This document shows, piece by piece, positions 1-64,000 of a stretch of DNA of 64,000 nt; the stretch's first letter is position 1, and the number at the start of each line of letters is the position of its first letter. The stretch comes from Arthrobacter luteolus NBRC 107841. Lineage in GTDB: Bacteria > Actinomycetota > Actinomycetes > Actinomycetales > Micrococcaceae. Below the pieces are notes generated by a model, which saw only the letters and a list, made by a program, of their open reading frames with translations, did not search any database and was not told where the DNA came from. Position numbers and translations under genes: made by a program. The stretch is taken from assembly GCF_001552075.1 (NCBI RefSeq), contig NZ_BCQM01000005.1:124001-188000 (forward strand), in the 5' to 3' direction.

Positions 1-112
1 TGTTTGGCGCAAATGCCGGTATGCTTGATTCTGCTGTTCCCGAGGAATCGGAATGCTGAATCTCATCTTTGAAGGTGACATTCACCGCATTACCTCCACG
101 GGAAGACACTTT
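1..112 (+). other. left edge, no firm gene
   Basis: Sequence before the tRNA. On the + strand one frame is open from the window edge to a TGA at 57-59 and could be the last codons of a gene that starts outside the window (readable end ...VPEESEC). A second frame is open to 72. Neither is long enough to judge. The rest is presumably the tRNA promoter region. Confidence 0.25.
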
Positions 113-195
113 GCGCGAGTGGCGGAACGGCAGACGCGCTGGCTTCAGGTGCCAGTGTCCGAAAGGGCGTGGGGGTTCAAATCCCCCCTCGCGCA
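113..195 (+). tRNA. tRNA-Leu (anticodon CAG)
   Basis: Acceptor arms GCGCGAG (113-119) and CTCGCGC (188-194) pair, with discriminator A at 195. The anticodon stem CTGGC/GCCAG encloses the loop TTCAGGT, which gives anticodon CAG at 146-148, reading CUG leucine codons. A long variable arm (about GTGTCC-GAAAG-GGCGT) follows, as expected for a class II leucine tRNA, and the T arm GGGGG-TTCAAAT-CCCCC is intact. CCA is not encoded. Confidence 0.95.
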
Positions 196-202
196 CGTTA
201 TG

Positions 203-239
203 AAAATCACCCCGGTCAATTGGCCGGGGTGATTTTTTT
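203..239 (+). terminator. terminator of tRNA-Leu
   Basis: Perfect stem AATCACCCCGG / CCGGGGTGATT with a short loop, followed by a run of seven T. It lies directly behind the tRNA and ends its transcript. Confidence 0.9.
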
Positions 240-362
240 GTGTCCGCTGCCGGGCCCGTTGCCTGGGCTAACTTGGTGACCCGGGGCCCGGGGCCCGGGG
301 TCCGGGAGACCCGGAACGGCGGCAACGAAATTCCTTGCTCGCAGAGCTCGCCGGAATATTAA

Positions 363-551
363 AGCCGCCTAACCCGGGCCTCCCGGTCCCCTGCTTTCCC
401 GGAAACTTGCGGGGCAAGGACAGGGGCAGGGACTTGGTGACGGGCGTTGGAGCCGCCTAACCCGGGCCTCCCGGCCCCCTGGTTTCCCGGCAACTTGCGG
501 GGCAGGGACAGGGTGACAGGGCTTGAAGCCGCCTAACCCGGGCCTGCCGGC
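363..551. repeat. imperfect tandem repeat, about 2.3 units
   Basis: The core AGCCGCCTAACCCGGGCCT begins at 363, 451 and 527 (periods 88 and 76 bases, third copy partial). Units share the order core, CCCGG, TTTCCCGG, ACTTGCGGGGCA, GGGACAGGG. It lies in the 240-624 gene-free stretch together with a CCCGGGG run (about 278-310). I see no credible gene here. The overlapping open frames are repeat by-products. Confidence 0.8.
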
Positions 552-624
552 CGCACACCTGGGAGAGTTCCGCAGAGAGAGACAGCAGAGACAGAGACAC
601 AGGCGGCGGCCGGGAGAGGGAGCG

Positions 625-1011
625 CTAGGCGCTGGGCTTCTTGGCTGCTTCTTCCTTGACCCGCTTGGCTTCGGCACGGACCGCAGCGAAGCTGGCACGC
701 TCGGCGACGAGCCACTGGGGCGGCGCTGCAAGCAGTTCGGTGATCTGCGCGGTGGTCAGCGGATCAGTGATGCCGCCCCGGGCCAGGCCGCCGATGGAGA
801 TGTTGAGCTTCTGGGCTACCACCGGACGGGGATGCGGCCCGTTGCGGCGGAGTTCCGTCAGCCATTCCGGAGGCGTGGCCAGTAGTTCGTCGAGTTCGGC
901 GCGGGTAACAGGGTTCTCCTGGAACTCCTTGGGCGCGGCGGGAAGGTAAATGCCCAACTTCTTGGCAGCCGTCTCAGGCTTCATGGATTGGGAAGATTTT
1001 TGGGGCGTCAT
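625..1011 (-). CDS. DUF5997 family protein
   Basis: A 128-residue protein of the actinobacterial DUF5997 family; function unknown. It has two similar halves (residues about 30-60 and 80-110), each containing a helix ending in LLA-x-PP-x-WL (TPPEWLTELR, APPQWLVAER), so an internal duplication is likely. The C-terminal tail is rich in K/A/E. The ATG at 1011 has no Shine-Dalgarno, but TACCCT lies 6 nt upstream, which suggests a leaderless transcript. It faces the LysR-type effector-domain protein across only 52 bases, so the two are probably co-regulated. The family assignment is from recalled sequence character, not a search. Confidence 0.8.
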   Translation of the reverse strand: MTPQKSSQSMKPETAAKKLGIYLPAAPKEFQENPVTRAELDELLATPPEWLTELRRNGPHPRPVVAQKLNISIGGLARGGITDPLTTAQITELLAAPPQWLVAERASFAAVRAEAKRVKEEAAKKPSA

Positions 1012-1063
1012 GGCTTAAGGGTATCCGGCGTCCCCGCGGGTGGTGGTGGGCTAGTGTGAACAG
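1012..1063. promoter_or_regulatory. divergent leaderless promoters
   Basis: Fifty-two bases separate two opposite start codons. On the - strand TACCCT (1023-1018) precedes the ATG at 1011 by 6 nt. On the + strand TAGTGT (1052-1057) precedes the GTG at 1064 by 6 nt. Both are good -10 boxes at the distance typical of leaderless actinobacterial mRNAs, so the two -35 regions must overlap. Confidence 0.55.
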
Positions 1064-1846
1064 GTGTCCCAAGAGTCCCCGCAGCCGTCCGGTTCGGCAG
1101 CCCCGCCGCTGAAAATCGCCTATGTTCCCGGAGTGACCCCGGGCAAATGGATCTCTCGCTGGATGGAACGCCGCCAGCGGAGCCTCGAAGCCGAACAGGT
1201 TGACGAAACAGCTGTTCTGGCGCGTCTGGAAAGCGCTTCAGCGGACCTGGTGTTCCTTCGGATCCCGGAAGCTGGATTCCAGCGGCCGGAGGGCCGGCAC
1301 GCAATTCCGCTTTACCTCGAGCAGCCGGTCGTGGCAGCACCCAAAGACCATCCTGTGGCCGCGTTCGAAGAGGTGGAGCTGGCCGACCTCGCCGGCGAGA
1401 ACCTCATGGATGCAGCAGAACTGGGTGGAACCGCAATGGCACTGGAGGTTGTGGCTTCCGGAGCCGGATTGCTGATCCTGCCCATGCCCGTGGCGCGGAT
1501 CCACTCGCGCCGGGACATCATCAGCCGGCCGGTGCATGGCGTGGAAGGGACCCGGATTGCCGTGGCCTGGCGCGAGGACGCCGAGGACCCGGACATTGAG
1601 GAGTTCATCGGGATAGTCCGCGGACGCACGGCTAACAGCTCCCGCCAGCCTTCGGCACAGTCAGAGCCGGCGAAGACCCGGAAAGCCAAGGCCGGAAAGT
1701 CTGCCGAGGGAAAGTCGGCTCCCAGAACCACCGGAGGCCGGCCCGGAGCAGGCAAGCCCGCTAAGAAAAGCGGGAAGAACCAGCACGGCACATCGGATAA
1801 GGCCGGCAGCAGGTCCCGGCGCCGCCCGGGGAAGGGACGCAGTTAG
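1064..1846 (+). CDS. LysR-type substrate-binding domain protein without HTH
   Basis: A 260-residue protein. Residues about 15-190 resemble the effector-binding (periplasmic-binding-like) domain of LysR regulators (LKIAYVPGVTPGKW near the start, GAGLLILPMPVAR near 145-160). There is no N-terminal winged helix: the protein starts directly with the effector fold. The last about 65 residues are a low-complexity Lys/Arg/Ser/Gly/Ala tail that could bind nucleic acid. GTG start with TAGTGT 6 nt upstream. It is divergent from the DUF5997 gene. A role as a small-molecule-responsive DNA-associated factor is inference. Confidence 0.75.
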   Translation: MSQESPQPSGSAAPPLKIAYVPGVTPGKWISRWMERRQRSLEAEQVDETAVLARLESASADLVFLRIPEAGFQRPEGRHAIPLYLEQPVVAAPKDHPVAAFEEVELADLAGENLMDAAELGGTAMALEVVASGAGLLILPMPVARIHSRRDIISRPVHGVEGTRIAVAWREDAEDPDIEEFIGIVRGRTANSSRQPSAQSEPAKTRKAKAGKSAEGKSAPRTTGGRPGAGKPAKKSGKNQHGTSDKAGSRSRRRPGKGRS

Positions 1847-1878
1847 CGCGCCCTGTCCCGGACTTTCCTGCCCGGTTC

Positions 1879-2649
1879 CTAGGTCAGCCACCCGCGGAGC
1901 GAAGTGAACCCGGCTTCAATGACCCCGTAGATGGCATAAACGGAGACCGGAACCATGATTGCCCATTCCCGCCAGGAACCGGCGCGGCCGATGATCGGCA
2001 GGGAAAGGGAGCCGCTGGCCTTCCACAGTTTGGATAGCAGCGGCATTGAGGCAATTTTCCGGGGGCGTTTGATCCGCAGCGGCCACAGCACCATCACGCC
2101 CTGATGGGTCAGCAGATCGCCGATGATGTGCACTCCGACACCGAGTCCGACGGCGATGGGGAGCCAGCCGTTGTTTTCCGGCGCGTACAACGCGATAAAC
2201 AGTGAGAGAAGGATGGCCAGCAGCCAGCTGCGGGCCGCTCCGCCGGCGATTTTGAGGGCTTTCAGGGCGAAACCCATCAGCAGGACAGAAAGCAGGCCTG
2301 CGCCGATTTCCACGGTTCCGAGTCCGGGAATCTCCGTGGTCATTTCGCCCAGTGCACCGGCCAGTGCGACGAAAACGGCGAGCCCGAGCAGGGAATGGGT
2401 TCCCCGGCGGTGACCGCCGCTGATCCGCTCTGTGATGCGGGCCAGGATCCGGGTCAGGGGTGGGAGGGAATTCGCGATGGTGCCACTGTGGTGGTCGAGG
2501 TCCGGGAGCAGCGCGGCTCCGGCAGTCAGGAGGGCTCCGCTGACTACGCCAAGCGGAGTGACCGGGTACCAGCCCAGTGCGTAGGGGGCGGTTGAGGCTA
2601 CGGCTACCCATGCCGCTGCGCCGCTCGCGGCGTGATGGCCACCCATCAT
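1879..2649 (-). CDS. YdjM/DUF457-type metal-dependent hydrolase, membrane protein
   Basis: About 256 residues with several membrane segments. Motifs of the YdjM family of putative membrane metal-dependent hydrolases are present: LLPDLDHH (47-54), GHRRGTHS (79-86) and a later HIIGDLLTHQG, all rich in His/Asp that could hold a metal. The start at 2649 is preferred to a longer frame opening at 2679 because GGAAGGA lies 12 nt before this ATG, inside the longer version. E. coli YdjM is SOS-regulated; I see nothing here that proves the same. Convergent with the gene on its left. Confidence 0.8.
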   Translation of the reverse strand: MMGGHHAASGAAAWVAVASTAPYALGWYPVTPLGVVSGALLTAGAALLPDLDHHSGTIANSLPPLTRILARITERISGGHRRGTHSLLGLAVFVALAGALGEMTTEIPGLGTVEIGAGLLSVLLMGFALKALKIAGGAARSWLLAILLSLFIALYAPENNGWLPIAVGLGVGVHIIGDLLTHQGVMVLWPLRIKRPRKIASMPLLSKLWKASGSLSLPIIGRAGSWREWAIMVPVSVYAIYGVIEAGFTSLRGWLT

Positions 2650-2777
2650 GGTGTGTTGCGTTCCTTCCGGGCAGTTCATGCGCCGGAATCCCGGCAGTGT
2701 TACATGCTGTCACCTGCCACTGACATTGCAGCGGCAGGTGGTCCGGCACGGTCGATGCGGATGTGCTTCAGGGTCCC

Positions 2778-3296
2778 TTATGCGTTGTCCAGAAGGAGCT
2801 GGTCCAGGATTTCAGCGGTGATCTGGGCCGGAGTCCTGAGGATGTCGACGGTGATGCCCGGCTCGTCCGCGGCCAGCGGCTCCAGGGCGGAGAGCTGGGA
2901 GGGCAGCAGGGAAGCGGGCATGAAGTGTCCGCGGCGGGACTGCATCCGCTCGGCAAGCAGTTCGGTGTCGCCGTGCAGATGCACGAAGTGGACCTGCCCG
3001 TCCGCCTGCGCCAGTATCTCGCGGTAGCTGCGCTTCAGTGCGGAACAGGTGATGATGGTGCAGCGTCCGTTCCGGGCCTGGGTGCTCATCCAGCCGGTGA
3101 TGGCGCCGAGCCACGGCCAGCGGTCGTCGTCAGTCAGGGGTATCCCGGAGGTCATTTTGTCGATATTGGCGGCGGGATGAAATTCGTCTGCCTCGGCGGC
3201 GATCCAGCCGAGGTGTTCGGAGAGCAGGGTGGCGGTGGTGGTTTTTCCCGAACCGGCGACACCCATAATGACCAGATGCTGGGTGGGGTGATTCAC
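2778..3296 (-). CDS. gntK: gluconokinase
   Basis: A 172-residue kinase that makes 6-phosphogluconate from gluconate with ATP, feeding the pentose phosphate route. The P-loop GVAGSGKT is at residues 12-19, followed by the family segments EADEFHP, LTDDDRWPWL and CSALKRSYR, and the length is typical of GntK. Start GTG at 3296 with a GAGGAG box 7 nt upstream. It is transcribed away from a GntR/FCD regulator, the usual arrangement for a gluconate-responsive pair. No gluconate permease is adjacent. Confidence 0.93.
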   Translation of the reverse strand: MNHPTQHLVIMGVAGSGKTTTATLLSEHLGWIAAEADEFHPAANIDKMTSGIPLTDDDRWPWLGAITGWMSTQARNGRCTIITCSALKRSYREILAQADGQVHFVHLHGDTELLAERMQSRRGHFMPASLLPSQLSALEPLAADEPGITVDILRTPAQITAEILDQLLLDNA

Positions 3297-3365
3297 GGTA
3301 CTGCTCCTCAGGACGCCGTTGTCGCCGAAGATGGGATGCCCACGCTTCGATCCATGGTGCTGTCA

Positions 3366-3378
3366 AAGGTATCACCAT
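3366..3378. promoter_or_regulatory. possible GntR/FCD operator
   Basis: AAGGTATCACCAT in the gntK/regulator spacer contains the GT-N3-AC core of FadR-subfamily GntR operators with near-symmetric flanks. The position between the divergent genes fits autoregulation. Weak evidence from one copy. Confidence 0.3.
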
Positions 3379-3458
3379 AGACTGGGAGGGTTACGCCCCC
3401 TGAGGGCTACGCTGGATGAGGCTGGTCACGGACCTTGCCGGACCGCAAAGGATGCGCC

Positions 3459-4178
3459 TTGCAGGACAATGGAGTTTTTGAGCAGGACAGCCCTGCAGCC
3501 GAGGTGATGAACAGCCGGATCATCGAGGTGGTTGGCCGTGACATCGTGACCGGAGTGCTTGCTCCCGGGAAACGGCTCACACTTGTTGGCCTCCAGGAAC
3601 AGTTTGGTGTCTCCCGCACCGTGGTTCGCGACTGCATGCAGATCCTTGAGGCCATGAACCTGGTCTATTCGAAGCGGCGGATCGGAATTGTGGTCCTGGA
3701 GCCGGAACGCTGGAATGTCTACGATCCGCGGATTATCCGGTGGCGGCTGGCCGGGCCGGGACGCAGCAGCCAGTTCCGCTCGCTGACTGAACTGCGCATC
3801 GCCGTCGAACCCCTTGCCGCGGCTGGAGCGGCACGTGCTGCGAGCGAAGAGCAGCGCCGGTCCCTGCAGGATTTAGCGGAGCGGATGCGCCGGGACGCAC
3901 ATGATCCTGAAGCCTTCCTCGCAGCAGACATCGCCTTCCACACGCTGATTCTGCAGGCCAGCGGCAACGAAATGTTTGCCTCACTCCGCGAGGTCTTTGC
4001 GGAGGTGCTGTCCGGCCGGAGCCGGCAGAACCTGATGCCGGCAGGCCCCCGCCCTGAAGCCCTGGACCTGCACGCCGGCGTGGCTGACGCCGTCGGGCGG
4101 GAGGATCCGGCTGCGGCCCGCGCGCAGATGGCTGAGCTGCTCGTTGAGGTTGAGGAAGCGATCCGGCTTCACGGCTGA
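3459..4178 (+). CDS. GntR family regulator, FCD (FadR) subfamily
   Basis: About 239 residues: N-terminal winged helix (VVGRDIVTGVLAPGKRL... EQFGVSRTVVRDCMQILEAMNLV) followed by an all-helical FCD ligand domain with the usual His/Asp metal-site character (ADIAFHTLILQASGN). Probably senses gluconate or a derivative and controls the divergent gntK. Start TTG at 3459 is chosen because AAAGGA lies 6 nt upstream; an upstream TTG at 3435 lacks a ribosome binding site. The last residues are acidic, helical (LVEVEEAIRLHG). Confidence 0.88.
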   Translation: MQDNGVFEQDSPAAEVMNSRIIEVVGRDIVTGVLAPGKRLTLVGLQEQFGVSRTVVRDCMQILEAMNLVYSKRRIGIVVLEPERWNVYDPRIIRWRLAGPGRSSQFRSLTELRIAVEPLAAAGAARAASEEQRRSLQDLAERMRRDAHDPEAFLAADIAFHTLILQASGNEMFASLREVFAEVLSGRSRQNLMPAGPRPEALDLHAGVADAVGREDPAAARAQMAELLVEVEEAIRLHG

Positions 4179-4192
4179 CCCTCCAATGAGAA

Positions 4193-4227
4193 CCGGCCGG
4201 GTCCCGCGGTGTGCGGGGCCCGGCCGG
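4193..4227. terminator. hairpin between convergent genes
   Basis: A 15-bp GC stem starting CCGGCCGGG and ending CCCGGCCGG with a 5-nt loop and one G-U pair, placed between the 3' ends of the GntR regulator and dps. No T-run, as is common in this group. Confidence 0.6.
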
Positions 4228-4241
4228 GGAGGCAGTGCGGA

Positions 4242-4739
4242 CTAGACGGTTGCGTCCTTGTTGGCGCCCTTCGCCGTCACCACACTGGCGGTCGGCTTGA
4301 TGTTCTCTGCGTCGACCATCCAGGCGTACTGCTCCAGCTTGCCGATGAATCCGTGCAGGATATCCGCCGTCGTCGGATCCTCTTCGTCAACCTGGTCATG
4401 GACGTCCCGCATGGTCTTGACGGTGCCCTCCAGCAGGGCGACGACGAGCGTCACAGTGTCCTTGGTGTCAACCAGGCCTGACGGGAAGGGGGGAAGGGAG
4501 GTGCCTTCGGCTACGGCCTGGCTGCGCCCGTCCGGAACCGCCTGCAGTGCGCGCATACGTTCGGCAAGCTCGTCGGCGAACAGGCGGGCGTCCTCGATGA
4601 TCTCATCCAGCTGCAGGTGGAGGTCCCGGAAGTTTTTGCCGACCACATTCCAGTGGGCCTGCTTGCCCTGCAGATGAAGCTCGATCAAGTCCACCAGGAT
4701 GGACTGCAGGTTGGTGGTCAGCTGCTTTGATGCCTTCAT
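4242..4739 (-). CDS. dps: Dps-family DNA-binding ferritin
   Basis: A 165-residue ferritin-like protein that stores iron and shields DNA in stress. The full intersubunit ferroxidase set is visible: H29, H41, D45, D56 and E60, at the same spacing as H51/H63/D67/D78/E82 of E. coli Dps, in the context AHWNVVGKNFRDLH. ATG at 4739 has GGAGG 4-5 nt upstream; a longer frame upstream is not supported. The gene faces an SRPBCC gene with a small inverted repeat between them. Confidence 0.95.
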   Translation of the reverse strand: MKASKQLTTNLQSILVDLIELHLQGKQAHWNVVGKNFRDLHLQLDEIIEDARLFADELAERMRALQAVPDGRSQAVAEGTSLPPFPSGLVDTKDTVTLVVALLEGTVKTMRDVHDQVDEEDPTTADILHGFIGKLEQYAWMVDAENIKPTASVVTAKGANKDATV

Positions 4740-4885
4740 GTTTCCTCCAGTGTTGACGAAAAATGTTGACTTCCGGCCAAGGCCGGGAGCGAAATCTTCC
4801 GTCCCCGCCGGGGCCGCTATAAGCAAGCTTACCTTCAGTTTGTGATCCGTTGTCCAGTTCGTTAAGGTGGGGGATCAGGGTCACA

Positions 4886-4897
4886 TAAGGTCCCTTA
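4886..4897. promoter_or_regulatory. inverted repeat in dps/SRPBCC spacer
   Basis: TAAGG-TC-CCTTA, perfect 5-bp arms with a 2-base centre, in the 224-base region between dps and the SRPBCC gene. Possible operator for a shared regulator; single site, no known match. Confidence 0.3.
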
Positions 4898-4963
4898 CTA
4901 TCGGACAGCACTATCGAACTTTCGCTCCATCAGGAATGTCGCAACCGCGATCGAAGGGACAGT

Positions 4964-5518
4964 ATGAGCACCGTAGAAGAATCCATTGACGTTGCAGTAC
5001 CCGTGAACACCGCCTACAACCAGTGGACGCAGTTTGAGACCTTTCCGCACTTCATGAAGGGTGTCGAGTCCGTTACCCAGGTCACCGAAAAGGAATCCCG
5101 GTGGGTCACCAAGGTGGGCGGGGTGGAACGGACCTTCGACACCATCGTTACCGAGCAGCACCCGGATGAGCGTGTCGCCTGGAAGAGCACTGACGGTAAG
5201 TCACACGCCGGTGTGGTGACATTCCACCGCCTGAGCGATACCGAAACACGGGTGACGGTCCAGCTGGACTGGGATCCGGAATCCTTCGCAGAAAAAGTCG
5301 GCGCCGTTATAGGTGCTGACGACCACCGGGTTAAGGGAGACCTTAAGCGGTTCAAAGACTTCATTGAGTCAAGGGGAACTGAGACAGGTTCCTGGCGTGG
5401 AAACGTGGACGCTGCCCCAACGGCGGCCACGGGTGATCCGGGCCTGAAGGCTGCCCCAACGGCCGACCCCTCGCTCGATGATCCGGAGTCGGGCGGCCCC
5501 AGGGCAGCCGGCATTTAG
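4964..5518 (+). CDS. SRPBCC (polyketide cyclase/dehydrase-like) protein
   Basis: A 184-residue protein. Residues about 1-140 match the START/SRPBCC hydrophobic-pocket fold of the cyclase/dehydrase type (MSTVEESIDVAVPVNTAYNQ, then FPHFMKGVESV). Ligand unknown. The C-terminal 45 residues are a Pro/Ala/Asp-rich disordered tail containing two related DP-rich stretches (GDPGLKAAPTA, DPSLDDPE). GAAGGGA lies 5 nt before the ATG. Members of this family often sit with stress genes in Arthrobacter-like genomes; divergence from dps fits that, but the role is not known. Confidence 0.85.
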   Translation: MSTVEESIDVAVPVNTAYNQWTQFETFPHFMKGVESVTQVTEKESRWVTKVGGVERTFDTIVTEQHPDERVAWKSTDGKSHAGVVTFHRLSDTETRVTVQLDWDPESFAEKVGAVIGADDHRVKGDLKRFKDFIESRGTETGSWRGNVDAAPTAATGDPGLKAAPTADPSLDDPESGGPRAAGI

Positions 5519-5543
5519 CCGGCAGCCTGCCCGAACCGGAACG

Positions 5544-5592
5544 AAAAGCCCGGTGCCCCTCCCTGATTCAGGGAAGGACACCGGGCTTTTTG
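5544..5592. terminator. terminator with T-run
   Basis: AAAAGCCCGGTG ... CACCGGGCTTTTT with an inner CCCTGATTCAGGG hairpin, just after the SRPBCC gene. It can work on both strands because it is flanked by A-run and T-run. Confidence 0.85.
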
Positions 5593-5612
5593 TGTGCCGG
5601 CTCAGACGGTGG

Positions 5613-5651
5613 GCCTCGGCACCTGCGGTCTCAACCGCACGGTGCCGAGGC
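5613..5651. terminator. hairpin after giant surface-protein gene
   Basis: Eleven-bp stem GCCTCGGCACC / GGTGCCGAGGC enclosing a second GCGGT/ACCGC stem. It lies 17 bases past the stop of the surface-protein gene and probably ends its transcript. Confidence 0.55.
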
Positions 5652-5668
5652 TTTCTCCGGAAGACCGG

Positions 5669-8600
5669 CTAGGCGGGTGTTCCCCTCCGGCGGCGTTCCA
5701 GCCAGAGGACTCCGGCTCCTGCAAGCAGGATCAGCAGCCCGGCCCAGAGCATCAGCATTCCAGAGCTGCCGGTGTCCGCCAGCTTGCCGTCGGTGGTAGC
5801 CTCCACGAGCGCCGGACCGCTTTCGGCTGACGGATCCTTATCGAGCGGCAGCGCCGGCCCGGGTTCCACCGGCGGCACCGGGAAGCCTGCCGAGGACCCG
5901 CCGCCGCCGGTGATGGACGCAACGTTCTCGACCACGGTTCCCGGCGCGGCGGTTACCTTCGCGGACACCGTCAACTCCCGGCTCTCGCCCGGCGCGATCC
6001 CGGCATCGTGGAGACATTCAACCAGTGAACCGGCGGGCGGACAGGTCCACCCGGTTCCCTCTGCGGAAACAAACTCCAGTCCCGCGGGCAGATTGTCCGT
6101 CACACGCACCGGAGATACGGAGGTGTTCTGGCCGGTGTTTGTCACGGTGATCAGGTAGTCGGCCTGGTGGTTGGAGTAGCCCGCCAGTTCCTTCTTGATG
6201 TTCCAGTCCACCAGCGGAAGGACGGGTGCCGTGTCGGTGGAGCTCACCGGAGGAGAGCCCGGAGCGCTGGCCGTGGCCGTGTTCTCAACCTCTGGATACG
6301 CGGCGGCCAGAACATCGACAGTCAGCACCAGTTCGGCCGAGGCACCGACGGCAAGCTCGCCCGGCAGCGCGCAGTCAAGCAGCTGGTCTGTGGCGGTGCA
6401 GGACCAGCCGTCACCGGCCGCGGAGACAAACCGGAGGGAATCCGGCAGGTCGTCGGAAAGAACCACCGGCCCGGGAGTTGCTGTCGGTCCCGTGTTGGTA
6501 ACCGTCAGGGTGTACGTTCCCTGGCTGCCGACGGCGAACCCGTCGTTGTGGACCTTGTTCAGTGCCAGCGCGGCTGAAGGATCGACGTCGAGCCGGTCGT
6601 CCGTTGTTACGCTGCCGGGCAGGTCCGGGTCCGTGGAGGAAGCCGCTGCCGTATTGACTGCCGAGGGGTAGGCAGCCGGTTCCACCATCACGGTGACGAT
6701 AATGTCATCCGCGGACTCTCCGGGAGCGAGGGTCCCCGGATGGTCACAGGAAATGGTGCCGCTGGCCTCAGTACAGGTCCAGCCGTTCCCCGTGGCGGAT
6801 TCAAACGTCAGTCCGTCCGGGAGGACGTCAGTGACCTGGACGTCCTGGACGTCGGACGTTCCGGTGTTGGTTACCGTGAGCCGGAAGTCCTTCACCTCTC
6901 CGACCGTGCCGTTGCCGACGTGAGACTTGGCAATGTCCAGGGAGAGGACCCGGTCCACAGATACCGTGGCCGTTCCGGTGTTGTTCGCCGGCGCGGGATC
7001 GGGCGTGGGTGAGGAGACAACGGCGGTATTCACCATGTCCGCTTCCGCTGCGTCCGCCGCAACCATCACGGTCAGGACCAGCGGTTCCGCGGACTCACCT
7101 GGCGCCAGCGAACCGGCATAGGTGCAGGAGATGGACTGCTGGGGATCGTGGCCGGTGGGCGCCGCACCAGGAGTGCAGATCCATCCGGTGCCGGCTGCGG
7201 ACACAAAGCTCTGGCCCGCGGGCAGCGTATCGGTGACAGTCAGCGGACCGGTTGCCGTGCTTGGCCCGTTGTTGCTGACAGCCAGGGCCCAGTCCATGGT
7301 TGTTCCGGCCTCGACGACCGCGGCCGAAGGCGCCTTGGTCAGTTCCAGGTCGGCGCTGGCAATGATCGGTACATCCACCGGCGCGGGATTGGTGACGGTC
7401 GACGGCGTGCCGCTGGTCAGTTCGGCAACGTTCTGGACGGTCAGGACCCCGTTGGCGGGGGATACCGGAACCGCCGGATCCACTGCGGCCAGCACCGTGA
7501 TCGGCGGCTGGGCGCCGAGCGCCGCCGTCGGCCGTTCACACAGGACATCCTGGCCGTGAGCCTCGCAGGACCAGCCTGCACCCGACGCCGAGACAAAGGT
7601 CAGGTACTGCGGGAGGGTGTCCCGGACTGTCACCGATTCGGCGTTGCCGGGGCCGGCGTTCGCCGCCTGCAGGGTGAACTGGGCGGTGGTTCCGGCGACG
7701 ACCGGTGCGGGCGTGTCCAGGGTCTTGACCAGCGAGAGCGCAGACTCCCGGAGAACTGTGGTCGGATCAGTGCTGTGGTTGTTGGCCGGATCCGGGTCCG
7801 GAACCGTACCGTCACCGGTCACATAGGCGGTGTTGGAAAGCTGGCCCTGGACATCCGCGGCGATGGCCACCGTCATGACCAGCGAGATTGTCCCGCCGGG
7901 CGCCAGGCTGCCCGGATAGTTGCAGGCAACCAGCTGGCCTGCGGTAGTGCAGCTCCAGCCGGCGCTGGCGGATACGAAGGACATGCCAGCCGGCAGGGTA
8001 TCCGTGACGGCCAGGGAACCGCCACCGGCAGCAAGGCTCGAATTCGACGGCCCGTTGTTGCTGACCACCAGGGTGTACGCCAGGTTTTGTCCGGCTACCG
8101 CTGCGTCGGTGTGCGATTTGGCCAGCGCAAGATCGGCGCGGGCCGTGGTGGGCCCGGTGCTGGTGCTGGTGTTCGGCGCGGGACCGGTCTCCGGGGTGCT
8201 GGTGGAAACCGACGCCGTGTTGGCAATGCTGGCGCCGCCGCTGGACGCGGAGACCAGGACGGTCAGATCGAAGCTGGTGGGGACCGCCGGTGACGCCGGG
8301 GTCAGCACACCTCCATTTGCCGTGTAGGCACAGGAGACATCCTGGTCCACGGCGGAGCACGTCCAGTCACTTCCTGAAGCGGAGACAAAAGTCAGGCGGG
8401 GATCCAGCTGATCTGTGACCACCACGTCCCGGGCCGCGGAGGGCCCGTAGTTCGTGACGGCAACGGTGTAGGTGGCCTGCTGGCCGGCGACCAGGTCCTG
8501 GGAGGACAGGACCTTGGTGATGCCAAGGTCTGTGACCTGTCCGGGAGTTGCCGTGGCGGTATCCGTGTTGTTTCCAGTCGGCTGGGGTTCTCCGTCCGGA

Positions 8601-11600
8601 GCTTCAGGGGTGACCGGAGTGACGGTGGCCGTGTTGGTGACCGCCGCCGTCGTGCTGGAATCCACTGCCAGCACGAGGCTCAGATCGTTGGCCTTGTCTC
8701 CGGCCCGCAGATCGGATCCATAGCTGCAGATGACCTTGCTGTCCGTCAGCGCTCCACAGGTCCAGTAAGTTCCGGAGGCCGAAACGAAACTGGTGCCGGC
8801 CGGAATGGTATCCGTGACCGTAAACCCGCCACGGGAAACGGACGGCCCCGCATTGCTGACGCTCAGCTTGTACGTGGCCTGCTGCCCGGCCACCATGGAA
8901 CCGGTCAGCTCCTTGCTGAGGACCAGGTCCGCATGGGCGGTGACGGTTGCCGTGGCGGTATCGGTGTTGTTTTCCGGGACCGGGTCATGGGTTTGCCCGG
9001 TGACCCGTGCGGTGTTTGTCAGGACGGCGCCCTGGCCGCCTCCGATGACCGAGTAGGTGACCGTGATCGGCTGGAACGAGGCACCGGATGCCAGTGTCCC
9101 TGTCCGTGTGCACTCCATCGTTCCGATCTGGCAGGTCCAGCCCGTACCGGACATACCGGTGACCGTGGCGGTATTCTGCAGGTCGAAAGTGTCCTTCACT
9201 GTGAACGGTCCGGCTGCTGTATCAGGGCCGTTGTTGGTCACGGTCAGGACCCAGGAGCCGTTCAAACCGGCCACAGGGGCCGTGCCGACCGTCTTCTCGA
9301 TCGAGAGGTCAGCAGAGGCAATCTTCGCTTCCGCGCTGGTGGGCGGTCCGGAGTAGCTCCCGGGCTGGTTGCCGGGTTCACCTGTCCGGTCGGTGCCTGT
9401 GGGCGTTGCCGTGTTGCGGTGTGCGGTTGCCATGCCGACCGCTGCCTCGGTCGCCGGGACGGCCTGGTAGGTGATCGTCAGCGACCGCCCGGAGGGCAGA
9501 TCACCGAGCCTTGCCCAGGTCAGGTTCCGGACTCCGGAAATATTGGGTTCGACGGCGGCTGCAGCGCCGGTGTTGACGCTGACCCGCGCGCTGTCGGCAA
9601 CGTAGGTCCAGTTCTCCGGAAGCGTGTCGGTGGCGCCGGCGGCGAAGGCCGTTCCCCGGCCGGAGTTGGTTACCGTGACCTGCCAGGTGAAAGGCTGTCC
9701 CCGGTAAGCGATGCCGCCGCCGGGAGTGGTCTTGGCGGCGGCCAGCTTCGGGAAGTCCGGTGTGACGGTCGCCGTCGCTTCGGGGCCTGTATAGGTTTGT
9801 CCAGTGTCAGCCGGGTCCGTTCCCGGCAGCGACGTGTAGGACGAAACCTTGGCGGTGTTCCTCAGGCCCGCCGCGGTCAGCTTCCCGGATGCCGCCAGCG
9901 TGGCGTTGTAGGTGAGCTGGACCGTTGCTCCAGGTGCGATCTGGGAGATGGTCCAGGTGATGGTTCCGCCCCCGGTCTGGGGGTCGGCGCCTTGCAGGGT
10001 CCCGCCGTTGCCCAGCGAGGCAGCGTCGACCAGGACATTGGAAGGTACGACGTCGGTGACCACCACGTTGTGGGCGGTGCTGGCGTTGGCGCCGCTCCAG
10101 TTGGTTGCCCGGACGGTGTAGGTGAAGTTCTCGCCGGGTTCCGGCGTGGTGTCGGAGACCACCTTGGTGATGCTGACCTTGGGCTCCAGGACCTTGACGG
10201 TGGCCGAAGCCTTCGGGCCCTCCTCATCGAAGGGATAGGCCGGGGTTGTGGGCGCCGGCTGGCTGACCGTGTCCCAGACCGGGTAGGCCGTGTTGGTCAG
10301 GATTGTCCCGGCTGCTGGTGCTGCGGTGGTGGCCAGCTTTGCCGTGTACTGCACAACGAGGAGCCGTTCCTGGGGGCTTGCCGTGAAATCGCCCAGCAGG
10401 AAGCCGGCCTTTTGTCCGTCGGCGCCCAGATAGGTCGTATTCGCACCCACAGGCGTGATGCTGTTGATGTCGATTCCGGCCGGGAGGGTATCCAGGACTG
10501 TGAGGTTGTAGAAGTTGATGTTGGCGGGAACCGTGGTTGTGACCGTGTACGTAACGGTTTCACCCTTGCGCGCTGAGGCAGGGTTCGCCGTCTTCGTTAC
10601 GGTTGCGCCAGCCACCTTGACTGCGCTTGTTGCCTGGGTGGTGTAGGTCCGGACATCGCCGTCTGCCTGGGGAGCAGTCAGGCTGCTGCCCGCGAGCCGG
10701 ACGGTGTTGGTGTAGATCAGTGACCCGGCCGTCGCGTTTTCCACCTCGGCCGTGTAAGTGCGCACTTCCGAAGCTCCGGGGGCCAGGTCGCCGAGATTCC
10801 AGCTGATGAGGGTGCTGCCGGCCGCGCAGCCGGCCTCCGCGGCAGTGAGGACCCGGTTGTCCAAACCGGTGCTGGTCAGCCGCAGTCCTTCCGGCAGGCA
10901 ATCCGTCAGGACCGCATTGTGCAGCACCGATCCGGAAGCGTTGCGCCCGGTAACGGTGTAGGTGATGACATCGCCGCCCTTGACCGTCTGGCTGGAGGCG
11001 GGGCGGTCGTTGGTTTTGGTGACTCCTGGTGCCGGTTCCACAATGCCGGTCTGGGCGGTGGCGGTCCGGTCTGCCGGGCCGGTCGCCCCCGGGTACGTTC
11101 CGGCGCCGCTCGAGAGGGTCGCGGTGTTGGTCCGGATGGTGCCGGCCGCATTGGCCTGGAGATCGGTAACCACGGCCTCAATGAGCAGGGTGAAAACCTG
11201 CTCCTGGGGTGTGCTGTTCTGATAGGTCCCAAGGTTCAGCGTGACCGTGCCATCGGTTCCCACCGCTGGAGTGGTGCTCCCGGTGTAGCCCGCCGGAACG
11301 GTGGCGCTGACCTTCGGCTGGCCGTTGTCCTGCAGCACTGCGAGGCCAGCGGGCATGGTGTCCTTGAGCACTCCGTTGTACACAGTGGTGCCTGCCGGAA
11401 TGCGGGCGGTGACGGTGTACGTCACCTTTTCCCCGATGGTTGCCTGGGTTGTGGACCCGGGCACCGGTTCCGAACCGGTGTTGCCTGCTTCGCCTACTGC
11501 CGAAGTCACGCCCTTGGCAACGGCAGCAGACGGAACCTGGACCAGCGCATCGTCCCGGACCGGGTCGGGATCCTGATCCAACTTGTCCACAGAAGTGTCA

Positions 11601-13738
11601 ATGTTCTCGCCGGGGTAGTGCGTGACGGTGCCGCCCAGGTTGGTGGCTGCTTCGTAGGAACGGACGTGAGCCGTGTTCGTCAACCGCTCGGAAACGCCCA
11701 GGTAGGAGGGCATCGTGACCTCGTAGGTCAGATCATGGCTGGCACGCGGTGCGATGTCAGCGATATTCCAGGTCAAGGCGCTGTGGTCCGCATTGCCCGC
11801 GAAGGTGGGGTGTCCGGCTGCTCCGGGGTCGGTGCAGGTGCCGCCGCCCGGATTGGTGACGTCGGTGCAGCGGATTTCTTCCGGGAGCACATCCCAGACC
11901 TGAACGTTGCTCACAGCACGGGAGGAGGTGTTACCCACTGCAAGCGTGTAGGTCACGTTGTCTCCCTGCCGCACCTGGGCCGAGGACGCTGACTTCGCGA
12001 TGCTCACCGGGGTTTTTTCGGTCAGGAAATTGACCTCATCGCGGTGCGAACGGGCCTGGCCCGCGGTGTTAGTGGCACGCAGCTTGGCCAGGTTCCCGGT
12101 CTTGTCCCCGGTCTGGGCCGGAGCGGCATTAACGATCGCGCTGAAGACAACGGTGAAGACGCTGCCGGCCGGAACTACCCGGCTTCCGCTGACGTCATCG
12201 CCCAAGGTCCAGGTGAGCAGGCCCTGGTCCGCACTGAACTGTGCCCGGGGGGTGAACCCGGACACCGTGGCGGAGCCATCCTCGTAGGTGAGGTTGGCGG
12301 GCAGGAAGTCAGTTACAACGGCGTTGCGGGTTTCCACGGCGCTGGAGAACTTCACCTGGATCTCAAAGCAGACGCGGTCACCCTTGGCGAACGTGACGTC
12401 CTCTGCCCCGGTCGGGTCGGCACGGTACTCGGCGCTCGAACACGTCATCGGAGCGGAATCGAGTCCGATCCTCTTAGTCAGCGACTCGGCGTCGGTGTTC
12501 AGGCCAGCCGACGACGGATCGGTCACGCTGATTGTTCCGGCATCCACGGTATTCGCCGGGATCGGGGTGGTGTCCGCTGTCTGGGAGACCTTGTTTTCGA
12601 AGGAGTCGCCGGCGGAGGTCGGAGTATTGTTCAGCGAGCCGCCGCTGTAGTCCTTCCGCATGAGGGCTTTGTACGTCAGCGTGATGCTGCCGTTGGCATC
12701 AACCTGGACGTTCGGTTCGAATTTCAGCGTGAAGGTGCCGGCCGCCGGGTCATGGGTGACAGAGGTGTAGGGAACCGAGGGCTCATGACCGCTCAGCCCG
12801 CAATCAGCGGGTTGTCCGGTGTAGGTACCCAGTGGGCACAATCCGTCAGGAAGGACGTCGGTGATGACGATGCCGTTGCTGGACGCGTACTCGCTGGCAT
12901 CGAGCCGGAGTGTATAGGTGACGACCTCGCCGGCATCGAATTTCTGCACGTTGGAGGACTTGAGGATGCGCAGGTCGTGCACGGTCACGGTGTGCTGGGC
13001 CTTTGTCGTCACCGCGGGCGGACCATCGGCTTCCACCTTGCCGGAGTACCGGCCGGCGGCTTCCACATAGTTGGTGGCCTCGTCGCCACCATCCACCTGA
13101 CGGGTCGGGGCGCCGGTGTTGTTGTCCAGGTTGGCGGCCTGAAGCAGGCTTTCAGGGGCGGCAGCATTTGTGAACAGGGTGTTCTCCAGCAGCGGTACGC
13201 CGGCGGCATAACGGATCTCGGTGACCTGGCCGGTAGCCATGGTGCCCAGTTCCCAGACAACCTTCGTGTAAACACCGGCCGGGTATCCCGCAGGATTCTG
13301 GACCGTCTCCACCGACTTCGGGACGATGCAGGAGGCAACAACGGGTGTTCCGGTCAGCCAGGGGGCTCCGGAATATTCGATCGATCCGCTGTTATCCACG
13401 GCTCCGCATCCGAGGAATTCGAGGTTTGCGGGCAGATAGTCCGTGACCAGTACACCGTCGGTAGCAGCGAAGGAGTTATTGGTGACCTTGACCGTGTACA
13501 CGGTGGTCTGGGTATGCACTCCGCGAAGGAGTTCCGCTTCAGGGCTGGGCTCGGACTTGGCAACTTCCAGGGCAGTCACGGCCGTTGATACCGGGCCGCT
13601 GGCTGCTGAGGCGGAGAAGCTTGTGGTCCGGGCCGTGCCGTCCGGGGCGAAGGCGGGCACCGTGCGCGGGTTCGTGTTGGAGTACACATCGGCATTGTTG
13701 CTGAACGTGTTGCCCACCGGATGGCTGGCGGGGTCCAC
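5669..13738 (-). CDS. giant DUF11-repeat surface protein, LADTG anchor (main body)
   Basis: 2689 codons of a surface protein built of about 18 DUF11 (isopeptide/adhesin-type) repeats of 110-150 residues. Each repeat shows K-x-(V/A)-x-x-G-x-x-x-TYT, VTN-x-GPS, VTDTLPAG, FVSA-x-G-x-GW-x-C and NTA-x-V. The C-terminus has the sorting signal LADTG, a hydrophobic stretch (MLMLWAGLLILLAGAGVLWL) and ERRRR, which fits cell-wall attachment by a class E (LAxTG) sortase. The body has no signal peptide of its own. GTG at 13738 is only the first in-frame start after an in-frame TAA at 13811-13813, and the same frame continues upstream into a signal peptide. As read, export would need readthrough, so the gene may be a pseudogene. 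Similar proteins act as stalks or adhesins; this one is uncharacterised. Confidence 0.85.
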   Translation of the reverse strand: MDPASHPVGNTFSNNADVYSNTNPRTVPAFAPDGTARTTSFSASAASGPVSTAVTALEVAKSEPSPEAELLRGVHTQTTVYTVKVTNNSFAATDGVLVTDYLPANLEFLGCGAVDNSGSIEYSGAPWLTGTPVVASCIVPKSVETVQNPAGYPAGVYTKVVWELGTMATGQVTEIRYAAGVPLLENTLFTNAAAPESLLQAANLDNNTGAPTRQVDGGDEATNYVEAAGRYSGKVEADGPPAVTTKAQHTVTVHDLRILKSSNVQKFDAGEVVTYTLRLDASEYASSNGIVITDVLPDGLCPLGTYTGQPADCGLSGHEPSVPYTSVTHDPAAGTFTLKFEPNVQVDANGSITLTYKALMRKDYSGGSLNNTPTSAGDSFENKVSQTADTTPIPANTVDAGTISVTDPSSAGLNTDAESLTKRIGLDSAPMTCSSAEYRADPTGAEDVTFAKGDRVCFEIQVKFSSAVETRNAVVTDFLPANLTYEDGSATVSGFTPRAQFSADQGLLTWTLGDDVSGSRVVPAGSVFTVVFSAIVNAAPAQTGDKTGNLAKLRATNTAGQARSHRDEVNFLTEKTPVSIAKSASSAQVRQGDNVTYTLAVGNTSSRAVSNVQVWDVLPEEIRCTDVTNPGGGTCTDPGAAGHPTFAGNADHSALTWNIADIAPRASHDLTYEVTMPSYLGVSERLTNTAHVRSYEAATNLGGTVTHYPGENIDTSVDKLDQDPDPVRDDALVQVPSAAVAKGVTSAVGEAGNTGSEPVPGSTTQATIGEKVTYTVTARIPAGTTVYNGVLKDTMPAGLAVLQDNGQPKVSATVPAGYTGSTTPAVGTDGTVTLNLGTYQNSTPQEQVFTLLIEAVVTDLQANAAGTIRTNTATLSSGAGTYPGATGPADRTATAQTGIVEPAPGVTKTNDRPASSQTVKGGDVITYTVTGRNASGSVLHNAVLTDCLPEGLRLTSTGLDNRVLTAAEAGCAAGSTLISWNLGDLAPGASEVRTYTAEVENATAGSLIYTNTVRLAGSSLTAPQADGDVRTYTTQATSAVKVAGATVTKTANPASARKGETVTYTVTTTVPANINFYNLTVLDTLPAGIDINSITPVGANTTYLGADGQKAGFLLGDFTASPQERLLVVQYTAKLATTAAPAAGTILTNTAYPVWDTVSQPAPTTPAYPFDEEGPKASATVKVLEPKVSITKVVSDTTPEPGENFTYTVRATNWSGANASTAHNVVVTDVVPSNVLVDAASLGNGGTLQGADPQTGGGTITWTISQIAPGATVQLTYNATLAASGKLTAAGLRNTAKVSSYTSLPGTDPADTGQTYTGPEATATVTPDFPKLAAAKTTPGGGIAYRGQPFTWQVTVTNSGRGTAFAAGATDTLPENWTYVADSARVSVNTGAAAAVEPNISGVRNLTWARLGDLPSGRSLTITYQAVPATEAAVGMATAHRNTATPTGTDRTGEPGNQPGSYSGPPTSAEAKIASADLSIEKTVGTAPVAGLNGSWVLTVTNNGPDTAAGPFTVKDTFDLQNTATVTGMSGTGWTCQIGTMECTRTGTLASGASFQPITVTYSVIGGGQGAVLTNTARVTGQTHDPVPENNTDTATATVTAHADLVLSKELTGSMVAGQQATYKLSVSNAGPSVSRGGFTVTDTIPAGTSFVSASGTYWTCGALTDSKVICSYGSDLRAGDKANDLSLVLAVDSSTTAAVTNTATVTPVTPEAPDGEPQPTGNNTDTATATPGQVTDLGITKVLSSQDLVAGQQATYTVAVTNYGPSAARDVVVTDQLDPRLTFVSASGSDWTCSAVDQDVSCAYTANGGVLTPASPAVPTSFDLTVLVSASSGGASIANTASVSTSTPETGPAPNTSTSTGPTTARADLALAKSHTDAAVAGQNLAYTLVVSNNGPSNSSLAAGGGSLAVTDTLPAGMSFVSASAGWSCTTAGQLVACNYPGSLAPGGTISLVMTVAIAADVQGQLSNTAYVTGDGTVPDPDPANNHSTDPTTVLRESALSLVKTLDTPAPVVAGTTAQFTLQAANAGPGNAESVTVRDTLPQYLTFVSASGAGWSCEAHGQDVLCERPTAALGAQPPITVLAAVDPAVPVSPANGVLTVQNVAELTSGTPSTVTNPAPVDVPIIASADLELTKAPSAAVVEAGTTMDWALAVSNNGPSTATGPLTVTDTLPAGQSFVSAAGTGWICTPGAAPTGHDPQQSISCTYAGSLAPGESAEPLVLTVMVAADAAEADMVNTAVVSSPTPDPAPANNTGTATVSVDRVLSLDIAKSHVGNGTVGEVKDFRLTVTNTGTSDVQDVQVTDVLPDGLTFESATGNGWTCTEASGTISCDHPGTLAPGESADDIIVTVMVEPAAYPSAVNTAAASSTDPDLPGSVTTDDRLDVDPSAALALNKVHNDGFAVGSQGTYTLTVTNTGPTATPGPVVLSDDLPDSLRFVSAAGDGWSCTATDQLLDCALPGELAVGASAELVLTVDVLAAAYPEVENTATASAPGSPPVSSTDTAPVLPLVDWNIKKELAGYSNHQADYLITVTNTGQNTSVSPVRVTDNLPAGLEFVSAEGTGWTCPPAGSLVECLHDAGIAPGESRELTVSAKVTAAPGTVVENVASITGGGGSSAGFPVPPVEPGPALPLDKDPSAESGPALVEATTDGKLADTGSSGMLMLWAGLLILLAGAGVLWLERRRRGTPA

Positions 13739-13810
13739 GGTAACGCTGAAGCTGATTCCGTTTGAATCGTTGGGCTGCAGGTCGAAGGCATCACGCCAAA
13801 TGAGGGTGGT

Positions 13811-14110
13811 TTACCCTGGGAGGGGCTTGTCTGCGATCACCAGCGGCTCGTTGCCTGCCGGTGTGGTGCTCCCCGGGACGTAACCGACGCCTGCGGGCAG
13901 GACATCCCGGAAGGAGACGTTGTACTGCGCTGCGCTGCCTGTGTTGGTGGCCGTGAGGGTGTAGGGCATGGACCCATTAACGAGGACGGTGTCCGGTGCC
14001 TCCTTCCCCAGGGACAACCCGGTGTCGGCAGCTGCGGCCGGCAGGGCCGGCACCACCAGTCCGGTTACCAGAACGGAAAAGGACAGCAGCAGAGCAAGCA
14101 ACCTGCGCAA
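13811..14110 (-). CDS. signal peptide and first half-repeat of the same surface protein
   Basis: 99 codons: a Sec signal peptide (MRRLLALLLSFSVLVTGLV, then PALPAAAA with a likely AxA cleavage site) followed by the first part of a DUF11 repeat (SMPYTLTATNTGSAAQYNV, DVLPAGVGYVPG). It ends at TAA 13811-13813. The next codons, in the same frame without any shift, read TTLIWRDAFDLQPNDSNG and continue the repeat into the 2689-codon body. The TAA differs by one base from CAA, AAA or GAA, so a single substitution or base-calling error is the simplest explanation. Start TTG at 14110 with a weak GGGGG upstream. Confidence 0.75.
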   Translation of the reverse strand: MRRLLALLLSFSVLVTGLVVPALPAAAADTGLSLGKEAPDTVLVNGSMPYTLTATNTGSAAQYNVSFRDVLPAGVGYVPGSTTPAGNEPLVIADKPLPG

Positions 14111-14129
14111 AAGGGGCCCCCAGAAAAAT

Positions 14130-14249
14130 TCCGCAATTTGTTAGGTTCAAAGAGCGGTTTGGATACAAACAGCACTATTCTACGAGGGGTGCAGGGGTTG
14201 ATCTGTATTATGAACCGGGCTTTACCGTATCTTGCGCTAAAATTGCGGA
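14130..14249. promoter_or_regulatory. upstream region of surface-protein gene with split inverted repeat
   Basis: AT-richer than its surroundings. TCCGCAATTT (14130-14139) and its exact reverse complement AAATTGCGGA (14240-14249) bracket 100 bases. The pair could be two operator half-sites or two sites for one regulator upstream of the adhesin gene. Confidence 0.35.
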
Positions 14250-14300
14250 TTTAAGGTGAATTCGCAGGTCACAGGCCGTCGTAATCAGGGGCACTCGGCA

Positions 14301-15776
14301 TCAGGCCGGGTCCAGGTCCCGGACAGCCGGGCCTTCCAGCAGCTCACCCGAGGCGCTGAAGCGCGAGCCATGCAGTGGGCAGTCCCAGGAAGTTTCGGCG
14401 TCATTCCAGCTAAGGATGCCATGCAGATGCGGGCAGATGGCGGACCGCCGGGTTGTCACGCCGTTGATAGTACAAACTGCTACCGGGGACCCGCCTTCCC
14501 GCACAACAATGCCAAGCCCTTCACCTGGCGCGGCATCGGTGCTGCGGGCCAGCCCACCGGCCCAGCCGCTGATCATCTGCAGTGCCACTTCGGTGTTGTC
14601 TTTCATGGTCGTCACGGCATCGGGGACGCTGATCCTGGCTTTAAAGAGATTCCCGGCAGGATCCGGCCCGCCCAGGATCCGGGAGCTGATTGAGAGGGCA
14701 GCAGCCACGCCGTTGGTCATTCCCCATTTGTTGAACCCGGTCGCAGCGTAGATCCGCCGTCCAAGCACCGGGAGCTCTCCCACGTACGGGACGGCCGCCG
14801 CCGGCTGGTAGTCCTGCGCAGACCACTGATAGTGCGCTTCCTCCACAGCAAAGTGCCCGCGGGTCCAGCGGGAGATATCCGCCAGCCGGTCCCTGGTGTG
14901 GGCGGCCCGGCCCACAGGATGCCCATTCCCGCCAACCAGGAGGTACCTGCCGCCTCCTGCTTCCGCCGTCCGCAGTGATCTGGCCGGCTGATCCACGGAG
15001 AGGTACATGCCTTCCGGCACCGGGCCGGTCACGGGGAAAGCTGCGGCGTAGGAACGCATCGGCTTCACAACGGCGAAGTATCCGCCGCGGTCCAGAATCG
15101 GAATTCCTGTTGCCAGGACGGCAGAATCGGCCTCCAGATCGCCCGCGGCAGTCACGACCCGTATCCGGTCGCCGGTATGCCTCACATCCGTGACGCGGAT
15201 TCCCTGCACCAGCACCCCCGACCGCCGCCTCAATTCCGCGGCAAGTGCAGCCAGTGCTTCGATCGGGTGGAACTGGGCCTGGCCAGGGAGTTTCAGGGCA
15301 GCCTGGACGGGGAAGGGGAGCCCGGTTTCCTTGCTGCTTTGAACAGTCAGGCCCGCAGCACGGCAGGCATCCCGTTCCTCCGCCAGGACGGACGCACCCT
15401 GGTCCGTGACGGCGTAGGTCCAGGCATCTCGCACCTCATAACTGACCCCTGCATCGGTGCAGAACTGCAGCAGCCAATCCTTTCCCCGCCGGTTTGCGTC
15501 GAGGTATTCGGTAGCGGTTCCGGTGTTGTGATGCTTTGCCACCGCGGAAACCACACTGCCCTGCAGCAGGCTGACTTTTGCCGTCGTGTGGCCGGTGGTG
15601 ACCGCCCCGGCCTGGCGTGCCTCAAGCACCGCCACCCGCTGGCCGCCCCGGGCCAGCAGGACGGCGCACACCAGGCCGGTGAGTCCGGCTCCGATAACCA
15701 CCGTGTCATAGGACGTGCCCGGGGCGAAGGGGTCCGTGGGAATGGCTGGCGCGGTATCGATCCAAAGGGACTCCAT
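14301..15776 (-). CDS. FAD-dependent oxidoreductase with C-terminal Rieske domain
   Basis: 491 residues. A DadA-like FAD domain starts with VVIGAGLTG (dinucleotide motif 29-34), and a Rieske [2Fe-2S] domain occupies the last 90 residues with ligands C448, H450 and C466, H469 (CPHLHG ... CPLHGSRF). The domain pair oxidises an amine or amino-acid-like substrate and passes electrons to the cluster; the true substrate is unknown. ATG at 15776 has AGGAAGGA 5 nt upstream, so a 68-codon upstream extension of the frame is not used. Divergent from the DUF4383 gene. Confidence 0.88.
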   Translation of the reverse strand: MESLWIDTAPAIPTDPFAPGTSYDTVVIGAGLTGLVCAVLLARGGQRVAVLEARQAGAVTTGHTTAKVSLLQGSVVSAVAKHHNTGTATEYLDANRRGKDWLLQFCTDAGVSYEVRDAWTYAVTDQGASVLAEERDACRAAGLTVQSSKETGLPFPVQAALKLPGQAQFHPIEALAALAAELRRRSGVLVQGIRVTDVRHTGDRIRVVTAAGDLEADSAVLATGIPILDRGGYFAVVKPMRSYAAAFPVTGPVPEGMYLSVDQPARSLRTAEAGGGRYLLVGGNGHPVGRAAHTRDRLADISRWTRGHFAVEEAHYQWSAQDYQPAAAVPYVGELPVLGRRIYAATGFNKWGMTNGVAAALSISSRILGGPDPAGNLFKARISVPDAVTTMKDNTEVALQMISGWAGGLARSTDAAPGEGLGIVVREGGSPVAVCTINGVTTRRSAICPHLHGILSWNDAETSWDCPLHGSRFSASGELLEGPAVRDLDPA

Positions 15777-15978
15777 GACGGTCCTTCCTGGGCGGGCCTC
15801 CAGCCCACAGGTTCGGAGGCCATCCGTCAAGGTTCCTGCCCGCTCCGGTCGCCACCCCCGAAGGGAGATAGTAAGCCTACTTCCCAACCGGCAGTGACTG
15901 TGCCACAGTTTAATGCGTACGATTACGGGCCTCCGTATGGCCGGAGTCCACACTCTCCGCCGGAGATAGGAGTTGGCC

Positions 15979-16476
15979 ATGTCATACGCAAGCAGCAGTC
16001 AAGGGCTTTCCGCCCGAAGGACAACCGCCCAAGTGGCAGCCCTTGTTTTTGGCATTGTTTTCCTGGTGATCGGCGTCCTTGGTTTTATCCCCGGAATAAC
16101 CACTAACTACAGTGCGCTCTACTTTTCCGGCTACGATTCCGAGGCCGTCCTGCTTGGAGTTTTCCAGGTTTCCGTGCTGCACAATGTGGTTCACCTCCTC
16201 CTTGGATTCCTGGGGTTGTGGATGGCCAGAACACATTCATCCGCCAAGACGTACCTCATCGGTGCTGGCGTCCTGTACCTGCTCCTGTTTATTTACGGAT
16301 TGATCATTCCGCTGAACGGGGCCTGGAACTTTGTGCCGTTTAACTGGGCGGACAACTGGCTGCACCTTGGACTGGGAGCCGTGATGATCATTCTCGGTTT
16401 CGTTCTCGGGGATCAGCGCGTCCGCAGCGGAAGCGGCAGCCGGGGCTCCCCCGGAGAAGGCAGCATTCCGAACTAG
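15979..16476 (+). CDS. DUF4383 membrane protein
   Basis: 165 residues with four predicted membrane helices (VAALVFGIVFLVIGVLGF, NVVHLLLGFLGLWMA, YLIGAGVLYLLLFIYGLI, LHLGLGAVMIILGFVLG) and a short Gly/Ser-rich cytosolic tail. Matches the character of DUF4383, a family common in Actinobacteria; function unknown. ATG at 15979 is preceded by AGGAG at 6 nt. Confidence 0.85.
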   Translation: MSYASSSQGLSARRTTAQVAALVFGIVFLVIGVLGFIPGITTNYSALYFSGYDSEAVLLGVFQVSVLHNVVHLLLGFLGLWMARTHSSAKTYLIGAGVLYLLLFIYGLIIPLNGAWNFVPFNWADNWLHLGLGAVMIILGFVLGDQRVRSGSGSRGSPGEGSIPN

Positions 16477-16488
16477 CAGCAGGTTCAA

Positions 16489-16520
16489 CGGAAGGCACGG
16501 CTGGAAAGCCGTGCCTTCCG
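16489..16520. terminator. hairpin after DUF4383 gene
   Basis: Thirteen-bp perfect stem CGGAAGGCACGGC / GCCGTGCCTTCCG with loop TGGAAA, 12 bases past the stop codon. No long T-run. Confidence 0.75.
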
Positions 16521-16631
16521 TATGTGTGTATTTCCCGGCGGGGGTCCGGCAATTTTAGTGTTACCTCAGTTTCGGCGTCCTGCCTCTCCAGGTTGTAAAT
16601 TAGGAAGCACGCTTAGAAAGGAGCTGGGTCC

Positions 16632-16721
16632 GTGCCGAACGAGCCGACTCTTGCTTTTCCCCGGGCAATGGGGTCCATGATGCCCCTCGCTGGAAGCCGC
16701 AGCACCGGAGGTGGTTCATGA
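16632..16721 (+). CDS. 29-residue micro-ORF, translationally coupled to the next gene
   Basis: GTG at 16632 lies 8 nt after a strong AAAGGAG. The 29 codons (MPNEPTLAFPRAMG then SMMPLAGSRSTGGGS) end in a TGA at 16719-16721 that overlaps the ATG of the acyl-CoA-dehydrogenase-like gene as ATGA. The peptide has no membrane segment, no Cys cluster, and a Gly/Ser tail. It may be a leader that loads ribosomes onto the operon, or a small functional or precursor peptide. The downstream gene also has its own GGAGG inside the micro-ORF. Family unknown. Confidence 0.5.
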   Translation: MPNEPTLAFPRAMGSMMPLAGSRSTGGGS

Positions 16722-17794
16722 TCCGCCCCGTCCAGCTCCGGCTCGACCCGCTTCCGGACGATGAGGTGGCTGCCCTCGCGGACCTGGGAACACTGGCTGT
16801 TGACACCAATGGTTCAGCCGTAGCGGCCCTGTCGCTGATTAAGCCGGCAGGCGCTCTCGCCCCCCTGCCGGGGCAGGGGTCCACGTTCCGGCTATGGGAG
16901 CTGCTGGCCACCCTCGGCGCAGCGGACCTTACCGCGGCCCGCGTGGTTGAACCCCATCTGGATGCCGCTGCCATCCTGGCGCAGGCTGCCGAGGAAGAAT
17001 CGGACGGGAGATATGCCGCAGACGGAATGGATTCCTTTGCCGGCGCCTGGGGTGTTTATGCGGCGGAGGCACCAGGGGCGGTCCTGTCCGCACGGGAGCA
17101 CGACGACGGCAGCTGGCACCTCACCGGCACAAAACCATGGTGCTCCCTGGCAGGGCAGCTGGACTACGCGGTTGTCACCGCCCACACCGGACCGCAGGCC
17201 CGCCGCGCCTTCGCCGTCGACCTCCGGCTTCCCGGTGTCCGGGAAGGGCGCGGGCTGTGGGTCAGCCGCGGCCTGGCCTCGGTGGAAAGCACCGCGGTCG
17301 ATTTTAACGGCGTTCCCGCCGTTCCGGTGGGTGGTGACAACTGGTATCTGGACCGCAGCGGATTCGCCTGGGGCGGGATGGGGGTGGCCGCCTGCTGGTA
17401 CGGCGGTGCCGTGGGAGTTGCCCGCCGATTGGTCAGTGCCAGCCGGGACCGGAAACCGGACCAGATCGCCCACATGCTGATCGGCCAGGCGGATGCGTCC
17501 CTGCATGCTGCCCGCCGGGTGCTGGCCGCAGCAGCGGAGGACGTTGACGCCGGCCGGGCGGACGGTGCCACCGGTGCCATCCTGGCGCATCGTGTCCGCG
17601 CCGTGGCAGCCGGGGCTGCTGAGCGGGTGCTCGCAGCGGCCGCGCATGGATTGGGTCCGGGTCCGTTGACCGCCGACGAGGAGTACGCCAGGCGGGTTGC
17701 TGACCTTCAGGTGTATGTGCGGCAGCACCACGCCGAACGGGACCACGCGGCCCTGGGGAAGGCGCTCCTGGCCGGCGGGGGAGAACCATGGTGA
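16718..17794 (+). CDS. acyl-CoA dehydrogenase-like protein
   Basis: 358 residues, slightly short for the family (about 380). The middle carries the FAD/substrate-binding beta domain (WHLTGTKPWCSLAGQLDYAV) and the C-terminal half is the helical bundle. The usual catalytic Glu context near the C-terminus (I-x-Y-E-G-T type) is not visible; the equivalent end reads LQVYVRQHHAERDHAALG, so ordinary beta-oxidation activity is doubtful. GGAGG 7 nt before the ATG. Its stop region overlaps the next gene's start by 7 bases. First enzyme of a four-ORF overlapping cluster. Confidence 0.82.
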   Translation: MIRPVQLRLDPLPDDEVAALADLGTLAVDTNGSAVAALSLIKPAGALAPLPGQGSTFRLWELLATLGAADLTAARVVEPHLDAAAILAQAAEEESDGRYAADGMDSFAGAWGVYAAEAPGAVLSAREHDDGSWHLTGTKPWCSLAGQLDYAVVTAHTGPQARRAFAVDLRLPGVREGRGLWVSRGLASVESTAVDFNGVPAVPVGGDNWYLDRSGFAWGGMGVAACWYGGAVGVARRLVSASRDRKPDQIAHMLIGQADASLHAARRVLAAAAEDVDAGRADGATGAILAHRVRAVAAGAAERVLAAAAHGLGPGPLTADEEYARRVADLQVYVRQHHAERDHAALGKALLAGGGEPW

Positions 17795-19146
17795 CTTTCA
17801 CGCATCAGGATCCGACCCGCACCGAGGAAGCCTGGCTGCCCCTGTTGAGAGGCGTGCCCGGCGTTCATGAGATCCTGCCGGGGAATCCCCGCCGGCTGGT
17901 GGTGCTTGCAGCGCATCCGGACGACGAAACCCTGGGTTCCGGCGGGTTAATCGCGGCCATGGGAGCTGCCGGTGCAGCCGTCGACGTGGTGGTGGCGACG
18001 GCCGGCGAAGCCTCGCATCCGCACTCACCGACACATACGCCCAGGATGCTCTCCAACCTCAGGGAGAAGGAGCTGGGTGACGCCGTCGCCCAGCTGGCAC
18101 CCGGGGCGGCAGTCCACCTGCTGGGGCTTCCTGACGGTCAACTGAGCGCCCACCGTGAAGAGCTGGCCCGGGCCCTCAAAGCGGTCCTGGAACAGCACGA
18201 CGGCGAGACCTGGCTTGTGGCACCGGCGCGGGCAGACGGACACACGGACCACGACACAGCGGGTGCCGTTGCCGCTGAGGTGGCCGAGGCCGCGCGTATG
18301 CCGTTGCTGGAATATCCCATCTGGCTCTGGCACTGGGGCACCGCCCGGGATCTGCCCGAAGGACTCCGGCTTTTCCCGCTGGATGCCGAAGCGGCGGACC
18401 GCAAGGCACGCGCAATGGCCGCGCACCGCAGCCAGGTATCCCGGCTGTCGGAGGAACCGGGAGATGAGGCGCTGCTGGCACCTGAGGTGCTGGCGCATTT
18501 CCAGCGGCCGTTCGAGAGTTTCATCGTCACGGCACCGCGCCCGCCGCGCAGGGTTTTCGATGAGCTCTACTCCGCTTCGCAGGATCCATGGAACTTCGAG
18601 GGCAGTTTCTATGAGCACCGCAAACGCGCGCTGACCCTGGCCATGCTGCCGCAGGAACGTTTCCACTCAGTCTTCGAACCAGGATGCTCGATCGGTGTCC
18701 TTACCGCCGAGCTGGCAAGACGTGCAGATTCGGTGCTGGCCATGGACATCAGTGACCGTGCCCTGGACCTTGCCCGGGCGCGTCTCGCCGGGACCGGCGG
18801 CGTGGAGTTTGTCCAAGGGAGCATTCCGGTTGACTGGCCCCGGGACACCTTTGATCTGGTGCTCATTTCCGAAATCGGCTATTTCCTGACTGCCGGCCAG
18901 CTGAAGGAAACAGTAAAGCAGGCAGCCGCATCCCTGACGAAGGACGGTGTGCTGCTGCTGTGCCACTGGCGGCATCCGAATAACGGCTGGCCGCTGACCG
19001 GCGATACCGTGCATAACGCGTTCCGCACCGGCAGCGGACTGACGCTGCTCTCCGAGCACGTCGAAGCTGACTTCCGGATTGATGTCCTGGTCCCAGGGCC
19101 GGCCTCGTCGGTGCGCTCACTGGCCCAACGAGAAGGGCTGCTGTGA
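17788..19146 (+). CDS. PIG-L deacetylase fused to NodS-like SAM methyltransferase
   Basis: 452 residues in two domains. Residues about 35-200 are a PIG-L/LmbE zinc deacetylase: AHPDDE (42-47) and HTDHD (152-156) supply the metal and catalytic residues, and the family removes N-acetyl groups from GlcNAc-type sugars. Residues about 255-452 are a class I methyltransferase of the NodS type, with DPWNFEGSFYEHRK (266-279), SAM loop FEPGCSIGVLT (296-306) and acidic D320. Deacetylation followed by N-methylation of the freed amine, as in Nod-factor synthesis (NodB then NodS), is a reasonable reading. Overlaps both neighbours by a few bases, so the cluster is translated together. Confidence 0.9.
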   Translation: MVTFTHQDPTRTEEAWLPLLRGVPGVHEILPGNPRRLVVLAAHPDDETLGSGGLIAAMGAAGAAVDVVVATAGEASHPHSPTHTPRMLSNLREKELGDAVAQLAPGAAVHLLGLPDGQLSAHREELARALKAVLEQHDGETWLVAPARADGHTDHDTAGAVAAEVAEAARMPLLEYPIWLWHWGTARDLPEGLRLFPLDAEAADRKARAMAAHRSQVSRLSEEPGDEALLAPEVLAHFQRPFESFIVTAPRPPRRVFDELYSASQDPWNFEGSFYEHRKRALTLAMLPQERFHSVFEPGCSIGVLTAELARRADSVLAMDISDRALDLARARLAGTGGVEFVQGSIPVDWPRDTFDLVLISEIGYFLTAGQLKETVKQAAASLTKDGVLLLCHWRHPNNGWPLTGDTVHNAFRTGSGLTLLSEHVEADFRIDVLVPGPASSVRSLAQREGLL

Positions 19147-19832
19147 CCCCACGCCACACCGGCGTCGTCATTCCAGCCCGTAACGAGGAAGAACTCCTGC
19201 CGCGTTGCCTGGCCGCAGTGGCGGCGGCCGTCGAAACAGTGGCAGCCGAAGGTCCCCTCCGGGTGAGCGTCGCCGTCGTCCTTGATTCCTGCACTGACGG
19301 CTCAGCGGAGGCAGCCGCGCAGGCAGGCGCCGGGCTCGGCCTGGAGCTGCACCTGCTGGAGACCGCCGCCGGAAATGTCGGGGCAGCGCGGGCGCTTGGC
19401 GTCGACGCGATGCTGCGGGCGGGTGCCGGGTGGATCGCTAATACCGACGCTGACACCGTGGTCCCCGGCAACTGGCTGCTGACGCAGCATCAGCTGGCCG
19501 CCGCGGGGCACGGGCTGATCCTGGGCACCGTCGTCCCGGACGCCGCCGATCTGACCGCCGAGCACCTGACCAGGTGGCACTCACGCCATCAGCTCATCGA
19601 AGGCCATCCGCACGTGAACGGTGCCAACCTGGGTTTTTCCGCCGCAGCGTATTCCGCGGCCGGCGGTTTTAGGCCCGAAGCGGCCCACGAGGACATCCAC
19701 CTGGCCGAACGGATGAAAGCAGCGGGTGTGGCCTGGATTGCCACCGACTGGATCCGGGCGGTGACCTCCGGGAGACGTGACGGCAGAACACCCGAAGGGT
19801 TTTCGGGCTTTCTCCGGCAACTGCTCAACTGA
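19143..19832 (+). CDS. family 2 glycosyltransferase
   Basis: 229 residues, soluble, no membrane helices. GT-A motifs: VVIPARNEEELLPRC at the start, the metal-binding ANTDADT (DxD type), VNGANLGFS, and HEDIHLAERM as acceptor-side acidic motif. GTG at 19143 overlaps the previous stop (GTGA). With the deacetylase/N-methyltransferase it completes a set reminiscent of NodC-NodB-NodS chemistry, but the short length means a single-sugar transferase rather than a chitin synthase. Product unknown. Confidence 0.88.
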   Translation: MTPRHTGVVIPARNEEELLPRCLAAVAAAVETVAAEGPLRVSVAVVLDSCTDGSAEAAAQAGAGLGLELHLLETAAGNVGAARALGVDAMLRAGAGWIANTDADTVVPGNWLLTQHQLAAAGHGLILGTVVPDAADLTAEHLTRWHSRHQLIEGHPHVNGANLGFSAAAYSAAGGFRPEAAHEDIHLAERMKAAGVAWIATDWIRAVTSGRRDGRTPEGFSGFLRQLLN

Positions 19833-19887
19833 TCCGCCCAGGGAGCCGGCTCTGGTGCAGGACTTCGCTGCTGGCTAGCGTTGGTGG

Positions 19888-20127
19888 ATGGACACTTCAG
19901 AAATTCAGCAGCAGATCCAGGAACTGGTGGAGCGCGAACAGGCACTGCGCGACGCCGGTCCCGCAACAGACCCGGAACAGCACGCCGAGCAGCTCCGCCG
20001 GGTTGGTGAACAGCTGGACCAGTGCTGGGACCTGCTCCGGCAGCGCCGTGCCCGCCTGGAGGTGGGAGAGAACCCGGACGACGCGGCCGTGAGGCCCGTG
20101 AGTGAAGTCGAGGGTTACCGCCAGTAG
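19888..20127 (+). CDS. DUF2630 family protein
   Basis: 79 residues, almost all helical and charged (IQQQIQELVEREQALRDAG, then LDQCWDLLRQRRARLE), typical of the small actinobacterial DUF2630 family; function unknown. TAGCGT lies 6 nt before the ATG, so the mRNA is probably leaderless. Confidence 0.85.
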   Translation: MDTSEIQQQIQELVEREQALRDAGPATDPEQHAEQLRRVGEQLDQCWDLLRQRRARLEVGENPDDAAVRPVSEVEGYRQ

Positions 20128-20137
20128 GGCTGGGCCG

Positions 20138-20392
20138 TCAGCGGGTCAGTGACCGCACGAGCGCCGCGGCGCCTATCGTCCGGCGGAACGGGCTGCGGCC
20201 GCGGAAGGCTTCCCCGGCGGCCCACCACAGCATGGAGCCCTGGCTCGCCCGGTGCAGCAGGGTGCGGTAGCGCGGTGTGAGGGCCATGCCGGAGGCCGCG
20301 CCGAAACCGGCCCAGGCCAGCAGCGGCAGGTTGGGCAGCTGGAACACAGTCTGCCTCCCGGTGCGGTCGCGGAAGAATCTGGTGATGGCCAT
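20138..20392 (-). CDS. small conserved hypothetical, probable membrane-associated
   Basis: 84 residues with one hydrophobic stretch (LPLLAWAGFGAASGMAL) and basic ends. I do not recognise a named family. It starts 2 bases after the stop of ku, so it is co-transcribed with it; a link with end joining is only suggested by position. Confidence 0.65.
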   Translation of the reverse strand: MAITRFFRDRTGRQTVFQLPNLPLLAWAGFGAASGMALTPRYRTLLHRASQGSMLWWAAGEAFRGRSPFRRTIGAAALVRSLTR

Positions 20393-20394
20393 GC

Positions 20395-21267
20395 CTAGGC
20401 ACCTTTCCTGGTTTTTTTGCCGGCGGACTTCGCCGCAGGTTTCTTGCCCCCGCTGTCCTTCTGCTCAGCGGACCCAGCCTTCCTGCCGCGGTTTTTCTCC
20501 ACGCTGCGGCGCAGGGCCTCCATCAGGTCGAGTACCTTGCCGCCCTCTTCCTCGGGCTCTTCGCCAAAGGTTTCCTGGGTATCCAGGGCCTCACCCTTTT
20601 CCAGCTTGGCTTCAATCAGTGTGCGCAGCTGCTCCTGGTACTCGTCGGTGAAGCCGGAGGGATCGAAATCGGAGCTGAACGATTCCACCAGTGCCGAGGA
20701 CATTTCCAGCTCCTTTGCCGAAATGCGGACGCTTTCTTCCAGGGAGGGGAACGCGGCCTCGCGCACCTCGTCCTCCCAGAGCAGGGTCTGCAGGGTCAGG
20801 ACATCGCCGCGGACCCGGAGTGCACCCAGCCGGCTTTTCTGCCGAAGGGAGAACTGGACGATCGCGGTGCGCTCGGATTCCTCCAGAGTCCGGCGGAGCA
20901 GCACATAGGACTTGGTGGACTTGGAGTCCGGCTCCAGATAATAGGTCCGGTCGAAGAGAATCGGGTCCACCTGGTCGCTGGGCACGAACTCCACCACCTC
21001 GATCTCCCGGCTTTTCTCCACCGGCAGCGAAGCGAGGTCTTCGTCGGTCAGGACGACGGTCTGCTCGCCGTCGTCGTACGCCTTGGCAATGTTCTTGTAC
21101 TCCACCACTTCACCGCAGATTTCGCAGCGGCGCTGGTACCGGATGCGGCCGCCGTCCTTTTCGTGCACCTGATGGAGGCTGACATCGTGGTCCTCGGTGG
21201 CGGAATAGACCTTGACCGGCACGTTGACCAGCCCAAACGCTATGGCACCCTTCCAGATGGCTCTCAT
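20395..21267 (-). CDS. ku: Ku protein (non-homologous end joining)
   Basis: 290 residues. The bacterial Ku homodimer binds broken DNA ends and recruits LigD. Typical features: the N-terminal MRAIWKGAIAFGLVNVPVK, a CEICG zinc-like motif, the bridge region, and a Lys-rich C-terminal tail (GKKPAAKSAGKKTRKGA) that binds DNA. ATG at 21267 gives the canonical N-terminus; the 43-codon upstream extension is Pro/Ala-rich and lacks support. LigD lies about 10 kb away on the other strand. Confidence 0.97.
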   Translation of the reverse strand: MRAIWKGAIAFGLVNVPVKVYSATEDHDVSLHQVHEKDGGRIRYQRRCEICGEVVEYKNIAKAYDDGEQTVVLTDEDLASLPVEKSREIEVVEFVPSDQVDPILFDRTYYLEPDSKSTKSYVLLRRTLEESERTAIVQFSLRQKSRLGALRVRGDVLTLQTLLWEDEVREAAFPSLEESVRISAKELEMSSALVESFSSDFDPSGFTDEYQEQLRTLIEAKLEKGEALDTQETFGEEPEEEGGKVLDLMEALRRSVEKNRGRKAGSAEQKDSGGKKPAAKSAGKKTRKGA

Positions 21268-21478
21268 GTACCAAGTGAACACCAAGCAGGCTGAGAGATA
21301 CCAGACTTTGGTGCGCGCGGGCGCGGGTGCGGGCGGCCCGGGCGGCGGCGGCACGGTCTTTCCCGCCCACCCTTGGCGTGCGCGGAGAGCGTGCATACCC
21401 TGTGAGCAGATTTCCGGTGCTCAGGCCGGGCGTATCCGCCAGCACCGAAGATAACCACCGCAACCGCCGGGAGCAGCC

Positions 21479-22870
21479 ATGATCCAGGAACCAGACCTTG
21501 AAGCACTCCGCGGCAGCGTCCGCGGCATCGTGAGCCTGCCCGGTGACGCCGCGTACGCGGAGGACACTGCGTCCTACAACCTGGCCCAGGTCCACCGGCC
21601 AGACGCAGCCCTGGGCGTGCTCGACGCCGGTGACGTTGCCGGCGCTGTGGCCTGGGCCGCGCAGCGCGGCATCCCCCTCGCGGTGCAGGCGACCGGGCAC
21701 AGCGTTGCGGCACCCATGGACGAAGGCCTGCTGATCAACACCTCACGCCTGCAGGACGTCGCAGTGGACCAGACGGCGGGGACAGTCACAGTGGGAGCGG
21801 GAGTCCGGTGGTCCGCTGTCCTGGACCAACTGGTGCCCCTGGGACTCACCGCTGCCCATGGGTCCAGTTCGCGCGTGGGAGTAGTCGGATACACCCTCGG
21901 CGGCGGGCTCCCGCTGATGGGCAGGTCCCTCGGATTCGCTGCGGACCATGTGCGCAGCCTCGAAGTCGTGACACCGGACGGAACAGTGCGCCGCGTCGAT
22001 CCGGACCAGGAGCCGGAACTGTTCGCCGTGCTGCGCGGTGGAAAGGGCAACTACGGAATAGTCACGGAAATGACTTTTGGGGCAGTGCCGCTGGGGGACT
22101 TCTACGGCGGGCAGATGGTGTTCCCGGAAGCAGCCGCCGGAGACGTGCTGGAGGCTTTCCGGCAGTGGGCACCGGGCCTGCCCCACGAGGCATCGGCGTC
22201 GCTGGCCTTTATGCACCTTCCGGATGTTCCGTTCGTTCCGGAGGAGCTCCGGGGAAGCGCGCCGGTCCTGCTGCGCTTTGGGTTTTTTGGCGGCCGGGAA
22301 GAGGGCGAGGCACTGATCGGGCCGATGCGTGCGCTTCCGCTGCTCAGGGACACCGTTGGCCCGATGGATTACGGGGCCGTGGATTCCATTCATGACGATC
22401 CCGCGGGCCCGATGCCCAGCATGGAACGCGGCATGCTGCTCGCTGACTTCAGTGAGGAGGGTGCAGCGGAATTGCTCAGGCACATCGGTCCCGGCTCGGA
22501 CACGCCCCTGGTGATGGCCGAACTTCGCCTGTTGGGTGGAGCCCTGGCCTCGGATCCCGCGGTACCGGACGCAGTATCCGGCCGGAGTGCCGGCTTCCAC
22601 CTCTTCATCCTTGGGGTTCCGGGGCTCCCTGCGGAGGATGCCGTCGAGGCAGCGCTGGTTCGCCTCGCCACGGGTTTTGAACCCTACGCCGCCGGTAGCC
22701 TGATCAATTTCCATGGACCCGCGGGTGATGAACAGGACAGGGCCCGCGCGTGGGAACCGGAGGCCTACGAGCGGCTGCGCTCGGCCAAGGCCGCCTGGGA
22801 TCCGCAGAATCTCTTCCGGTACGGCCATGCCGTCCCGCCCCTTGGTTTAATGGACTCAGCAACCGGCTGA
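21479..22870 (+). CDS. FAD-linked (berberine bridge/VAO-type) oxidase
   Basis: 463 residues. The PCMH-type FAD-binding domain is at about 40-210, with ATGHSVAAPMDEGLLINTSR (the His region of bicovalent FAD oxidases), GVVGYTLGGG and GGKGNYGIVTEM; the BBE-like C-terminal segment is represented by LFRYGHAV. Probably oxidises a sugar, lactone or aromatic alcohol; substrate unknown. The second covalent-link Cys of BBE enzymes is not seen in the TLGGG region, so FAD is likely held by His only. Divergent from ku. Confidence 0.87.
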   Translation: MIQEPDLEALRGSVRGIVSLPGDAAYAEDTASYNLAQVHRPDAALGVLDAGDVAGAVAWAAQRGIPLAVQATGHSVAAPMDEGLLINTSRLQDVAVDQTAGTVTVGAGVRWSAVLDQLVPLGLTAAHGSSSRVGVVGYTLGGGLPLMGRSLGFAADHVRSLEVVTPDGTVRRVDPDQEPELFAVLRGGKGNYGIVTEMTFGAVPLGDFYGGQMVFPEAAAGDVLEAFRQWAPGLPHEASASLAFMHLPDVPFVPEELRGSAPVLLRFGFFGGREEGEALIGPMRALPLLRDTVGPMDYGAVDSIHDDPAGPMPSMERGMLLADFSEEGAAELLRHIGPGSDTPLVMAELRLLGGALASDPAVPDAVSGRSAGFHLFILGVPGLPAEDAVEAALVRLATGFEPYAAGSLINFHGPAGDEQDRARAWEPEAYERLRSAKAAWDPQNLFRYGHAVPPLGLMDSATG

Positions 22871-22911
22871 GCTGCAGCCGGCGGTGTCGGCAGGCAGGGC
22901 AGTGCAGGTAT

Positions 22912-23364
22912 ATGGACGGACAAACCCGGGTTCCCGGTGAACTGACAGTAGGACAGGTCGCTGAACGCAGCGGAGTGGCCGTGTCCGCCCTGCATTTCTA
23001 TGAGCGGCAGGGCCTGATCCAGAGCCGCCGGACGGCGGGAAACCAGCGCCGTTTCGACCGCTCGGTGCTGCGCAGGGTGGCGGTTATCCGTGCTGCCCAG
23101 CGGGCCGGTATTCCCTTGTCGCATATTGCCTCCGCCCTCGCGGAACTGCCTCACGACGGCGTTCCGGACCAAGCTGACTGGCAGCGCCTCTCCATGGCCT
23201 GGCGCCAGGACCTCGACAGCCGGATCCACCAGCTTGAGGCCCTGCGGGACCGGCTGGGCGGCTGTATCGGCTGCGGCTGCCTGACCCTGGCCGAGTGCAG
23301 CTTCGTCAATCCGGACGATGCTTCCGGGCTGCATTCGCACGGTGCACCGCTGCTGGAACCGTAG
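22912..23364 (+). CDS. soxR: redox-sensitive regulator SoxR
   Basis: 150 residues of the MerR family: N-terminal HTH (ELTVGQVAERSGVAVSALHF), dimer helix, and the diagnostic [2Fe-2S] cluster C118-x2-C121-x-C123-x5-C129 (CIGCGCLTLAEC). Oxidised by redox-cycling compounds it activates promoters with an over-long spacer. Such a promoter lies 20 bases downstream, in front of the flavin reductase. ATG at 22912 is the only start that keeps the HTH complete. Confidence 0.95.
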   Translation: MDGQTRVPGELTVGQVAERSGVAVSALHFYERQGLIQSRRTAGNQRRFDRSVLRRVAVIRAAQRAGIPLSHIASALAELPHDGVPDQADWQRLSMAWRQDLDSRIHQLEALRDRLGGCIGCGCLTLAECSFVNPDDASGLHSHGAPLLEP

Positions 23365-23380
23365 ATCTGGAACCGTAGAT
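23353..23380. repeat. 14-bp perfect tandem duplication at soxR 3' end
   Basis: CTGGAACCGTAGAT occurs twice head to tail. The first copy contains the soxR stop codon TAG. A recent slippage event; it sits just before the SoxR-type promoter. Confidence 0.85.
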
Positions 23381-23411
23381 TTGACCTCAACTATTGTTGA
23401 GGTTCTACGCT
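23381..23411 (+). promoter_or_regulatory. SoxR box and SoxR-type promoter
   Basis: CCTCAACTATTGTTGAGG (23385-23402) is a perfect 7-bp-arm palindrome matching the known SoxR operator form (CCTCAA...TTGAGG). It lies between -35 TTGACC (23381-23386) and -10 TACGCT (23406-23411), which are separated by 19 bp, the abnormal spacing that SoxR corrects. The -10 is 6 nt before the flavin reductase ATG, so transcription is leaderless. Confidence 0.9.
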
Positions 23412-23417
23412 TGGGTT

Positions 23418-23930
23418 ATGACTTCAACGGCAGTTACCAACCCTGTGGTGGATGAATTCAAGGACGCGTTCCGGGGCCACCCCGCCGGCGTCGCGATCAT
23501 TACCGCCGCAGGGCCCACCGGGCCCGTGGGATTGACGGCGTCCTCAGTCACCTCGGTGTCCGCGGTTCCGCCCATCCTGGCGTTCTCGCTGGCCTCGACC
23601 GAGGGCTCGGCTGGTGTTATTGCCGCCGCCGGCACCATCGTGGTGCACCTGCTCGGCGCTGAAAACGCCGGGCTGGCTGCCCTCTTTGCCGCCCGTGGGT
23701 CGGAGCGGTTTGGGCCGGACCTGGAATGGGAAACACTGCCGGGCGGCGAGCCGCTGCTCAAGGGAGTGCCCCGGGCACTTGTCTGCCGGGTGCTGTCCCT
23801 CACCCAGGCCGGCAGCTCGACGCTGATCGCCGCCGCTGTGCTGGATATTCACACCGGGCCGGCCGCCGCGCCCCTGGTTTACCACGACCGCACCTACCAT
23901 CGGCTGAGCGGTGAGTCTGCCCTGCAGTGA
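23418..23930 (+). CDS. flavin reductase-domain protein, SoxR target
   Basis: 170 residues of the FMN-binding flavin-reductase-like split-barrel family (HPAGVAIITA near residue 20, GLTASSVTSVSAVPPILAFS, then the HLLGAENAGLAALFA segment). Reduces FMN/FAD with NAD(P)H or acts as partner of a monooxygenase; substrate unknown. The promoter carries a SoxR box, so it is expected to be induced by redox-cycling drugs, as for SoxR regulons in Streptomyces. The 3' end is 7 bases from lysG on the other strand. Confidence 0.9.
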   Translation: MTSTAVTNPVVDEFKDAFRGHPAGVAIITAAGPTGPVGLTASSVTSVSAVPPILAFSLASTEGSAGVIAAAGTIVVHLLGAENAGLAALFAARGSERFGPDLEWETLPGGEPLLKGVPRALVCRVLSLTQAGSSTLIAAAVLDIHTGPAAAPLVYHDRTYHRLSGESALQ

Positions 23931-23937
23931 ATCCGTT

Positions 23938-24816
23938 CTAGGCCAGTTCCCTGGCCGCAGCACCGGTCAGCGCTCCGGCAACCCGGGAGAGGGCCGGCAG
24001 ATCCACCCGCCACTGTTGCCAGAACAGCGGGACATCCAGGGTGCGCCCGGGCGCGAGCAGCACCAGCGAACCGTCGGCCAGCAGCGGTGCTGCCTGCAGA
24101 TCCGGCAGAACGGCCCAGCCGAAGCCCAGCCGGGTTGCCTGCAGGAAATCCCAGGATGCCGGAACGAAATGGTGGGGTGGGGCGATGCCGGGCCCGAAGC
24201 AATCCGACAGGAATCTCTGCTGCAGGGAGTCTCTCCGATTGAACACCACCATGGGCGCCGCAGCGGCGGAAACGCGGGTCCATCCTTCCGCCAGCCAGCG
24301 CCGGGCGAAGTCCGGGCTGGCCACCGGCTGGTAGCGCATAATGCCCAGCGGCTCCACCGAGCAGCCCTGCACCGCTGTGGAACTGGAGGTTACGGCCCCC
24401 ATGGCGGTGCCATTGCGCAGGCTCTCGGCTGAGTAGTCCTGGTCCTCCAGGGTGAACTCGAAGCTGATGTCCTGCAGGGGCGCAAGGGCCGGCAGGACCC
24501 ATGTGGCCATTGAGTCCGCGTTGATGACCAGCTGGACCCGGGGCCGGCCTGCATATTCGTCCAGTCCCAGCCGCCGCGCGGCGTCGCTTTCCAGGGCCGC
24601 CACCTGCCGGGCCAGCCGCAGCAGGACAGCCCCCGGTTCCGTGACTGCGGCCGGTCTGCCGCGGCGGACCAGGACAGCACCCACCTGCTTCTCCAAAGCC
24701 TTGATCCGCTGGCTGATCGCCGATGGGGTGACGTGCAGGGAGGCAGCTGCCGCTTCGAAACCGCCGTGGTCGATCACGGCGGAAAGGGCACGCAGCTGCT
24801 CGGAATTCAGATCCAC
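23938..24816 (-). CDS. lysG: LysR-type regulator LysG/ArgP
   Basis: 292 residues: N-terminal HTH (LRALSAVIDHGGFEAAAASL, then HVTPSAISQRIKALE) and an effector domain typical of ArgP/IciA/LysG. Known members sense lysine, arginine or histidine and activate the divergent exporter gene. It is transcribed away from lysE over a 71-base spacer that holds a strong inverted repeat. Confidence 0.93.
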   Translation of the reverse strand: MDLNSEQLRALSAVIDHGGFEAAAASLHVTPSAISQRIKALEKQVGAVLVRRGRPAAVTEPGAVLLRLARQVAALESDAARRLGLDEYAGRPRVQLVINADSMATWVLPALAPLQDISFEFTLEDQDYSAESLRNGTAMGAVTSSSTAVQGCSVEPLGIMRYQPVASPDFARRWLAEGWTRVSAAAAPMVVFNRRDSLQQRFLSDCFGPGIAPPHHFVPASWDFLQATRLGFGWAVLPDLQAAPLLADGSLVLLAPGRTLDVPLFWQQWRVDLPALSRVAGALTGAAARELA

Positions 24817-24824
24817 ATTAACAA

Positions 24825-24843
24825 TTCTAAACTTTCGTTAGAA
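24825..24843. promoter_or_regulatory. LysG operator candidate
   Basis: TTCTAAACTTTCGTTAGAA: perfect 6-bp arms TTCTAA/TTAGAA around 7 bases, with the LysR-type T-N11-A core, centred between the two divergent genes. Confidence 0.7.
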
Positions 24844-24887
24844 GTTTTAGTTGGATTCATGAGGCTCGCACCGCCTAGCGTCAAGGG

Positions 24888-25508
24888 GTGAGCACAGTAG
24901 ATTTGTCCCCCTTCTTCACCGGCCTCGGCAGCGGCCTGGCCCTCATTATCGCGATCGGGGCGCAGAACGCCTTCGTGCTGCGGCAGGGCATCCGCCGGGA
25001 GTACCTGCTCCCCGTCCTCACCGTCTGCATCCTCAGCGATGCGGTGCTGATCCTGCTGGGTACGGCTGGGATTGGAAAACTCACGGAAACCGCCCCTCTG
25101 GCCCTGGACGCCATCCGCTGGGCCGGAGCCGCTTTCCTGCTGGCTTATGCGGTGCTGTCCTTCAAACGTGCCTTTCGGCCGGCCGCACTGGAGGCAACGG
25201 GCGGGGGCCGGGGCACACTGGCCGCGGCGGTCCTCACCTGCCTGAGCCTGACCTGGCTTAACCCGCACGTCTACCTGGACACCGTGGTGCTGCTCGGCTC
25301 CCTGGCCTCCTCCCACGGCCCGGATGGCCGGTGGGTCTTCGCGGCCGGAGCCGTCGCGGCCAGCATCCTGTGGTTCAGCGCCCTCGGTTTCGGGGCGCGC
25401 CTCCTGGCCCCCGTGTTCGCCCGGCCCGCCGCCTGGCGGGTCCTGGACCTGGCTATCGGTGTTTTTATGGTGGTCCTGGCACTCAGCCTGGTTGGCAGCT
25501 CCCTGTAA
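24888..25508 (+). CDS. lysE: LysE-type basic amino-acid exporter
   Basis: 206 residues with five to six membrane helices and the family signature near the N-terminus (IIAIGAQNAFVLRQGIRREY) plus LTCLSLTWLNPHVYLDTVVL. Exports lysine/arginine when internal levels rise, for example from peptide uptake. Start GTG; TAGCGT 6-7 nt upstream suggests leaderless mRNA. Controlled by the divergent lysG. A POT peptide transporter is encoded elsewhere in this window. Confidence 0.93.
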   Translation: MSTVDLSPFFTGLGSGLALIIAIGAQNAFVLRQGIRREYLLPVLTVCILSDAVLILLGTAGIGKLTETAPLALDAIRWAGAAFLLAYAVLSFKRAFRPAALEATGGGRGTLAAAVLTCLSLTWLNPHVYLDTVVLLGSLASSHGPDGRWVFAAGAVAASILWFSALGFGARLLAPVFARPAAWRVLDLAIGVFMVVLALSLVGSSL

Positions 25509-25593
25509 CGGGGCTCCGGAAACCGCAGCGGAACGGTGGTAGTCTCCCGGTAATCTGCGGCCGTTGGGGGCGGCATCAAAAGGGGGAGCAGAA

Positions 25594-26076
25594 ATGGGGA
25601 CATCACAGGAGGCGGTACGGCGTGCGCACTGGCGCCGAAACGCGGTTTTGGCGGGGTGGACTGCCCTCTCTGCAGCGGGTGCCCTGGCGCTGGGCGGCTG
25701 TTCGGCGCCGCCGCCCCCGTTCGGCATTTTCGACGCCGACGCCGGCGAACAGGACATTCTTCCCAGCTGGGTGAGGCTGGAAACCGGCGGCGACGAGGTC
25801 CGGTACCTCACCACCAGGGGGACAGAGCGTTATTACGTTTCCCGCAGCAGCACCGACCACTGCCTGGTCATCGTCTTCGAGGACCGGGATGAAAGCTGGT
25901 CCGCCGGGTGCAGCGGCGGGCTTGGGCAGGGCCTGGTCCTCGCCCACAGCGTCCCCGGAGCCGGCACAGCAGCCCTGGTGGTGGATGGCTACACCGACCG
26001 GAATGACATAACCGAAGAAGGATGGCAGCAGCTGCACGAAAACGTGCTGGTCAAAGGCGGAATGTCCCTCCCCTGA
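25594..26076 (+). CDS. small lipoprotein, hypothetical
   Basis: 160 residues. An Arg-containing N-terminus (HWRRNAVLAG), hydrophobic segment and lipobox LALGGC (Cys36) mark a lipoprotein. The rest is a small soluble beta-rich domain (RYLTTRGTERYYVSR, HCLVIVFEDRDESWSAGCS) with a Cys pair that could form a disulfide. No named family recognised. GGGGAG precedes the ATG. Confidence 0.75.
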   Translation: MGTSQEAVRRAHWRRNAVLAGWTALSAAGALALGGCSAPPPPFGIFDADAGEQDILPSWVRLETGGDEVRYLTTRGTERYYVSRSSTDHCLVIVFEDRDESWSAGCSGGLGQGLVLAHSVPGAGTAALVVDGYTDRNDITEEGWQQLHENVLVKGGMSLP

Positions 26077-26149
26077 CATTTTCCTCAGCCTGCCTGACAG
26101 ATAGGTTTGAAGGGAGTGATTTCTCTTCAGAACGTCCGGAAGGAGTGCC

Positions 26150-27651
<1,502 letters not shown>

Positions 27652-27803
27652 GGCCGCCGCTCCGGCCTGGCCGGGAGAGGATCGGTTACAGTTTGCTGCA
27701 TCAATGGGGGAGGGCAGGGTCGGACGACGGCGGGTGGCAGGAAGGTTCTGCCGCCCGCCGCCTCGACCGCCCAGGTCCGCACAAATGAGGGGATGGCCGC
27801 GCC

Positions 27804-28238
27804 ATGACCAGCAAACAAAGCGACTTCGATCCACGGTATGACGAGGCCTACCAGCGCGGCGGCGGTGACGGGGTTTTCCGGGACGCCGTCGATGAGGCGC
27901 CGCAGGTGGTGGAAATCAGTGATGCCCCGCAGCACCAGCCGGGAGCCACACCGAAGGCCTGGGCGGACCTGGAGCTTCGGCAGCGCAAATACCGGATGGT
28001 GGCCTGGGTGCTGGCGGGTGGCTTATTGTTCCTGGGCTTGTTCGGTTTTTTCGCGGACCTGATCTTCCCGCCCGAACCTTCCTACCTGCAGCCCAACAGC
28101 TACGGTTACGTGACTGAACCTTGGAGCCAAAGACTGCGCTATGCGGCCCCAAGCCTGATTAACCTGGGAGTCCTCACCGCCGTTGTGCAGCTGGTCCTCG
28201 AACAGGTGCAGGCTTTCAAGCTCCGCACCGGCCGGTGA
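27804..28238 (+). CDS. two-helix membrane protein, hypothetical
   Basis: 144 residues: acidic soluble N-terminus (about 1-65), membrane helix AWVLAGGLLFLGLFGFFADL, a loop with YLQPNSYGYVTEPW, second helix SLINLGVLTAVVQLVLEQV, short basic end. Family not recognised. It is followed at 48 bases by another small membrane gene on the same strand. Confidence 0.7.
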   Translation: MTSKQSDFDPRYDEAYQRGGGDGVFRDAVDEAPQVVEISDAPQHQPGATPKAWADLELRQRKYRMVAWVLAGGLLFLGLFGFFADLIFPPEPSYLQPNSYGYVTEPWSQRLRYAAPSLINLGVLTAVVQLVLEQVQAFKLRTGR

Positions 28239-28286
28239 TCAGCCGCCCTGACTTAACCGCTTACCGAACTGCAACAAGGAGAACCC

Positions 28287-28508
28287 ATGAGTAAGAAAAA
28301 GTCCTTCCAGGACCTCAGCGCAGAGCAGAAGAAGGGCCTGGGCATACTCTCCGCCGTCCAGTTCCTGCTGGCCGGTGCCGCCCTGGTGGATATCTGGCGC
28401 CGGCCCCGCAGCGAGATCCGCGGTTCGCGGGCCGCGTGGAGCGCTGCCTGCGCCGTGAACTTCGTGGGCCCGATCTCCTACTTCGTGTTCGGGCGCCGCC
28501 GGGATTAG
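28287..28508 (+). CDS. PLDc_N-type small membrane protein
   Basis: 73 residues with two helices and the pattern of the phospholipase D nuclease N-terminal domain: LVDIWRRP ... AAWSAACAVNFVGPISYFVFGRR. Stand-alone copies are common in Actinobacteria; function unknown. CAAGGAG 5 nt before the ATG. Its TAG stop overlaps the TAA stop of the convergent L,D-transpeptidase gene by sharing TTAG. Confidence 0.78.
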   Translation: MSKKKSFQDLSAEQKKGLGILSAVQFLLAGAALVDIWRRPRSEIRGSRAAWSAACAVNFVGPISYFVFGRRRD

Positions 28509-29743
28509 GCCTTGGGCTGGGTGGAATACTCAGTCCAGGGGACATTCCAGTCGCCGTAGCCGTCCCACACCGCTGCCGGGCCAATACCTGTGTTCAGCAC
28601 CTGCACCAGGTCACCGGGCTCAAAGGTGTCGTAGAAGTACTTCGCGCCCTCGGGAGACATTCCGACGCAGCCGTGGGAGACATTAATGACACCCAATGCG
28701 CCCAATGCGCCCGGCAGTGCCTGGTGGACGAACACGCCGCTGTTGGTCAGCCGGCTGGCCCAGGACGCGTCGAAAGGCTCGTAATAGTCCGGGTCGCCGG
28801 GTTTCAGGCCAATACTCTCGGCCCGGAAGGGCAGCGTGGCGTGCTGGCTCATCACCACCTGATAGCCGCTGGGTGAGGGCCACTGTTCGTCGCCGAGGGT
28901 TACCGGGAAGGTGCGGGTGAGCTGCCCGTCAATGAAGACCTGCATGGTCTTGGTTGCGTTATCGACGACGGCGACCCTGCTGTTATGCACCGAGAAGGTC
29001 CGCGTCTCGTTGAAGTTGCCAATCATCGAGTTGCCGAAGTCCACACCGAACAGTGCCATGTCCACGGTGACGGTGGAGTTCGGTTCCCAGAAGGTCTCCG
29101 GGCGGTAGCGGACCTTGTTGTCCGTAATCCAGTAGAACGCTCCGGCCTGACCACTCGAGCTGGTGATGGTGATGGCCTCTTCGACCGCGGTCTTGTTGGT
29201 CACCGGTTCGCTGAAGTTGATTTCGATGGGATGCCCGACGCCGACCACTGATTTGTCCAGCGGTCCCATGAAGGCGTTGGCCTCATGCGGCGCGGTCACC
29301 GTATGGAACGTCTGCGAAGAGGTGGTGGTTTTGCCGTTGGCGTCCGCCAGGGTGAACTCGAAGGTGTACTCCGTGTCGAACTTCAGGGGTTCGGACGCCG
29401 TCCATTCGGTCTTCCCGCCCGCCAGGTCGCCGCTGACCTCTGCGCCTCCGCCCAGCGGCGCCAGGCTTACGGAATCGATGGTCCCGTGCTCCACCTTGAG
29501 CGCAGGAACCGTGATGGGGTTGACCTCCACCGACTGGTCAGCGGGTTCGGCCGTGAACTTGACGGGAACGGCCGGTGCTGCAGATTCGCTGGGAGAGGAG
29601 GACGGGCCAGGTGTCTGTGCAGAGGAGCTTCCGCCGTCGAAAGCACCGCTGGCAACGGCCACACCCACTGCGCCGCCGACCACCAGTACTGCTGCCGCTG
29701 CGGCCAGTGCTATCCACCGCTTACGGTTGCTCTTTTCCTGCAC
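28505..29743 (-). CDS. L,D-transpeptidase with Ig-like domains
   Basis: 412 residues. A single N-terminal membrane segment (IALAAAAAVLVVGGAVGVAV), a Ser/Pro-rich linker, two Ig-like (Big) domains at about 60-270, and a YkuD catalytic domain with the active-site H357-G-C359 (VINVSHGCVGM) and upstream GVFVHQALPG. It forms 3-3 cross-links in peptidoglycan, as Ldt enzymes of mycobacteria do. Start GTG at 29743; a longer signal is not visible. Confidence 0.94.
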   Translation of the reverse strand: MQEKSNRKRWIALAAAAAVLVVGGAVGVAVASGAFDGGSSSAQTPGPSSSPSESAAPAVPVKFTAEPADQSVEVNPITVPALKVEHGTIDSVSLAPLGGGAEVSGDLAGGKTEWTASEPLKFDTEYTFEFTLADANGKTTTSSQTFHTVTAPHEANAFMGPLDKSVVGVGHPIEINFSEPVTNKTAVEEAITITSSSGQAGAFYWITDNKVRYRPETFWEPNSTVTVDMALFGVDFGNSMIGNFNETRTFSVHNSRVAVVDNATKTMQVFIDGQLTRTFPVTLGDEQWPSPSGYQVVMSQHATLPFRAESIGLKPGDPDYYEPFDASWASRLTNSGVFVHQALPGALGALGVINVSHGCVGMSPEGAKYFYDTFEPGDLVQVLNTGIGPAAVWDGYGDWNVPWTEYSTQPKA

Positions 29744-29833
29744 TATTGTTCCCCTACGTTCTTGTCTGGCTGAAAGTTATCCTACGTTAGCCAGACATCC
29801 TGACAGTGCGCCGATACGCAAGCCGCCCGTTCC

Positions 29834-31315
29834 TTACTCCTGCTCCGCCAGCCGGGCTGCCTGACGGGTGATGTTTTTGGCCATGGACGGGAAGATCAGC
29901 CCGTGGAAGGGATAGATCAGCCACCAGTACAACCGGCCCAGCAGCCCGCGCGGGAAGTAGATGGCGCGCTGGCTGTAGACGCTGCCGTCGCCGTCGGGGT
30001 CCACCCGCAGTTCCAGCCAGGCCTTGCCGGGCACCCGCATCTCGGCCCGCAGGCGCAGCAGGGTTCCGCGTTCCAGAAGCTCGACCCGCCACCAGTCCAC
30101 AACGTCGCCGGTCAGCAGGGTTGCCTGGTTGCGGCGTCCGCGCGTCAGCCCGGCACCGCCAACCGTTTTATCCAGCACGCCGCGGATGGCCCAGGCCATG
30201 GGCAGCGAGTACCAGCCGTTCTTGCCGCCGATGCCCTCGATCACCTGCCACACGTGCGCCGGGTCGACGGCGGAATGCCGCCGCCGCTGGTCCACGTAGA
30301 CGGTCTGCCCTGCCCAGTCCGGGTCCGAAGGCAGCGGTTCCGAGGCCAGGTCAGCAGCGGAAGAGGCACTGGCCCAGGTGGTCTCCACCTCACCACGCGC
30401 CTCCTTTCCCAGGGCACGGGTGACGGCGTCGCGGTAGCTGGTGAGACCGCCTTCCGGTGCCGGGATGTACTCGTCGATGTCCCATTCCTTGGCCACCGCG
30501 TCGTGCTGCAGCGATTCCACCAGGGGCCGGGACATGGACAGCGGAATCGGGGTCACCAGTGCCACCCACAATCCGGCCAGCTTGGGGGCGGGAAGCGGCA
30601 GTGCATAGATCCGGCGCCGGGGAAGGCCCGCCACTTCGGCGTAACCGTTCATGATGTCCGCGTACTCCAGCACCTCCCGGTCTCCGATGTCGAAGGTGCG
30701 GTTCATTCCATCGGGGAGGTCGACGGCGCGGGTCAGATAGTGCAGGACGTCCCGGACGGCAATCGGTTCGATCCGGCGGCGCACCCAGCTGGGGGCCGGC
30801 ATGACCGGGAGGGTCTCGGTCAGGTGCCGGATCATCTCGAAGGAGGCGGAACCGGAACCTATGACGACTCCGGCTTGGAAAACGACGGCCGGTACCGCGC
30901 CGTCCAGCAGGATTTTCCCCACGGCGGTCCGTGAGGCCATATGCGGTGAAAGTCCGCCCGTATCCGGATGCAGGCCGCCGAGATAAACGATGCGTTTCAC
31001 GCCGGCCCGTTCCGCCGCCGCCGCAACGTTGTGGGCGATTGCTTCCTCCTGGGCAGCGAACCCCTTGCCCGAGGCCATGGAATGAACCAGGAAGTACACC
31101 GTATCCACGTCCGCGAAGGCCGACTCCACCGATCGGAGGTCGGACAGGTCCCCCTTCACGATCTCGACGTCGTTATGCCAGGGCACATCGTTGAGTTTCT
31201 CCGGGGAACGGACCAGTACCCGTACTTTATGGCCGTCCGCCAGCAGCAGGGGCACCAGCCGCCCGCCGATGTAGCCGGTGGCGCCGGTAACCAGGACCCG
31301 CTGCGCATCAGTCAT
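29834..31315 (-). CDS. NAD(P)-binding epimerase-like protein with DUF2867 domain
   Basis: 493 residues. An atypical SDR/NmrA-type Rossmann domain begins with VLVTGATGYIGG (about 8-19) and carries VVFQAGVVIGSGSASFEMIR. The C-terminal part (about 330-493) is a DUF2867/START-like domain ending in KNITRQAARLAEQE. Substrate unknown. ATG at 31315 is chosen since the 24 codons before it are basic and poorly conserved in character. Confidence 0.87.
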   Translation of the reverse strand: MTDAQRVLVTGATGYIGGRLVPLLLADGHKVRVLVRSPEKLNDVPWHNDVEIVKGDLSDLRSVESAFADVDTVYFLVHSMASGKGFAAQEEAIAHNVAAAAERAGVKRIVYLGGLHPDTGGLSPHMASRTAVGKILLDGAVPAVVFQAGVVIGSGSASFEMIRHLTETLPVMPAPSWVRRRIEPIAVRDVLHYLTRAVDLPDGMNRTFDIGDREVLEYADIMNGYAEVAGLPRRRIYALPLPAPKLAGLWVALVTPIPLSMSRPLVESLQHDAVAKEWDIDEYIPAPEGGLTSYRDAVTRALGKEARGEVETTWASASSAADLASEPLPSDPDWAGQTVYVDQRRRHSAVDPAHVWQVIEGIGGKNGWYSLPMAWAIRGVLDKTVGGAGLTRGRRNQATLLTGDVVDWWRVELLERGTLLRLRAEMRVPGKAWLELRVDPDGDGSVYSQRAIYFPRGLLGRLYWWLIYPFHGLIFPSMAKNITRQAARLAEQE

Positions 31316-31447
31316 TTTCCCAACATACACACCGCGGCGCGGGGTGCGGGCCTGCTGACGGTGCAGCCGGGAAAACCACTGCAACATTTTGTAAGCATGC
31401 TGATGTCTACTGGCATTTGGGCCCCAATCCCGGTAAGACTAGGGGGC

Positions 31448-34060
31448 ATGGCGAGAACGGGAACGGGCCCGCAGCAGCGGGAAACGGTCAATGTGGACGG
31501 GCACCGCCTGCGCCTAACCTCGCTGGAGAAGGTGCTCTACCCGGAAACCGGGACCACCAAGGCTGACGTGCTGTCCTACTACGCTGCCATCGCAGACCAA
31601 CTGATCCCGTATGCCCGGGACCGGCCGGCGACCCGCAAGCGCTGGGTCAACGGCGTCGGAACCCCGGAGAAGCCCGGAGAGGTGTTCTTCCAGAAGAACA
31701 TCGACGATTCCGCGCCCAGCTGGGTGAAACGGTACTCGATTGAACATAAGGACCACGCCACCGTTTACCCGCTGGTCAACGACCTGGCGACGCTCACCTG
31801 GCTGGCGCAGCTTGCCGCCCTGGAAATCCATGTTCCGCAGTGGCAGTTTGGTCCGCGCGGGGTCAGGCAGAATCCCGACCGGCTGGTGCTGGACCTTGAT
31901 CCCGGGGAAGGGACCTCGCTGGCCGAGTGCGCCGAGGTCGCCCGGCTGGCCCGCGGCATCCTGACAGATATGGGCCTGGATGCCCGGCCGGTCACCAGCG
32001 GTTCCAAGGGCATCCATCTCTATGCCGCGCTGGACCGCAGCCAGACCTCCGAAGACGTCAGCGCCGTCGCCCATGAACTGGCGCGGGCGCTGGAAGCCGA
32101 CCACCCAGATCTGGTGGTCAGCGATATGAGGAAGACGCTGCGCAAAGGCAAGGTCCTGGTGGACTGGAGCCAGAACAACGCAAACAAAACCACCATCTGT
32201 CCGTACTCGCTGCGCGGACGGTTCCACCCCACGGTTGCCGCGCCCCGCACCTGGGCGGAGCTCGAGGACCCGGAGCTGGACCAGCTGACCTACGAGCAGG
32301 TCCTGGACCGGATCGAGGACATCGGCGATCCGCTCGGGGGAATGCGCGGCGGGGAAGCGGACGCGGCTGCCCTGCCTGCGGAAGGTCCGCAGGACAAGCT
32401 GCACAAGTACCGCAGCATGCGGGACGCGGCGAAGACGCCCGAGCCCGTGCCGCATGAGCCGGTGGCCGTGGAAGGAAACGGCAACAGCTTTGTCATCCAG
32501 GAGCATCACGCCCGGCGCCTGCACTGGGACTTCCGGCTGGAGCGGGACGGTGTGCTGGTTTCCTGGGCCGTGCCCAAGGGTCCGCCCACCACACCGAGCA
32601 GGAACCACCTGGCGGTGCAGACCGAGGACCACCCGCTGGACTACGGCGGTTTCGAGGGCACCATCCCCAAAGGTGAATACGGTGCCGGGGAAGTTCTAAT
32701 TTGGGACCACGGAACCTACGAAGCGGAGAAGTGGCGTCCGGGCGAGGAAGTGATCGCCACCGTGCACGGCCAGCCGGACGGCGGACTGGCCCGGGACGGT
32801 TCGGCGGACCGGCGCTTCGCCTTCATCCACACCGGCGGTGAGGACGGAAAAAACAACTGGCTGCTGCACCTGATGAAGGACCAGCGGCCCGGGCCCGCGG
32901 AGCACTCCGGCGAGCCGGAGAGCAGCTCCTCCCACGGCGGAAGGACGCCGGAGCCTTCGGACGAAAATCCGGTGCAGACGGTATCCGACGCAGCGAAATC
33001 CCGTCCCGGTCCCCTGCCCCTGCCGGACGCTGCGGCGGTGAGGGCGGACATCCGGGAGTCCGGAATGCCCGGGCTGAAGCCGATGCTTGCCACGCTGGGT
33101 ACCCGGGCGGACGTAAACGACGACGCCGAATGGGCGTTCGAAATGAAATGGGACGGGGTGCGCGCCATCGCCGAAGTCACTCCGGAAGGAACCCGGCTGA
33201 TCAGCCGGAACGGAAACGACATGACCACCGCCTATCCGGAGCTGCAGGAACTGGGGGGCCGGTTGAACGGAGAGCGGGCGGTGCTCGACGGCGAAATTGT
33301 GGCCTTAAACAAGGCTGGCCGGCCCGACTTCGGGCTGCTCCAGCCCCGGATGAACCTGTCCCGGGCCAAGGACGCTGAGGCGGCTGCTGCCAAAACGCCG
33401 GTGCAGTTTATGGCCTTCGACCTGCTGTGGCTGGATGGGAACTCCCTGGTGGACCTCACCTACGAGCAGCGCCGGGAAATCCTGGAACAGGCCGTGGAAA
33501 CCGCCGATGCACACGGCCATATCCAGGTGCCGCCCGCGCTGGACCTCTCCCTGGACGAGGCCGTGGCTGCCAGCAAGGAGCTGGGGCTGGAGGGTGTGGT
33601 GGCCAAGCGGCGGGCCTCGGACTATTCCTCCGGCCGGCGCTCACGGAGCTGGATCAAACTCAAGAACCAGCTCACCCAGGAAGTGGTGGTGGTCGGCTGG
33701 CGTCCCGGGCAGGGCAACCGGGCGAACAAGGTGGGCTCCCTGCTGGTCGCGGTCCCGGAGGGAACCGACCTCAAATACATCGGCCGGGTGGGTTCCGGGC
33801 TCAGCGAACGGGACCTGGCCGCCGTCGGCGCCCGGCTGAAAAAGCTCGGCCGCAAAACCCCGCCGCTGGACGATGTGCCCCGTGCCGACGCCTCCGACGC
33901 CCGCTGGGTGCGCCCGGTCCTGGTCGGAGAGGTGACCTATGCGGAGCGCACCGGCACCGGCAAACTCCGCCACCCGGTCTGGCGCGGGCTGCGGCCGGAC
34001 AAGCGGCCCTCCGACGTGGTGCCCGAAGTGCCGGCAGCCGCAGCTGCGAAAGATCCCTAG
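31448..34060 (+). CDS. ligD: multifunctional ATP-dependent DNA ligase LigD (Pol-PE-Lig)
   Basis: 870 residues in mycobacterial domain order. Polymerase/primase about 10-300 ([14 protein letters not shown] with catalytic Asp residues near 149), 3'-phosphoesterase about 340-480 ([18 protein letters not shown] with its metal His), ATP ligase about 540-870 with adenylation Lys567 in EMKWDGVR and the SWIKLKNQ motif. Fills, trims and seals ends held by Ku. The frame is open 160 codons further upstream but that part is antisense to the neighbouring gene; ATG 31448 has a TAAGAC box 8 nt upstream (leaderless). Confidence 0.96.
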
Positions 34061-34115
34061 GGCCCCGAAGTTTCACGAACCGTCCACACGTCCGCAACGG
34101 GAGGAAACGCACACG

Positions 34116-36605
34116 ATGACCGAGACCGGAACACCCCAGACCCGGCTGCCCGGGACAGCAGTGCCGCCGGAACCCGAACTGGACGGCGTTGATGCGTGGT
34201 GGCGGGCCGCCAACTACCTTTCCGCAGGGCAGATCTACCTGCGGGACAATCCGCTGCTGCGCCGCCCGCTGGAACCCGCTGACGTTAAGGCCCGGCTGCT
34301 GGGCCACTGGGGAACCACACCTGGCCTGAATTTCATCTACGCCCACCTGAACCGGCTGATCAACGAATCCGGGCAGCAATTCCTGTTCATCACCGGACCC
34401 GGCCATGGCGGACCGGCGAACGTTGCCAATGCCTGGCTGGAAGGCACCTACTCCGAGATCTACAGCCATGTGGGCCTGGATGAAGAGGGCATGCGCACAC
34501 TCTTCAAGCAGTTCTCCTACCCCGGCGGAGTCCCCAGCCATGCCGCTCCGGAAACCCCGGGATCCATCCACGAAGGCGGGGAACTCGGCTACTCGCTGGC
34601 CCACGCCTATGGCGCCGTCTTCGACAATCCGGACCTCATCGCCGCCACCGTCATAGGGGACGGCGAGGCGGAAACCGGACCGCTCGCCGCCAGCTGGCAC
34701 TCGAACAGCTTCCTGGACCCTGCCGCGGACGGCGCCGTGCTGCCGATCCTGCACCTGAACGGCTACAAAATCGCCAATCCCACGGTCCTGGCGCGGATGC
34801 CCGAAGCCCAGCTGCTCAAGCTGCTGGAGGGCTACGGGTTCCACCCCCACGTGGTCACCGTGGAGGATCCTGCGGCGGTGATGGCCGCACATGAGGACTT
34901 CGCAGCCGCGCTGAGCACCTGCCTTGCGGAGATCCGGGCGATCCAGGAGCCGTACCGCTCCGGCGCCAAAACGGTTCCGCCGGCGGACGGGCAGGCTGGT
35001 GCACCGCAGGCCGCCGGTACCCGGGAGCATGCCCCGCGCTGGCCCATGATCGTTTTCCGGTCACCCAAAGGCTGGACCGGGCCGCAGACCGTGGACGGCA
35101 AACAGGTCGAGGGCACCTGGCGCGCCCACCAGGTGCCGCTCTCCGAGGTCCACGACAATCCGGAGCACCTGGAGCAGCTGGAGGAGTGGATGCGCTCCTA
35201 CCGGCCGGAGGAACTGTTCGACGGCGCGGGCCGGCTTCGCGAAACAATCGCCGCGCTTGCGCCGGCGGGGGATGCCCGGATGAGCGCCACCCCGTATGCC
35301 AATGGCGGGCACCTGCTGCGTGACCTGCGGCTGCCGGATTACGCCGGTTTTGCGGTGGAGACTGCCCGGCCGGGCAGCGAGCGGGTCAGCCCCATGCTGA
35401 ACCTGGGCCGCTACCTCGCCGAGATCATCCGGCTGAACCCGGAGAACTTCCGCATCTTCGGACCGGATGAGACGGCGTCGAACCGGCTGCAGGAGGTCTA
35501 CGGCGTCACGGATAAGGTCTGGCAGCAGCGCATTGAAGCGGTTGACGAACACCTGGCCCGCAGCGGCCGGGTCCTCGAGGTCCTCAGCGAACACCTCTGC
35601 GAAGGCTGGCTGGAGGGCTACCTGCTCACCGGCCGGCACGGGGTGTTCAACTGCTACGAGGCCTTCGTCCACATTGTCGACTCCATGTTCAACCAGCACG
35701 CCAAATGGCTGAAGGTCAGCCGCGAGCTGCCCTGGCGCCAGCCGATCGCCTCGCTGAACTACCTGCTCTCCAGCCATGTCTGGCAGCAGGACCATAACGG
35801 CTTCTCGCATCAGGATCCCGGCTTCATCGACCACGTGGTCAACAAAAAGGCGGACGTCATCCGGGTCTACCTGCCACCGGATGCCAACACCCTGCTGGCC
35901 GTCGCGCAGCACATCCTGGGGACGCGGAACCGGGTGAACGTGGTGATCTCCGGCAAGCAGCCGGCCCCGGTCTGGCTGGACCCCGAGCAAGCGAAGCTGC
36001 ACGTCAAACGCGGCATCGGTGTCTGGGACTTCGCCGGCAGCGAGGACAGCGGGCCGGGCGCGAAACCGGATCCCGACGTCGTTATGGGCTGTGCCGGTGA
36101 CGTACCCACGCTGGAAACCGTGGCCGCCGCCGCCCTGCTCAAGGAGCGGCTGCCCCAGCTGCGGATCCGGGTGGTCAACGTGGTGGACCTGATGCGGCTG
36201 CAGGACGCCGCCGAGCATCCGCACGGCCTGTCCGACCGCGACTTCGACACCCTGTTCACCAAGGACCGGCCGGTCATTTTCGCCTATCACGGGTATCCCT
36301 GGCTGATCCACCGCCTGACCTACCGCCGAACCAACCACGGCAATCTGCACGTGCGCGGTTACAAGGAAGAGGGCACCACCACCACGCCGTTCGACATGGC
36401 CATGCTGAACCAGATCGACCGGTTTCAGCTGGCCATCGACGTGCTGGACCGGGTACCGTCGCTGGGATCCACGCAGGCCGGATTCCGGCAGTGGCTGCAG
36501 GATGAGCGGGAGCGCTGCTGCCAGTACACCCGGGACGAGGGCCAGGACCCGCCCTTTATCAGCGGCTGGAACCTCGAAGAGGCGCAGCGGTCAACCACCG
36601 ATTAG
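34116..36605 (+). CDS. xfp: phosphoketolase
   Basis: 829 residues, full length for the thiamine diphosphate family that splits xylulose-5-phosphate (and often fructose-6-phosphate) into acetyl phosphate. Hallmarks: [38 protein letters not shown], the ThDP motif [18 protein letters not shown], and [21 protein letters not shown] near the end. ATG at 34116 follows GGGAGG by 11 nt; the upstream extension overlaps ligD. No acetate kinase is adjacent. Confidence 0.97.
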
Positions 36606-36668
36606 ATTTCCCGCGCCGGGCAACCGCCCGTGCCGGGATGGCATGATCCGTCTACACGAAGGAGAAAT

Positions 36669-37133
36669 ATGTCCACCGAGCAGTCAACCATTTCCGTTTC
36701 CCGCGTCATCGACGCAGCGGCAGGGGACCTTTTCCACCTGCTGTCCAACCCCGAACGGCACCACGAGCTCGACGGTGCCGGCATGGTGGTTTCGGATGAG
36801 AAGACCGACCGCATCGCCAAGGTGGGCGATGTGTTCACGATGAACATGAACAACCAGAAAATGGGCGACTACAAGACGGACAACCACGTCACCGGGTTTG
36901 ACCACAACAAGCTCCTGGCCTGGCAGACCGCCGTGGCCGGCACCGAGCCGGCGGGCTGGGAGTGGATGTGGGAGCTGACCTCATTGGGCCCGGATTCCAC
37001 TGAAGTAACGCTCACCTACGACTGGAGCAAGGTCACCGACAAGGAGACCCTGAAGAAGGTGTCCTTCCCGATGATCAGCAAGGATGAGCTGGAGGAGTCG
37101 CTGAACAAGCTGGCGGCTGCTGTCGCCGGCTAA
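36669..37133 (+). CDS. SRPBCC family protein
   Basis: 154 residues of the START/SRPBCC fold (VSRVIDAAAGDLFHLLSNPE at the N-terminus, long C-terminal helix MISKDELEESLNKLAAAVAG). Ligand unknown. GAAGGAG precedes the ATG. It is a separate lineage from the SRPBCC protein beside dps. Confidence 0.87.
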   Translation: MSTEQSTISVSRVIDAAAGDLFHLLSNPERHHELDGAGMVVSDEKTDRIAKVGDVFTMNMNNQKMGDYKTDNHVTGFDHNKLLAWQTAVAGTEPAGWEWMWELTSLGPDSTEVTLTYDWSKVTDKETLKKVSFPMISKDELEESLNKLAAAVAG

Positions 37134-37154
37134 CGCACAATGTTCGACGGCGGT

Positions 37155-37203
37155 ACGACGGCGGCCGGTTCCCTTCACTGCGGGGGGAACCGGCCGCCGT
37201 CGT
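37155..37203. terminator. bidirectional terminator
   Basis: Nineteen-bp stem, left arm ACGACGGCGGCCGGTTCCC and its complement, loop about 11 nt, between the convergent SRPBCC and SDR genes. Confidence 0.85.
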
Positions 37204-37212
37204 TATGGGTCT

Positions 37213-38211
37213 TTAGACCGCGGACCAGCCGCCGTCGGAAGGCAGGATCGCGCCGTTGATGTTCACGGCATCGTCGCTGAGCAGGAAGGTGATCGACGCC
37301 GCGAGTTCCTCGGCGGAAGCGATGCTCGGGATGTTTACCCGGGCAGGGCCGAGGCGGGCTTCACCGTACTCGGAGGTCTTTCCCTGCATCGGAATGCCGG
37401 TCGCAACGCCGCCGGGCGCAACAGCATTGATACGTATGCCTTCCTTGGCATACATAAACGCGGTGCTGCGGGTGATGCCCACAACGGCGTGCTTGGAGGC
37501 GGTGTAGGCCACACCCGAGGCGGAGCCGCGCAGGCCGGCCTCGGAGGTGACGTTGACGATCGAGCCGCGGCCGGCCTCCAGCATCGTCGGCAGCACGGCC
37601 CGGGTCAGGCGGACCAGGCCGTCGACATTCACTGCGAACACGCGCTGCCACATGGCATCGGAGACCTCGTGCAGCGGGCTGAAATCGTCGTTGATGCCGG
37701 CCACGTTGGCCAGGGCGTCGATGGAGCCGCCAGCAGCGGAGATGATCCGGTCAACGGCAGCCAGGTCGGTGAGGTCCGCGGCGACGGGAACAACTGCTTC
37801 TCCCAGTTCGCCGGCGAGTTCCTTGATGCGGTCTTCGGCAATATCCACCGCGATCACGCGGCCGCCTTCCCGGACGATGCGGGCGGCAGTGGCACGCCCG
37901 ATGCCGGAGCCGGCGCCGGTCACGATGACGGTGCGCCCTTCGAAACGGCCTTCGACGGTGGGCAGGACGGTTTCTTCGAGCTCCGGCATCACTCCACCGT
38001 TGGCCTGCCGAACCAGTTCATCCACCGCGGCCTGCGGCATCTGTCCCTGGCTGAGATCCACGAGCTGCTGGAGCTTCAGGCTCCGGGCGGGGCCAAGTGA
38101 GGCTTCGTCGCTGCCGCTCTGTGCAAGGAAACCGCGCAGGATGGGACCGCCCTCGGGGTGGGTAAGCCACTCATCTATGGTGTTCTGTGCTGTCAGGGGA
38201 TTGTTTGCCAC
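37213..38211 (-). CDS. SDR oxidoreductase with N-terminal extension
   Basis: 332 residues. The Rossmann glycine motif TGAGSGIG is at 98-105 instead of near 10-17; the catalytic YTASK comes later, and the C-terminal ILPSDGGWSA is normal. The first about 88 residues (DEWLTHPEGGPILRGFLA, SLKLQQLVDLSQGQMP) are a separate helical segment that I cannot assign. GTG at 38211 is chosen because AAAGGA lies 9 nt upstream. A 26-bp perfect palindrome is in the promoter. Divergent from a LacI regulator. Confidence 0.88.
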   Translation of the reverse strand: MANNPLTAQNTIDEWLTHPEGGPILRGFLAQSGSDEASLGPARSLKLQQLVDLSQGQMPQAAVDELVRQANGGVMPELEETVLPTVEGRFEGRTVIVTGAGSGIGRATAARIVREGGRVIAVDIAEDRIKELAGELGEAVVPVAADLTDLAAVDRIISAAGGSIDALANVAGINDDFSPLHEVSDAMWQRVFAVNVDGLVRLTRAVLPTMLEAGRGSIVNVTSEAGLRGSASGVAYTASKHAVVGITRSTAFMYAKEGIRINAVAPGGVATGIPMQGKTSEYGEARLGPARVNIPSIASAEELAASITFLLSDDAVNINGAILPSDGGWSAV

Positions 38212-38263
38212 CGGGAACGTTCCTTTCACGAAGGGCAGCCGTGGATGCGCGGCCGTCTGATTA

Positions 38264-38289
38264 ACGTTACTTACACGTGTAAGTAACGT
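38264..38289. promoter_or_regulatory. 26-bp perfect palindrome, operator
   Basis: Half-site ACGTTACTTACAC followed exactly by its reverse complement. It lies 53 bases before the SDR start and 82 before the LacI start. Length and CG centre fit a TetR- or LacI-type operator; which protein binds it is not shown. Confidence 0.85.
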
Positions 38290-38371
38290 GTGTCTAAAGT
38301 GTATCGTCAGGAGGGTAAAAGAGCACGGCCGGGCAGGTCCAAGAGAAGCCCAGTGCAGATAAGGGAATCCA

Positions 38372-39391
38372 TTGCACCGCAAGGTCACATCGCACGACGT
38401 CGCACGAGCCGCGGGGGTCTCAAGGGCCACCGTCAGCTACGTGCTGAACGGCCGCTCAGCCCAGAGCATTTCGCCAGCCACACGGCAGCGGGTGCTGTCA
38501 GCGGCGCAGGACCTGGGATATACCCCCTCCGCAGCCGCCCGCACCCTTCGCCGCGGACGCAGCGACCTGGTGCTCATGCTCCTGCCGCCGGAGCCCCTGG
38601 GCCGGGCACTGGCAATGGTCCTCGACGCCGCCAGCGACTGGGTGGAACGGCAGGGGCTGCGTCTGATCGCGCACCGGCTGCCCGCCCAAGGAGGTGCCGT
38701 GGACCTGGTGCGTTCACTGGCGCCGGCCGCGCTGATCCTCACCACCCCGCTCGGTGACACCGAGCTGAAAGCCCTGCGGGCCACCGGAATTCCGGTCGCA
38801 ACGATGCAGGGCCAGCTGGCGGATCCGAATGCCCCTGACCTCGGGATCGGCGGTCTGCAGATCACGCATCTGGCAGCCGCCGGGCATCGGCGGATCGGGG
38901 TGGCCGTGCCGGAGGATCCCAGTTACGGATGGCGGGTTGAGGTCAGGCTGGCGGCCATCCGGGAGGCGTGCGGCCGGCTCGGTCTTCCACACCCCGCGGT
39001 TGAGCCGATGAGCCTTTCCCCGGAGAGTGCGGCGCCAATCATCGAGCGCTGGCGGCAAGGGCCGGATCCGGTGACTGCTGCCTGCGGCTTCGACGACGAA
39101 TATGCTTTCGCCCTGCTGGCGGGCCTGGCAGTGCACGGCCTGTCCGCTCCCGCGGACCTGGCCGTCATCGGAGCCGAGGACATCCCGCTGGCAGGCCTGG
39201 CTGTCCCGCCGCTCACCACGGTGCGCGTGGATGCCCGGCGGCTGGGGGAGCGCTTCGCTCAGCTCGCAACAGCCCCCCTGGCGGGAGGCGCGGCCAGCCA
39301 GGCAGAGGAAGCGCAGCCTCCGGCCGGACAAACCGCGGCCGCAGACCAGCTGCTGCCTCCAGCGACTCTCGTCAGACGCGGCTCCGCCTAG
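38372..39391 (+). CDS. LacI family regulator
   Basis: 339 residues. N-terminal LacI HTH (TSHDVARAAGVSRATVSYVL, NGRSAQSISPATRQRV) with hinge helix, then a periplasmic-binding-type ligand domain (DLVLMLLPPEPL, GHRRIGVAVPEDPSYGWR). Ends in an Ala/Gln/Pro-rich tail. Start TTG at 38372 with AAGGGA 6 nt upstream. Divergent from the SDR, with the 26-bp palindrome between them, so it may control that gene and itself. Confidence 0.9.
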   Translation: MHRKVTSHDVARAAGVSRATVSYVLNGRSAQSISPATRQRVLSAAQDLGYTPSAAARTLRRGRSDLVLMLLPPEPLGRALAMVLDAASDWVERQGLRLIAHRLPAQGGAVDLVRSLAPAALILTTPLGDTELKALRATGIPVATMQGQLADPNAPDLGIGGLQITHLAAAGHRRIGVAVPEDPSYGWRVEVRLAAIREACGRLGLPHPAVEPMSLSPESAAPIIERWRQGPDPVTAACGFDDEYAFALLAGLAVHGLSAPADLAVIGAEDIPLAGLAVPPLTTVRVDARRLGERFAQLATAPLAGGAASQAEEAQPPAGQTAAADQLLPPATLVRRGSA

Positions 39392-39436
39392 GATCCTCCC
39401 GGGACAGCGCCTCACACCGCCGCAGAATCCCGAAAG

Positions 39437-40540
39437 TCAGTTCTCCCGCGCCCGGTAGAGCTGCATCTGCCGGTACCGCCTGCCCAGCGACTCGCGCCGC
39501 GGTTTGACCGGGGCGTCCTCCGGTTCGGCGGTGAGGTCGATGTGCGCCTTGCCGAACCGCCAGAGCAGAAGGTCATCCAGCAGGCGGTCCGGTCCTGGGG
39601 AGTAGCGGTGGTCCAGCGCTTCGCGGACCTGGGTGATGGCGTCGGCCTGCAGCAGGCCGGCCAGGTCCATGGTGGTCTTCAGCCCGTGGGCGGCCAGCAG
39701 TTCGGCAGCCCAGCCCCAATCGTCACCGGCTTTGCGGTTGACGTGGGGCAGGAGAGTCATCCAGACGTCGCGGATCCGGTTAGGCGTCAGGGGCGCACTG
39801 CCTTCGCCCTCCTCGTCCCAGAAACCGGTGACCGTTTCATACCGCTCGTGAAGTTCGGCGAACTCGTTCTCCACCGTTTCCAGCATGGCGGCCGTGGCGA
39901 TGAACTGCCGGTCAAAGTAGGGGCTCCAGGCCCGCGGATCCCCGGCCTTGAACCGGATGTCATGTTCGATTTCAGACCACGCGTGCGCCAGCACGGTGCG
40001 GATCTGCACTTCGAAGAGATAACTGCCGTTGGGCTTCTGTGTGGGTTCCAGCAGCCGGTGGAACTCCCGCACTGTCTCATTCTGGATGGTGCGCAGGATC
40101 AGGTGCCGGCTGGAATAGCCGTAGGTCCCGGATTCGATCGAACCGATGTCCTTCTCCCGGTCCCCCCGGCAGTCGAACTCGGCACGCTGCCGCTTGATCA
40201 GGTTCGCAGCCTCATCGACCTCGTGCGGCAGGGTCATGATGATGCGGACACCCACCAGGTCCGTCAGGTTCCGCAGCGGATCAGGGAAGAGCAGGGTCGG
40301 AACTTCGGTGGGGTCTTCGGCAGGAAGGGTCCGGGACGCCTTATCCCGGAAGGACTCCACGGTTTTGGTCCGGGAAGCAATGAACAGCGGCTTGACCGGG
40401 CTGTCCGTGAAGACGGCCCGCAGGCTGGCTTCCATCTCCGCCGTCACGGATTCCAGTGCCGGGCGGACCCGGGCGTACTCATCCGTACTGGCCTGGACTA
40501 TCGGCCGCAGCCGGTCATCCAGGGTGTCCCACGCGCTCAC
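39437..40540 (-). CDS. RelA/SpoT-type (p)ppGpp synthetase, no HD domain
   Basis: 367 residues. The central synthetase domain (about 55-210) carries the family motifs SRTKTVESFRDKA, DLVGVRIIM, YGYSSRHLIL and EVQIRTVLAHAWSEIEHDI, with substrate-binding residues intact. There is no hydrolase (HD) domain before it and no TGS/ACT after it. Instead about 130 residues follow, ending in a basic helix (RRESLGRRYRQMQLYRARE), for which I have no family. Small synthetases can be housekeeping alarmone sources or toxic (toxSAS/CapRel-like); no antitoxin-like gene overlaps it. GTG start, AAAGGA 5 nt upstream. Confidence 0.88.
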   Translation of the reverse strand: MSAWDTLDDRLRPIVQASTDEYARVRPALESVTAEMEASLRAVFTDSPVKPLFIASRTKTVESFRDKASRTLPAEDPTEVPTLLFPDPLRNLTDLVGVRIIMTLPHEVDEAANLIKRQRAEFDCRGDREKDIGSIESGTYGYSSRHLILRTIQNETVREFHRLLEPTQKPNGSYLFEVQIRTVLAHAWSEIEHDIRFKAGDPRAWSPYFDRQFIATAAMLETVENEFAELHERYETVTGFWDEEGEGSAPLTPNRIRDVWMTLLPHVNRKAGDDWGWAAELLAAHGLKTTMDLAGLLQADAITQVREALDHRYSPGPDRLLDDLLLWRFGKAHIDLTAEPEDAPVKPRRESLGRRYRQMQLYRAREN

Positions 40541-40745
40541 GATTATCCTTTCGCCGTTTCTGCCAGCCTAGGCCACGCCGGTGACGGAGCAGTGCTGGCC
40601 CCGCCCTGTGCGGATAGGCTCCTCTCCAGATTAGGACGACGGCGGCCCGGGCGGCGCGCCTGCCCGGCACCCGCTGCAGGGGCCGGGCGAGGCGGAGACA
40701 CGGGTGGGGCCGGCAGCGGAACAGGCGCCACGGACAGGGGACAGC

Positions 40746-41537
40746 ATGCCGGAACGGTTTGACTACGGGGATCACCCCGATCAGTTCGGGGAGCTGACCC
40801 TGCCGGCCGGGCGGCCCCTCCGGGGAACCGTGGTGATCATCCACGGCGGTTACTGGCGCTCCGGGTACACCCTGGACCTCGGCCGTCCAGCGGCAGCCGA
40901 CCTCGCCGCCCGCGGCTGGGCCGCCGTCAACCTCGAGTACCGCAGGGCAGGAAACGGCGGCGGCTGGCCGGAAACCTTCCAGGACATCGCGGCCGGGATC
41001 GAGAAGCTGGCGGACCTGCCGGCCCTCCTGGAGGCAAGCGGAGCCATTCCGGCTCCGGTCATCGCCCTGGGCCACTCCGCCGGCGGCCACCTCGCGGTCT
41101 GGGCGGCCGGTACCCGCAGCACAGGGGATCACAGCGCAGGAGGCAGCAGTGCGGGCATCCGGGTGCCCCTGGCCGCAGTCGTCAGTCAATCCGGGCTGCT
41201 GGACCTGCGCCGGGCCCAGGACCTGGGGTTGAGCTCCGGCGCGGTCAGCAGCTTCCTCGGTGCCGCCCCGGAGGAGGATCCGGAGCGTTACCGGCTGGCC
41301 GATCCCAAGCTGCAGGTCCCGGCGGGCGCCCCGGTTTTCGTCCTGCACGGTGACCGGGACACGACGGTGCCGCTGGAACTGTCAGAGTCCTACGCCGCGG
41401 CGGCGGTGGCCGCGGGCGGATCCGCGGAACTGCGCCTGGTTCCCGGCGACCACTACGCCATGATCACCCCCGGGACACCGGCGTGGAACGGCGTGCTCCA
41501 GGGGCTCGCCGACGCCGCCAAAGCCGCAGCCGGGTAG
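40746..41537 (+). CDS. alpha/beta hydrolase (kynurenine formamidase-like)
   Basis: 263 residues. Oxyanion motif HGGYWRSGY, nucleophile ALGHSAGGHLA, acid HGDRDTTVP and C-terminal His (PGDHYAM) form a complete triad. HGGxW is the pattern of arylformamidase-like enzymes, so an N-formylkynurenine or related amide/ester is a possible substrate. ATG at 40746 is chosen over one at 40704 because AGGGGA sits directly upstream. Confidence 0.85.
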   Translation: MPERFDYGDHPDQFGELTLPAGRPLRGTVVIIHGGYWRSGYTLDLGRPAAADLAARGWAAVNLEYRRAGNGGGWPETFQDIAAGIEKLADLPALLEASGAIPAPVIALGHSAGGHLAVWAAGTRSTGDHSAGGSSAGIRVPLAAVVSQSGLLDLRRAQDLGLSSGAVSSFLGAAPEEDPERYRLADPKLQVPAGAPVFVLHGDRDTTVPLELSESYAAAAVAAGGSAELRLVPGDHYAMITPGTPAWNGVLQGLADAAKAAAG

Positions 41538-41569
41538 CGCCGCCCCCGTTCGGTCGGTAGGTTGAGGGC

Positions 41570-42484
41570 GTGCTCACAGTCATCGGCGAAGCCCTGGTCG
41601 ACGAAGTCCTCAGCGATACCGCGCCCCGCAGATCCCATCCCGGCGGCAGCCCCATGAATGTTGCCGTGGGCGTGGCGCGGCTGGGACGCCCGGTCCAGTT
41701 CGTGGGCAGGTTCGGCCGGGACGCCTATGGGCTGCTGATCGCGGAGCACCTCAAGGCGAACTCCGTCCTGAACGCGTTTCCCGCCGATGACCGGCCGACC
41801 AGCGTCGCAACCGCCACCCTTGATCCGGCCGGTGGCGCGCGGTACACCTTCGACCTGGAGTGGGCGCTTCCCGGACTGGCCGACGCACTGCCCCGGCTGC
41901 TGGAGGGCACCACGCTGCTGCACACCGGATCCATCGCCACTATGCTCTCCCCCGGCTCCGATGAGGTCCTGACCGCCGTCGGGCGGGCGCATCCCCAGGC
42001 CACCATCACCTATGATCCGAACTGCCGCCCCACGATCATCACCGACGCGTCCTACGCACGGGACCAGGCGGAGAAGTTTGTCCGCCTGGCCGACGTCGTC
42101 AAAGCCTCCGATGAAGACCTCGCCTGGCTCTACCCGGACGAGCCGGTGGAGTCCTCGGCGCGGCGGTGGCTGGGGATGGGCCCGGGAATCGTTGTTGTGA
42201 CCCGCGGATCCCGGGGTCCCTGGGCCGTCGCTGCCGCCGGGGTGTGCGAGGTTCCCGCCGTCACCGTGAGCGTCGCTGACACCGTAGGCGCGGGGGATTC
42301 CTTTATGGCGGCGCTGCTGGCCGGGCTGATGGACCGGGACTTCGACGGCGCGGCGCGCCGGCCGGAACTGCGGAAGATCGGCGTCGCGGACCTCGAAGCA
42401 ATCCTTACCTACGCCGCCCGGGCCGCTGCCATCACCGTCTCGCGCCCGGGGGCCGACCCGCCCTACCGTTCCGAACTGCTTTAG
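41570..42484 (+). CDS. PfkB family carbohydrate kinase (fructokinase-like)
   Basis: 304 residues. VIGEALVDEV and GGSPMNVAVGVARLG are the first PfkB signature; DTVGAGDSFMAALL near 240 is the second, with catalytic Asp. Phosphorylates a free sugar, most likely fructose or a similar hexose. GTG start with TAGGTT 6 nt before, suggesting leaderless mRNA. Confidence 0.93.
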   Translation: MLTVIGEALVDEVLSDTAPRRSHPGGSPMNVAVGVARLGRPVQFVGRFGRDAYGLLIAEHLKANSVLNAFPADDRPTSVATATLDPAGGARYTFDLEWALPGLADALPRLLEGTTLLHTGSIATMLSPGSDEVLTAVGRAHPQATITYDPNCRPTIITDASYARDQAEKFVRLADVVKASDEDLAWLYPDEPVESSARRWLGMGPGIVVVTRGSRGPWAVAAAGVCEVPAVTVSVADTVGAGDSFMAALLAGLMDRDFDGAARRPELRKIGVADLEAILTYAARAAAITVSRPGADPPYRSELL

Positions 42485-42571
42485 CGAATCGGCGGTCCGG
42501 CCGGGACGCCAGCGCGCCCGACGCATAACCACGCCGGCCGGGCTAGTCTGGAAGCCGACGGAAGGGCGGGC

Positions 42572-43375
42572 ATGCGGCTGGTGGCAAGTGACCTGGACGG
42601 GACCATTGTGGGACCGGACAACAGGATCAGTGACCGGACGGTCAACGCGTTCCAGAAATGCGTGGACGCCGGAGTCGAAGTCGTTTTCGTCACGGGCCGT
42701 CCGCCGCGCTGGCTTAATCCGCTGCGGGAACAGATGGGCCATACCGGCACCGTCATCTGCTCCAACGGAGCCATCCTCTACGACCTGGAAGCTGGCGAAA
42801 TCACCTGGTCCCGTTCGCTGGAACTGGACGGAATGTTCGAGGCCGCGGGCATCATCCGCAGCCTGTATCCCGCTGTCCGCTTCGCCGCGGAGACGGTGGA
42901 GGGGTTCCATCTGGAGCCCGGGTTCCTGGAATCCACGGGCGCTGACCTGCTGGGTGAAGTGACCCCGGCGCCGCTGAGAACCTCCCTGGGTGCCGATGCG
43001 CGCGTGGTGAAGTTCCTGGCCCGGGTGGACGACGTCCACCCGGATGAGTTCCTGGGGGCCGTCCAGCCGGCGGTCGCCCACCTGGTTTCCACCACTCACT
43101 CGGCACCGTCGGTTCCGCTGCTGGAGATGTCCGCGTCCGGGCTGGACAAGGTGGTGACCCTCGCCGAATACGCCGGGTCGCTGGGAATCAAGCCCGCCGA
43201 TGTGGTGGCCTTCGGCGATATGCCTAATGATCTGCGGATGCTGGGCTGGGCGGGCCGCGGTTATGCCATGGCCTCCGGACACCCGCAGGTGCGGGCCGCA
43301 GCGTCCGCCATCGCGCCGCCCTTTGCCGAAGACGGTGTGGCACAGGTCCTGGAGGATCTTCTCCGGGAGCTCTAG
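42572..43375 (+). CDS. HAD superfamily phosphatase (Cof type)
   Basis: 267 residues. Motif I LVASDLDGTIV (catalytic DxD), motif II VFVTGRPP, motif III Lys in LDKVVTLAEYAGSL, motif IV AFGDMPNDLRML. Cap domain of the C2 (Cof) type. Dephosphorylates sugar phosphates or similar; substrate unknown. GGAAGG upstream. Its stop overlaps that of the convergent PAP2 gene (shared CTAG). Confidence 0.93.
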   Translation: MRLVASDLDGTIVGPDNRISDRTVNAFQKCVDAGVEVVFVTGRPPRWLNPLREQMGHTGTVICSNGAILYDLEAGEITWSRSLELDGMFEAAGIIRSLYPAVRFAAETVEGFHLEPGFLESTGADLLGEVTPAPLRTSLGADARVVKFLARVDDVHPDEFLGAVQPAVAHLVSTTHSAPSVPLLEMSASGLDKVVTLAEYAGSLGIKPADVVAFGDMPNDLRMLGWAGRGYAMASGHPQVRAAASAIAPPFAEDGVAQVLEDLLREL

Positions 43376-44139
43376 GTTCTGTCCCCTTTATCCGCCGGCG
43401 GCGCCGCTGCGGATCCTGCACCTCCGGCGTTCCGCCGGTGCAGCACCTGGTGGACGGTGATAATGATGGCCAGCCACGCCAGCCCCAGGGTCCACGCAAC
43501 CAGCACGTCCGTGAGCCAGTGATGGCCCAGGTAGACCCGGCTCAAACCCACCGCCGCAATAAACAGTGAGGTGCCGGTAATCACCGCGGTCCTCGCCCGG
43601 GGTGAGGGAAGATACAGGACCAGAAGGTAGGCCAGGGTCCCGATGACTGCCAGGGTGTTCAGGGAATGGCCGCTCGGAAACGACGCAGAGTATTCGTAGG
43701 GCGGGACGGCGTCTTCCAGGGATGGCCGGTGCCGGCCCACAATCGACTTTCCCACCACGGTGATCAGCAGGGACCCGGCGGCGGCCGTGGCCACCAGGAC
43801 CAGGGGCGTCCAGGTGCGTTTCCACCAGCACAGCGCCAGCACCGCCGCGCCGGCGATCAGCGGCAGCCCCACAGTGCCGCCCAGGTTGGTCAGCCAGGTG
43901 ACGGCGGTATCCACTGCCGGGCTGCGGGCTGCCATGGCGGCTTCCAGCACCGGCTGGTCCAGGCCGGCCACACCGTCCTCTTCCGCAACGGCCTCGTAAA
44001 CGCCTGCGGCGGCAAGGGCCAGGAGCAGCGCCGGAACCAGGCCGGCCACGAGGGTGAGCACCAGTACGGCGTGCCGGCCCAGCACTCCGGTGGCAGCCGC
44101 CAGGAGACGCTGGAGCTGGTTGCGGACGGCCTCGATCAT
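43372..44139 (-). CDS. PAP2 phosphatase, membrane protein
   Basis: 255 residues with about six helices. Complete phosphatidic-acid-phosphatase signature: KSIVGRHRP, FPSGHSLN, and SRVYLGHHWLTDVL with the catalytic His. Hydrolyses lipid phosphates to diacylglycerol or undecaprenyl phosphate outside the membrane. ATG overlaps the stop of the upstream esterase as ATGA, so it is translationally coupled. Third gene of the MprF-like operon. Confidence 0.93.
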   Translation of the reverse strand: MIEAVRNQLQRLLAAATGVLGRHAVLVLTLVAGLVPALLLALAAAGVYEAVAEEDGVAGLDQPVLEAAMAARSPAVDTAVTWLTNLGGTVGLPLIAGAAVLALCWWKRTWTPLVLVATAAAGSLLITVVGKSIVGRHRPSLEDAVPPYEYSASFPSGHSLNTLAVIGTLAYLLVLYLPSPRARTAVITGTSLFIAAVGLSRVYLGHHWLTDVLVAWTLGLAWLAIIITVHQVLHRRNAGGAGSAAAPPADKGDRT

Positions 44140-45428
44140 TGTCCAAGTATGCCAAGACGCCCGCCCAGCCAGTCGAGGTTGTTGACCAGCCCCGCCTTCC
44201 AGACCGCCCAGGAGTGCCCGCCGTCGAGTTCCTGGAACTGGACGTCCATCCCGGCGGCTTTGGCGGCGTCGTACACCTGCTGGCCCTGGGGTGCGTAAAC
44301 GGAATCGTCCCGGCCCACCACCACAATTCCCGCAGTGTCCGGGAAGCTCTGGACCTTCAGCTTGTCCAGGGCGTTTTGTGCCGTGAATGCTGCGGTGTCC
44401 CCGCCGAAATAGGTGTCCACCAGTGCGCCGCGTCCGCCGGGAACTGTTGGTTCGCTCTCTCCGGCGATGTCCAGGAACGTTGGATAAACCTCCGGGAAGT
44501 TCACCGCCAGCTGCACCGAGCAGGTCCCGCCGTAGGAGTAGCCGCCCACCGCCCACTGGCTGGCATCCGTGAGGCCCGATGCCAGGTTCGCTTTGACCCA
44601 GGCAGGAAGGTCGACAGCCAGGTAGGTCGCCGATTGGCCCGCCGCGGAGTCCAGGCACAGCGGCCAGTTGGCAGCCCCTGCTGCCGAAAGATCCGGAACG
44701 ACGACGACGGGCGCCAGTCCGTTGTGGGCCGCGGCGAAATCATCCATCACCTGCGCCAGCTGCCCCGCGGTGAACCAGTCGGAGGGAGACCCCGGCTGGC
44801 CATGGAGCAGGACCAGGACGGGAAGGTTCTCCGCCGGCGGCGAAGCCAGGTATGCCGGTGGAAGGTAGATCAGCGCAGGGTTCGAGCGGTAGCCGGACCC
44901 TGACTCCGAAATGCTTGCCGAGTAGACGCTGCCTTCCGCCGGCATCCCGGGTGGTGGCTGCCACGATGATTCAGTGGCCGGGGGCGGCACGGGATCGGGG
45001 GGTGTGCGGGTGGGCAGGGGAGCGCTTGTGCCGGGCCGTTCCAGGAGCGAGGCAATGGTGGGGTACTGGCCGTAGGCCACGTTTACGCCGGTGAACAGGG
45101 CTAGGAGGACCAGGAACGCTGCGAGCACCGGCAGGACCCGCGCCGCGAAGCCCTGGGCGGTGAGGAACCGGCGCACCGCGAGGAACTCGGCAAATATGGC
45201 CAGAAAGGCATATACGTAGAGGTAGCGCGGCAGGGAAGCGTCCCACCACAGGAAAACGAGCTCAGCGAGGACGAACAGCAGGAGGGTGAAGGCAGCTGCG
45301 GTCAGCGCAGCCAGCGGAATCACCCTGGAAAAGTGCCGCCTGCGCCCCCAGCAGAGCCAGGCCACCGAGAGCACCCCCAGCAATAGTGCGGCCACCGGAA
45401 CAACCCCGGTTGTCAGCGGGATATTCAT
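44136..45428 (-). CDS. membrane-anchored esterase (mycolyltransferase/AhyD-like fold)
   Basis: 430 residues. About four N-terminal helices (through about 120), a Pro-rich linker, then an esterase-D/Ag85-type alpha/beta hydrolase with oxyanion VLLHGQPGS, nucleophile GGYSYGGTCS, and GGHSWAVW holding the His. Faces outside. Starts 13 bases after the MprF-like gene. In Corynebacterium an esterase next to an MprF-type synthase removes alanine from alanyl-diacylglycerol; a similar role is plausible here by position. Confidence 0.87.
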   Translation of the reverse strand: MNIPLTTGVVPVAALLLGVLSVAWLCWGRRRHFSRVIPLAALTAAAFTLLLFVLAELVFLWWDASLPRYLYVYAFLAIFAEFLAVRRFLTAQGFAARVLPVLAAFLVLLALFTGVNVAYGQYPTIASLLERPGTSAPLPTRTPPDPVPPPATESSWQPPPGMPAEGSVYSASISESGSGYRSNPALIYLPPAYLASPPAENLPVLVLLHGQPGSPSDWFTAGQLAQVMDDFAAAHNGLAPVVVVPDLSAAGAANWPLCLDSAAGQSATYLAVDLPAWVKANLASGLTDASQWAVGGYSYGGTCSVQLAVNFPEVYPTFLDIAGESEPTVPGGRGALVDTYFGGDTAAFTAQNALDKLKVQSFPDTAGIVVVGRDDSVYAPQGQQVYDAAKAAGMDVQFQELDGGHSWAVWKAGLVNNLDWLGGRLGILGQ

Positions 45429-45441
45429 CGAGGCCAGCCCT

Positions 45442-47982
45442 TCACCGCGGAGTACCGACGATCCGGCGGGCAAGGCTCAGCCCCTGGCCCACGGAGACGC
45501 GGGGGAGATAGGCGCGGCTGAGGGCATTTCCAATGGCCGGCAGGGACGCTGCGTCCGGGTAGGCCATGTAAAGCGGGACGTAGTGCGGCTGGAACTTCGC
45601 CTTGAACGCCAGCAGTGACCGAAAGCCGTATACCGGTTCCAGGGCAGCGCCGAGCCGGTCCAGCAGCCAGTCCAGTGCCGGAGGGTTGTCCTCACCCCCT
45701 GCACCGTCCCGGGCCCGTGCAAGCGGCACGCCCGAGAGGCTGAGGAACCGATAGCCCTCCTCCTGCAGGGACAGGGCGGCCGAGGCGATCAGGAAATCCA
45801 TTGCAGCCGGGAACCCGCGGCTGCGCCGCCGCATAAAGTCCAGGGTCCAGCCACGGATTTCTCCGTCCCGGTAAACGGGCAGCCATGACGTGACACCGTG
45901 GACGGTCCGGTCTTGGTCGACGGCGACGAGCAGGCGAACGCTGGGATCCTCCATCTCCTCCAATCCGCCCAGGGTAAAGCCCATCTCCGGCATGTGCTTG
46001 TCCGCCACCCACTCCTCGGAAATAACGTGCAGCTGGTCAATCACGGACAGCGGCGCCGTGGCGAAGGTTGTCCATTCGGCCCGGACCCCGGACTTCTCCG
46101 CTCGGTTCAGGGCCGTCCGCAGGTCCTGGAATTTCTTCCCTTTGAAGGCCAGTGAGCCGAGCTCCAGGACTGTTTCTTCAGCGACCTGGAGGCTGGCAAA
46201 TCCCAGCGAGGATGTGATGTCCTCCGTGCCTGCACCCACCGAGTAGAAGCAGGGGGTTGTGCCCTGCTCACTGCAGAACGCAGTAAAGCCATCAATGACC
46301 TCCCGGCGTTCAGCTTCCGGACCCACCGGATCGCCGACGGTCAGCGCTACGCCAAAGCCCTCCCGGTAGGCGATGTAGGAGTTTCCCGTGGGGGCGAACC
46401 AGTAGGAGTTCCCGGTCCACAACGTCATCCAGGACAGTGTGCTCCCGCCTTGGCTGGTCAGCAGCGCCCGGGCGCGGTCCACATCCTCAGGGTGTCTCTC
46501 CGGCGCCGGAAGGAGGAAGGACCGGATGAGCAGGACGCAGGTGAGCGCCCAGAACACCACGCCAACTCCCTCGTACAGGATGGCTGCCGGAAGGGTCCGG
46601 GGAAGCAGCACCGGAGAATGGTTCCGCAGTTCCAGAAGAGGCAGGAACCGTTGGGGCAGATCAGCCACCAGGGCCCGGGCCGTCGCCTCCGGAGTAAAAC
46701 CGGTGCGGACCAGATACCCGCCGGCAACGTAGCAAGCGGCGAGCACCGCTGCGGAAAGAACAACGATGGCCGTGAGCCGCCGGTAGGTCCCGGGTGGTGC
46801 TGAAACGGTAAACAGCTTCCCGGTGGCGGCCAGCAGGATCATGACCGCAACCGGCACCAGCATGGGCAGCAGCAAGGCCAGCGGTTGTTCCACGGCACCA
46901 AACTCGTACCGTTCCCCGGCAGGATTTCCCGTCAGATAGCGGTAGATCCGGAAACCCGCCGCCAGCGTCAGGCCGGCCTGCAGGATCAGGGCGGCCAGCC
47001 AGGCGAAGCGGCGGCCCCGGCGCAGCCCGTCCGAGAAAACCACCAGCAGGACCTGCGGGAGAGTGGCCAGGAAGAACCCTGCGGGTCCGGCACGCAGCTC
47101 GAAGCGCGCAGCGCTGCATTCGGTCCGGCGCGAGGCATCGGCACACAGGTCAGCGAGATCCTGGGGGCTGGTTGTCTCCACATAGGTGAAGAGGTAACGA
47201 AGCACCGACAGCGGACCCACGGCGTGGGCGCTCAACGCAGCGAGGACAGGGCCCACGGCGGAAGCCAGCACCGCCAGGGCCACCAGCACACGGGCTTCCC
47301 GGCGGGTGGAAGCAATTCTGCGCAGCATCCGGGGCCGGCGGCCGAACAGCAGCGGGCCGCAGAATCCGCCCGCCAGGGCAGCGCCCAGTGCCATCACGTC
47401 CTGGAAGGAACCCGAATACAGGGCCAGCAGAATCAGCACGGTGAAGAGGAACAGGCGGAGGCGTCGGCGCCAGAGGGTTTCCAGCCCGGCGCTGGCTGCT
47501 GCGGCGGCCCCGCATAGGAACGCCACCGGGCCCACAAACGACTCGGCTGTCAGCTCCCGCCCCCAGTCGCCGAAGAAAAACCCTGAGACGGCAGCGAAGC
47601 CGGTGGCGAACAGGGCACCTGCCACCTGGGTGCCGGCAGCCGCCGCGAGAAACCGCCGGCTCCCGAGGATTTCCTCCGCGGCCAGCCCCATCACCAGGGC
47701 AAGGATCGTCCCGCTGATGTACCCGGACAGACCGTTCGCCCACAGAGCGGAGAGCAGCAGGGAGGGCCAGTATTCCGGCAGGGACTCGGAGGATACGCTG
47801 ACCCAGTCCAGCAGCGGTTCTTCCGGGCCGGAGGCGATGGTCGAAGTCAGGAGGCCGAGCACCCAGAACAAAACCACGAAACCCAGCGTCACCGGTGCCC
47901 GGCGCAGGCTTCCGCGCAGCGCGTCGGCAAACCACCGGACCAGCCGCGGGACCCGGCGCCGGGCAGGAACTCCACTATGCAT
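45442..47982 (-). CDS. MprF/LysX-like aminoacyl-lipid synthase with membrane domain
   Basis: 846 residues. Residues about 20-480 hold 10 or more membrane helices, with a rhomboid-like arrangement in the first part but no GxSG protease motif seen. The C-terminal half (about 500-830) is the DUF2156 transferase of MprF (STLSWMTLWTGNSYWFAPTG, SLSGVPLARA, PVYGFRSLLAFKAKFQPHYV). It transfers an amino acid from tRNA to phosphatidylglycerol or diacylglycerol, changing surface charge. Which amino acid cannot be told. ATG 47982 has GGAGG 7 nt upstream. No lysyl-tRNA synthetase domain is fused. Confidence 0.88.
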   Translation of the reverse strand: MHSGVPARRRVPRLVRWFADALRGSLRRAPVTLGFVVLFWVLGLLTSTIASGPEEPLLDWVSVSSESLPEYWPSLLLSALWANGLSGYISGTILALVMGLAAEEILGSRRFLAAAAGTQVAGALFATGFAAVSGFFFGDWGRELTAESFVGPVAFLCGAAAAASAGLETLWRRRLRLFLFTVLILLALYSGSFQDVMALGAALAGGFCGPLLFGRRPRMLRRIASTRREARVLVALAVLASAVGPVLAALSAHAVGPLSVLRYLFTYVETTSPQDLADLCADASRRTECSAARFELRAGPAGFFLATLPQVLLVVFSDGLRRGRRFAWLAALILQAGLTLAAGFRIYRYLTGNPAGERYEFGAVEQPLALLLPMLVPVAVMILLAATGKLFTVSAPPGTYRRLTAIVVLSAAVLAACYVAGGYLVRTGFTPEATARALVADLPQRFLPLLELRNHSPVLLPRTLPAAILYEGVGVVFWALTCVLLIRSFLLPAPERHPEDVDRARALLTSQGGSTLSWMTLWTGNSYWFAPTGNSYIAYREGFGVALTVGDPVGPEAERREVIDGFTAFCSEQGTTPCFYSVGAGTEDITSSLGFASLQVAEETVLELGSLAFKGKKFQDLRTALNRAEKSGVRAEWTTFATAPLSVIDQLHVISEEWVADKHMPEMGFTLGGLEEMEDPSVRLLVAVDQDRTVHGVTSWLPVYRDGEIRGWTLDFMRRRSRGFPAAMDFLIASAALSLQEEGYRFLSLSGVPLARARDGAGGEDNPPALDWLLDRLGAALEPVYGFRSLLAFKAKFQPHYVPLYMAYPDAASLPAIGNALSRAYLPRVSVGQGLSLARRIVGTPR

Positions 47983-48112
47983 TCGGCCACCTCCATGGCT
48001 GCGGTGCCGCAGGGCTCCGCAGCCCGTACCGGTGCGGCCATTGTAGTGACGGTCCCGGCACAGCGGACCTGCCGGCCGTCCCGGCGCGGTGTCTGGGGAT
48101 AAAGTACACCCT

Positions 48113-48928
48113 GTGAATCCTGCCCTGCCGTACACACTGCCGTATTACGTCCCGCCAGCGGCCGGGGCCGTGCCCGGTCCGCTTGGCCTGTCCCACCGCG
48201 GTTTCTCTCCGGAAGGCCTGGAAAACACCATGGTGGCTTTCGAAGCCGCCGCCGAGTTGGGATTCGGGTACCTGGAGACGGACGTGCGGACCACCAGCGA
48301 CGGTGTCCTGATGGCCTTCCACGATGAGACGCTGGACCGGGTGACCAACGCCCGGGGTCCGCTGTCCGCCAGGAGCCTGCGGGAACTGAGGGAGGTCCGG
48401 GTGGGAGGAACTGAATCCGTTCCCACGTTTGAGGAACTGCTGGTCCGCTGGCCCCGGATGCGCCTGAACGTGGACCTCAAGGACACCGCCGGAGCAGAGG
48501 CACTCGCCGCGCTGATCGAAAAGCACCAGGCGCATGACCGGGTCCTGGTTACGTCTTTCTCCGACCGCCGCCGGCTGCGGTGCCTGCGCCGGCTGACCCG
48601 GCCGGCTGCCAGTTCCGCCGGTTCCGCTGCCATGGCGCTGATGCTGCTGCTGTCGCCCTTCGGGCTGGGCCGGATCGTGGCCCGGGTGGGCCGGTTCCAG
48701 TGCGTGCAGGTGCCGCTGCGCTTCCGCAGGCTTCCCGTGGTGACTCCGGGCTTCCTGCGCCGCTGCCATCGGGCAGGAGTCCAGGTGCACGTCTGGACCG
48801 TCAATGACAGGGAACTGATGATGGGCCTGCTGGATCTCGGCGTCGACGGGCTGGTCTCAGACCGTGCCGATGAGCTGGCGGCGGTCCTTTCCTCCCGGGG
48901 TGTTTGGCCGCAGGGCGCAGCGGACTGA
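48113..48928 (+). CDS. glycerophosphodiester phosphodiesterase
   Basis: 271 residues of the GDPD TIM barrel. Catalytic motif LSHRGFSPEGLENTM (His, Arg, Glu-Asn), then YLETDVRTTSDGVLMAFHDETLDR, and VWTVNDRELMMGLLDLGVDGL near the end. Cleaves glycerophosphodiesters to glycerol-3-phosphate. GTG 48113 is preceded by TAAAGT at 7 nt, suggesting leaderless mRNA; an in-frame GTG at 48089 is possible. Divergent from the MprF operon, which also acts on phospholipids. Confidence 0.9.
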   Translation: MNPALPYTLPYYVPPAAGAVPGPLGLSHRGFSPEGLENTMVAFEAAAELGFGYLETDVRTTSDGVLMAFHDETLDRVTNARGPLSARSLRELREVRVGGTESVPTFEELLVRWPRMRLNVDLKDTAGAEALAALIEKHQAHDRVLVTSFSDRRRLRCLRRLTRPAASSAGSAAMALMLLLSPFGLGRIVARVGRFQCVQVPLRFRRLPVVTPGFLRRCHRAGVQVHVWTVNDRELMMGLLDLGVDGLVSDRADELAAVLSSRGVWPQGAAD

Positions 48929-48988
48929 CACTCCCGGCGCCAGCTGTCCTGGCTGTGCCGGCTGCGAGGCGGCTGGCAGGATGGAACC

Positions 48989-50098
48989 ATGCGCGTCCTT
49001 ATAGCCCCGGATAAGTTCAAAGGCAGCCTGTCCGCCGAAGAAGCGGCAACTGCCATGGCCCAGGGCGTGCTCGCCGTCTATCCGGACGCCGAGGTCACCC
49101 GGCTGCCCGTCGCCGACGGCGGCGAGGGAACCCTGGAAGCGGCGCTGGCCGCCGGCGCGGTGGAACAAACCAGCAGCGTCCGCGGTCCAATGGGCCGCGA
49201 AATCACGGCTGTGTGGGCCTTGGACGGTTCGACGGCGGTCATCGAGACGGCTCGCTCCTCCGGGCTGATGCTGGTTGAGCCCACGGTGCAGACGTCCCTG
49301 GCAGCCTCAAGTTACGGCAGCGGCCAGCTCATCCAGGCGGCCCTTGACGCGGGCGCCCGGGAGATCATCCTCGGCATTGGCGGGTCCGCGATGTCAGACG
49401 GCGGCGCCGGCGCCCTCCAGGCGCTGGGCCTGAAGATCCTGGCGGCGGACGGCAGCCAGGTTCCGCTCGGTGGCGCCGGCCTTGCCCTAGCCGCCGCCGT
49501 TGACGGTTCGGGCCTGGACCCGCGGCTGAAAGATGTCAGTATCCGGATCGCCGCAGATGTCACCAACCCGCTGACCGGAGCCGACGGAGCCGCTCATGTT
49601 TTCGGCGGACAGAAGGGCGCGGACAACTCGGCCCGGCTGCTGCTGGATGAGGCGCTGGTCAACTGGGCCCGGCTGCTGAAGGAGGCCACCGGCGTCGACG
49701 TCGACGTTCCCGGTGCCGGCGCGGCCGGGGGATTCCCGGCCGCTTTCCTGGCCTTCACCAACGCCACGCTCGAACCCGGGTTCGGCCTCATCGCGGATCT
49801 GGTGGGGCTGGTCCCCGCCCTCGCCGGAGCGGACCTGGTCCTGACCGGCGAAGGGTCGCTGGATGAGCAGTCGCGCTTCGGCAAGGCCCCACTGGAAGTC
49901 GCCCGGCTGGCGGCGGGCGCCGGGATTCCTGTGGTGCTCATTGCCGGCCGGATCACCCTGGATCCCAGGGTTCTGGCGGAGTACGGCGTGGAGGCCGCCG
50001 TGAGCCTGCTGGATCTGGCGCCGAGCCCCGAAGAAGCGATGGCCCGGGCTGATTATTACGTCGTCCGGGCTACCCGTGCGGCCCTTGAAGGGGCCTGA
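48989..50098 (+). CDS. glxK: glycerate kinase (GlxK type)
   Basis: 369 residues, standard length of the GlxK/GarK family. MRVLIAPDKFKGSLSAEEAA at the N-terminus, PVADGGEGTLEA, GIGGSAMSDGGAGAL, and LTGEGSLDEQSRFGKAP near the end. Phosphorylates D-glycerate into central metabolism. No glyoxylate genes are next to it. Confidence 0.95.
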   Translation: MRVLIAPDKFKGSLSAEEAATAMAQGVLAVYPDAEVTRLPVADGGEGTLEAALAAGAVEQTSSVRGPMGREITAVWALDGSTAVIETARSSGLMLVEPTVQTSLAASSYGSGQLIQAALDAGAREIILGIGGSAMSDGGAGALQALGLKILAADGSQVPLGGAGLALAAAVDGSGLDPRLKDVSIRIAADVTNPLTGADGAAHVFGGQKGADNSARLLLDEALVNWARLLKEATGVDVDVPGAGAAGGFPAAFLAFTNATLEPGFGLIADLVGLVPALAGADLVLTGEGSLDEQSRFGKAPLEVARLAAGAGIPVVLIAGRITLDPRVLAEYGVEAAVSLLDLAPSPEEAMARADYYVVRATRAALEGA

Positions 50099-50135
50099 AG
50101 TCCCCTGACGGAGCCCCGGCTGATTCCCGTCCCGG

Positions 50136-51479
50136 CTAAAGATCCGAACAGCGGATGTGGGTAGTCCACTTATTCGGGGCTTGGGGGATCTCGACGCTGG
50201 CCAAATCCGGATCCGCGGCGCATGCCTCCCGGGCTGCCTGAATTCCGGGGGCCCATTCAGGGCCGGAGCCGCGCGCATCATCGATGGGAAAGTAATACAC
50301 GGACTGCAGAATCAAAAAGGCACCTGCCACCCCGCCCCGAAACTGCCGGCTGTCCATAAGAGCCGCCCAGCGGCCCCGGGCCCCAGCTTCCGCGGCCTTC
50401 CGCGGGATCAGGAGGGGCAGCAGCGCCAGCAGGAACATTGAGGGGACAACGCTGTAGCGGCTGATGTAGAAGAACATCCAGTCTTCAGCGGAGACAAAGT
50501 CTGAATACCGGAAATAGGGTGCGGGGTTAATCACCACTGCCGCGGTCCAGGTTGCCGCAGACGCAAGGAACCAGATACTGCCGGCCAGGCGTTGCCGGCG
50601 GCTGCCAAAGAACCCCACGAGGAGGGCGGCGAAGGCAAATGGGATGGCGCTGACGAGAATCGGCGCTGCACCGAAGGCGTGAATGTGATTGATGATCACC
50701 GAACTGGCGCCGTAGAAAATGGCGCCGGTTGAGTTCAGGAAGTATCCGTTGAAGACGGACAGGAAGTCCATGTCCACTTCCATTCCCGGCGCCCGGGGAT
50801 ACACCCACATATTGAACACCTGGCACCCTGCACCGATGACGAAGCCCGTCTTGGCCCACCACAGTCCCCTGTTTCCGGGGCGGAGGAATACCAGGGGGAG
50901 GAAGAGCACTGACTGGATTTCGCTCAGGCTGACAACGAGGGCGGAGACCCCCAGGACCAGTCCTCCGCCGATCCCGGCGGGGGTCTTCATCAGGACCCAC
51001 GGAGTGAGCCACAACAGGTACCAGTGCAGGTTGGCAGCGTTGCCCACCGTTTCCAGCCCGCCGGGAGCAACGAGTACAGGAATCGAAGCCCAGCACAGCC
51101 TGGCGGTCAGATTGGCCGTGAGCTCAGAGGAGCAGTAGAAAGTGGCCGCTGCGATCAGGCCCAGGACGATGCTGCACGCAATCGAGATGGCTACTGGATA
51201 GACCTCAAGGTCGAAGACCGAAGCGACCAGCGCCACGAGGCAACGTGGCAGGAAGTGCAGATACCCGGCATAGGGGTTGAGCAGGCCGGGCCCCTGGGTG
51301 AGGTACTCCTGGAGAAACAGTGCCCCGTCTTCCGCCCAGACCGTGCGCGCGGAAACCGGCGGGATCCGGAAGTAGGAGAGTCCGCTCCCGGCGGCCGTTA
51401 CGGCAGCCAGCAGGAGGAAGGAGGTCAGGCGGGGGCGCTGCCCCGGCCATCCAGTGTGCTGTTTCCCCTCAAGGCTTAT
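50136..51479 (-). CDS. polytopic membrane protein, apparent ATA start
   Basis: About 447 residues with roughly ten helices. The reading frame upstream of the first normal start (GTG 51236) is clearly coding: a first helix (LTSFLLLAAVTAAGSGLSYF) and TVWAEDGALFLQEYL ... NPYAGYLHFLPRC, a WAEDG-type motif typical of actinobacterial GT-C-like membrane proteins. In that stretch (51240-51508) there is no ATG, GTG or TTG. A perfect AGAGGAG (51492-51486) lies 6 nt before an ATA at 51479, where ATG would be expected. Either ATA is used or the start codon was lost by one G-to-A change. Family not securely identified; a cell-envelope glycosyltransferase role is a guess. Confidence 0.65.
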   Translation of the reverse strand: MSLEGKQHTGWPGQRPRLTSFLLLAAVTAAGSGLSYFRIPPVSARTVWAEDGALFLQEYLTQGPGLLNPYAGYLHFLPRCLVALVASVFDLEVYPVAISIACSIVLGLIAAATFYCSSELTANLTARLCWASIPVLVAPGGLETVGNAANLHWYLLWLTPWVLMKTPAGIGGGLVLGVSALVVSLSEIQSVLFLPLVFLRPGNRGLWWAKTGFVIGAGCQVFNMWVYPRAPGMEVDMDFLSVFNGYFLNSTGAIFYGASSVIINHIHAFGAAPILVSAIPFAFAALLVGFFGSRRQRLAGSIWFLASAATWTAAVVINPAPYFRYSDFVSAEDWMFFYISRYSVVPSMFLLALLPLLIPRKAAEAGARGRWAALMDSRQFRGGVAGAFLILQSVYYFPIDDARGSGPEWAPGIQAAREACAADPDLASVEIPQAPNKWTTHIRCSDL

Positions 51480-51606
51480 CTGCCGCTCCTCTGAACGTCA
51501 CGCTTCAGTGGTTAGGTACCACCCCCATAACCGGGTCCGGCAAAGCGGCCGGGCACGGATGCCGGGCCCATGCTAATGGGCAGCCCCGGTGAGGGGAAGC
51601 GTAGAT

Positions 51607-51647
51607 GGCCGTGCGGGATGAGGGTGGACACCCCGTCCCGCACGGCC
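51607..51647 (-). terminator. terminator of permease gene
   Basis: Twelve-bp perfect stem GGCCGTGCGGGA / TCCCGCACGGCC with a 17-nt loop, 15 bases past the permease stop. Confidence 0.75.
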
Positions 51648-51662
51648 GGCCGAGAGGCGGGA

Positions 51663-52976
51663 CTAGCCGAGGCTGGAGGGCGTGGCGCCCACGTCCTCCT
51701 GCGGCTCATCCGGCATGGTGCCGCGCCACCGGGCAATGGCGCTCATGCCGTGATAAATCACCAGGGTGGCCGCCGTACCGAGCGCGATGCCTTCGAAGGT
51801 GAGTCCGGCAATGTTCCAGGTGTAGTTGGCGATGCCCACCACCAGGGCCACACCGGCGACCGAGAGGTTGATCGGGTTGGAGAAGTTCACCCGGTTGTCG
51901 ACCCAGATGCGCACGCCCAGGATGCCGATCATCCCGTACAGCACCACGCCGGCTCCGCCGAGGACGCCTGCGGGGATGGTGGCGATCAGGGCGCCGAACT
52001 TGGGGAAGAGGCTCAGCAGGACCGCGACGATGCCGGCGACCCAGTAGGCCGCGGTGGAGTACACCCGGGAGGCAGCCATCACGCCGATGTTCTCGGCGTA
52101 GGTGGTGGTGCCCGAACCGCCGCCGGAGCCGGCAAGCATGGTGGCGACGCCGTCGGCCATCAGGGCCCGGCCGGTGTAGGGATCGAGGTTGCGGCCCGTC
52201 ATGGCCGCCACGGACTTCACATGGCCGATGTTCTCGGCAACCAGCACCAGCACCACCGGAACAAAAAGCCCAATGACGTTGAAGTGGAAGGTCGGTGCGG
52301 TGAACTCCGGCAGCCCGAACCAGCCGGCGTCGTTGATCGCAGCGAAGTCCACTTCACCCTGGATGATTGCCGCCACGTAGCCGGCGAGCACCCCGACCAG
52401 GATCGAGAGACGGCCGATCAAGCCCTTGAACAGCACGGTGCACAGCAGGATCGCCACCACGGTCACAGTGGCGGTGAGCGGACCGGCCTCGTAGTTGGTT
52501 TTGGTGGTGGGCGCCAGGTTGAGGCCAATGAGCGCGACGATCGCGCCGGTCACGACCGGCGGCATCAGAACCTGGATCCAGCGGGTTCCGGCCAGCTGTG
52601 CTGCCAGGCCGATCAGGAAAAGCGTGGCGCCGGCCATGATGATGCCGCCAAGGGCGCCGCCGGGACCATGCTGGTTCACGGCTGCGCCAATGGGTGCAAT
52701 GAACGCAAAGGATGAGCCCAGGTAACTGGGAATCTTTCCGGCCGTGATGATCAGGAACAGGATGGTTCCGATGCCGGAGAACAACAGGGTCGTGGCCGGC
52801 GGGAACCCGGTCAGCAGCGGAACCAGGAACGTTGCGCCGAACATGGCGACCACGTGCTGGGCGCCGATGCCGATGGTCCGGGGCCAGGTGAGGCGCTCGT
52901 CGGGAGCTACATAGGCGCCAGGCCGAATCGTCTTCCCATCGCCGTGCATTGTCCAGTCTGTGCCGAGCCTGCTCAT
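51663..52976 (-). CDS. uracil/xanthine (NCS2) permease
   Basis: 437 residues, about 14 helices, UraA/NAT family. Early HVVAMFGATFLVPLLTGFPP, VLVAENIGHVKSVAAMTG (with the Glu that binds nucleobase), and GSGGGSGTTTYAENIGVMAA (second substrate motif) are all present. Proton symport of uracil or a purine base. ATG at 52976 has GGAAGG 7-8 nt upstream; the TTG at 52991 is not needed. No pyrimidine genes adjoin it. Confidence 0.93.
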   Translation of the reverse strand: MSRLGTDWTMHGDGKTIRPGAYVAPDERLTWPRTIGIGAQHVVAMFGATFLVPLLTGFPPATTLLFSGIGTILFLIITAGKIPSYLGSSFAFIAPIGAAVNQHGPGGALGGIIMAGATLFLIGLAAQLAGTRWIQVLMPPVVTGAIVALIGLNLAPTTKTNYEAGPLTATVTVVAILLCTVLFKGLIGRLSILVGVLAGYVAAIIQGEVDFAAINDAGWFGLPEFTAPTFHFNVIGLFVPVVLVLVAENIGHVKSVAAMTGRNLDPYTGRALMADGVATMLAGSGGGSGTTTYAENIGVMAASRVYSTAAYWVAGIVAVLLSLFPKFGALIATIPAGVLGGAGVVLYGMIGILGVRIWVDNRVNFSNPINLSVAGVALVVGIANYTWNIAGLTFEGIALGTAATLVIYHGMSAIARWRGTMPDEPQEDVGATPSSLG

Positions 52977-53121
52977 ACGTGTGCCTTCCAAAGGACAAGG
53001 GGGAATGATTCGTGGAGAATGTTACCGGTGCGGCATGGTTAGCACGCCTTTGTTGCACGGCACCCAGTATTTTTACCGGCAAGCGATTGGCCGCCCGGCG
53101 GCCTGGAACGGACGGAACAGC

Positions 53122-54036
53122 GTGGGTATATCAGTATCAGGACGGAGCGTCCTCATCACGGGCGGCGCCATGGGAATGGGCCGGCTCTACGCGGAACGGG
53201 CTGTGCGCGAGGGTGCGCGGGCCGTGATCCTCTGGGACCGCGATGCGCAGGCGCTGCAGGCAACCGCTGCTGAACTGCGGGCGCTGGGCGGCACTGAGAT
53301 CCATCCCTATGTGCTTGATGTTTCCTCCGTGGAGGAAATATCCCAGGCTGCTGCGGCCGTGCTGGCAGACGCGGGCGCCCCGGACGTCCTGATCAACAAC
53401 GCCGGAATCGTCCGCGGAAAATACTTCTGGGACCATTCGGACACGGACATCGACGCCGTGATGACAGTGAATACCCTGGCCCCGATGCACATCACCCGGG
53501 CCTTCCTGCCCGCCATGATCGAGCGGCGGACCCCGGCCCGCATCCTGAACGTCGCTTCGGCGTCCGGCACCCTTTCAGTTCCGAAAATGAGCGTCTACAC
53601 GGCGTCCAAATGGGCCATGATCGGGTGGAGCGACTCGCTGCGGCTGGAACTCGCCGAGGCCGGACACGAGCAGGTCATGGTGACCACGCTGATTCCCAGC
53701 TACATCAAGACCGGTATGTTCGAGGGCGCCCGCGGGCCGCTGATGACCCCGCTGATGGAGCCCGGATTCGTGGTCAACAAGGCCTGGACCGCGCTGATGG
53801 AAGGCAAGGCCCGGGTGCAGCTGCCCTGGACCGTGCCGCTGGGCAGTGCCCTGCGCGGGCTGTTGCCACAGCCGGTCTGGGATGTTGTGGCAGGGCGTGT
53901 GTTCAAGGTTTACCAGTCAATGGACCACTTCACCGGGCGGCCTGGGGCAGCGGGTGCAGATCCGCACCCTGCCGGAAAAATACAAGCCGGGCAGGCACAA
54001 GGAATCATGCAGGGGCAGACAGGGGGCCGGGGATGA
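53122..54036 (+). CDS. SDR oxidoreductase
   Basis: 304 residues. VLITGGAMGMGRLYAERAVR cofactor motif near 10, LINNAGIVRG, catalytic Ser in NVASASGTLS and YTASKWAMIGWSD. C-terminal end is Gly/Gln-rich. Its TGA overlaps the ATG of the aldehyde dehydrogenase gene (ATGA), so the two form an operon that would convert an alcohol to an acid in two steps. Start GTG 53122 gives a normal N-terminus. Confidence 0.9.
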   Translation: MGISVSGRSVLITGGAMGMGRLYAERAVREGARAVILWDRDAQALQATAAELRALGGTEIHPYVLDVSSVEEISQAAAAVLADAGAPDVLINNAGIVRGKYFWDHSDTDIDAVMTVNTLAPMHITRAFLPAMIERRTPARILNVASASGTLSVPKMSVYTASKWAMIGWSDSLRLELAEAGHEQVMVTTLIPSYIKTGMFEGARGPLMTPLMEPGFVVNKAWTALMEGKARVQLPWTVPLGSALRGLLPQPVWDVVAGRVFKVYQSMDHFTGRPGAAGADPHPAGKIQAGQAQGIMQGQTGGRG

Positions 54037-55439
54037 GCACCTCAACGCAAACCTGGACCGGAAAGGGTGTCGATGGCATTCCCGCGCAGGTCGCCGCCGT
54101 CCGGAAAACGTACGATTCTGGCCGGACCCGCCCGCTCGCCTGGCGGCGTGCGCAGCTGAAAGCTCTCCTGGGGCTGCTCTCCGAACGCGAGGAGGAACTC
54201 CTCGCCGCCCTGCGCACAGACCTGGGCAAGAACCCGCTGGAGGGCTACCTGACCGAGGTCTCCATCACCCGCTCAGAGGCTGAATACACCCTCAAGCACC
54301 TGGATGGCTGGGCCCGCGTCCGGAAGGTGCCGGTCCCGCTTGGCCTGCAGCCGGCGTCGGCCCGCACCGAACCCCAGCCGCTGGGTATGGTGCTGATCAT
54401 CGCGCCCTGGAATTACCCGGTGCAGCTGCTGCTGGCACCGCTGATCGGCGCGCTGGCGGCCGGAAATGCCGCAGTGCTCAAACCCAGTGAACTGGCTCCG
54501 GCAACGTCACGGACGCTGGCCCGGCTGCTGCCCGAGTATCTGGATTCCGAGGCCGTGGTGGTCATCGAGGGGGCCCAGGCGGAATCCGAGGCGCTGCTCA
54601 AGGAACGCTTCGATCATATTTTCTTCACCGGCGGAGAACGCGTCGGCAAGGTGGTGATGCGGGCGGCCGCGGAGCACCTGACCCCGGTGACGCTGGAGCT
54701 GGGCGGCAAGTCTCCCGCCGTCGTGCTGGACGGGAACCTGGCCACGATCGCGCGGCGGCTCGTCTACGGGAAGCTGATGAATGCGGGGCAGACCTGTGTG
54801 GCACCGGACTACGTCCTCACCACGCCGGAGGCCGCCCCGAAGCTCGTGAAGCAGCTTGGTAAAACCATCCGTGAGTTCGTCGGCAAGGACCCGTCCCGGA
54901 GCCCGGACTTCGGCCGGATCATCAATGAACACCACTTCGACCGGCTCACCGGCTACCTCCAGGACGGGACAGTGGCGTCCGGGGGCCGGTATGAGAGGGA
55001 CAGTCTCTACCTGGAACCCACTGTGCTGACCGGGGTACCGCTGGACGCCCCGGTGATGCGGGAGGAGATTTTCGGTCCGATCCTGCCCGTGGTGACCGTG
55101 CCGGACCTGGACGCGGCGATGGACATCATCAACTCCCGGCCTGCGCCGCTGGCTGCCTACCTGTTCACCTCCTCAGCCGCACAGCAGCGGCGGTTCGAGG
55201 AAGGGATCCGGGCCGGCAGCGTGAACCACAACGCGGCCATCGTGCAGCTGGCCGTCCCCGAACTTCCGTTTGGCGGTGCGGGCGCCAGCGGAATGGGTGC
55301 TTATCACGGCAAGGCCTCGTTCGACACGTTCAGCCAGCTGCGGCCGGTGTTTTCCAAGGGCACACTGCTGGACACCCTGCGCGTTGCCTACCCGCCGTAC
55401 AACGGGTTCAAATCCCGGATCCTGCGGCGCCTGCTCTAG
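54033..55439 (+). CDS. aldehyde dehydrogenase
   Basis: 468 residues of the class 3 type (membrane-anchored or fatty aldehyde ALDH). IIAPWNYPVQLLLAPLIGAL, catalytic Glu in LELGGKSP, catalytic Cys in NAGQTCVAPDY, and EEIFGPILPVV are all present. The C-terminal YPPYNGFKSRILRRLL resembles class 3 ends. Coupled to the upstream SDR; substrate probably a medium- or long-chain aldehyde. Confidence 0.94.
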   Translation: MSTSTQTWTGKGVDGIPAQVAAVRKTYDSGRTRPLAWRRAQLKALLGLLSEREEELLAALRTDLGKNPLEGYLTEVSITRSEAEYTLKHLDGWARVRKVPVPLGLQPASARTEPQPLGMVLIIAPWNYPVQLLLAPLIGALAAGNAAVLKPSELAPATSRTLARLLPEYLDSEAVVVIEGAQAESEALLKERFDHIFFTGGERVGKVVMRAAAEHLTPVTLELGGKSPAVVLDGNLATIARRLVYGKLMNAGQTCVAPDYVLTTPEAAPKLVKQLGKTIREFVGKDPSRSPDFGRIINEHHFDRLTGYLQDGTVASGGRYERDSLYLEPTVLTGVPLDAPVMREEIFGPILPVVTVPDLDAAMDIINSRPAPLAAYLFTSSAAQQRRFEEGIRAGSVNHNAAIVQLAVPELPFGGAGASGMGAYHGKASFDTFSQLRPVFSKGTLLDTLRVAYPPYNGFKSRILRRLL

Positions 55440-55457
55440 CGGAACCCGCCCGGAAAA

Positions 55458-55497
55458 TGCCTGCGGCTCCCGAACAGACGTCCGGGAGCCGCAGGCA
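55458..55497. terminator. bidirectional terminator
   Basis: Fifteen-bp perfect stem TGCCTGCGGCTCCCG / CGGGAGCCGCAGGCA with a short loop, between the convergent ALDH and phosphoglucomutase genes. Confidence 0.85.
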
Positions 55498-55511
55498 GGT
55501 GGGGGCGCAGG

Positions 55512-57155
55512 CTAGGAAATGACGCCGTCCACGATCGCCTTCGCCTCGTCCTGGACCTGGCGCAGATGCTCCACGCCCTTAAAGGACTCGGCGTAGATTT
55601 TGTACACGTCTTCGGTGCCGGACGGCCGGGCTGCAAACCAGGCGTTCTCCGTCGTGACCTTGAGGCCGCCCACTGCCGCACCGTTGCCCGGTGCTTCGGT
55701 CAACCGGGCGGTGATTTCCTCACCGGCCAGGGTGGTTGCGGTGACGTCCGACGGCGCCAGCTTGGACAATGCTGCCTTCTGTTCGCGGGTGGCCGGGGCG
55801 TCAACCCGCGCGTAGACCGGGTCGCCGAAGCGGCCGGTGAGTTCGCGGTAGTGCTGGGACGGCGTTTTCGAGGTCACGGCAGTGATTTCCGAGGCGAGCA
55901 GGGCCAGCAGGATGCCGTCCTTGTCCGTGGTCCAGGCGGTCCCGTCCAGGCGCAGGAAGGAGGCGCCGGCGGATTCCTCTCCGCCGAAGGCAACTTCACC
56001 GGACAGCAGGCCGGGAACAAACCATTTGAAGCCCACCGGAACCTCCATCAGCCGGCGGTCCAGGCTGGAGGTCACCCGGTCGATCATCGAGGAGGAGACC
56101 AGGGTTTTGCCAACCATGGCATCGCCGCGCCAGCCGGAACGGTTCGCGTACAGGTATTCCACGGCTGCGGCGAGGTAGTGGTTCGGGTTCATCAGGCCCG
56201 CGTCCGGGGTGACGATCCCGTGCCGGTCGGCGTCGGCGTCGTTGCCGGTGGCAATGTCGTACTGGCCGGCCTGCGCAATCAGGGACGCCATCGCGTTCGG
56301 GGAGGAGCAGTCCATGCGGATCTTCTCATCCCGGTCCAGGGTCATAAAACCGAACTGCGGGTCCACGTTGGGATTCACCACCGTGAGGTTCAGGCCGTAC
56401 TGCTCACCGATGGCACCCCAGTAGTCCACCGACGCCCCGCCCATGGGATCGGCGCCGATGTGCAGGCCGGCGGCGGCGATGGCATCCATGTTCAGCACTG
56501 ATCCGAGGTCGCCGACGTAGTTCTGGAGGAAGTCGTAGGAGCCCACGGAGTCGGCCAGCCGGGCCTGCCCCAGCGGGATGCGCTTCACGCCCCGCAGTCC
56601 GTTTTCCAGGAGTTCATTGGCCCGGTTCGCGATCCAGGACGTGGTGTCGGAATCCGCGGGTCCGCCGGAGGGCGGGTTGTATTTGAAGCCGCCGTCGGCC
56701 GGCGGATTGTGGGACGGGGTGATCACGATCCCGTCCGCCTGGTCCGTCCGGGTGGCGTTGTGCTTCAGGATGGCGTGGCTCAGGGCCGGGGTGGGCGTAA
56801 AGCCGGTCCGCGCGTCGATCAGCACGTTAACGCCGTTGCCGGCCAGCACTTCGAGGGCGGTGTTCTGCGCCGGCTCGGAGAGGGCATGGGTGTCCTTGCC
56901 CATAAACAGCGGCCCGGTGATGCCCTGCCCTGTGCGGTACTCCACGATCGCCTGCGTGATGGCGGCGATATGGGGTTCGTTGAACGCGGCTTTCAGCGAA
57001 CTGCCGCGGTGGCCTGAGGTACCAAAGGCGACGCGCTGTCCGGGATCCGAGAGGTCCGGGGCGACGTCGAAATAGGCATCCAGGAGTGCCGTCAGGTCAA
57101 CGAGGTCAGAAGGCTGGGCAGGGGTACCGGCTCGGTTAGACATAGACCCAAGCAT
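55512..57155 (-). CDS. pgm: phosphoglucomutase
   Basis: 547 residues, the same length as E. coli Pgm. [10 protein letters not shown], catalytic Ser loop [12 protein letters not shown], metal loop [19 protein letters not shown] and [10 protein letters not shown] are all intact. Interconverts glucose-1-phosphate and glucose-6-phosphate. ATG 57155 has AGGA 9 nt upstream; an ATG at 57143 (MSNRAGT) aligns slightly better with E. coli, so the first four residues are uncertain. Confidence 0.96.
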
Positions 57156-57186
57156 GCCAAAGATTCCTGCTTCTCCGCAGCGAAAC

Positions 57187-57240
57187 GGCAGAAAGTGCCC
57201 CCTTCGACGTTTGGCAAAGGGGGCACTTCCGGTTTCTGCC
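57187..57240 (-). terminator. terminator of ABC importer operon
   Basis: Stem AAGTGCCCCCTT / AAGGGGGCACTT extended outward by GGCAGAAA / TTTCTGCC with a small bulge. It lies just past the ATPase stop and before pgm on the same strand. Confidence 0.8.
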
Positions 57241-57252
57241 GGCCGGGCCGGG

Positions 57253-58041
57253 CTACTGGAGCATGGTCCTGTCGTCCAAACTGCCCTTGATCTTCTCGAA
57301 CTCGTGCAGCAGGTCCGGGACGGTCATTTCCGCCTTCTGGGCACTGTCCAGGTCCAGGATGATCCGGCCCTCATGCATCATGACCAGGCGGGTGCCCAGA
57401 TCCAGGGCCTGCTGCATGTTGTGCGTAACCATCAGCGTGGTGAGCCGGTGCCGCTGCACGATTTCCCCGGTCAGCCGGGAGACCAGCGCCGCGCGCTGCG
57501 GATCGAGTGCCGCGGTGTGCTCGTCCAGCAGGAGGATCTTGGGTTCGCTGAAGGTGGCCATCAGCAGGGACAGCGCCTGACGCTGCCCGCCGGAGAGCAG
57601 GCCAACCTTGGACTTCAGCCGCCCTTCGAGCCCCAGTTCCAGGGATTTCAGTTCCTCACGGAACAGCTCGCGCTTTTTGGCCGAGACACCCCAGCCCAGG
57701 CCGCGGGTTTTTCCGCGCTCATAGGCGATGGACATGTTCTGTTCGATGCTCAGCTGCGGCGCGGAACCGGCCATCGGGTCCTGGAACACGCGCCCGATGT
57801 AGCGGGCCCGCTGGTGGTCCTGCAGCCGGGTGACGTCCCTGCCGTCAATAATGACTGATCCGGTGTCCGGCCGCAGCTTTCCGGAGACCATGTTCAGCAG
57901 CGTGGACTTGCCGGCGCCGTTGCTGCCGATGACCGTGAGGAATTCCCCGGCCGCCAGCTCCAGGTCGATGTTCGCCAGGGCGGTCCGTTCGTTGACGGTT
58001 CCGGCGAAGAAGGTCTTCTGTACGTTCTGGATTTTCAGCAT
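57253..58041 (-). CDS. ABC transporter ATPase (TrpZ-like)
   Basis: 262 residues. Walker [11 protein letters not shown], signature [10 protein letters not shown], Walker B KILLLDEH (the Glu of DE is present), then a switch His in [13 protein letters not shown]. Third gene of a substrate-binding/permease/ATPase set. ATG 58041 gives the usual N-terminus; the upstream extension lies in the permease gene. Confidence 0.93.
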
Positions 58042-58054
58042 GTTCGGTTCCCGG

Positions 58055-58954
58055 CTAGCTCGACGTCGTAACGGTGGACTTCCGCAGGCTGCGGAACGTG
58101 GGCAATCGGCGGAACAGCTTCCACTGCGGCAGCACCAGCGCCACAACAACCAGGACCGCGGAGATGAGCTTCATGTCCGACGGGTTGAAGCCCACCTGCA
58201 GGGCCAGGGCAATAACCAGCCGGTAGACGATGGAGCCCAGGATCACGGCCAGTGTGGAAATCACGATAATGCGGCTGCCGAAGACGGCCTGGCCGATGAT
58301 CACCGAGGCCAGCCCCACCAGGATCAGGCCGATGCCCATGCCGATGTCCGCAAAACCCTGGTACTGGGCGATCAGGGCGCCGCACAGGGCTACGAAACCG
58401 TTGGAGATCGCCAGGCCCAGGATCTTCATCCGGTCAGTGCTGACACCGAAGCTGCGGATCATTTCCTGGTTGTCGCCGGTGGCCTGCATGGCCAGGCCCA
58501 GGTCGGTGTGCAGGAACCAGTCCAGGAAAAGTTTGACGCCGATGGCCAGCAGGGCGAAAATCGCGATTGCGACGACGCCTCCCAGGTAGCCGTTCTCCCG
58601 GAGCGGGGAGATAAGGGTGTCCTCCCGGAGCAGCGGGAGGTTGGCCTTGCCCATAATCCTCAGGTTGATCGAGTACAGCGCGATCATGGTGAGGATGCCG
58701 GCCAGCAGGCCGTTGATTTTGCCCTTGGTATGCAGCAGTCCGGTGACGCAGCCGGCCAGCAGCCCGGCACCGAACGCCGCGGCAGTGGCGGCCAGGGGCG
58801 GAGCCCCGTTGATAATCATGACGGCCGCCACGGCCGCGCCGGTGGTGAAGCTGCCATCCACCGTGAGGTCCGGAAAGTCCAGGATGCGGAAGGTGAGATA
58901 GACACCCAGGGCCATCACCGCATAGATAAGCCCCAGTTCAACAGCAGTGATCAT
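58055..58954 (-). CDS. ABC transporter permease (TrpY-like)
   Basis: 299 residues, about 8-9 helices, of the branched-chain/BPD_transp_2 group. YLTFRILDFPDLTVDGSFTT at the N-terminus is characteristic of the TrpY/YufP-type permeases paired with PF04392 binding proteins. Ends 13 bases before the ATPase gene. Confidence 0.9.
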   Translation of the reverse strand: MITAVELGLIYAVMALGVYLTFRILDFPDLTVDGSFTTGAAVAAVMIINGAPPLAATAAAFGAGLLAGCVTGLLHTKGKINGLLAGILTMIALYSINLRIMGKANLPLLREDTLISPLRENGYLGGVVAIAIFALLAIGVKLFLDWFLHTDLGLAMQATGDNQEMIRSFGVSTDRMKILGLAISNGFVALCGALIAQYQGFADIGMGIGLILVGLASVIIGQAVFGSRIIVISTLAVILGSIVYRLVIALALQVGFNPSDMKLISAVLVVVALVLPQWKLFRRLPTFRSLRKSTVTTSS

Positions 58955-58997
58955 GGAAGATCCGTTCCTTCAAGCAGATAGTGATGGCAGCGGGAGG

Positions 58998-59984
58998 TTA
59001 TTCGATGACCTTGTCGGCCTTCTCCAGCAGGGCAGCAGGGATTTCGACTCCCATGTTGGCCGCAGCGGACTTGTTGACGATGAGCTGGATTTCAGTCAGT
59101 GTCTCCACCGGCATCCCGGCCGGGTCAGCGCCGTCCTCAAGGATCTTCAGTGCCATCAGTCCGGTCTGGTAGCCCAGGGACTCGTAGTCGAGGCCGTAGG
59201 TAGCCAGGCCGCCGTTTTCCACGGAGTCGCCTTCGCCAACCACAACGGGGATCTGCTTGGTTTCCGCAATCTGAATGACCGACTGCAGGGCCGAGACGAC
59301 GTTGTTGTCAGTGGGAACGTACAGGGCATCCACGTCCAGGGACTCGGTGGCCTGCTGCACCTCGGCGGAGTTGCTGACGGTGGCCAGCTTGACCTCCAGG
59401 CCGAGCTCCTTCGCCGCTTCCTGGGCAAGTTCCACCTGCACGTCGGAGTTGACCTCGCCCGAGCTGTAGACAATGCCGACGCTCTTGGCGTCCGGAGCCA
59501 GTTCCTTGATCAGACCAATCTGCTCCTTGACCGGGTTCAGGTCCGAGGTGCCGGTGATGTTGGCACCCGGGCTGTCCCAGGAATCAACCAGGCCGGCAAC
59601 TTCCGGCTCGGTGACCGCGGTGAACAGCACCGGAACGTCGGTGATCGCCTGGGCAGCCGCCTGCGCTGCGGGGGTGGCGATGGCCAGGACCAGGTCCTTG
59701 CCGTCCGAGGCGAAGGTGGACGCGATGGTGGTGGCCGTGGCCTGGTCGCCGGCAGCATTCTGGATATCCAGTTCCAGGTTCTCGCCTTCGGTGTACCCGT
59801 TCTCCTCAAAAGCCCGGATGAAACCCTTGCGGGCCTGATCCAGGGACGGGTGCTCCACCAGCTGGCTGATGCCGATCCGGACCATGTCGGAGCTTCCGGC
59901 AGCTGTGTCGCCGCCGCAGCCTGTGGCTGCAAGTGAGACACCCAGCAGCAGGGCCCCCAGTGCCCCTGTCTTCGAACGTTTCAT
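58998..59984 (-). CDS. ABC substrate-binding lipoprotein (TrpX/PF04392 type)
   Basis: 328 residues. Signal and lipobox LAATGC place it outside, tethered to the membrane. VRIGISQLVEHPSLDQARKG, VLFTAVTEPEVAGLV, and GIVYSSGEVNS are typical of the family in which TrpX binds tryptophan or tyrosine-like aromatic amino acids. Ligand here not proven. ATG 59984 is chosen with AAAGGG 5 nt upstream. A CRP/GlxR-type box lies about 155 bases upstream. Confidence 0.9.
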   Translation of the reverse strand: MKRSKTGALGALLLGVSLAATGCGGDTAAGSSDMVRIGISQLVEHPSLDQARKGFIRAFEENGYTEGENLELDIQNAAGDQATATTIASTFASDGKDLVLAIATPAAQAAAQAITDVPVLFTAVTEPEVAGLVDSWDSPGANITGTSDLNPVKEQIGLIKELAPDAKSVGIVYSSGEVNSDVQVELAQEAAKELGLEVKLATVSNSAEVQQATESLDVDALYVPTDNNVVSALQSVIQIAETKQIPVVVGEGDSVENGGLATYGLDYESLGYQTGLMALKILEDGADPAGMPVETLTEIQLIVNKSAAANMGVEIPAALLEKADKVIE

Positions 59985-60136
59985 CATTGCCCTTTCAGTG
60001 CGCTGCCCAGCGGCGGACGGCGCCGGGGCAGGGTGACGTGGTACCGGGCGGGGCCCCGGGTCCTTGGGGCCGACGTCGTTATCGGTCCCTCGGTGCACGG
60101 GTGCCTTTGCGCACCGGCTGGTTCCACGATACTAAC

Positions 60137-60152
60137 TGTGAGGGTGGTCACA
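60137..60152. promoter_or_regulatory. CRP/GlxR-type site
   Basis: TGTGAGGGTGGTCACA, an exact TGTGA-N6-TCACA. In Actinobacteria this is the consensus for GlxR/Crp. It sits in the spacer upstream of the ABC importer operon, next to a TAGTAT -10-like box on the - strand. Confidence 0.6.
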
Positions 60153-60272
60153 TTGTCTAATTCGGCGCGCACTGTGAAGACAGTTGACTGGTTGTTCGTG
60201 GCCATCAAGGACAAAAATCATTGCTCAAGGAGCCATGGCCGTCAGATTGTCTAGGTTGGATTGCGTCCGCTT

Positions 60273-60307
60273 TGCCGTTGAACCTGCCGTTGAACTTGCC
60301 GCTGAAC
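60273..60307. repeat. 12-bp tandem repeat, three copies
   Basis: TGCCGTTGAACC, TGCCGTTGAACT and TGCCGCTGAACG in a row, between the ABC importer promoter region and the POT gene terminator. Function not evident. Confidence 0.8.
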
Positions 60308-60310
60308 GCA

Positions 60311-60346
60311 GAAGTGCCCGCCCTGCAGGAACAGGGCGGGCACTTC
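60311..60346 (-). terminator. terminator of POT transporter gene
   Basis: Fifteen-bp perfect stem GAAGTGCCCGCCCTG / CAGGGCGGGCACTTC with loop CAGGAA, about 50 bases past the POT stop. Confidence 0.8.
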
Positions 60347-60397
60347 CATGCCGGTGGACGCCGGCGGGCCCCGGTGGGGCCGGCTGCAGGGTGGGGG

Positions 60398-61876
60398 CTA
60401 CCGCACCCCGCCCATGAGCTTCTTGATCGAGGGGGCGCAGAGGGCCAGGACGATGCCCAGCACGACGGCGGTGATCCCCAGGAAGGAGAAGTAGGCCACT
60501 TCGGTCTCCGCCGTGTAGAACTGCGCGAGCCAGCCCGAAAGGGTGCTGCCCAGGGACACCGAGAGGTAGAACAGTGCCACCATCTGGGTCGGGAAAGCGG
60601 ACGGAGCGAGCTTGGTTGCCGCGGAGAGTCCGATCGGGGAGAGCGAGAGCTCAGCGAAGGTGAACAGCAGCAGGATGCCGGCCAGTGCCAGCAGCGGTGT
60701 GCTGTTGGGGCCGCCGCCGGAGAACGGAATGAAGGCGAGGAACGCCAGGCCCATCACGCTCAGCCCAATGGCGAACTTCACCGGGGTGCCCGGCTGCCGG
60801 GTGCCCAGCTTGGTCCACATGCTCGCGAAGATGGCCGCGAAGATGATGATGAAGATCGGGTTGATCGACTGGACGAAGCTCGGCGGCATCTGCCAGCCGA
60901 ACAGGTCCAGGTTCAGTGAGGAGTCGGCGTAGATTGCCACCACAGTGAACTGCTGCTGGAACAGGGCCCAGAAGGCGGTGCTGGCCACGAAGAGCGGCAT
61001 AAAGGAGAACACCCGGCGGCGTTCCAGTGTGTTGACGCGCTTGCTGGTGAGGATCACCGCGAAGTAGGCGATGGACGCGATCAGGGCCAGCGCAGCCATG
61101 AAGCTGACCAGGTTTTCGCTGGTCACCACGCCGAAGACGATGGCCAGGGCGACGACGACCAGCGCTGCTGCGGTGATTGCGCCCATGCGGGCGTACTGGC
61201 TCTTGGGCAGCGGATTGGCGACGAGGTGTGCCGATTCCGGCAGGTGCTTGCGGGTCGCAGCGTACTGGGCCAGGCCGATGGCCATACCAACGGCGGCCAG
61301 GCCGAAGCCGAAGTGGAAGCCCATGCTGTTCCAAACCAGTCCGGTCAGGATCGGGCCCAGCAGGCCGCCAATGTTGATGCCCATGTAGAAGATGGAGAAA
61401 CCGGCGTCCCGGCGCTCATCCTTCTCCGCGTAAAGCGTTCCCACGAGGGCAGTGGCGTTGGCCTTCAGGCCGCCGGAGCCCAGGGCAATCAGCACCAGGC
61501 CGATGGCCAGTCCGGCGTAGCCCGGGACCAGCGAGAGTGAGATATGGCCCAGCATGATGATGATGGCCGAGTAGAAAAGGGTCCGTTCCGAACCGAGGAT
61601 GCGGTCCGCCACCCATGCACCGAGAATGGTGGAGAGGTAGACGCCGCCGCCGTAGGCCCCGACGAGTCCTGCCGCGACCCCTTCGTTCATGCCCAGTCCG
61701 CCGTCCGTGACGGAGTAGTACATGTAGTACAGCAGGATGCCCTGCATACCGTAGAAGGAGAACCGCTCCCAGAGCTCAACGCTGAACAGGTTGGCTAGCA
61801 TCCGGGGGTGGCCGAAGAAGGCCTTGCGCGTAGGTGCTGCAGACGCGGGTTGTGTGGAGGGAGGACTTGAAGTCAT
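60398..61876 (-). CDS. POT/PTR family peptide:H+ symporter
   Basis: 492 residues, about 14 helices. ELWERFSFYGMQ (ExxERFxYY motif), FYMGINIGGLLGP (FYxxINxGs) and SLSPIGLSAATKLAP are the hallmarks. Takes up di- and tripeptides with protons. Two perfect inverted repeats lie upstream, so regulation is likely. Peptide-derived lysine/arginine could be discharged by the LysE exporter in this window. Confidence 0.95.
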   Translation of the reverse strand: MTSSPPSTQPASAAPTRKAFFGHPRMLANLFSVELWERFSFYGMQGILLYYMYYSVTDGGLGMNEGVAAGLVGAYGGGVYLSTILGAWVADRILGSERTLFYSAIIIMLGHISLSLVPGYAGLAIGLVLIALGSGGLKANATALVGTLYAEKDERRDAGFSIFYMGINIGGLLGPILTGLVWNSMGFHFGFGLAAVGMAIGLAQYAATRKHLPESAHLVANPLPKSQYARMGAITAAALVVVALAIVFGVVTSENLVSFMAALALIASIAYFAVILTSKRVNTLERRRVFSFMPLFVASTAFWALFQQQFTVVAIYADSSLNLDLFGWQMPPSFVQSINPIFIIIFAAIFASMWTKLGTRQPGTPVKFAIGLSVMGLAFLAFIPFSGGGPNSTPLLALAGILLLFTFAELSLSPIGLSAATKLAPSAFPTQMVALFYLSVSLGSTLSGWLAQFYTAETEVAYFSFLGITAVVLGIVLALCAPSIKKLMGGVR

Positions 61877-61933
61877 GTCTCCATCGTCGCAAAGCCTAGC
61901 GAGGTCCGTTTAAGCATGTTGCTCAAAAACCGG

Positions 61934-61956
61934 TTGCTTCTAGGGGTTAGAAGCAA
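61934..61956. promoter_or_regulatory. inverted repeat upstream of POT gene (terminator or operator)
   Basis: TTGCTTCTA and TAGAAGCAA, perfect 9-bp arms with a 5-base centre (GGGGT). On the - strand it is followed by CCGGTTTTT, so it could be the amidase terminator; its position about 60 bases before the POT start also allows an operator. Confidence 0.6.
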
Positions 61957-61990
61957 GGTTCTGTGTGGAGAATCACCGCAAATTGCACAC

Positions 61991-62013
61991 TTTTGTCCAC
62001 ATTTTGGACAAAA
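61991..62013. promoter_or_regulatory. inverted repeat upstream of POT gene (operator-like)
   Basis: TTTTGTCCA and TGGACAAAA, perfect 9-bp arms, 5-base centre (CATTT). AT-rich ends and CC/GG inner bases resemble operators of GntR/HutC or MarR regulators. It lies 26 bases past the amidase stop. Confidence 0.6.
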
Positions 62014-62039
62014 TGGCGCTCCATGAAGGTGTTCACCTG

Positions 62040-63470
62040 TTATTGGGACTCCAGCTGGGCGGCGACGGCCAGCAGCTCCGCCTCGGCGCCGGGCCGGCCG
62101 ATCAGCTGAATGCCCATCCACAGCCCGTCCGCCGTGCGGTAGGTGGGAACCGTGATGGCCGGCAGGCCGCAGACGTTGACCATCGAGGTGAACGGCGAAT
62201 AGCGGCACTGCCGCGCATAGTCCTCATCGGCGTCGCCCGTCCAGTACCAGCCGATGGGCCGTGGGGTCATTCCAAGCACCGGAGTGAGCATCATGTCCCA
62301 CGCGGCATACTGCCGGATGGTGTCTTCCTCGAAACCGCGCAGGATGTCCACGGCTCCGGCCAAATCCGCCGCAGAGCGCTGGAGGGCACGGCGGCGCATG
62401 GTCGCCGTCAGCGGAACCAGCTGGTCTTCCTGATCGGCCGGAAGGGGAATGTTGGCGAGCGGGGCGGTCCAGACGAGGCTGAAGGCGTCCGGATACCGTT
62501 CGTCATACTGCACGTCGGCATCTTCGACGATGTGACCAGCACCGGTCAGTGCGAGCACCCCGGCCTCCAGCCCGAGGACGGCCTCCGGATCCAGTTGGAT
62601 GTCGAGACGGGATTCAAAGGGGGAGCGGGTGCTCAGGCCAATCCGGAACCGTCCCTCAGCCCGCAGGGCGGCTTCCAGGAAGCTGCCGCCAGGAGCTGGG
62701 GCGGAGGTGGCATGGAAATTCGGTTCGGCCACCATGGCGTCCAGCATGAGGGCCGCATCTGCCGCGTTCCGGGCCAGGGGGCCGGCCACGACGAACTGCC
62801 CCAGGTCGCGTTGTCCGCCGCCCGCCGGAATCCGGCCGCGGTTGGGTTTCAGGCCGACCAGCCCCGTTGCAGCCGCCGGGATACGCACGGATCCCCCGCC
62901 ATCGGTGCCGGGGGCAAACGGGAGCATTCCAGCAGCCACTGCAGCCGCGGAGCCGCCGGAGGATCCACCCGGGCTGAGGGACGGGTCCAGCGGGTTGCGC
63001 GCCGGCGGTGCAATGAGGTTCTCGCTGTAACTGCTGAGGCCGAACTCCGGAACCTGCGTTTTTCCGAGGCTGATCGCCCCTGCGGCGCGGAGGATGGAGG
63101 CCAGCGGCCCGTCCTCCGCAGCCGGCGCCGGGGGTACGGCCGCGCTGCCCATGGTGGTCGGCACGCCGGCGACATCGGTGAGGTCCTTGTGGGCCAGCGG
63201 CATGCCGTGAAGCAGCGCCGGGGCCCGGCCCTGCGCCAGGGCTTCATCGGCCCGGAACGCCTCAGCCCGGGCGAGGTCCGCGGTGACCGCAATAAACGCT
63301 CCGAGCGATGGGTTCAGGGCCTCGATCCGGCTCAGATAGTACTCAGTGACTTCCCGCGCGGAGACTTGGCGCGCGGCCAGGGCGTTTCTCAGCTGCAGGG
63401 CGGTCAGTGCGCCCAGTTCTGCATCGGAAGGCGCATCTGCAGGGCCGTGCGCGGGTGGGCCAATGGGCAT
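62040..63470 (-). CDS. amidase (amidase signature family)
   Basis: 476 residues. Catalytic Lys in HGMPLAHKDLTDVAG, cis-Ser and nucleophile region SPGGSSGGSAAAVAAG, and GTDGGGSVRIPA give the complete Ser-cisSer-Lys triad. Not clearly GatA: no gatB/gatC nearby and residues past 350 are of the general amidase kind. Hydrolyses an amide; substrate unknown. ATG at 63470 with GGAGG 5 nt upstream. Confidence 0.93.
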   Translation of the reverse strand: MPIGPPAHGPADAPSDAELGALTALQLRNALAARQVSAREVTEYYLSRIEALNPSLGAFIAVTADLARAEAFRADEALAQGRAPALLHGMPLAHKDLTDVAGVPTTMGSAAVPPAPAAEDGPLASILRAAGAISLGKTQVPEFGLSSYSENLIAPPARNPLDPSLSPGGSSGGSAAAVAAGMLPFAPGTDGGGSVRIPAAATGLVGLKPNRGRIPAGGGQRDLGQFVVAGPLARNAADAALMLDAMVAEPNFHATSAPAPGGSFLEAALRAEGRFRIGLSTRSPFESRLDIQLDPEAVLGLEAGVLALTGAGHIVEDADVQYDERYPDAFSLVWTAPLANIPLPADQEDQLVPLTATMRRRALQRSAADLAGAVDILRGFEEDTIRQYAAWDMMLTPVLGMTPRPIGWYWTGDADEDYARQCRYSPFTSMVNVCGLPAITVPTYRTADGLWMGIQLIGRPGAEAELLAVAAQLESQ

Positions 63471-63606
63471 TGCTACCTCCGGGGCGGGGGCCGTCTGGTT
63501 CTCTGGCGGTGCATCCCACTATAGGCTGGATGGCAGGCAGAACCGCCCGCGTGTCCGCGGGTTTACCGCCTAGTCAGCCCAGGCAAGGAACTACTGCGAG
63601 GAAGCT

Positions 63607-63933
63607 ATGAGCGAGATGGAAAACGTGTCAGTGGAAGCCATTCCCGTAGGCGCCAAGATACTCGATGTCCGCGAGGACTATGAGTGGGAGGCCGGACACA
63701 TTCCCGATGCCTTGCACATTCCCCTGGATCAGCTTCCGGACCGCCTGGATGACCTTGACCCGGACGGGGACCTCGCCGTCATCTGCCGCACCGGCGGCCG
63801 CAGCGCCCGGGCCACGCAGTGGCTGGAGGCGCACGGCTATTCGGCTGTAAACGTCACCGGGGGCATGGGCGCCTGGCTGGAAGCCGGCAAGCCGATGGTC
63901 TCCGATGCCGGAACGGAACCCACAGTCGTATGA
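63607..63933 (+). CDS. rhodanese-like sulfurtransferase
   Basis: 108 residues, single domain. DVREDYEWEAGHIPDALHIP and the active-site loop CRTGGRS (Cys60) are complete. Transfers sulfane sulfur, possibly in persulfide handling. The TGA overlaps the ATG of the next gene (ATGA), so the two are coupled. Confidence 0.93.
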   Translation: MSEMENVSVEAIPVGAKILDVREDYEWEAGHIPDALHIPLDQLPDRLDDLDPDGDLAVICRTGGRSARATQWLEAHGYSAVNVTGGMGAWLEAGKPMVSDAGTEPTVV

Positions 63934-64000
63934 GTGCTCCCGGCAAGGCTGCGGCCCTGGACTCCCGCCTGCCTGGCACCATGGTCTACACCTTCCTCGG
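63930..64000 (+). CDS. partial gene, translationally coupled to the rhodanese
   Basis: Only 23 codons are in the window (MSAPGKAAALDSRLPGTMVY...). ATG overlaps the rhodanese stop. Too short to name; runs off the right edge. Confidence 0.6.
   Translation, partial: MSAPGKAAALDSRLPGTMVYTFL

What the first reader, a model, noticed from the sequence alone, without database searches (positions are those of the whole stretch)
13738..14110. In-frame TAA splits a giant anchored surface protein from its signal peptide
Seen directly: the frame from the signal peptide (TTG 14110) runs into TAA at 13811-13813 and then continues in the same frame, with no shift, as TTLIWRDAFDLQPNDSNG into the 2689-codon DUF11 body ending in LADTG. 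The junction falls inside one DUF11 repeat and the TAA is one base from CAA, AAA or GAA. Without readthrough the body cannot be exported. Options are sequencing error, a fresh nonsense mutation (adhesin silenced), or tolerated readthrough. The rest of the 8-kb frame is intact, so the event must be recent.
Basis: seen in the sequence. Interest (0 to 1): 0.75.

Follow-up and report, generated by a model that had tools for sequence, protein, structure and literature searches.

The report
Recently interrupted giant surface-protein gene
A very large cell-wall protein gene in a bacterium related to Arthrobacter carries a single stop codon shortly after its export signal, which its relatives lack; most likely this switched the protein off recently, an ordinary kind of gene loss.

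Summary
On the minus strand the frame that begins with a signal peptide-like start (TTG 14110) meets TAA at 13811-13813 and continues unshifted for 2713 sense codons to an LADTG sorting signal. The stop lies inside a DUF11 domain. The syntenic gene of Arthrobacter pullicola is one open frame of 2843 aa, 88.9% identical, and the TAA is the only stop in the alignment. None of 55 relatives has a stop at this codon.

The body shows no decay: dN/dS 0.206, equal lineage-only amino-acid changes (56 and 56), and no second stop where about 22-26 would be expected on a wholly neutral branch. The stop is therefore recent.

Readthrough as an evolved device is not supported: TAA, release-factor genes present, none of 53 tRNA genes found reads a stop, stop not shared with relatives.

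Best reading: a fresh nonsense mutation that silences a fibrillar surface protein. A sequence error cannot be excluded. Ordinary; low interest.

The parts
14027..14110 (-). Start (TTG 14110) and signal peptide-like N-terminus of the interrupted gene (28 codons)
   Evidence: Translation: basic start, hydrophobic core, small residues before DTG. No signal-peptide program was available; the call is by eye. The TTG and the peptide are conserved in A. pullicola.
13814..14110 (-). 99-codon open piece before the stop: signal peptide plus first half of a DUF11 domain
   Evidence: PF01345 29.7 bits, profile 3-56 of 114.
13811..13813 (-). In-frame TAA; sense codon at the aligned place in 55 of 55 relatives
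13673..14008 (-). DUF11 domain that spans the TAA
   Evidence: G000:C5:137673-138008, 34.1 bits, one TAA inside.
5669..13810 (-). Body of the giant protein: 2713 sense codons of DUF11-type and isopeptide-forming domains, then LADTG sorting signal and final stop
   Evidence: DUF11 680 bits, 15 stretches; TIGR01451 17 stretches; TIGR04226 6 stretches; LPXTG anchor.
5669..13738 (-). ORF that a gene caller would list (GTG 13738, the first in-frame ATG/GTG/TTG after the TAA); no Shine-Dalgarno-like stretch by eye and no signal peptide
14301..15980 (-). Upstream neighbour, same strand, 559 aa, C-terminal Rieske-like sequence by eye (recalled motif, not tested); syntenic in A. pullicola

Best explanation
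The locus is the gene of a giant sortase-anchored fibrillar surface protein (stalk of DUF11/CLIPPER-type domains) that took a single nonsense substitution in its first DUF11 domain. Ribosomes starting at TTG 14110 end at the TAA and release a 99-residue fragment that holds half a domain (inferred: secreted and unstable). Any internal restart, for instance at GTG 13738, would give a body without export signal, so little or no full-length protein should reach the wall. The lesion is recent and, among the genomes examined, specific to this one; everything downstream still looks as if under selection. Shown: the stop, its absence from relatives, the open body, the even rate of change. Inferred: lack of export and loss of the surface fibre.
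For: In-frame TAA with unshifted continuation. The whole gene aligns as one HSP over 2843 residues at 88.9% with one stop to A. pullicola, whose gene is open, in a region syntenic at about 86-89% DNA identity. Stop inside a DUF11 domain. Sense codon in 55 of 55 relatives (60 rows, less the window's own copy and four duplicate fetches; recount). dN/dS 0.206 in the body, 0.227 in the 99 codons before it; relative-rate test 56 against 56 in the body with L009 as outgroup. No second stop where 21.9-25.8 are expected over a wholly neutral branch, so at most 0.12-0.14 of the branch; the rate test gives about 0.10. Single in-frame stops of other kinds at other places in 2 of the 44 relatives whose frame end is held (L052 TAG, L026 TGA) suggest that such lesions recur in the family without a fixed site. 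A class E sortase, whose known signal is LAXTG (PMC5148588, passages), lies on the same contig (NF033747, 256.9 bits, cut-off 160).
Against: Reads are not available, so a base-call error would give the same picture. No second isolate of the species could be searched. Low dN/dS is also what tolerated readthrough predicts, and one study argues that many in-frame stops in bacterial genes are tolerated (PMC7918605, abstract and passages). Divergence along the gene is a mosaic (dS 0.058 to 0.702 in blocks of about 300 columns), so a single branch length is a simplification.
Confidence: 0.72

Rival explanations
1. Sequencing, assembly or culture artefact: the organism carries a sense codon here and the gene is whole.
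For: Everything else in the 8.4-kb frame is open and evolves normally, which is what an error predicts. Isolated stops or frame breaks in relatives, most of them from metagenome assemblies, may be errors too.
Against: The genome is of good quality by its figures (100% complete, 0.13% contamination, 32 contigs). Among 46 A. pullicola frames mapped to the window (overlapping each other by less than 40%), this is the only stop inside a well-conserved frame after a conserved start; the other 10 stops lie at the very ends or in poorly conserved frames. Isolated substitution errors in such assemblies are rare (own knowledge).
Confidence: 0.17
2. The stop is real but enough ribosomes read through it for the surface protein to be made at a lower or variable level.
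For: Body open with low dN/dS; general claim of frequent tolerated in-frame stops in bacteria (PMC7918605, abstract and passages).
Against: TAA is called the least leaky stop and is read by both RF1 and RF2 (PMC6764699, passages). Three frames with the RF-1 domain, of 399, 376 and 164 aa, are present, taken as prfB, prfA and arfB by length (recalled). None of the 53 tRNA genes found has an anticodon for a stop codon. The stop is not shared by any of 55 relatives. The 83 bases from the stop on fold no better than shuffles (z -0.54). Readthrough measured for two other stops was 0.08% (UGA) and 0.01% (UAG) in a passage of PMC9481147; UAA was not among the readthrough reporters named in the passages seen.
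Confidence: 0.09
3. The two pieces are separate working genes: a small secreted peptide and a cytoplasmic or otherwise exported DUF11 protein that starts at or near GTG 13738.
For: Both frames are open and show dN/dS well below 1.
Against: The split falls in the middle of one domain. None of 55 relatives is split there. The body keeps a wall-sorting signal that is useless without export. No Shine-Dalgarno-like stretch before GTG 13738 by eye.
Confidence: 0.02

Closest known systems
Recent nonsense pseudogenes of bacterial surface proteins
   Same: One premature stop in a large, otherwise open surface-protein gene; accessory gene (2 of 29 genomes of the genus, own included).
   Different: No functional test; presence in a second isolate unknown.
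Fibrillar adhesins with DUF11 (CLIPPER) stalks
   Same: Signal peptide-like start, long array of DUF11 and isopeptide-forming domains, sorting signal (architecture described in PMC12617251 and PMC9210967, passages).
   Different: Interrupted in the first domain; no known adhesive domain among the Pfam matches.
   Same: Syntenic orthologue, 88.9% identical over 2843 residues.
   Different: Uninterrupted; the window copy also lacks one block of 29 residues near the C-terminus.

Membership tests
Nonsense-disrupted gene (recent pseudogene) | In-frame stop well before the natural end, with homologous frame continuing | tested here: met
Nonsense-disrupted gene (recent pseudogene) | Orthologues without the stop | tested here: met
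   55 of 55 relatives have a sense codon there; A. pullicola open over 2843 aa.
Nonsense-disrupted gene (recent pseudogene) | Loss of the gene product | not testable with these tools
   Needs proteomics or immunoblot.
Nonsense-disrupted gene (recent pseudogene) | Stop present in raw reads | not testable with these tools
   No reads are held.
Sortase-anchored fibrillar adhesin with DUF11 stalk | Tandem DUF11-type domains | tested here: met
   15 DUF11 stretches; 17 TIGR01451 and 6 TIGR04226 stretches.
Sortase-anchored fibrillar adhesin with DUF11 stalk | C-terminal sorting signal and matching sortase | tested here: met
   LADTG, TIGR01167 at 16.7 bits (cut-off 15.9); one of four sortases is class E, NF033747 at 256.9 bits (cut-off 160); the other three match class F best, below its cut-off when the domain alone was given.
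Sortase-anchored fibrillar adhesin with DUF11 stalk | Signal peptide in the same translated frame as the body | tested here: not met
   Separated by the TAA in this genome; met in A. pullicola. Hence filed as an interrupted gene of this family, not as a working member.
Sortase-anchored fibrillar adhesin with DUF11 stalk | Adhesive activity | not testable with these tools
   No known adhesive domain among Pfam matches.
Programmed stop-codon readthrough | Stop conserved at the site in relatives | tested here: not met
   0 of 55 relatives.
Programmed stop-codon readthrough | Leaky stop, suppressor tRNA or stimulating structure | tested here: not met
   TAA; none of 53 tRNA genes found reads a stop; fold z -0.54.

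The most novel reading that the evidence does not exclude
The TAA is a short-lived off-state of an accessory giant surface fibre: lineages of this group switch the fibre off by nonsense changes and regain it by recombination with relatives, for which the mosaic divergence along the gene would be the trace.
Probability: 0.07. Interest if true: 0.45.

Novelty: new member of a known kind. Interest (0 to 1): 0.17.

Why it matters
It is a roughly dated example of how a costly surface fibre can be lost by one base change while the rest of an 8-kb gene still looks intact, and a warning that gene callers will list a signal-less 2689-aa 'protein' here. It says nothing new about translation unless proteomics shows the full-length product.

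Tried and rejected
Frameshift instead of substitution: rejected, the frame is the same on both sides and the alignment to A. pullicola is one HSP. Phase variation by slippage: no homopolymer of five or more and no unit of 2-4 bases repeated four or more times in 203 bases around the stop. Suppressor tRNA: 53 tRNA genes found by Rfam, all 53 read by ARAGORN, none with an anticodon for TAA, TAG or TGA; a tRNA below the Rfam threshold would be missed. Paralogue that replaces the gene: no other DUF11 match over the family cut-off in the genome, one weak match of 22.1 bits on another contig. Stimulating RNA structure: z -0.54. Promoter or terminator in 13700-14320: none by a sigma-70-type scan, weak evidence in this group. 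A second allele in viral contigs: 0 matches.

Other interrupted genes in the window: of 46 A. pullicola frames mapped, 11 show a stop. Apart from the giant gene, seven have it within the first 43 residues or the last 10 of the query (probably misplaced starts or ends; not tested further), and three have it at residues 116-145 in frames of only 60-79% identity, taken as spurious or over-extended.

Literature, listings only: DUF11 with Arthrobacter gave 2 papers, unrelated by title and start of abstract; some searches gave papers on single surface or membrane proteins, on genomes of particular bacteria and on pseudogenes in general, from which only PMC7918605 was opened; one search gave nothing on short tRNA-Leu by title and start of abstract. 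PMC8035907 was opened for A. pullicola, but the held part has no occurrence. I claim nothing about what is not in print.

Results against a clean story: the uniqueness of the stop rests on one genome per species, and some of the 55 records are close to each other. The relatives' frames are not all clean: of 44 relatives whose frame end is held (11 of 55 run off the contig), L052 (Leucobacter sp. Ag1) has a TAG and L026 (a MAG) a TGA inside the homologous frame; L044 and L051 have a same-frame match running 222 and 78 bases past their stop, which may be natural ends; L016, L056, L058 and L059 (MAGs) show likely frame breaks. The scan alone did not flag L016 and L059, which one search showed; one search printed only 9 of 55, so the count of frame breaks is a lower bound. 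Before the stop the rate test gives 1 window-only and 5 pullicola-only changes, and third positions over the whole gene 189 and 164. One search compared a sequence with itself by mistake and is not used.

Full report
Observation. The minus-strand frame from TTG 14110 reads a signal peptide-like start and 99 codons, meets TAA at 13813-13811, and goes on in the same frame for 2713 sense codons to LADTG, a hydrophobic stretch and a basic tail. The ORF a gene caller would give starts at GTG 13738 and has 2689 codons. A DUF11 domain is matched across the stop (window 13673-14008, 34.1 bits, cut-off 24.6, one TAA inside), and the piece before the stop matches only the first half of the profile.

What the gene is. 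The body has 15 DUF11 stretches, and 17 TIGR01451 and 6 isopeptide-domain stretches plus a sorting signal: the stalk of a fibrillar adhesin as described for DUF11, renamed CLIPPER (PMC12617251, PMC9210967; passages). A class E sortase, the class that uses LAXTG signals (PMC5148588, passages), is on the same contig about 16 kb beyond the gene's 3' end, outside the window (G000:C5:113016-113411). The gene is accessory: 2 of 29 genomes of the genus have it, the window's own included. No adhesive domain is recognised by Pfam, so 'adhesin' rests on architecture.

The stop against relatives. The window is syntenic with A. pullicola at about 86-89% DNA identity. The pullicola gene is one open frame of 2843 aa; the window's gene aligns to it in one piece at 88.9% with the TAA as the only stop. 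The genome scan gave 53 loci; with two more, and after removal of the window's own copy and four duplicate fetches, there are 55 relatives, by record title mostly actinobacterial, with a few Candidatus Dormiibacterota and unclassified bins. None has a stop at this codon, and in each the frame is open for at least 111 codons before it, as far as the contig goes. For distant relatives the aligned codon may be off by a residue or so, since the position was extrapolated without gaps from matches that begin within the first six residues.

How recent. dN/dS against pullicola is 0.206 for 2712 codons after the stop and 0.227 for 99 before it. With Arthrobacter sp. GMC3 (L009) as outgroup, window-only and pullicola-only amino-acid changes in the body are 56 and 56; before the stop 1 and 5; over the whole gene, codon positions 1 and 2 give 107 and 111, position 3 gives 189 and 164. 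The body offers 570 single-base routes to a stop; a fully neutral branch would have made 21.9 to 25.8 further stops, and there are none, so the neutral part is at most about 0.12-0.14 of the branch; the rate test gives about 0.10. These limits assume one branch length, although dS runs from 0.058 to 0.702 along the gene, a sign of recombination between lineages (inference).

Mechanism. Termination at the TAA leaves a fragment with half a domain. The first ATG, GTG or TTG after it in frame is GTG 13738, without a Shine-Dalgarno-like stretch by eye and without a signal peptide. So the body should not reach the wall (inferred). Readthrough as an evolved device is disfavoured: TAA is called the least leaky stop and is read by both release factors (PMC6764699, passages); release-factor genes are present; none of the 53 tRNA genes found reads a stop; the bases after the stop fold like shuffles; no relative examined shares the stop. 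Against certainty, one study holds that many in-frame stops in bacterial genes with low dN/dS are tolerated (PMC7918605, abstract and passages), and low dN/dS here cannot separate a very recent null from readthrough.

Recurrence. Among the 44 relatives whose frame end is held, Leucobacter sp. Ag1 (L052) has a TAG and a MAG (L026) a TGA inside the otherwise homologous frame, at other places; four MAGs (L016, L056, L058, L059) show likely frame breaks, a lower bound. Different codons at different sites fit occasional loss of a costly gene, or errors, better than a conserved device.

Verdict. Most likely a fresh nonsense mutation that silences an accessory giant surface fibre (0.72), next a sequence error (0.17), then meaningful readthrough (0.09). 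Ordinary; interest 0.17.

Noticed in passing
window 5669-13810: Divergence from A. pullicola along the giant gene is a mosaic: dS about 0.70 just after the stop, 0.06-0.07 in the middle (alignment columns 1043-1643), 0.46 at the end. This suggests recombination between lineages.
   Followed up: partly
window 14027-14110: The first 28 codons differ from A. pullicola by only 3 changes (dS 0.037) while the next 71 codons have dS 0.547; the DNA just before the start is also well conserved. Constraint on the 5' end of the mRNA or a recombination edge could explain it.
   Followed up: partly
near the C-terminus of the protein of window 5669-13810: One 29-residue block present in A. pullicola is missing from the window's protein.
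   Followed up: no
L052 11744-11746: The giant DUF11 protein of Leucobacter sp. Ag1 has a single in-frame TAG with the homologous frame continuing for about 7 kb.
   Followed up: partly
L125 76-150 (G000:C3:172505-172579): A tRNA with anticodon UAA (called Leu by ARAGORN) is only 75 bases long, without the long variable arm expected of tRNA-Leu (recalled). Close matches (91-100%) exist in 25 of 25 genomes of the genus searched, the window's own included.
   Followed up: partly
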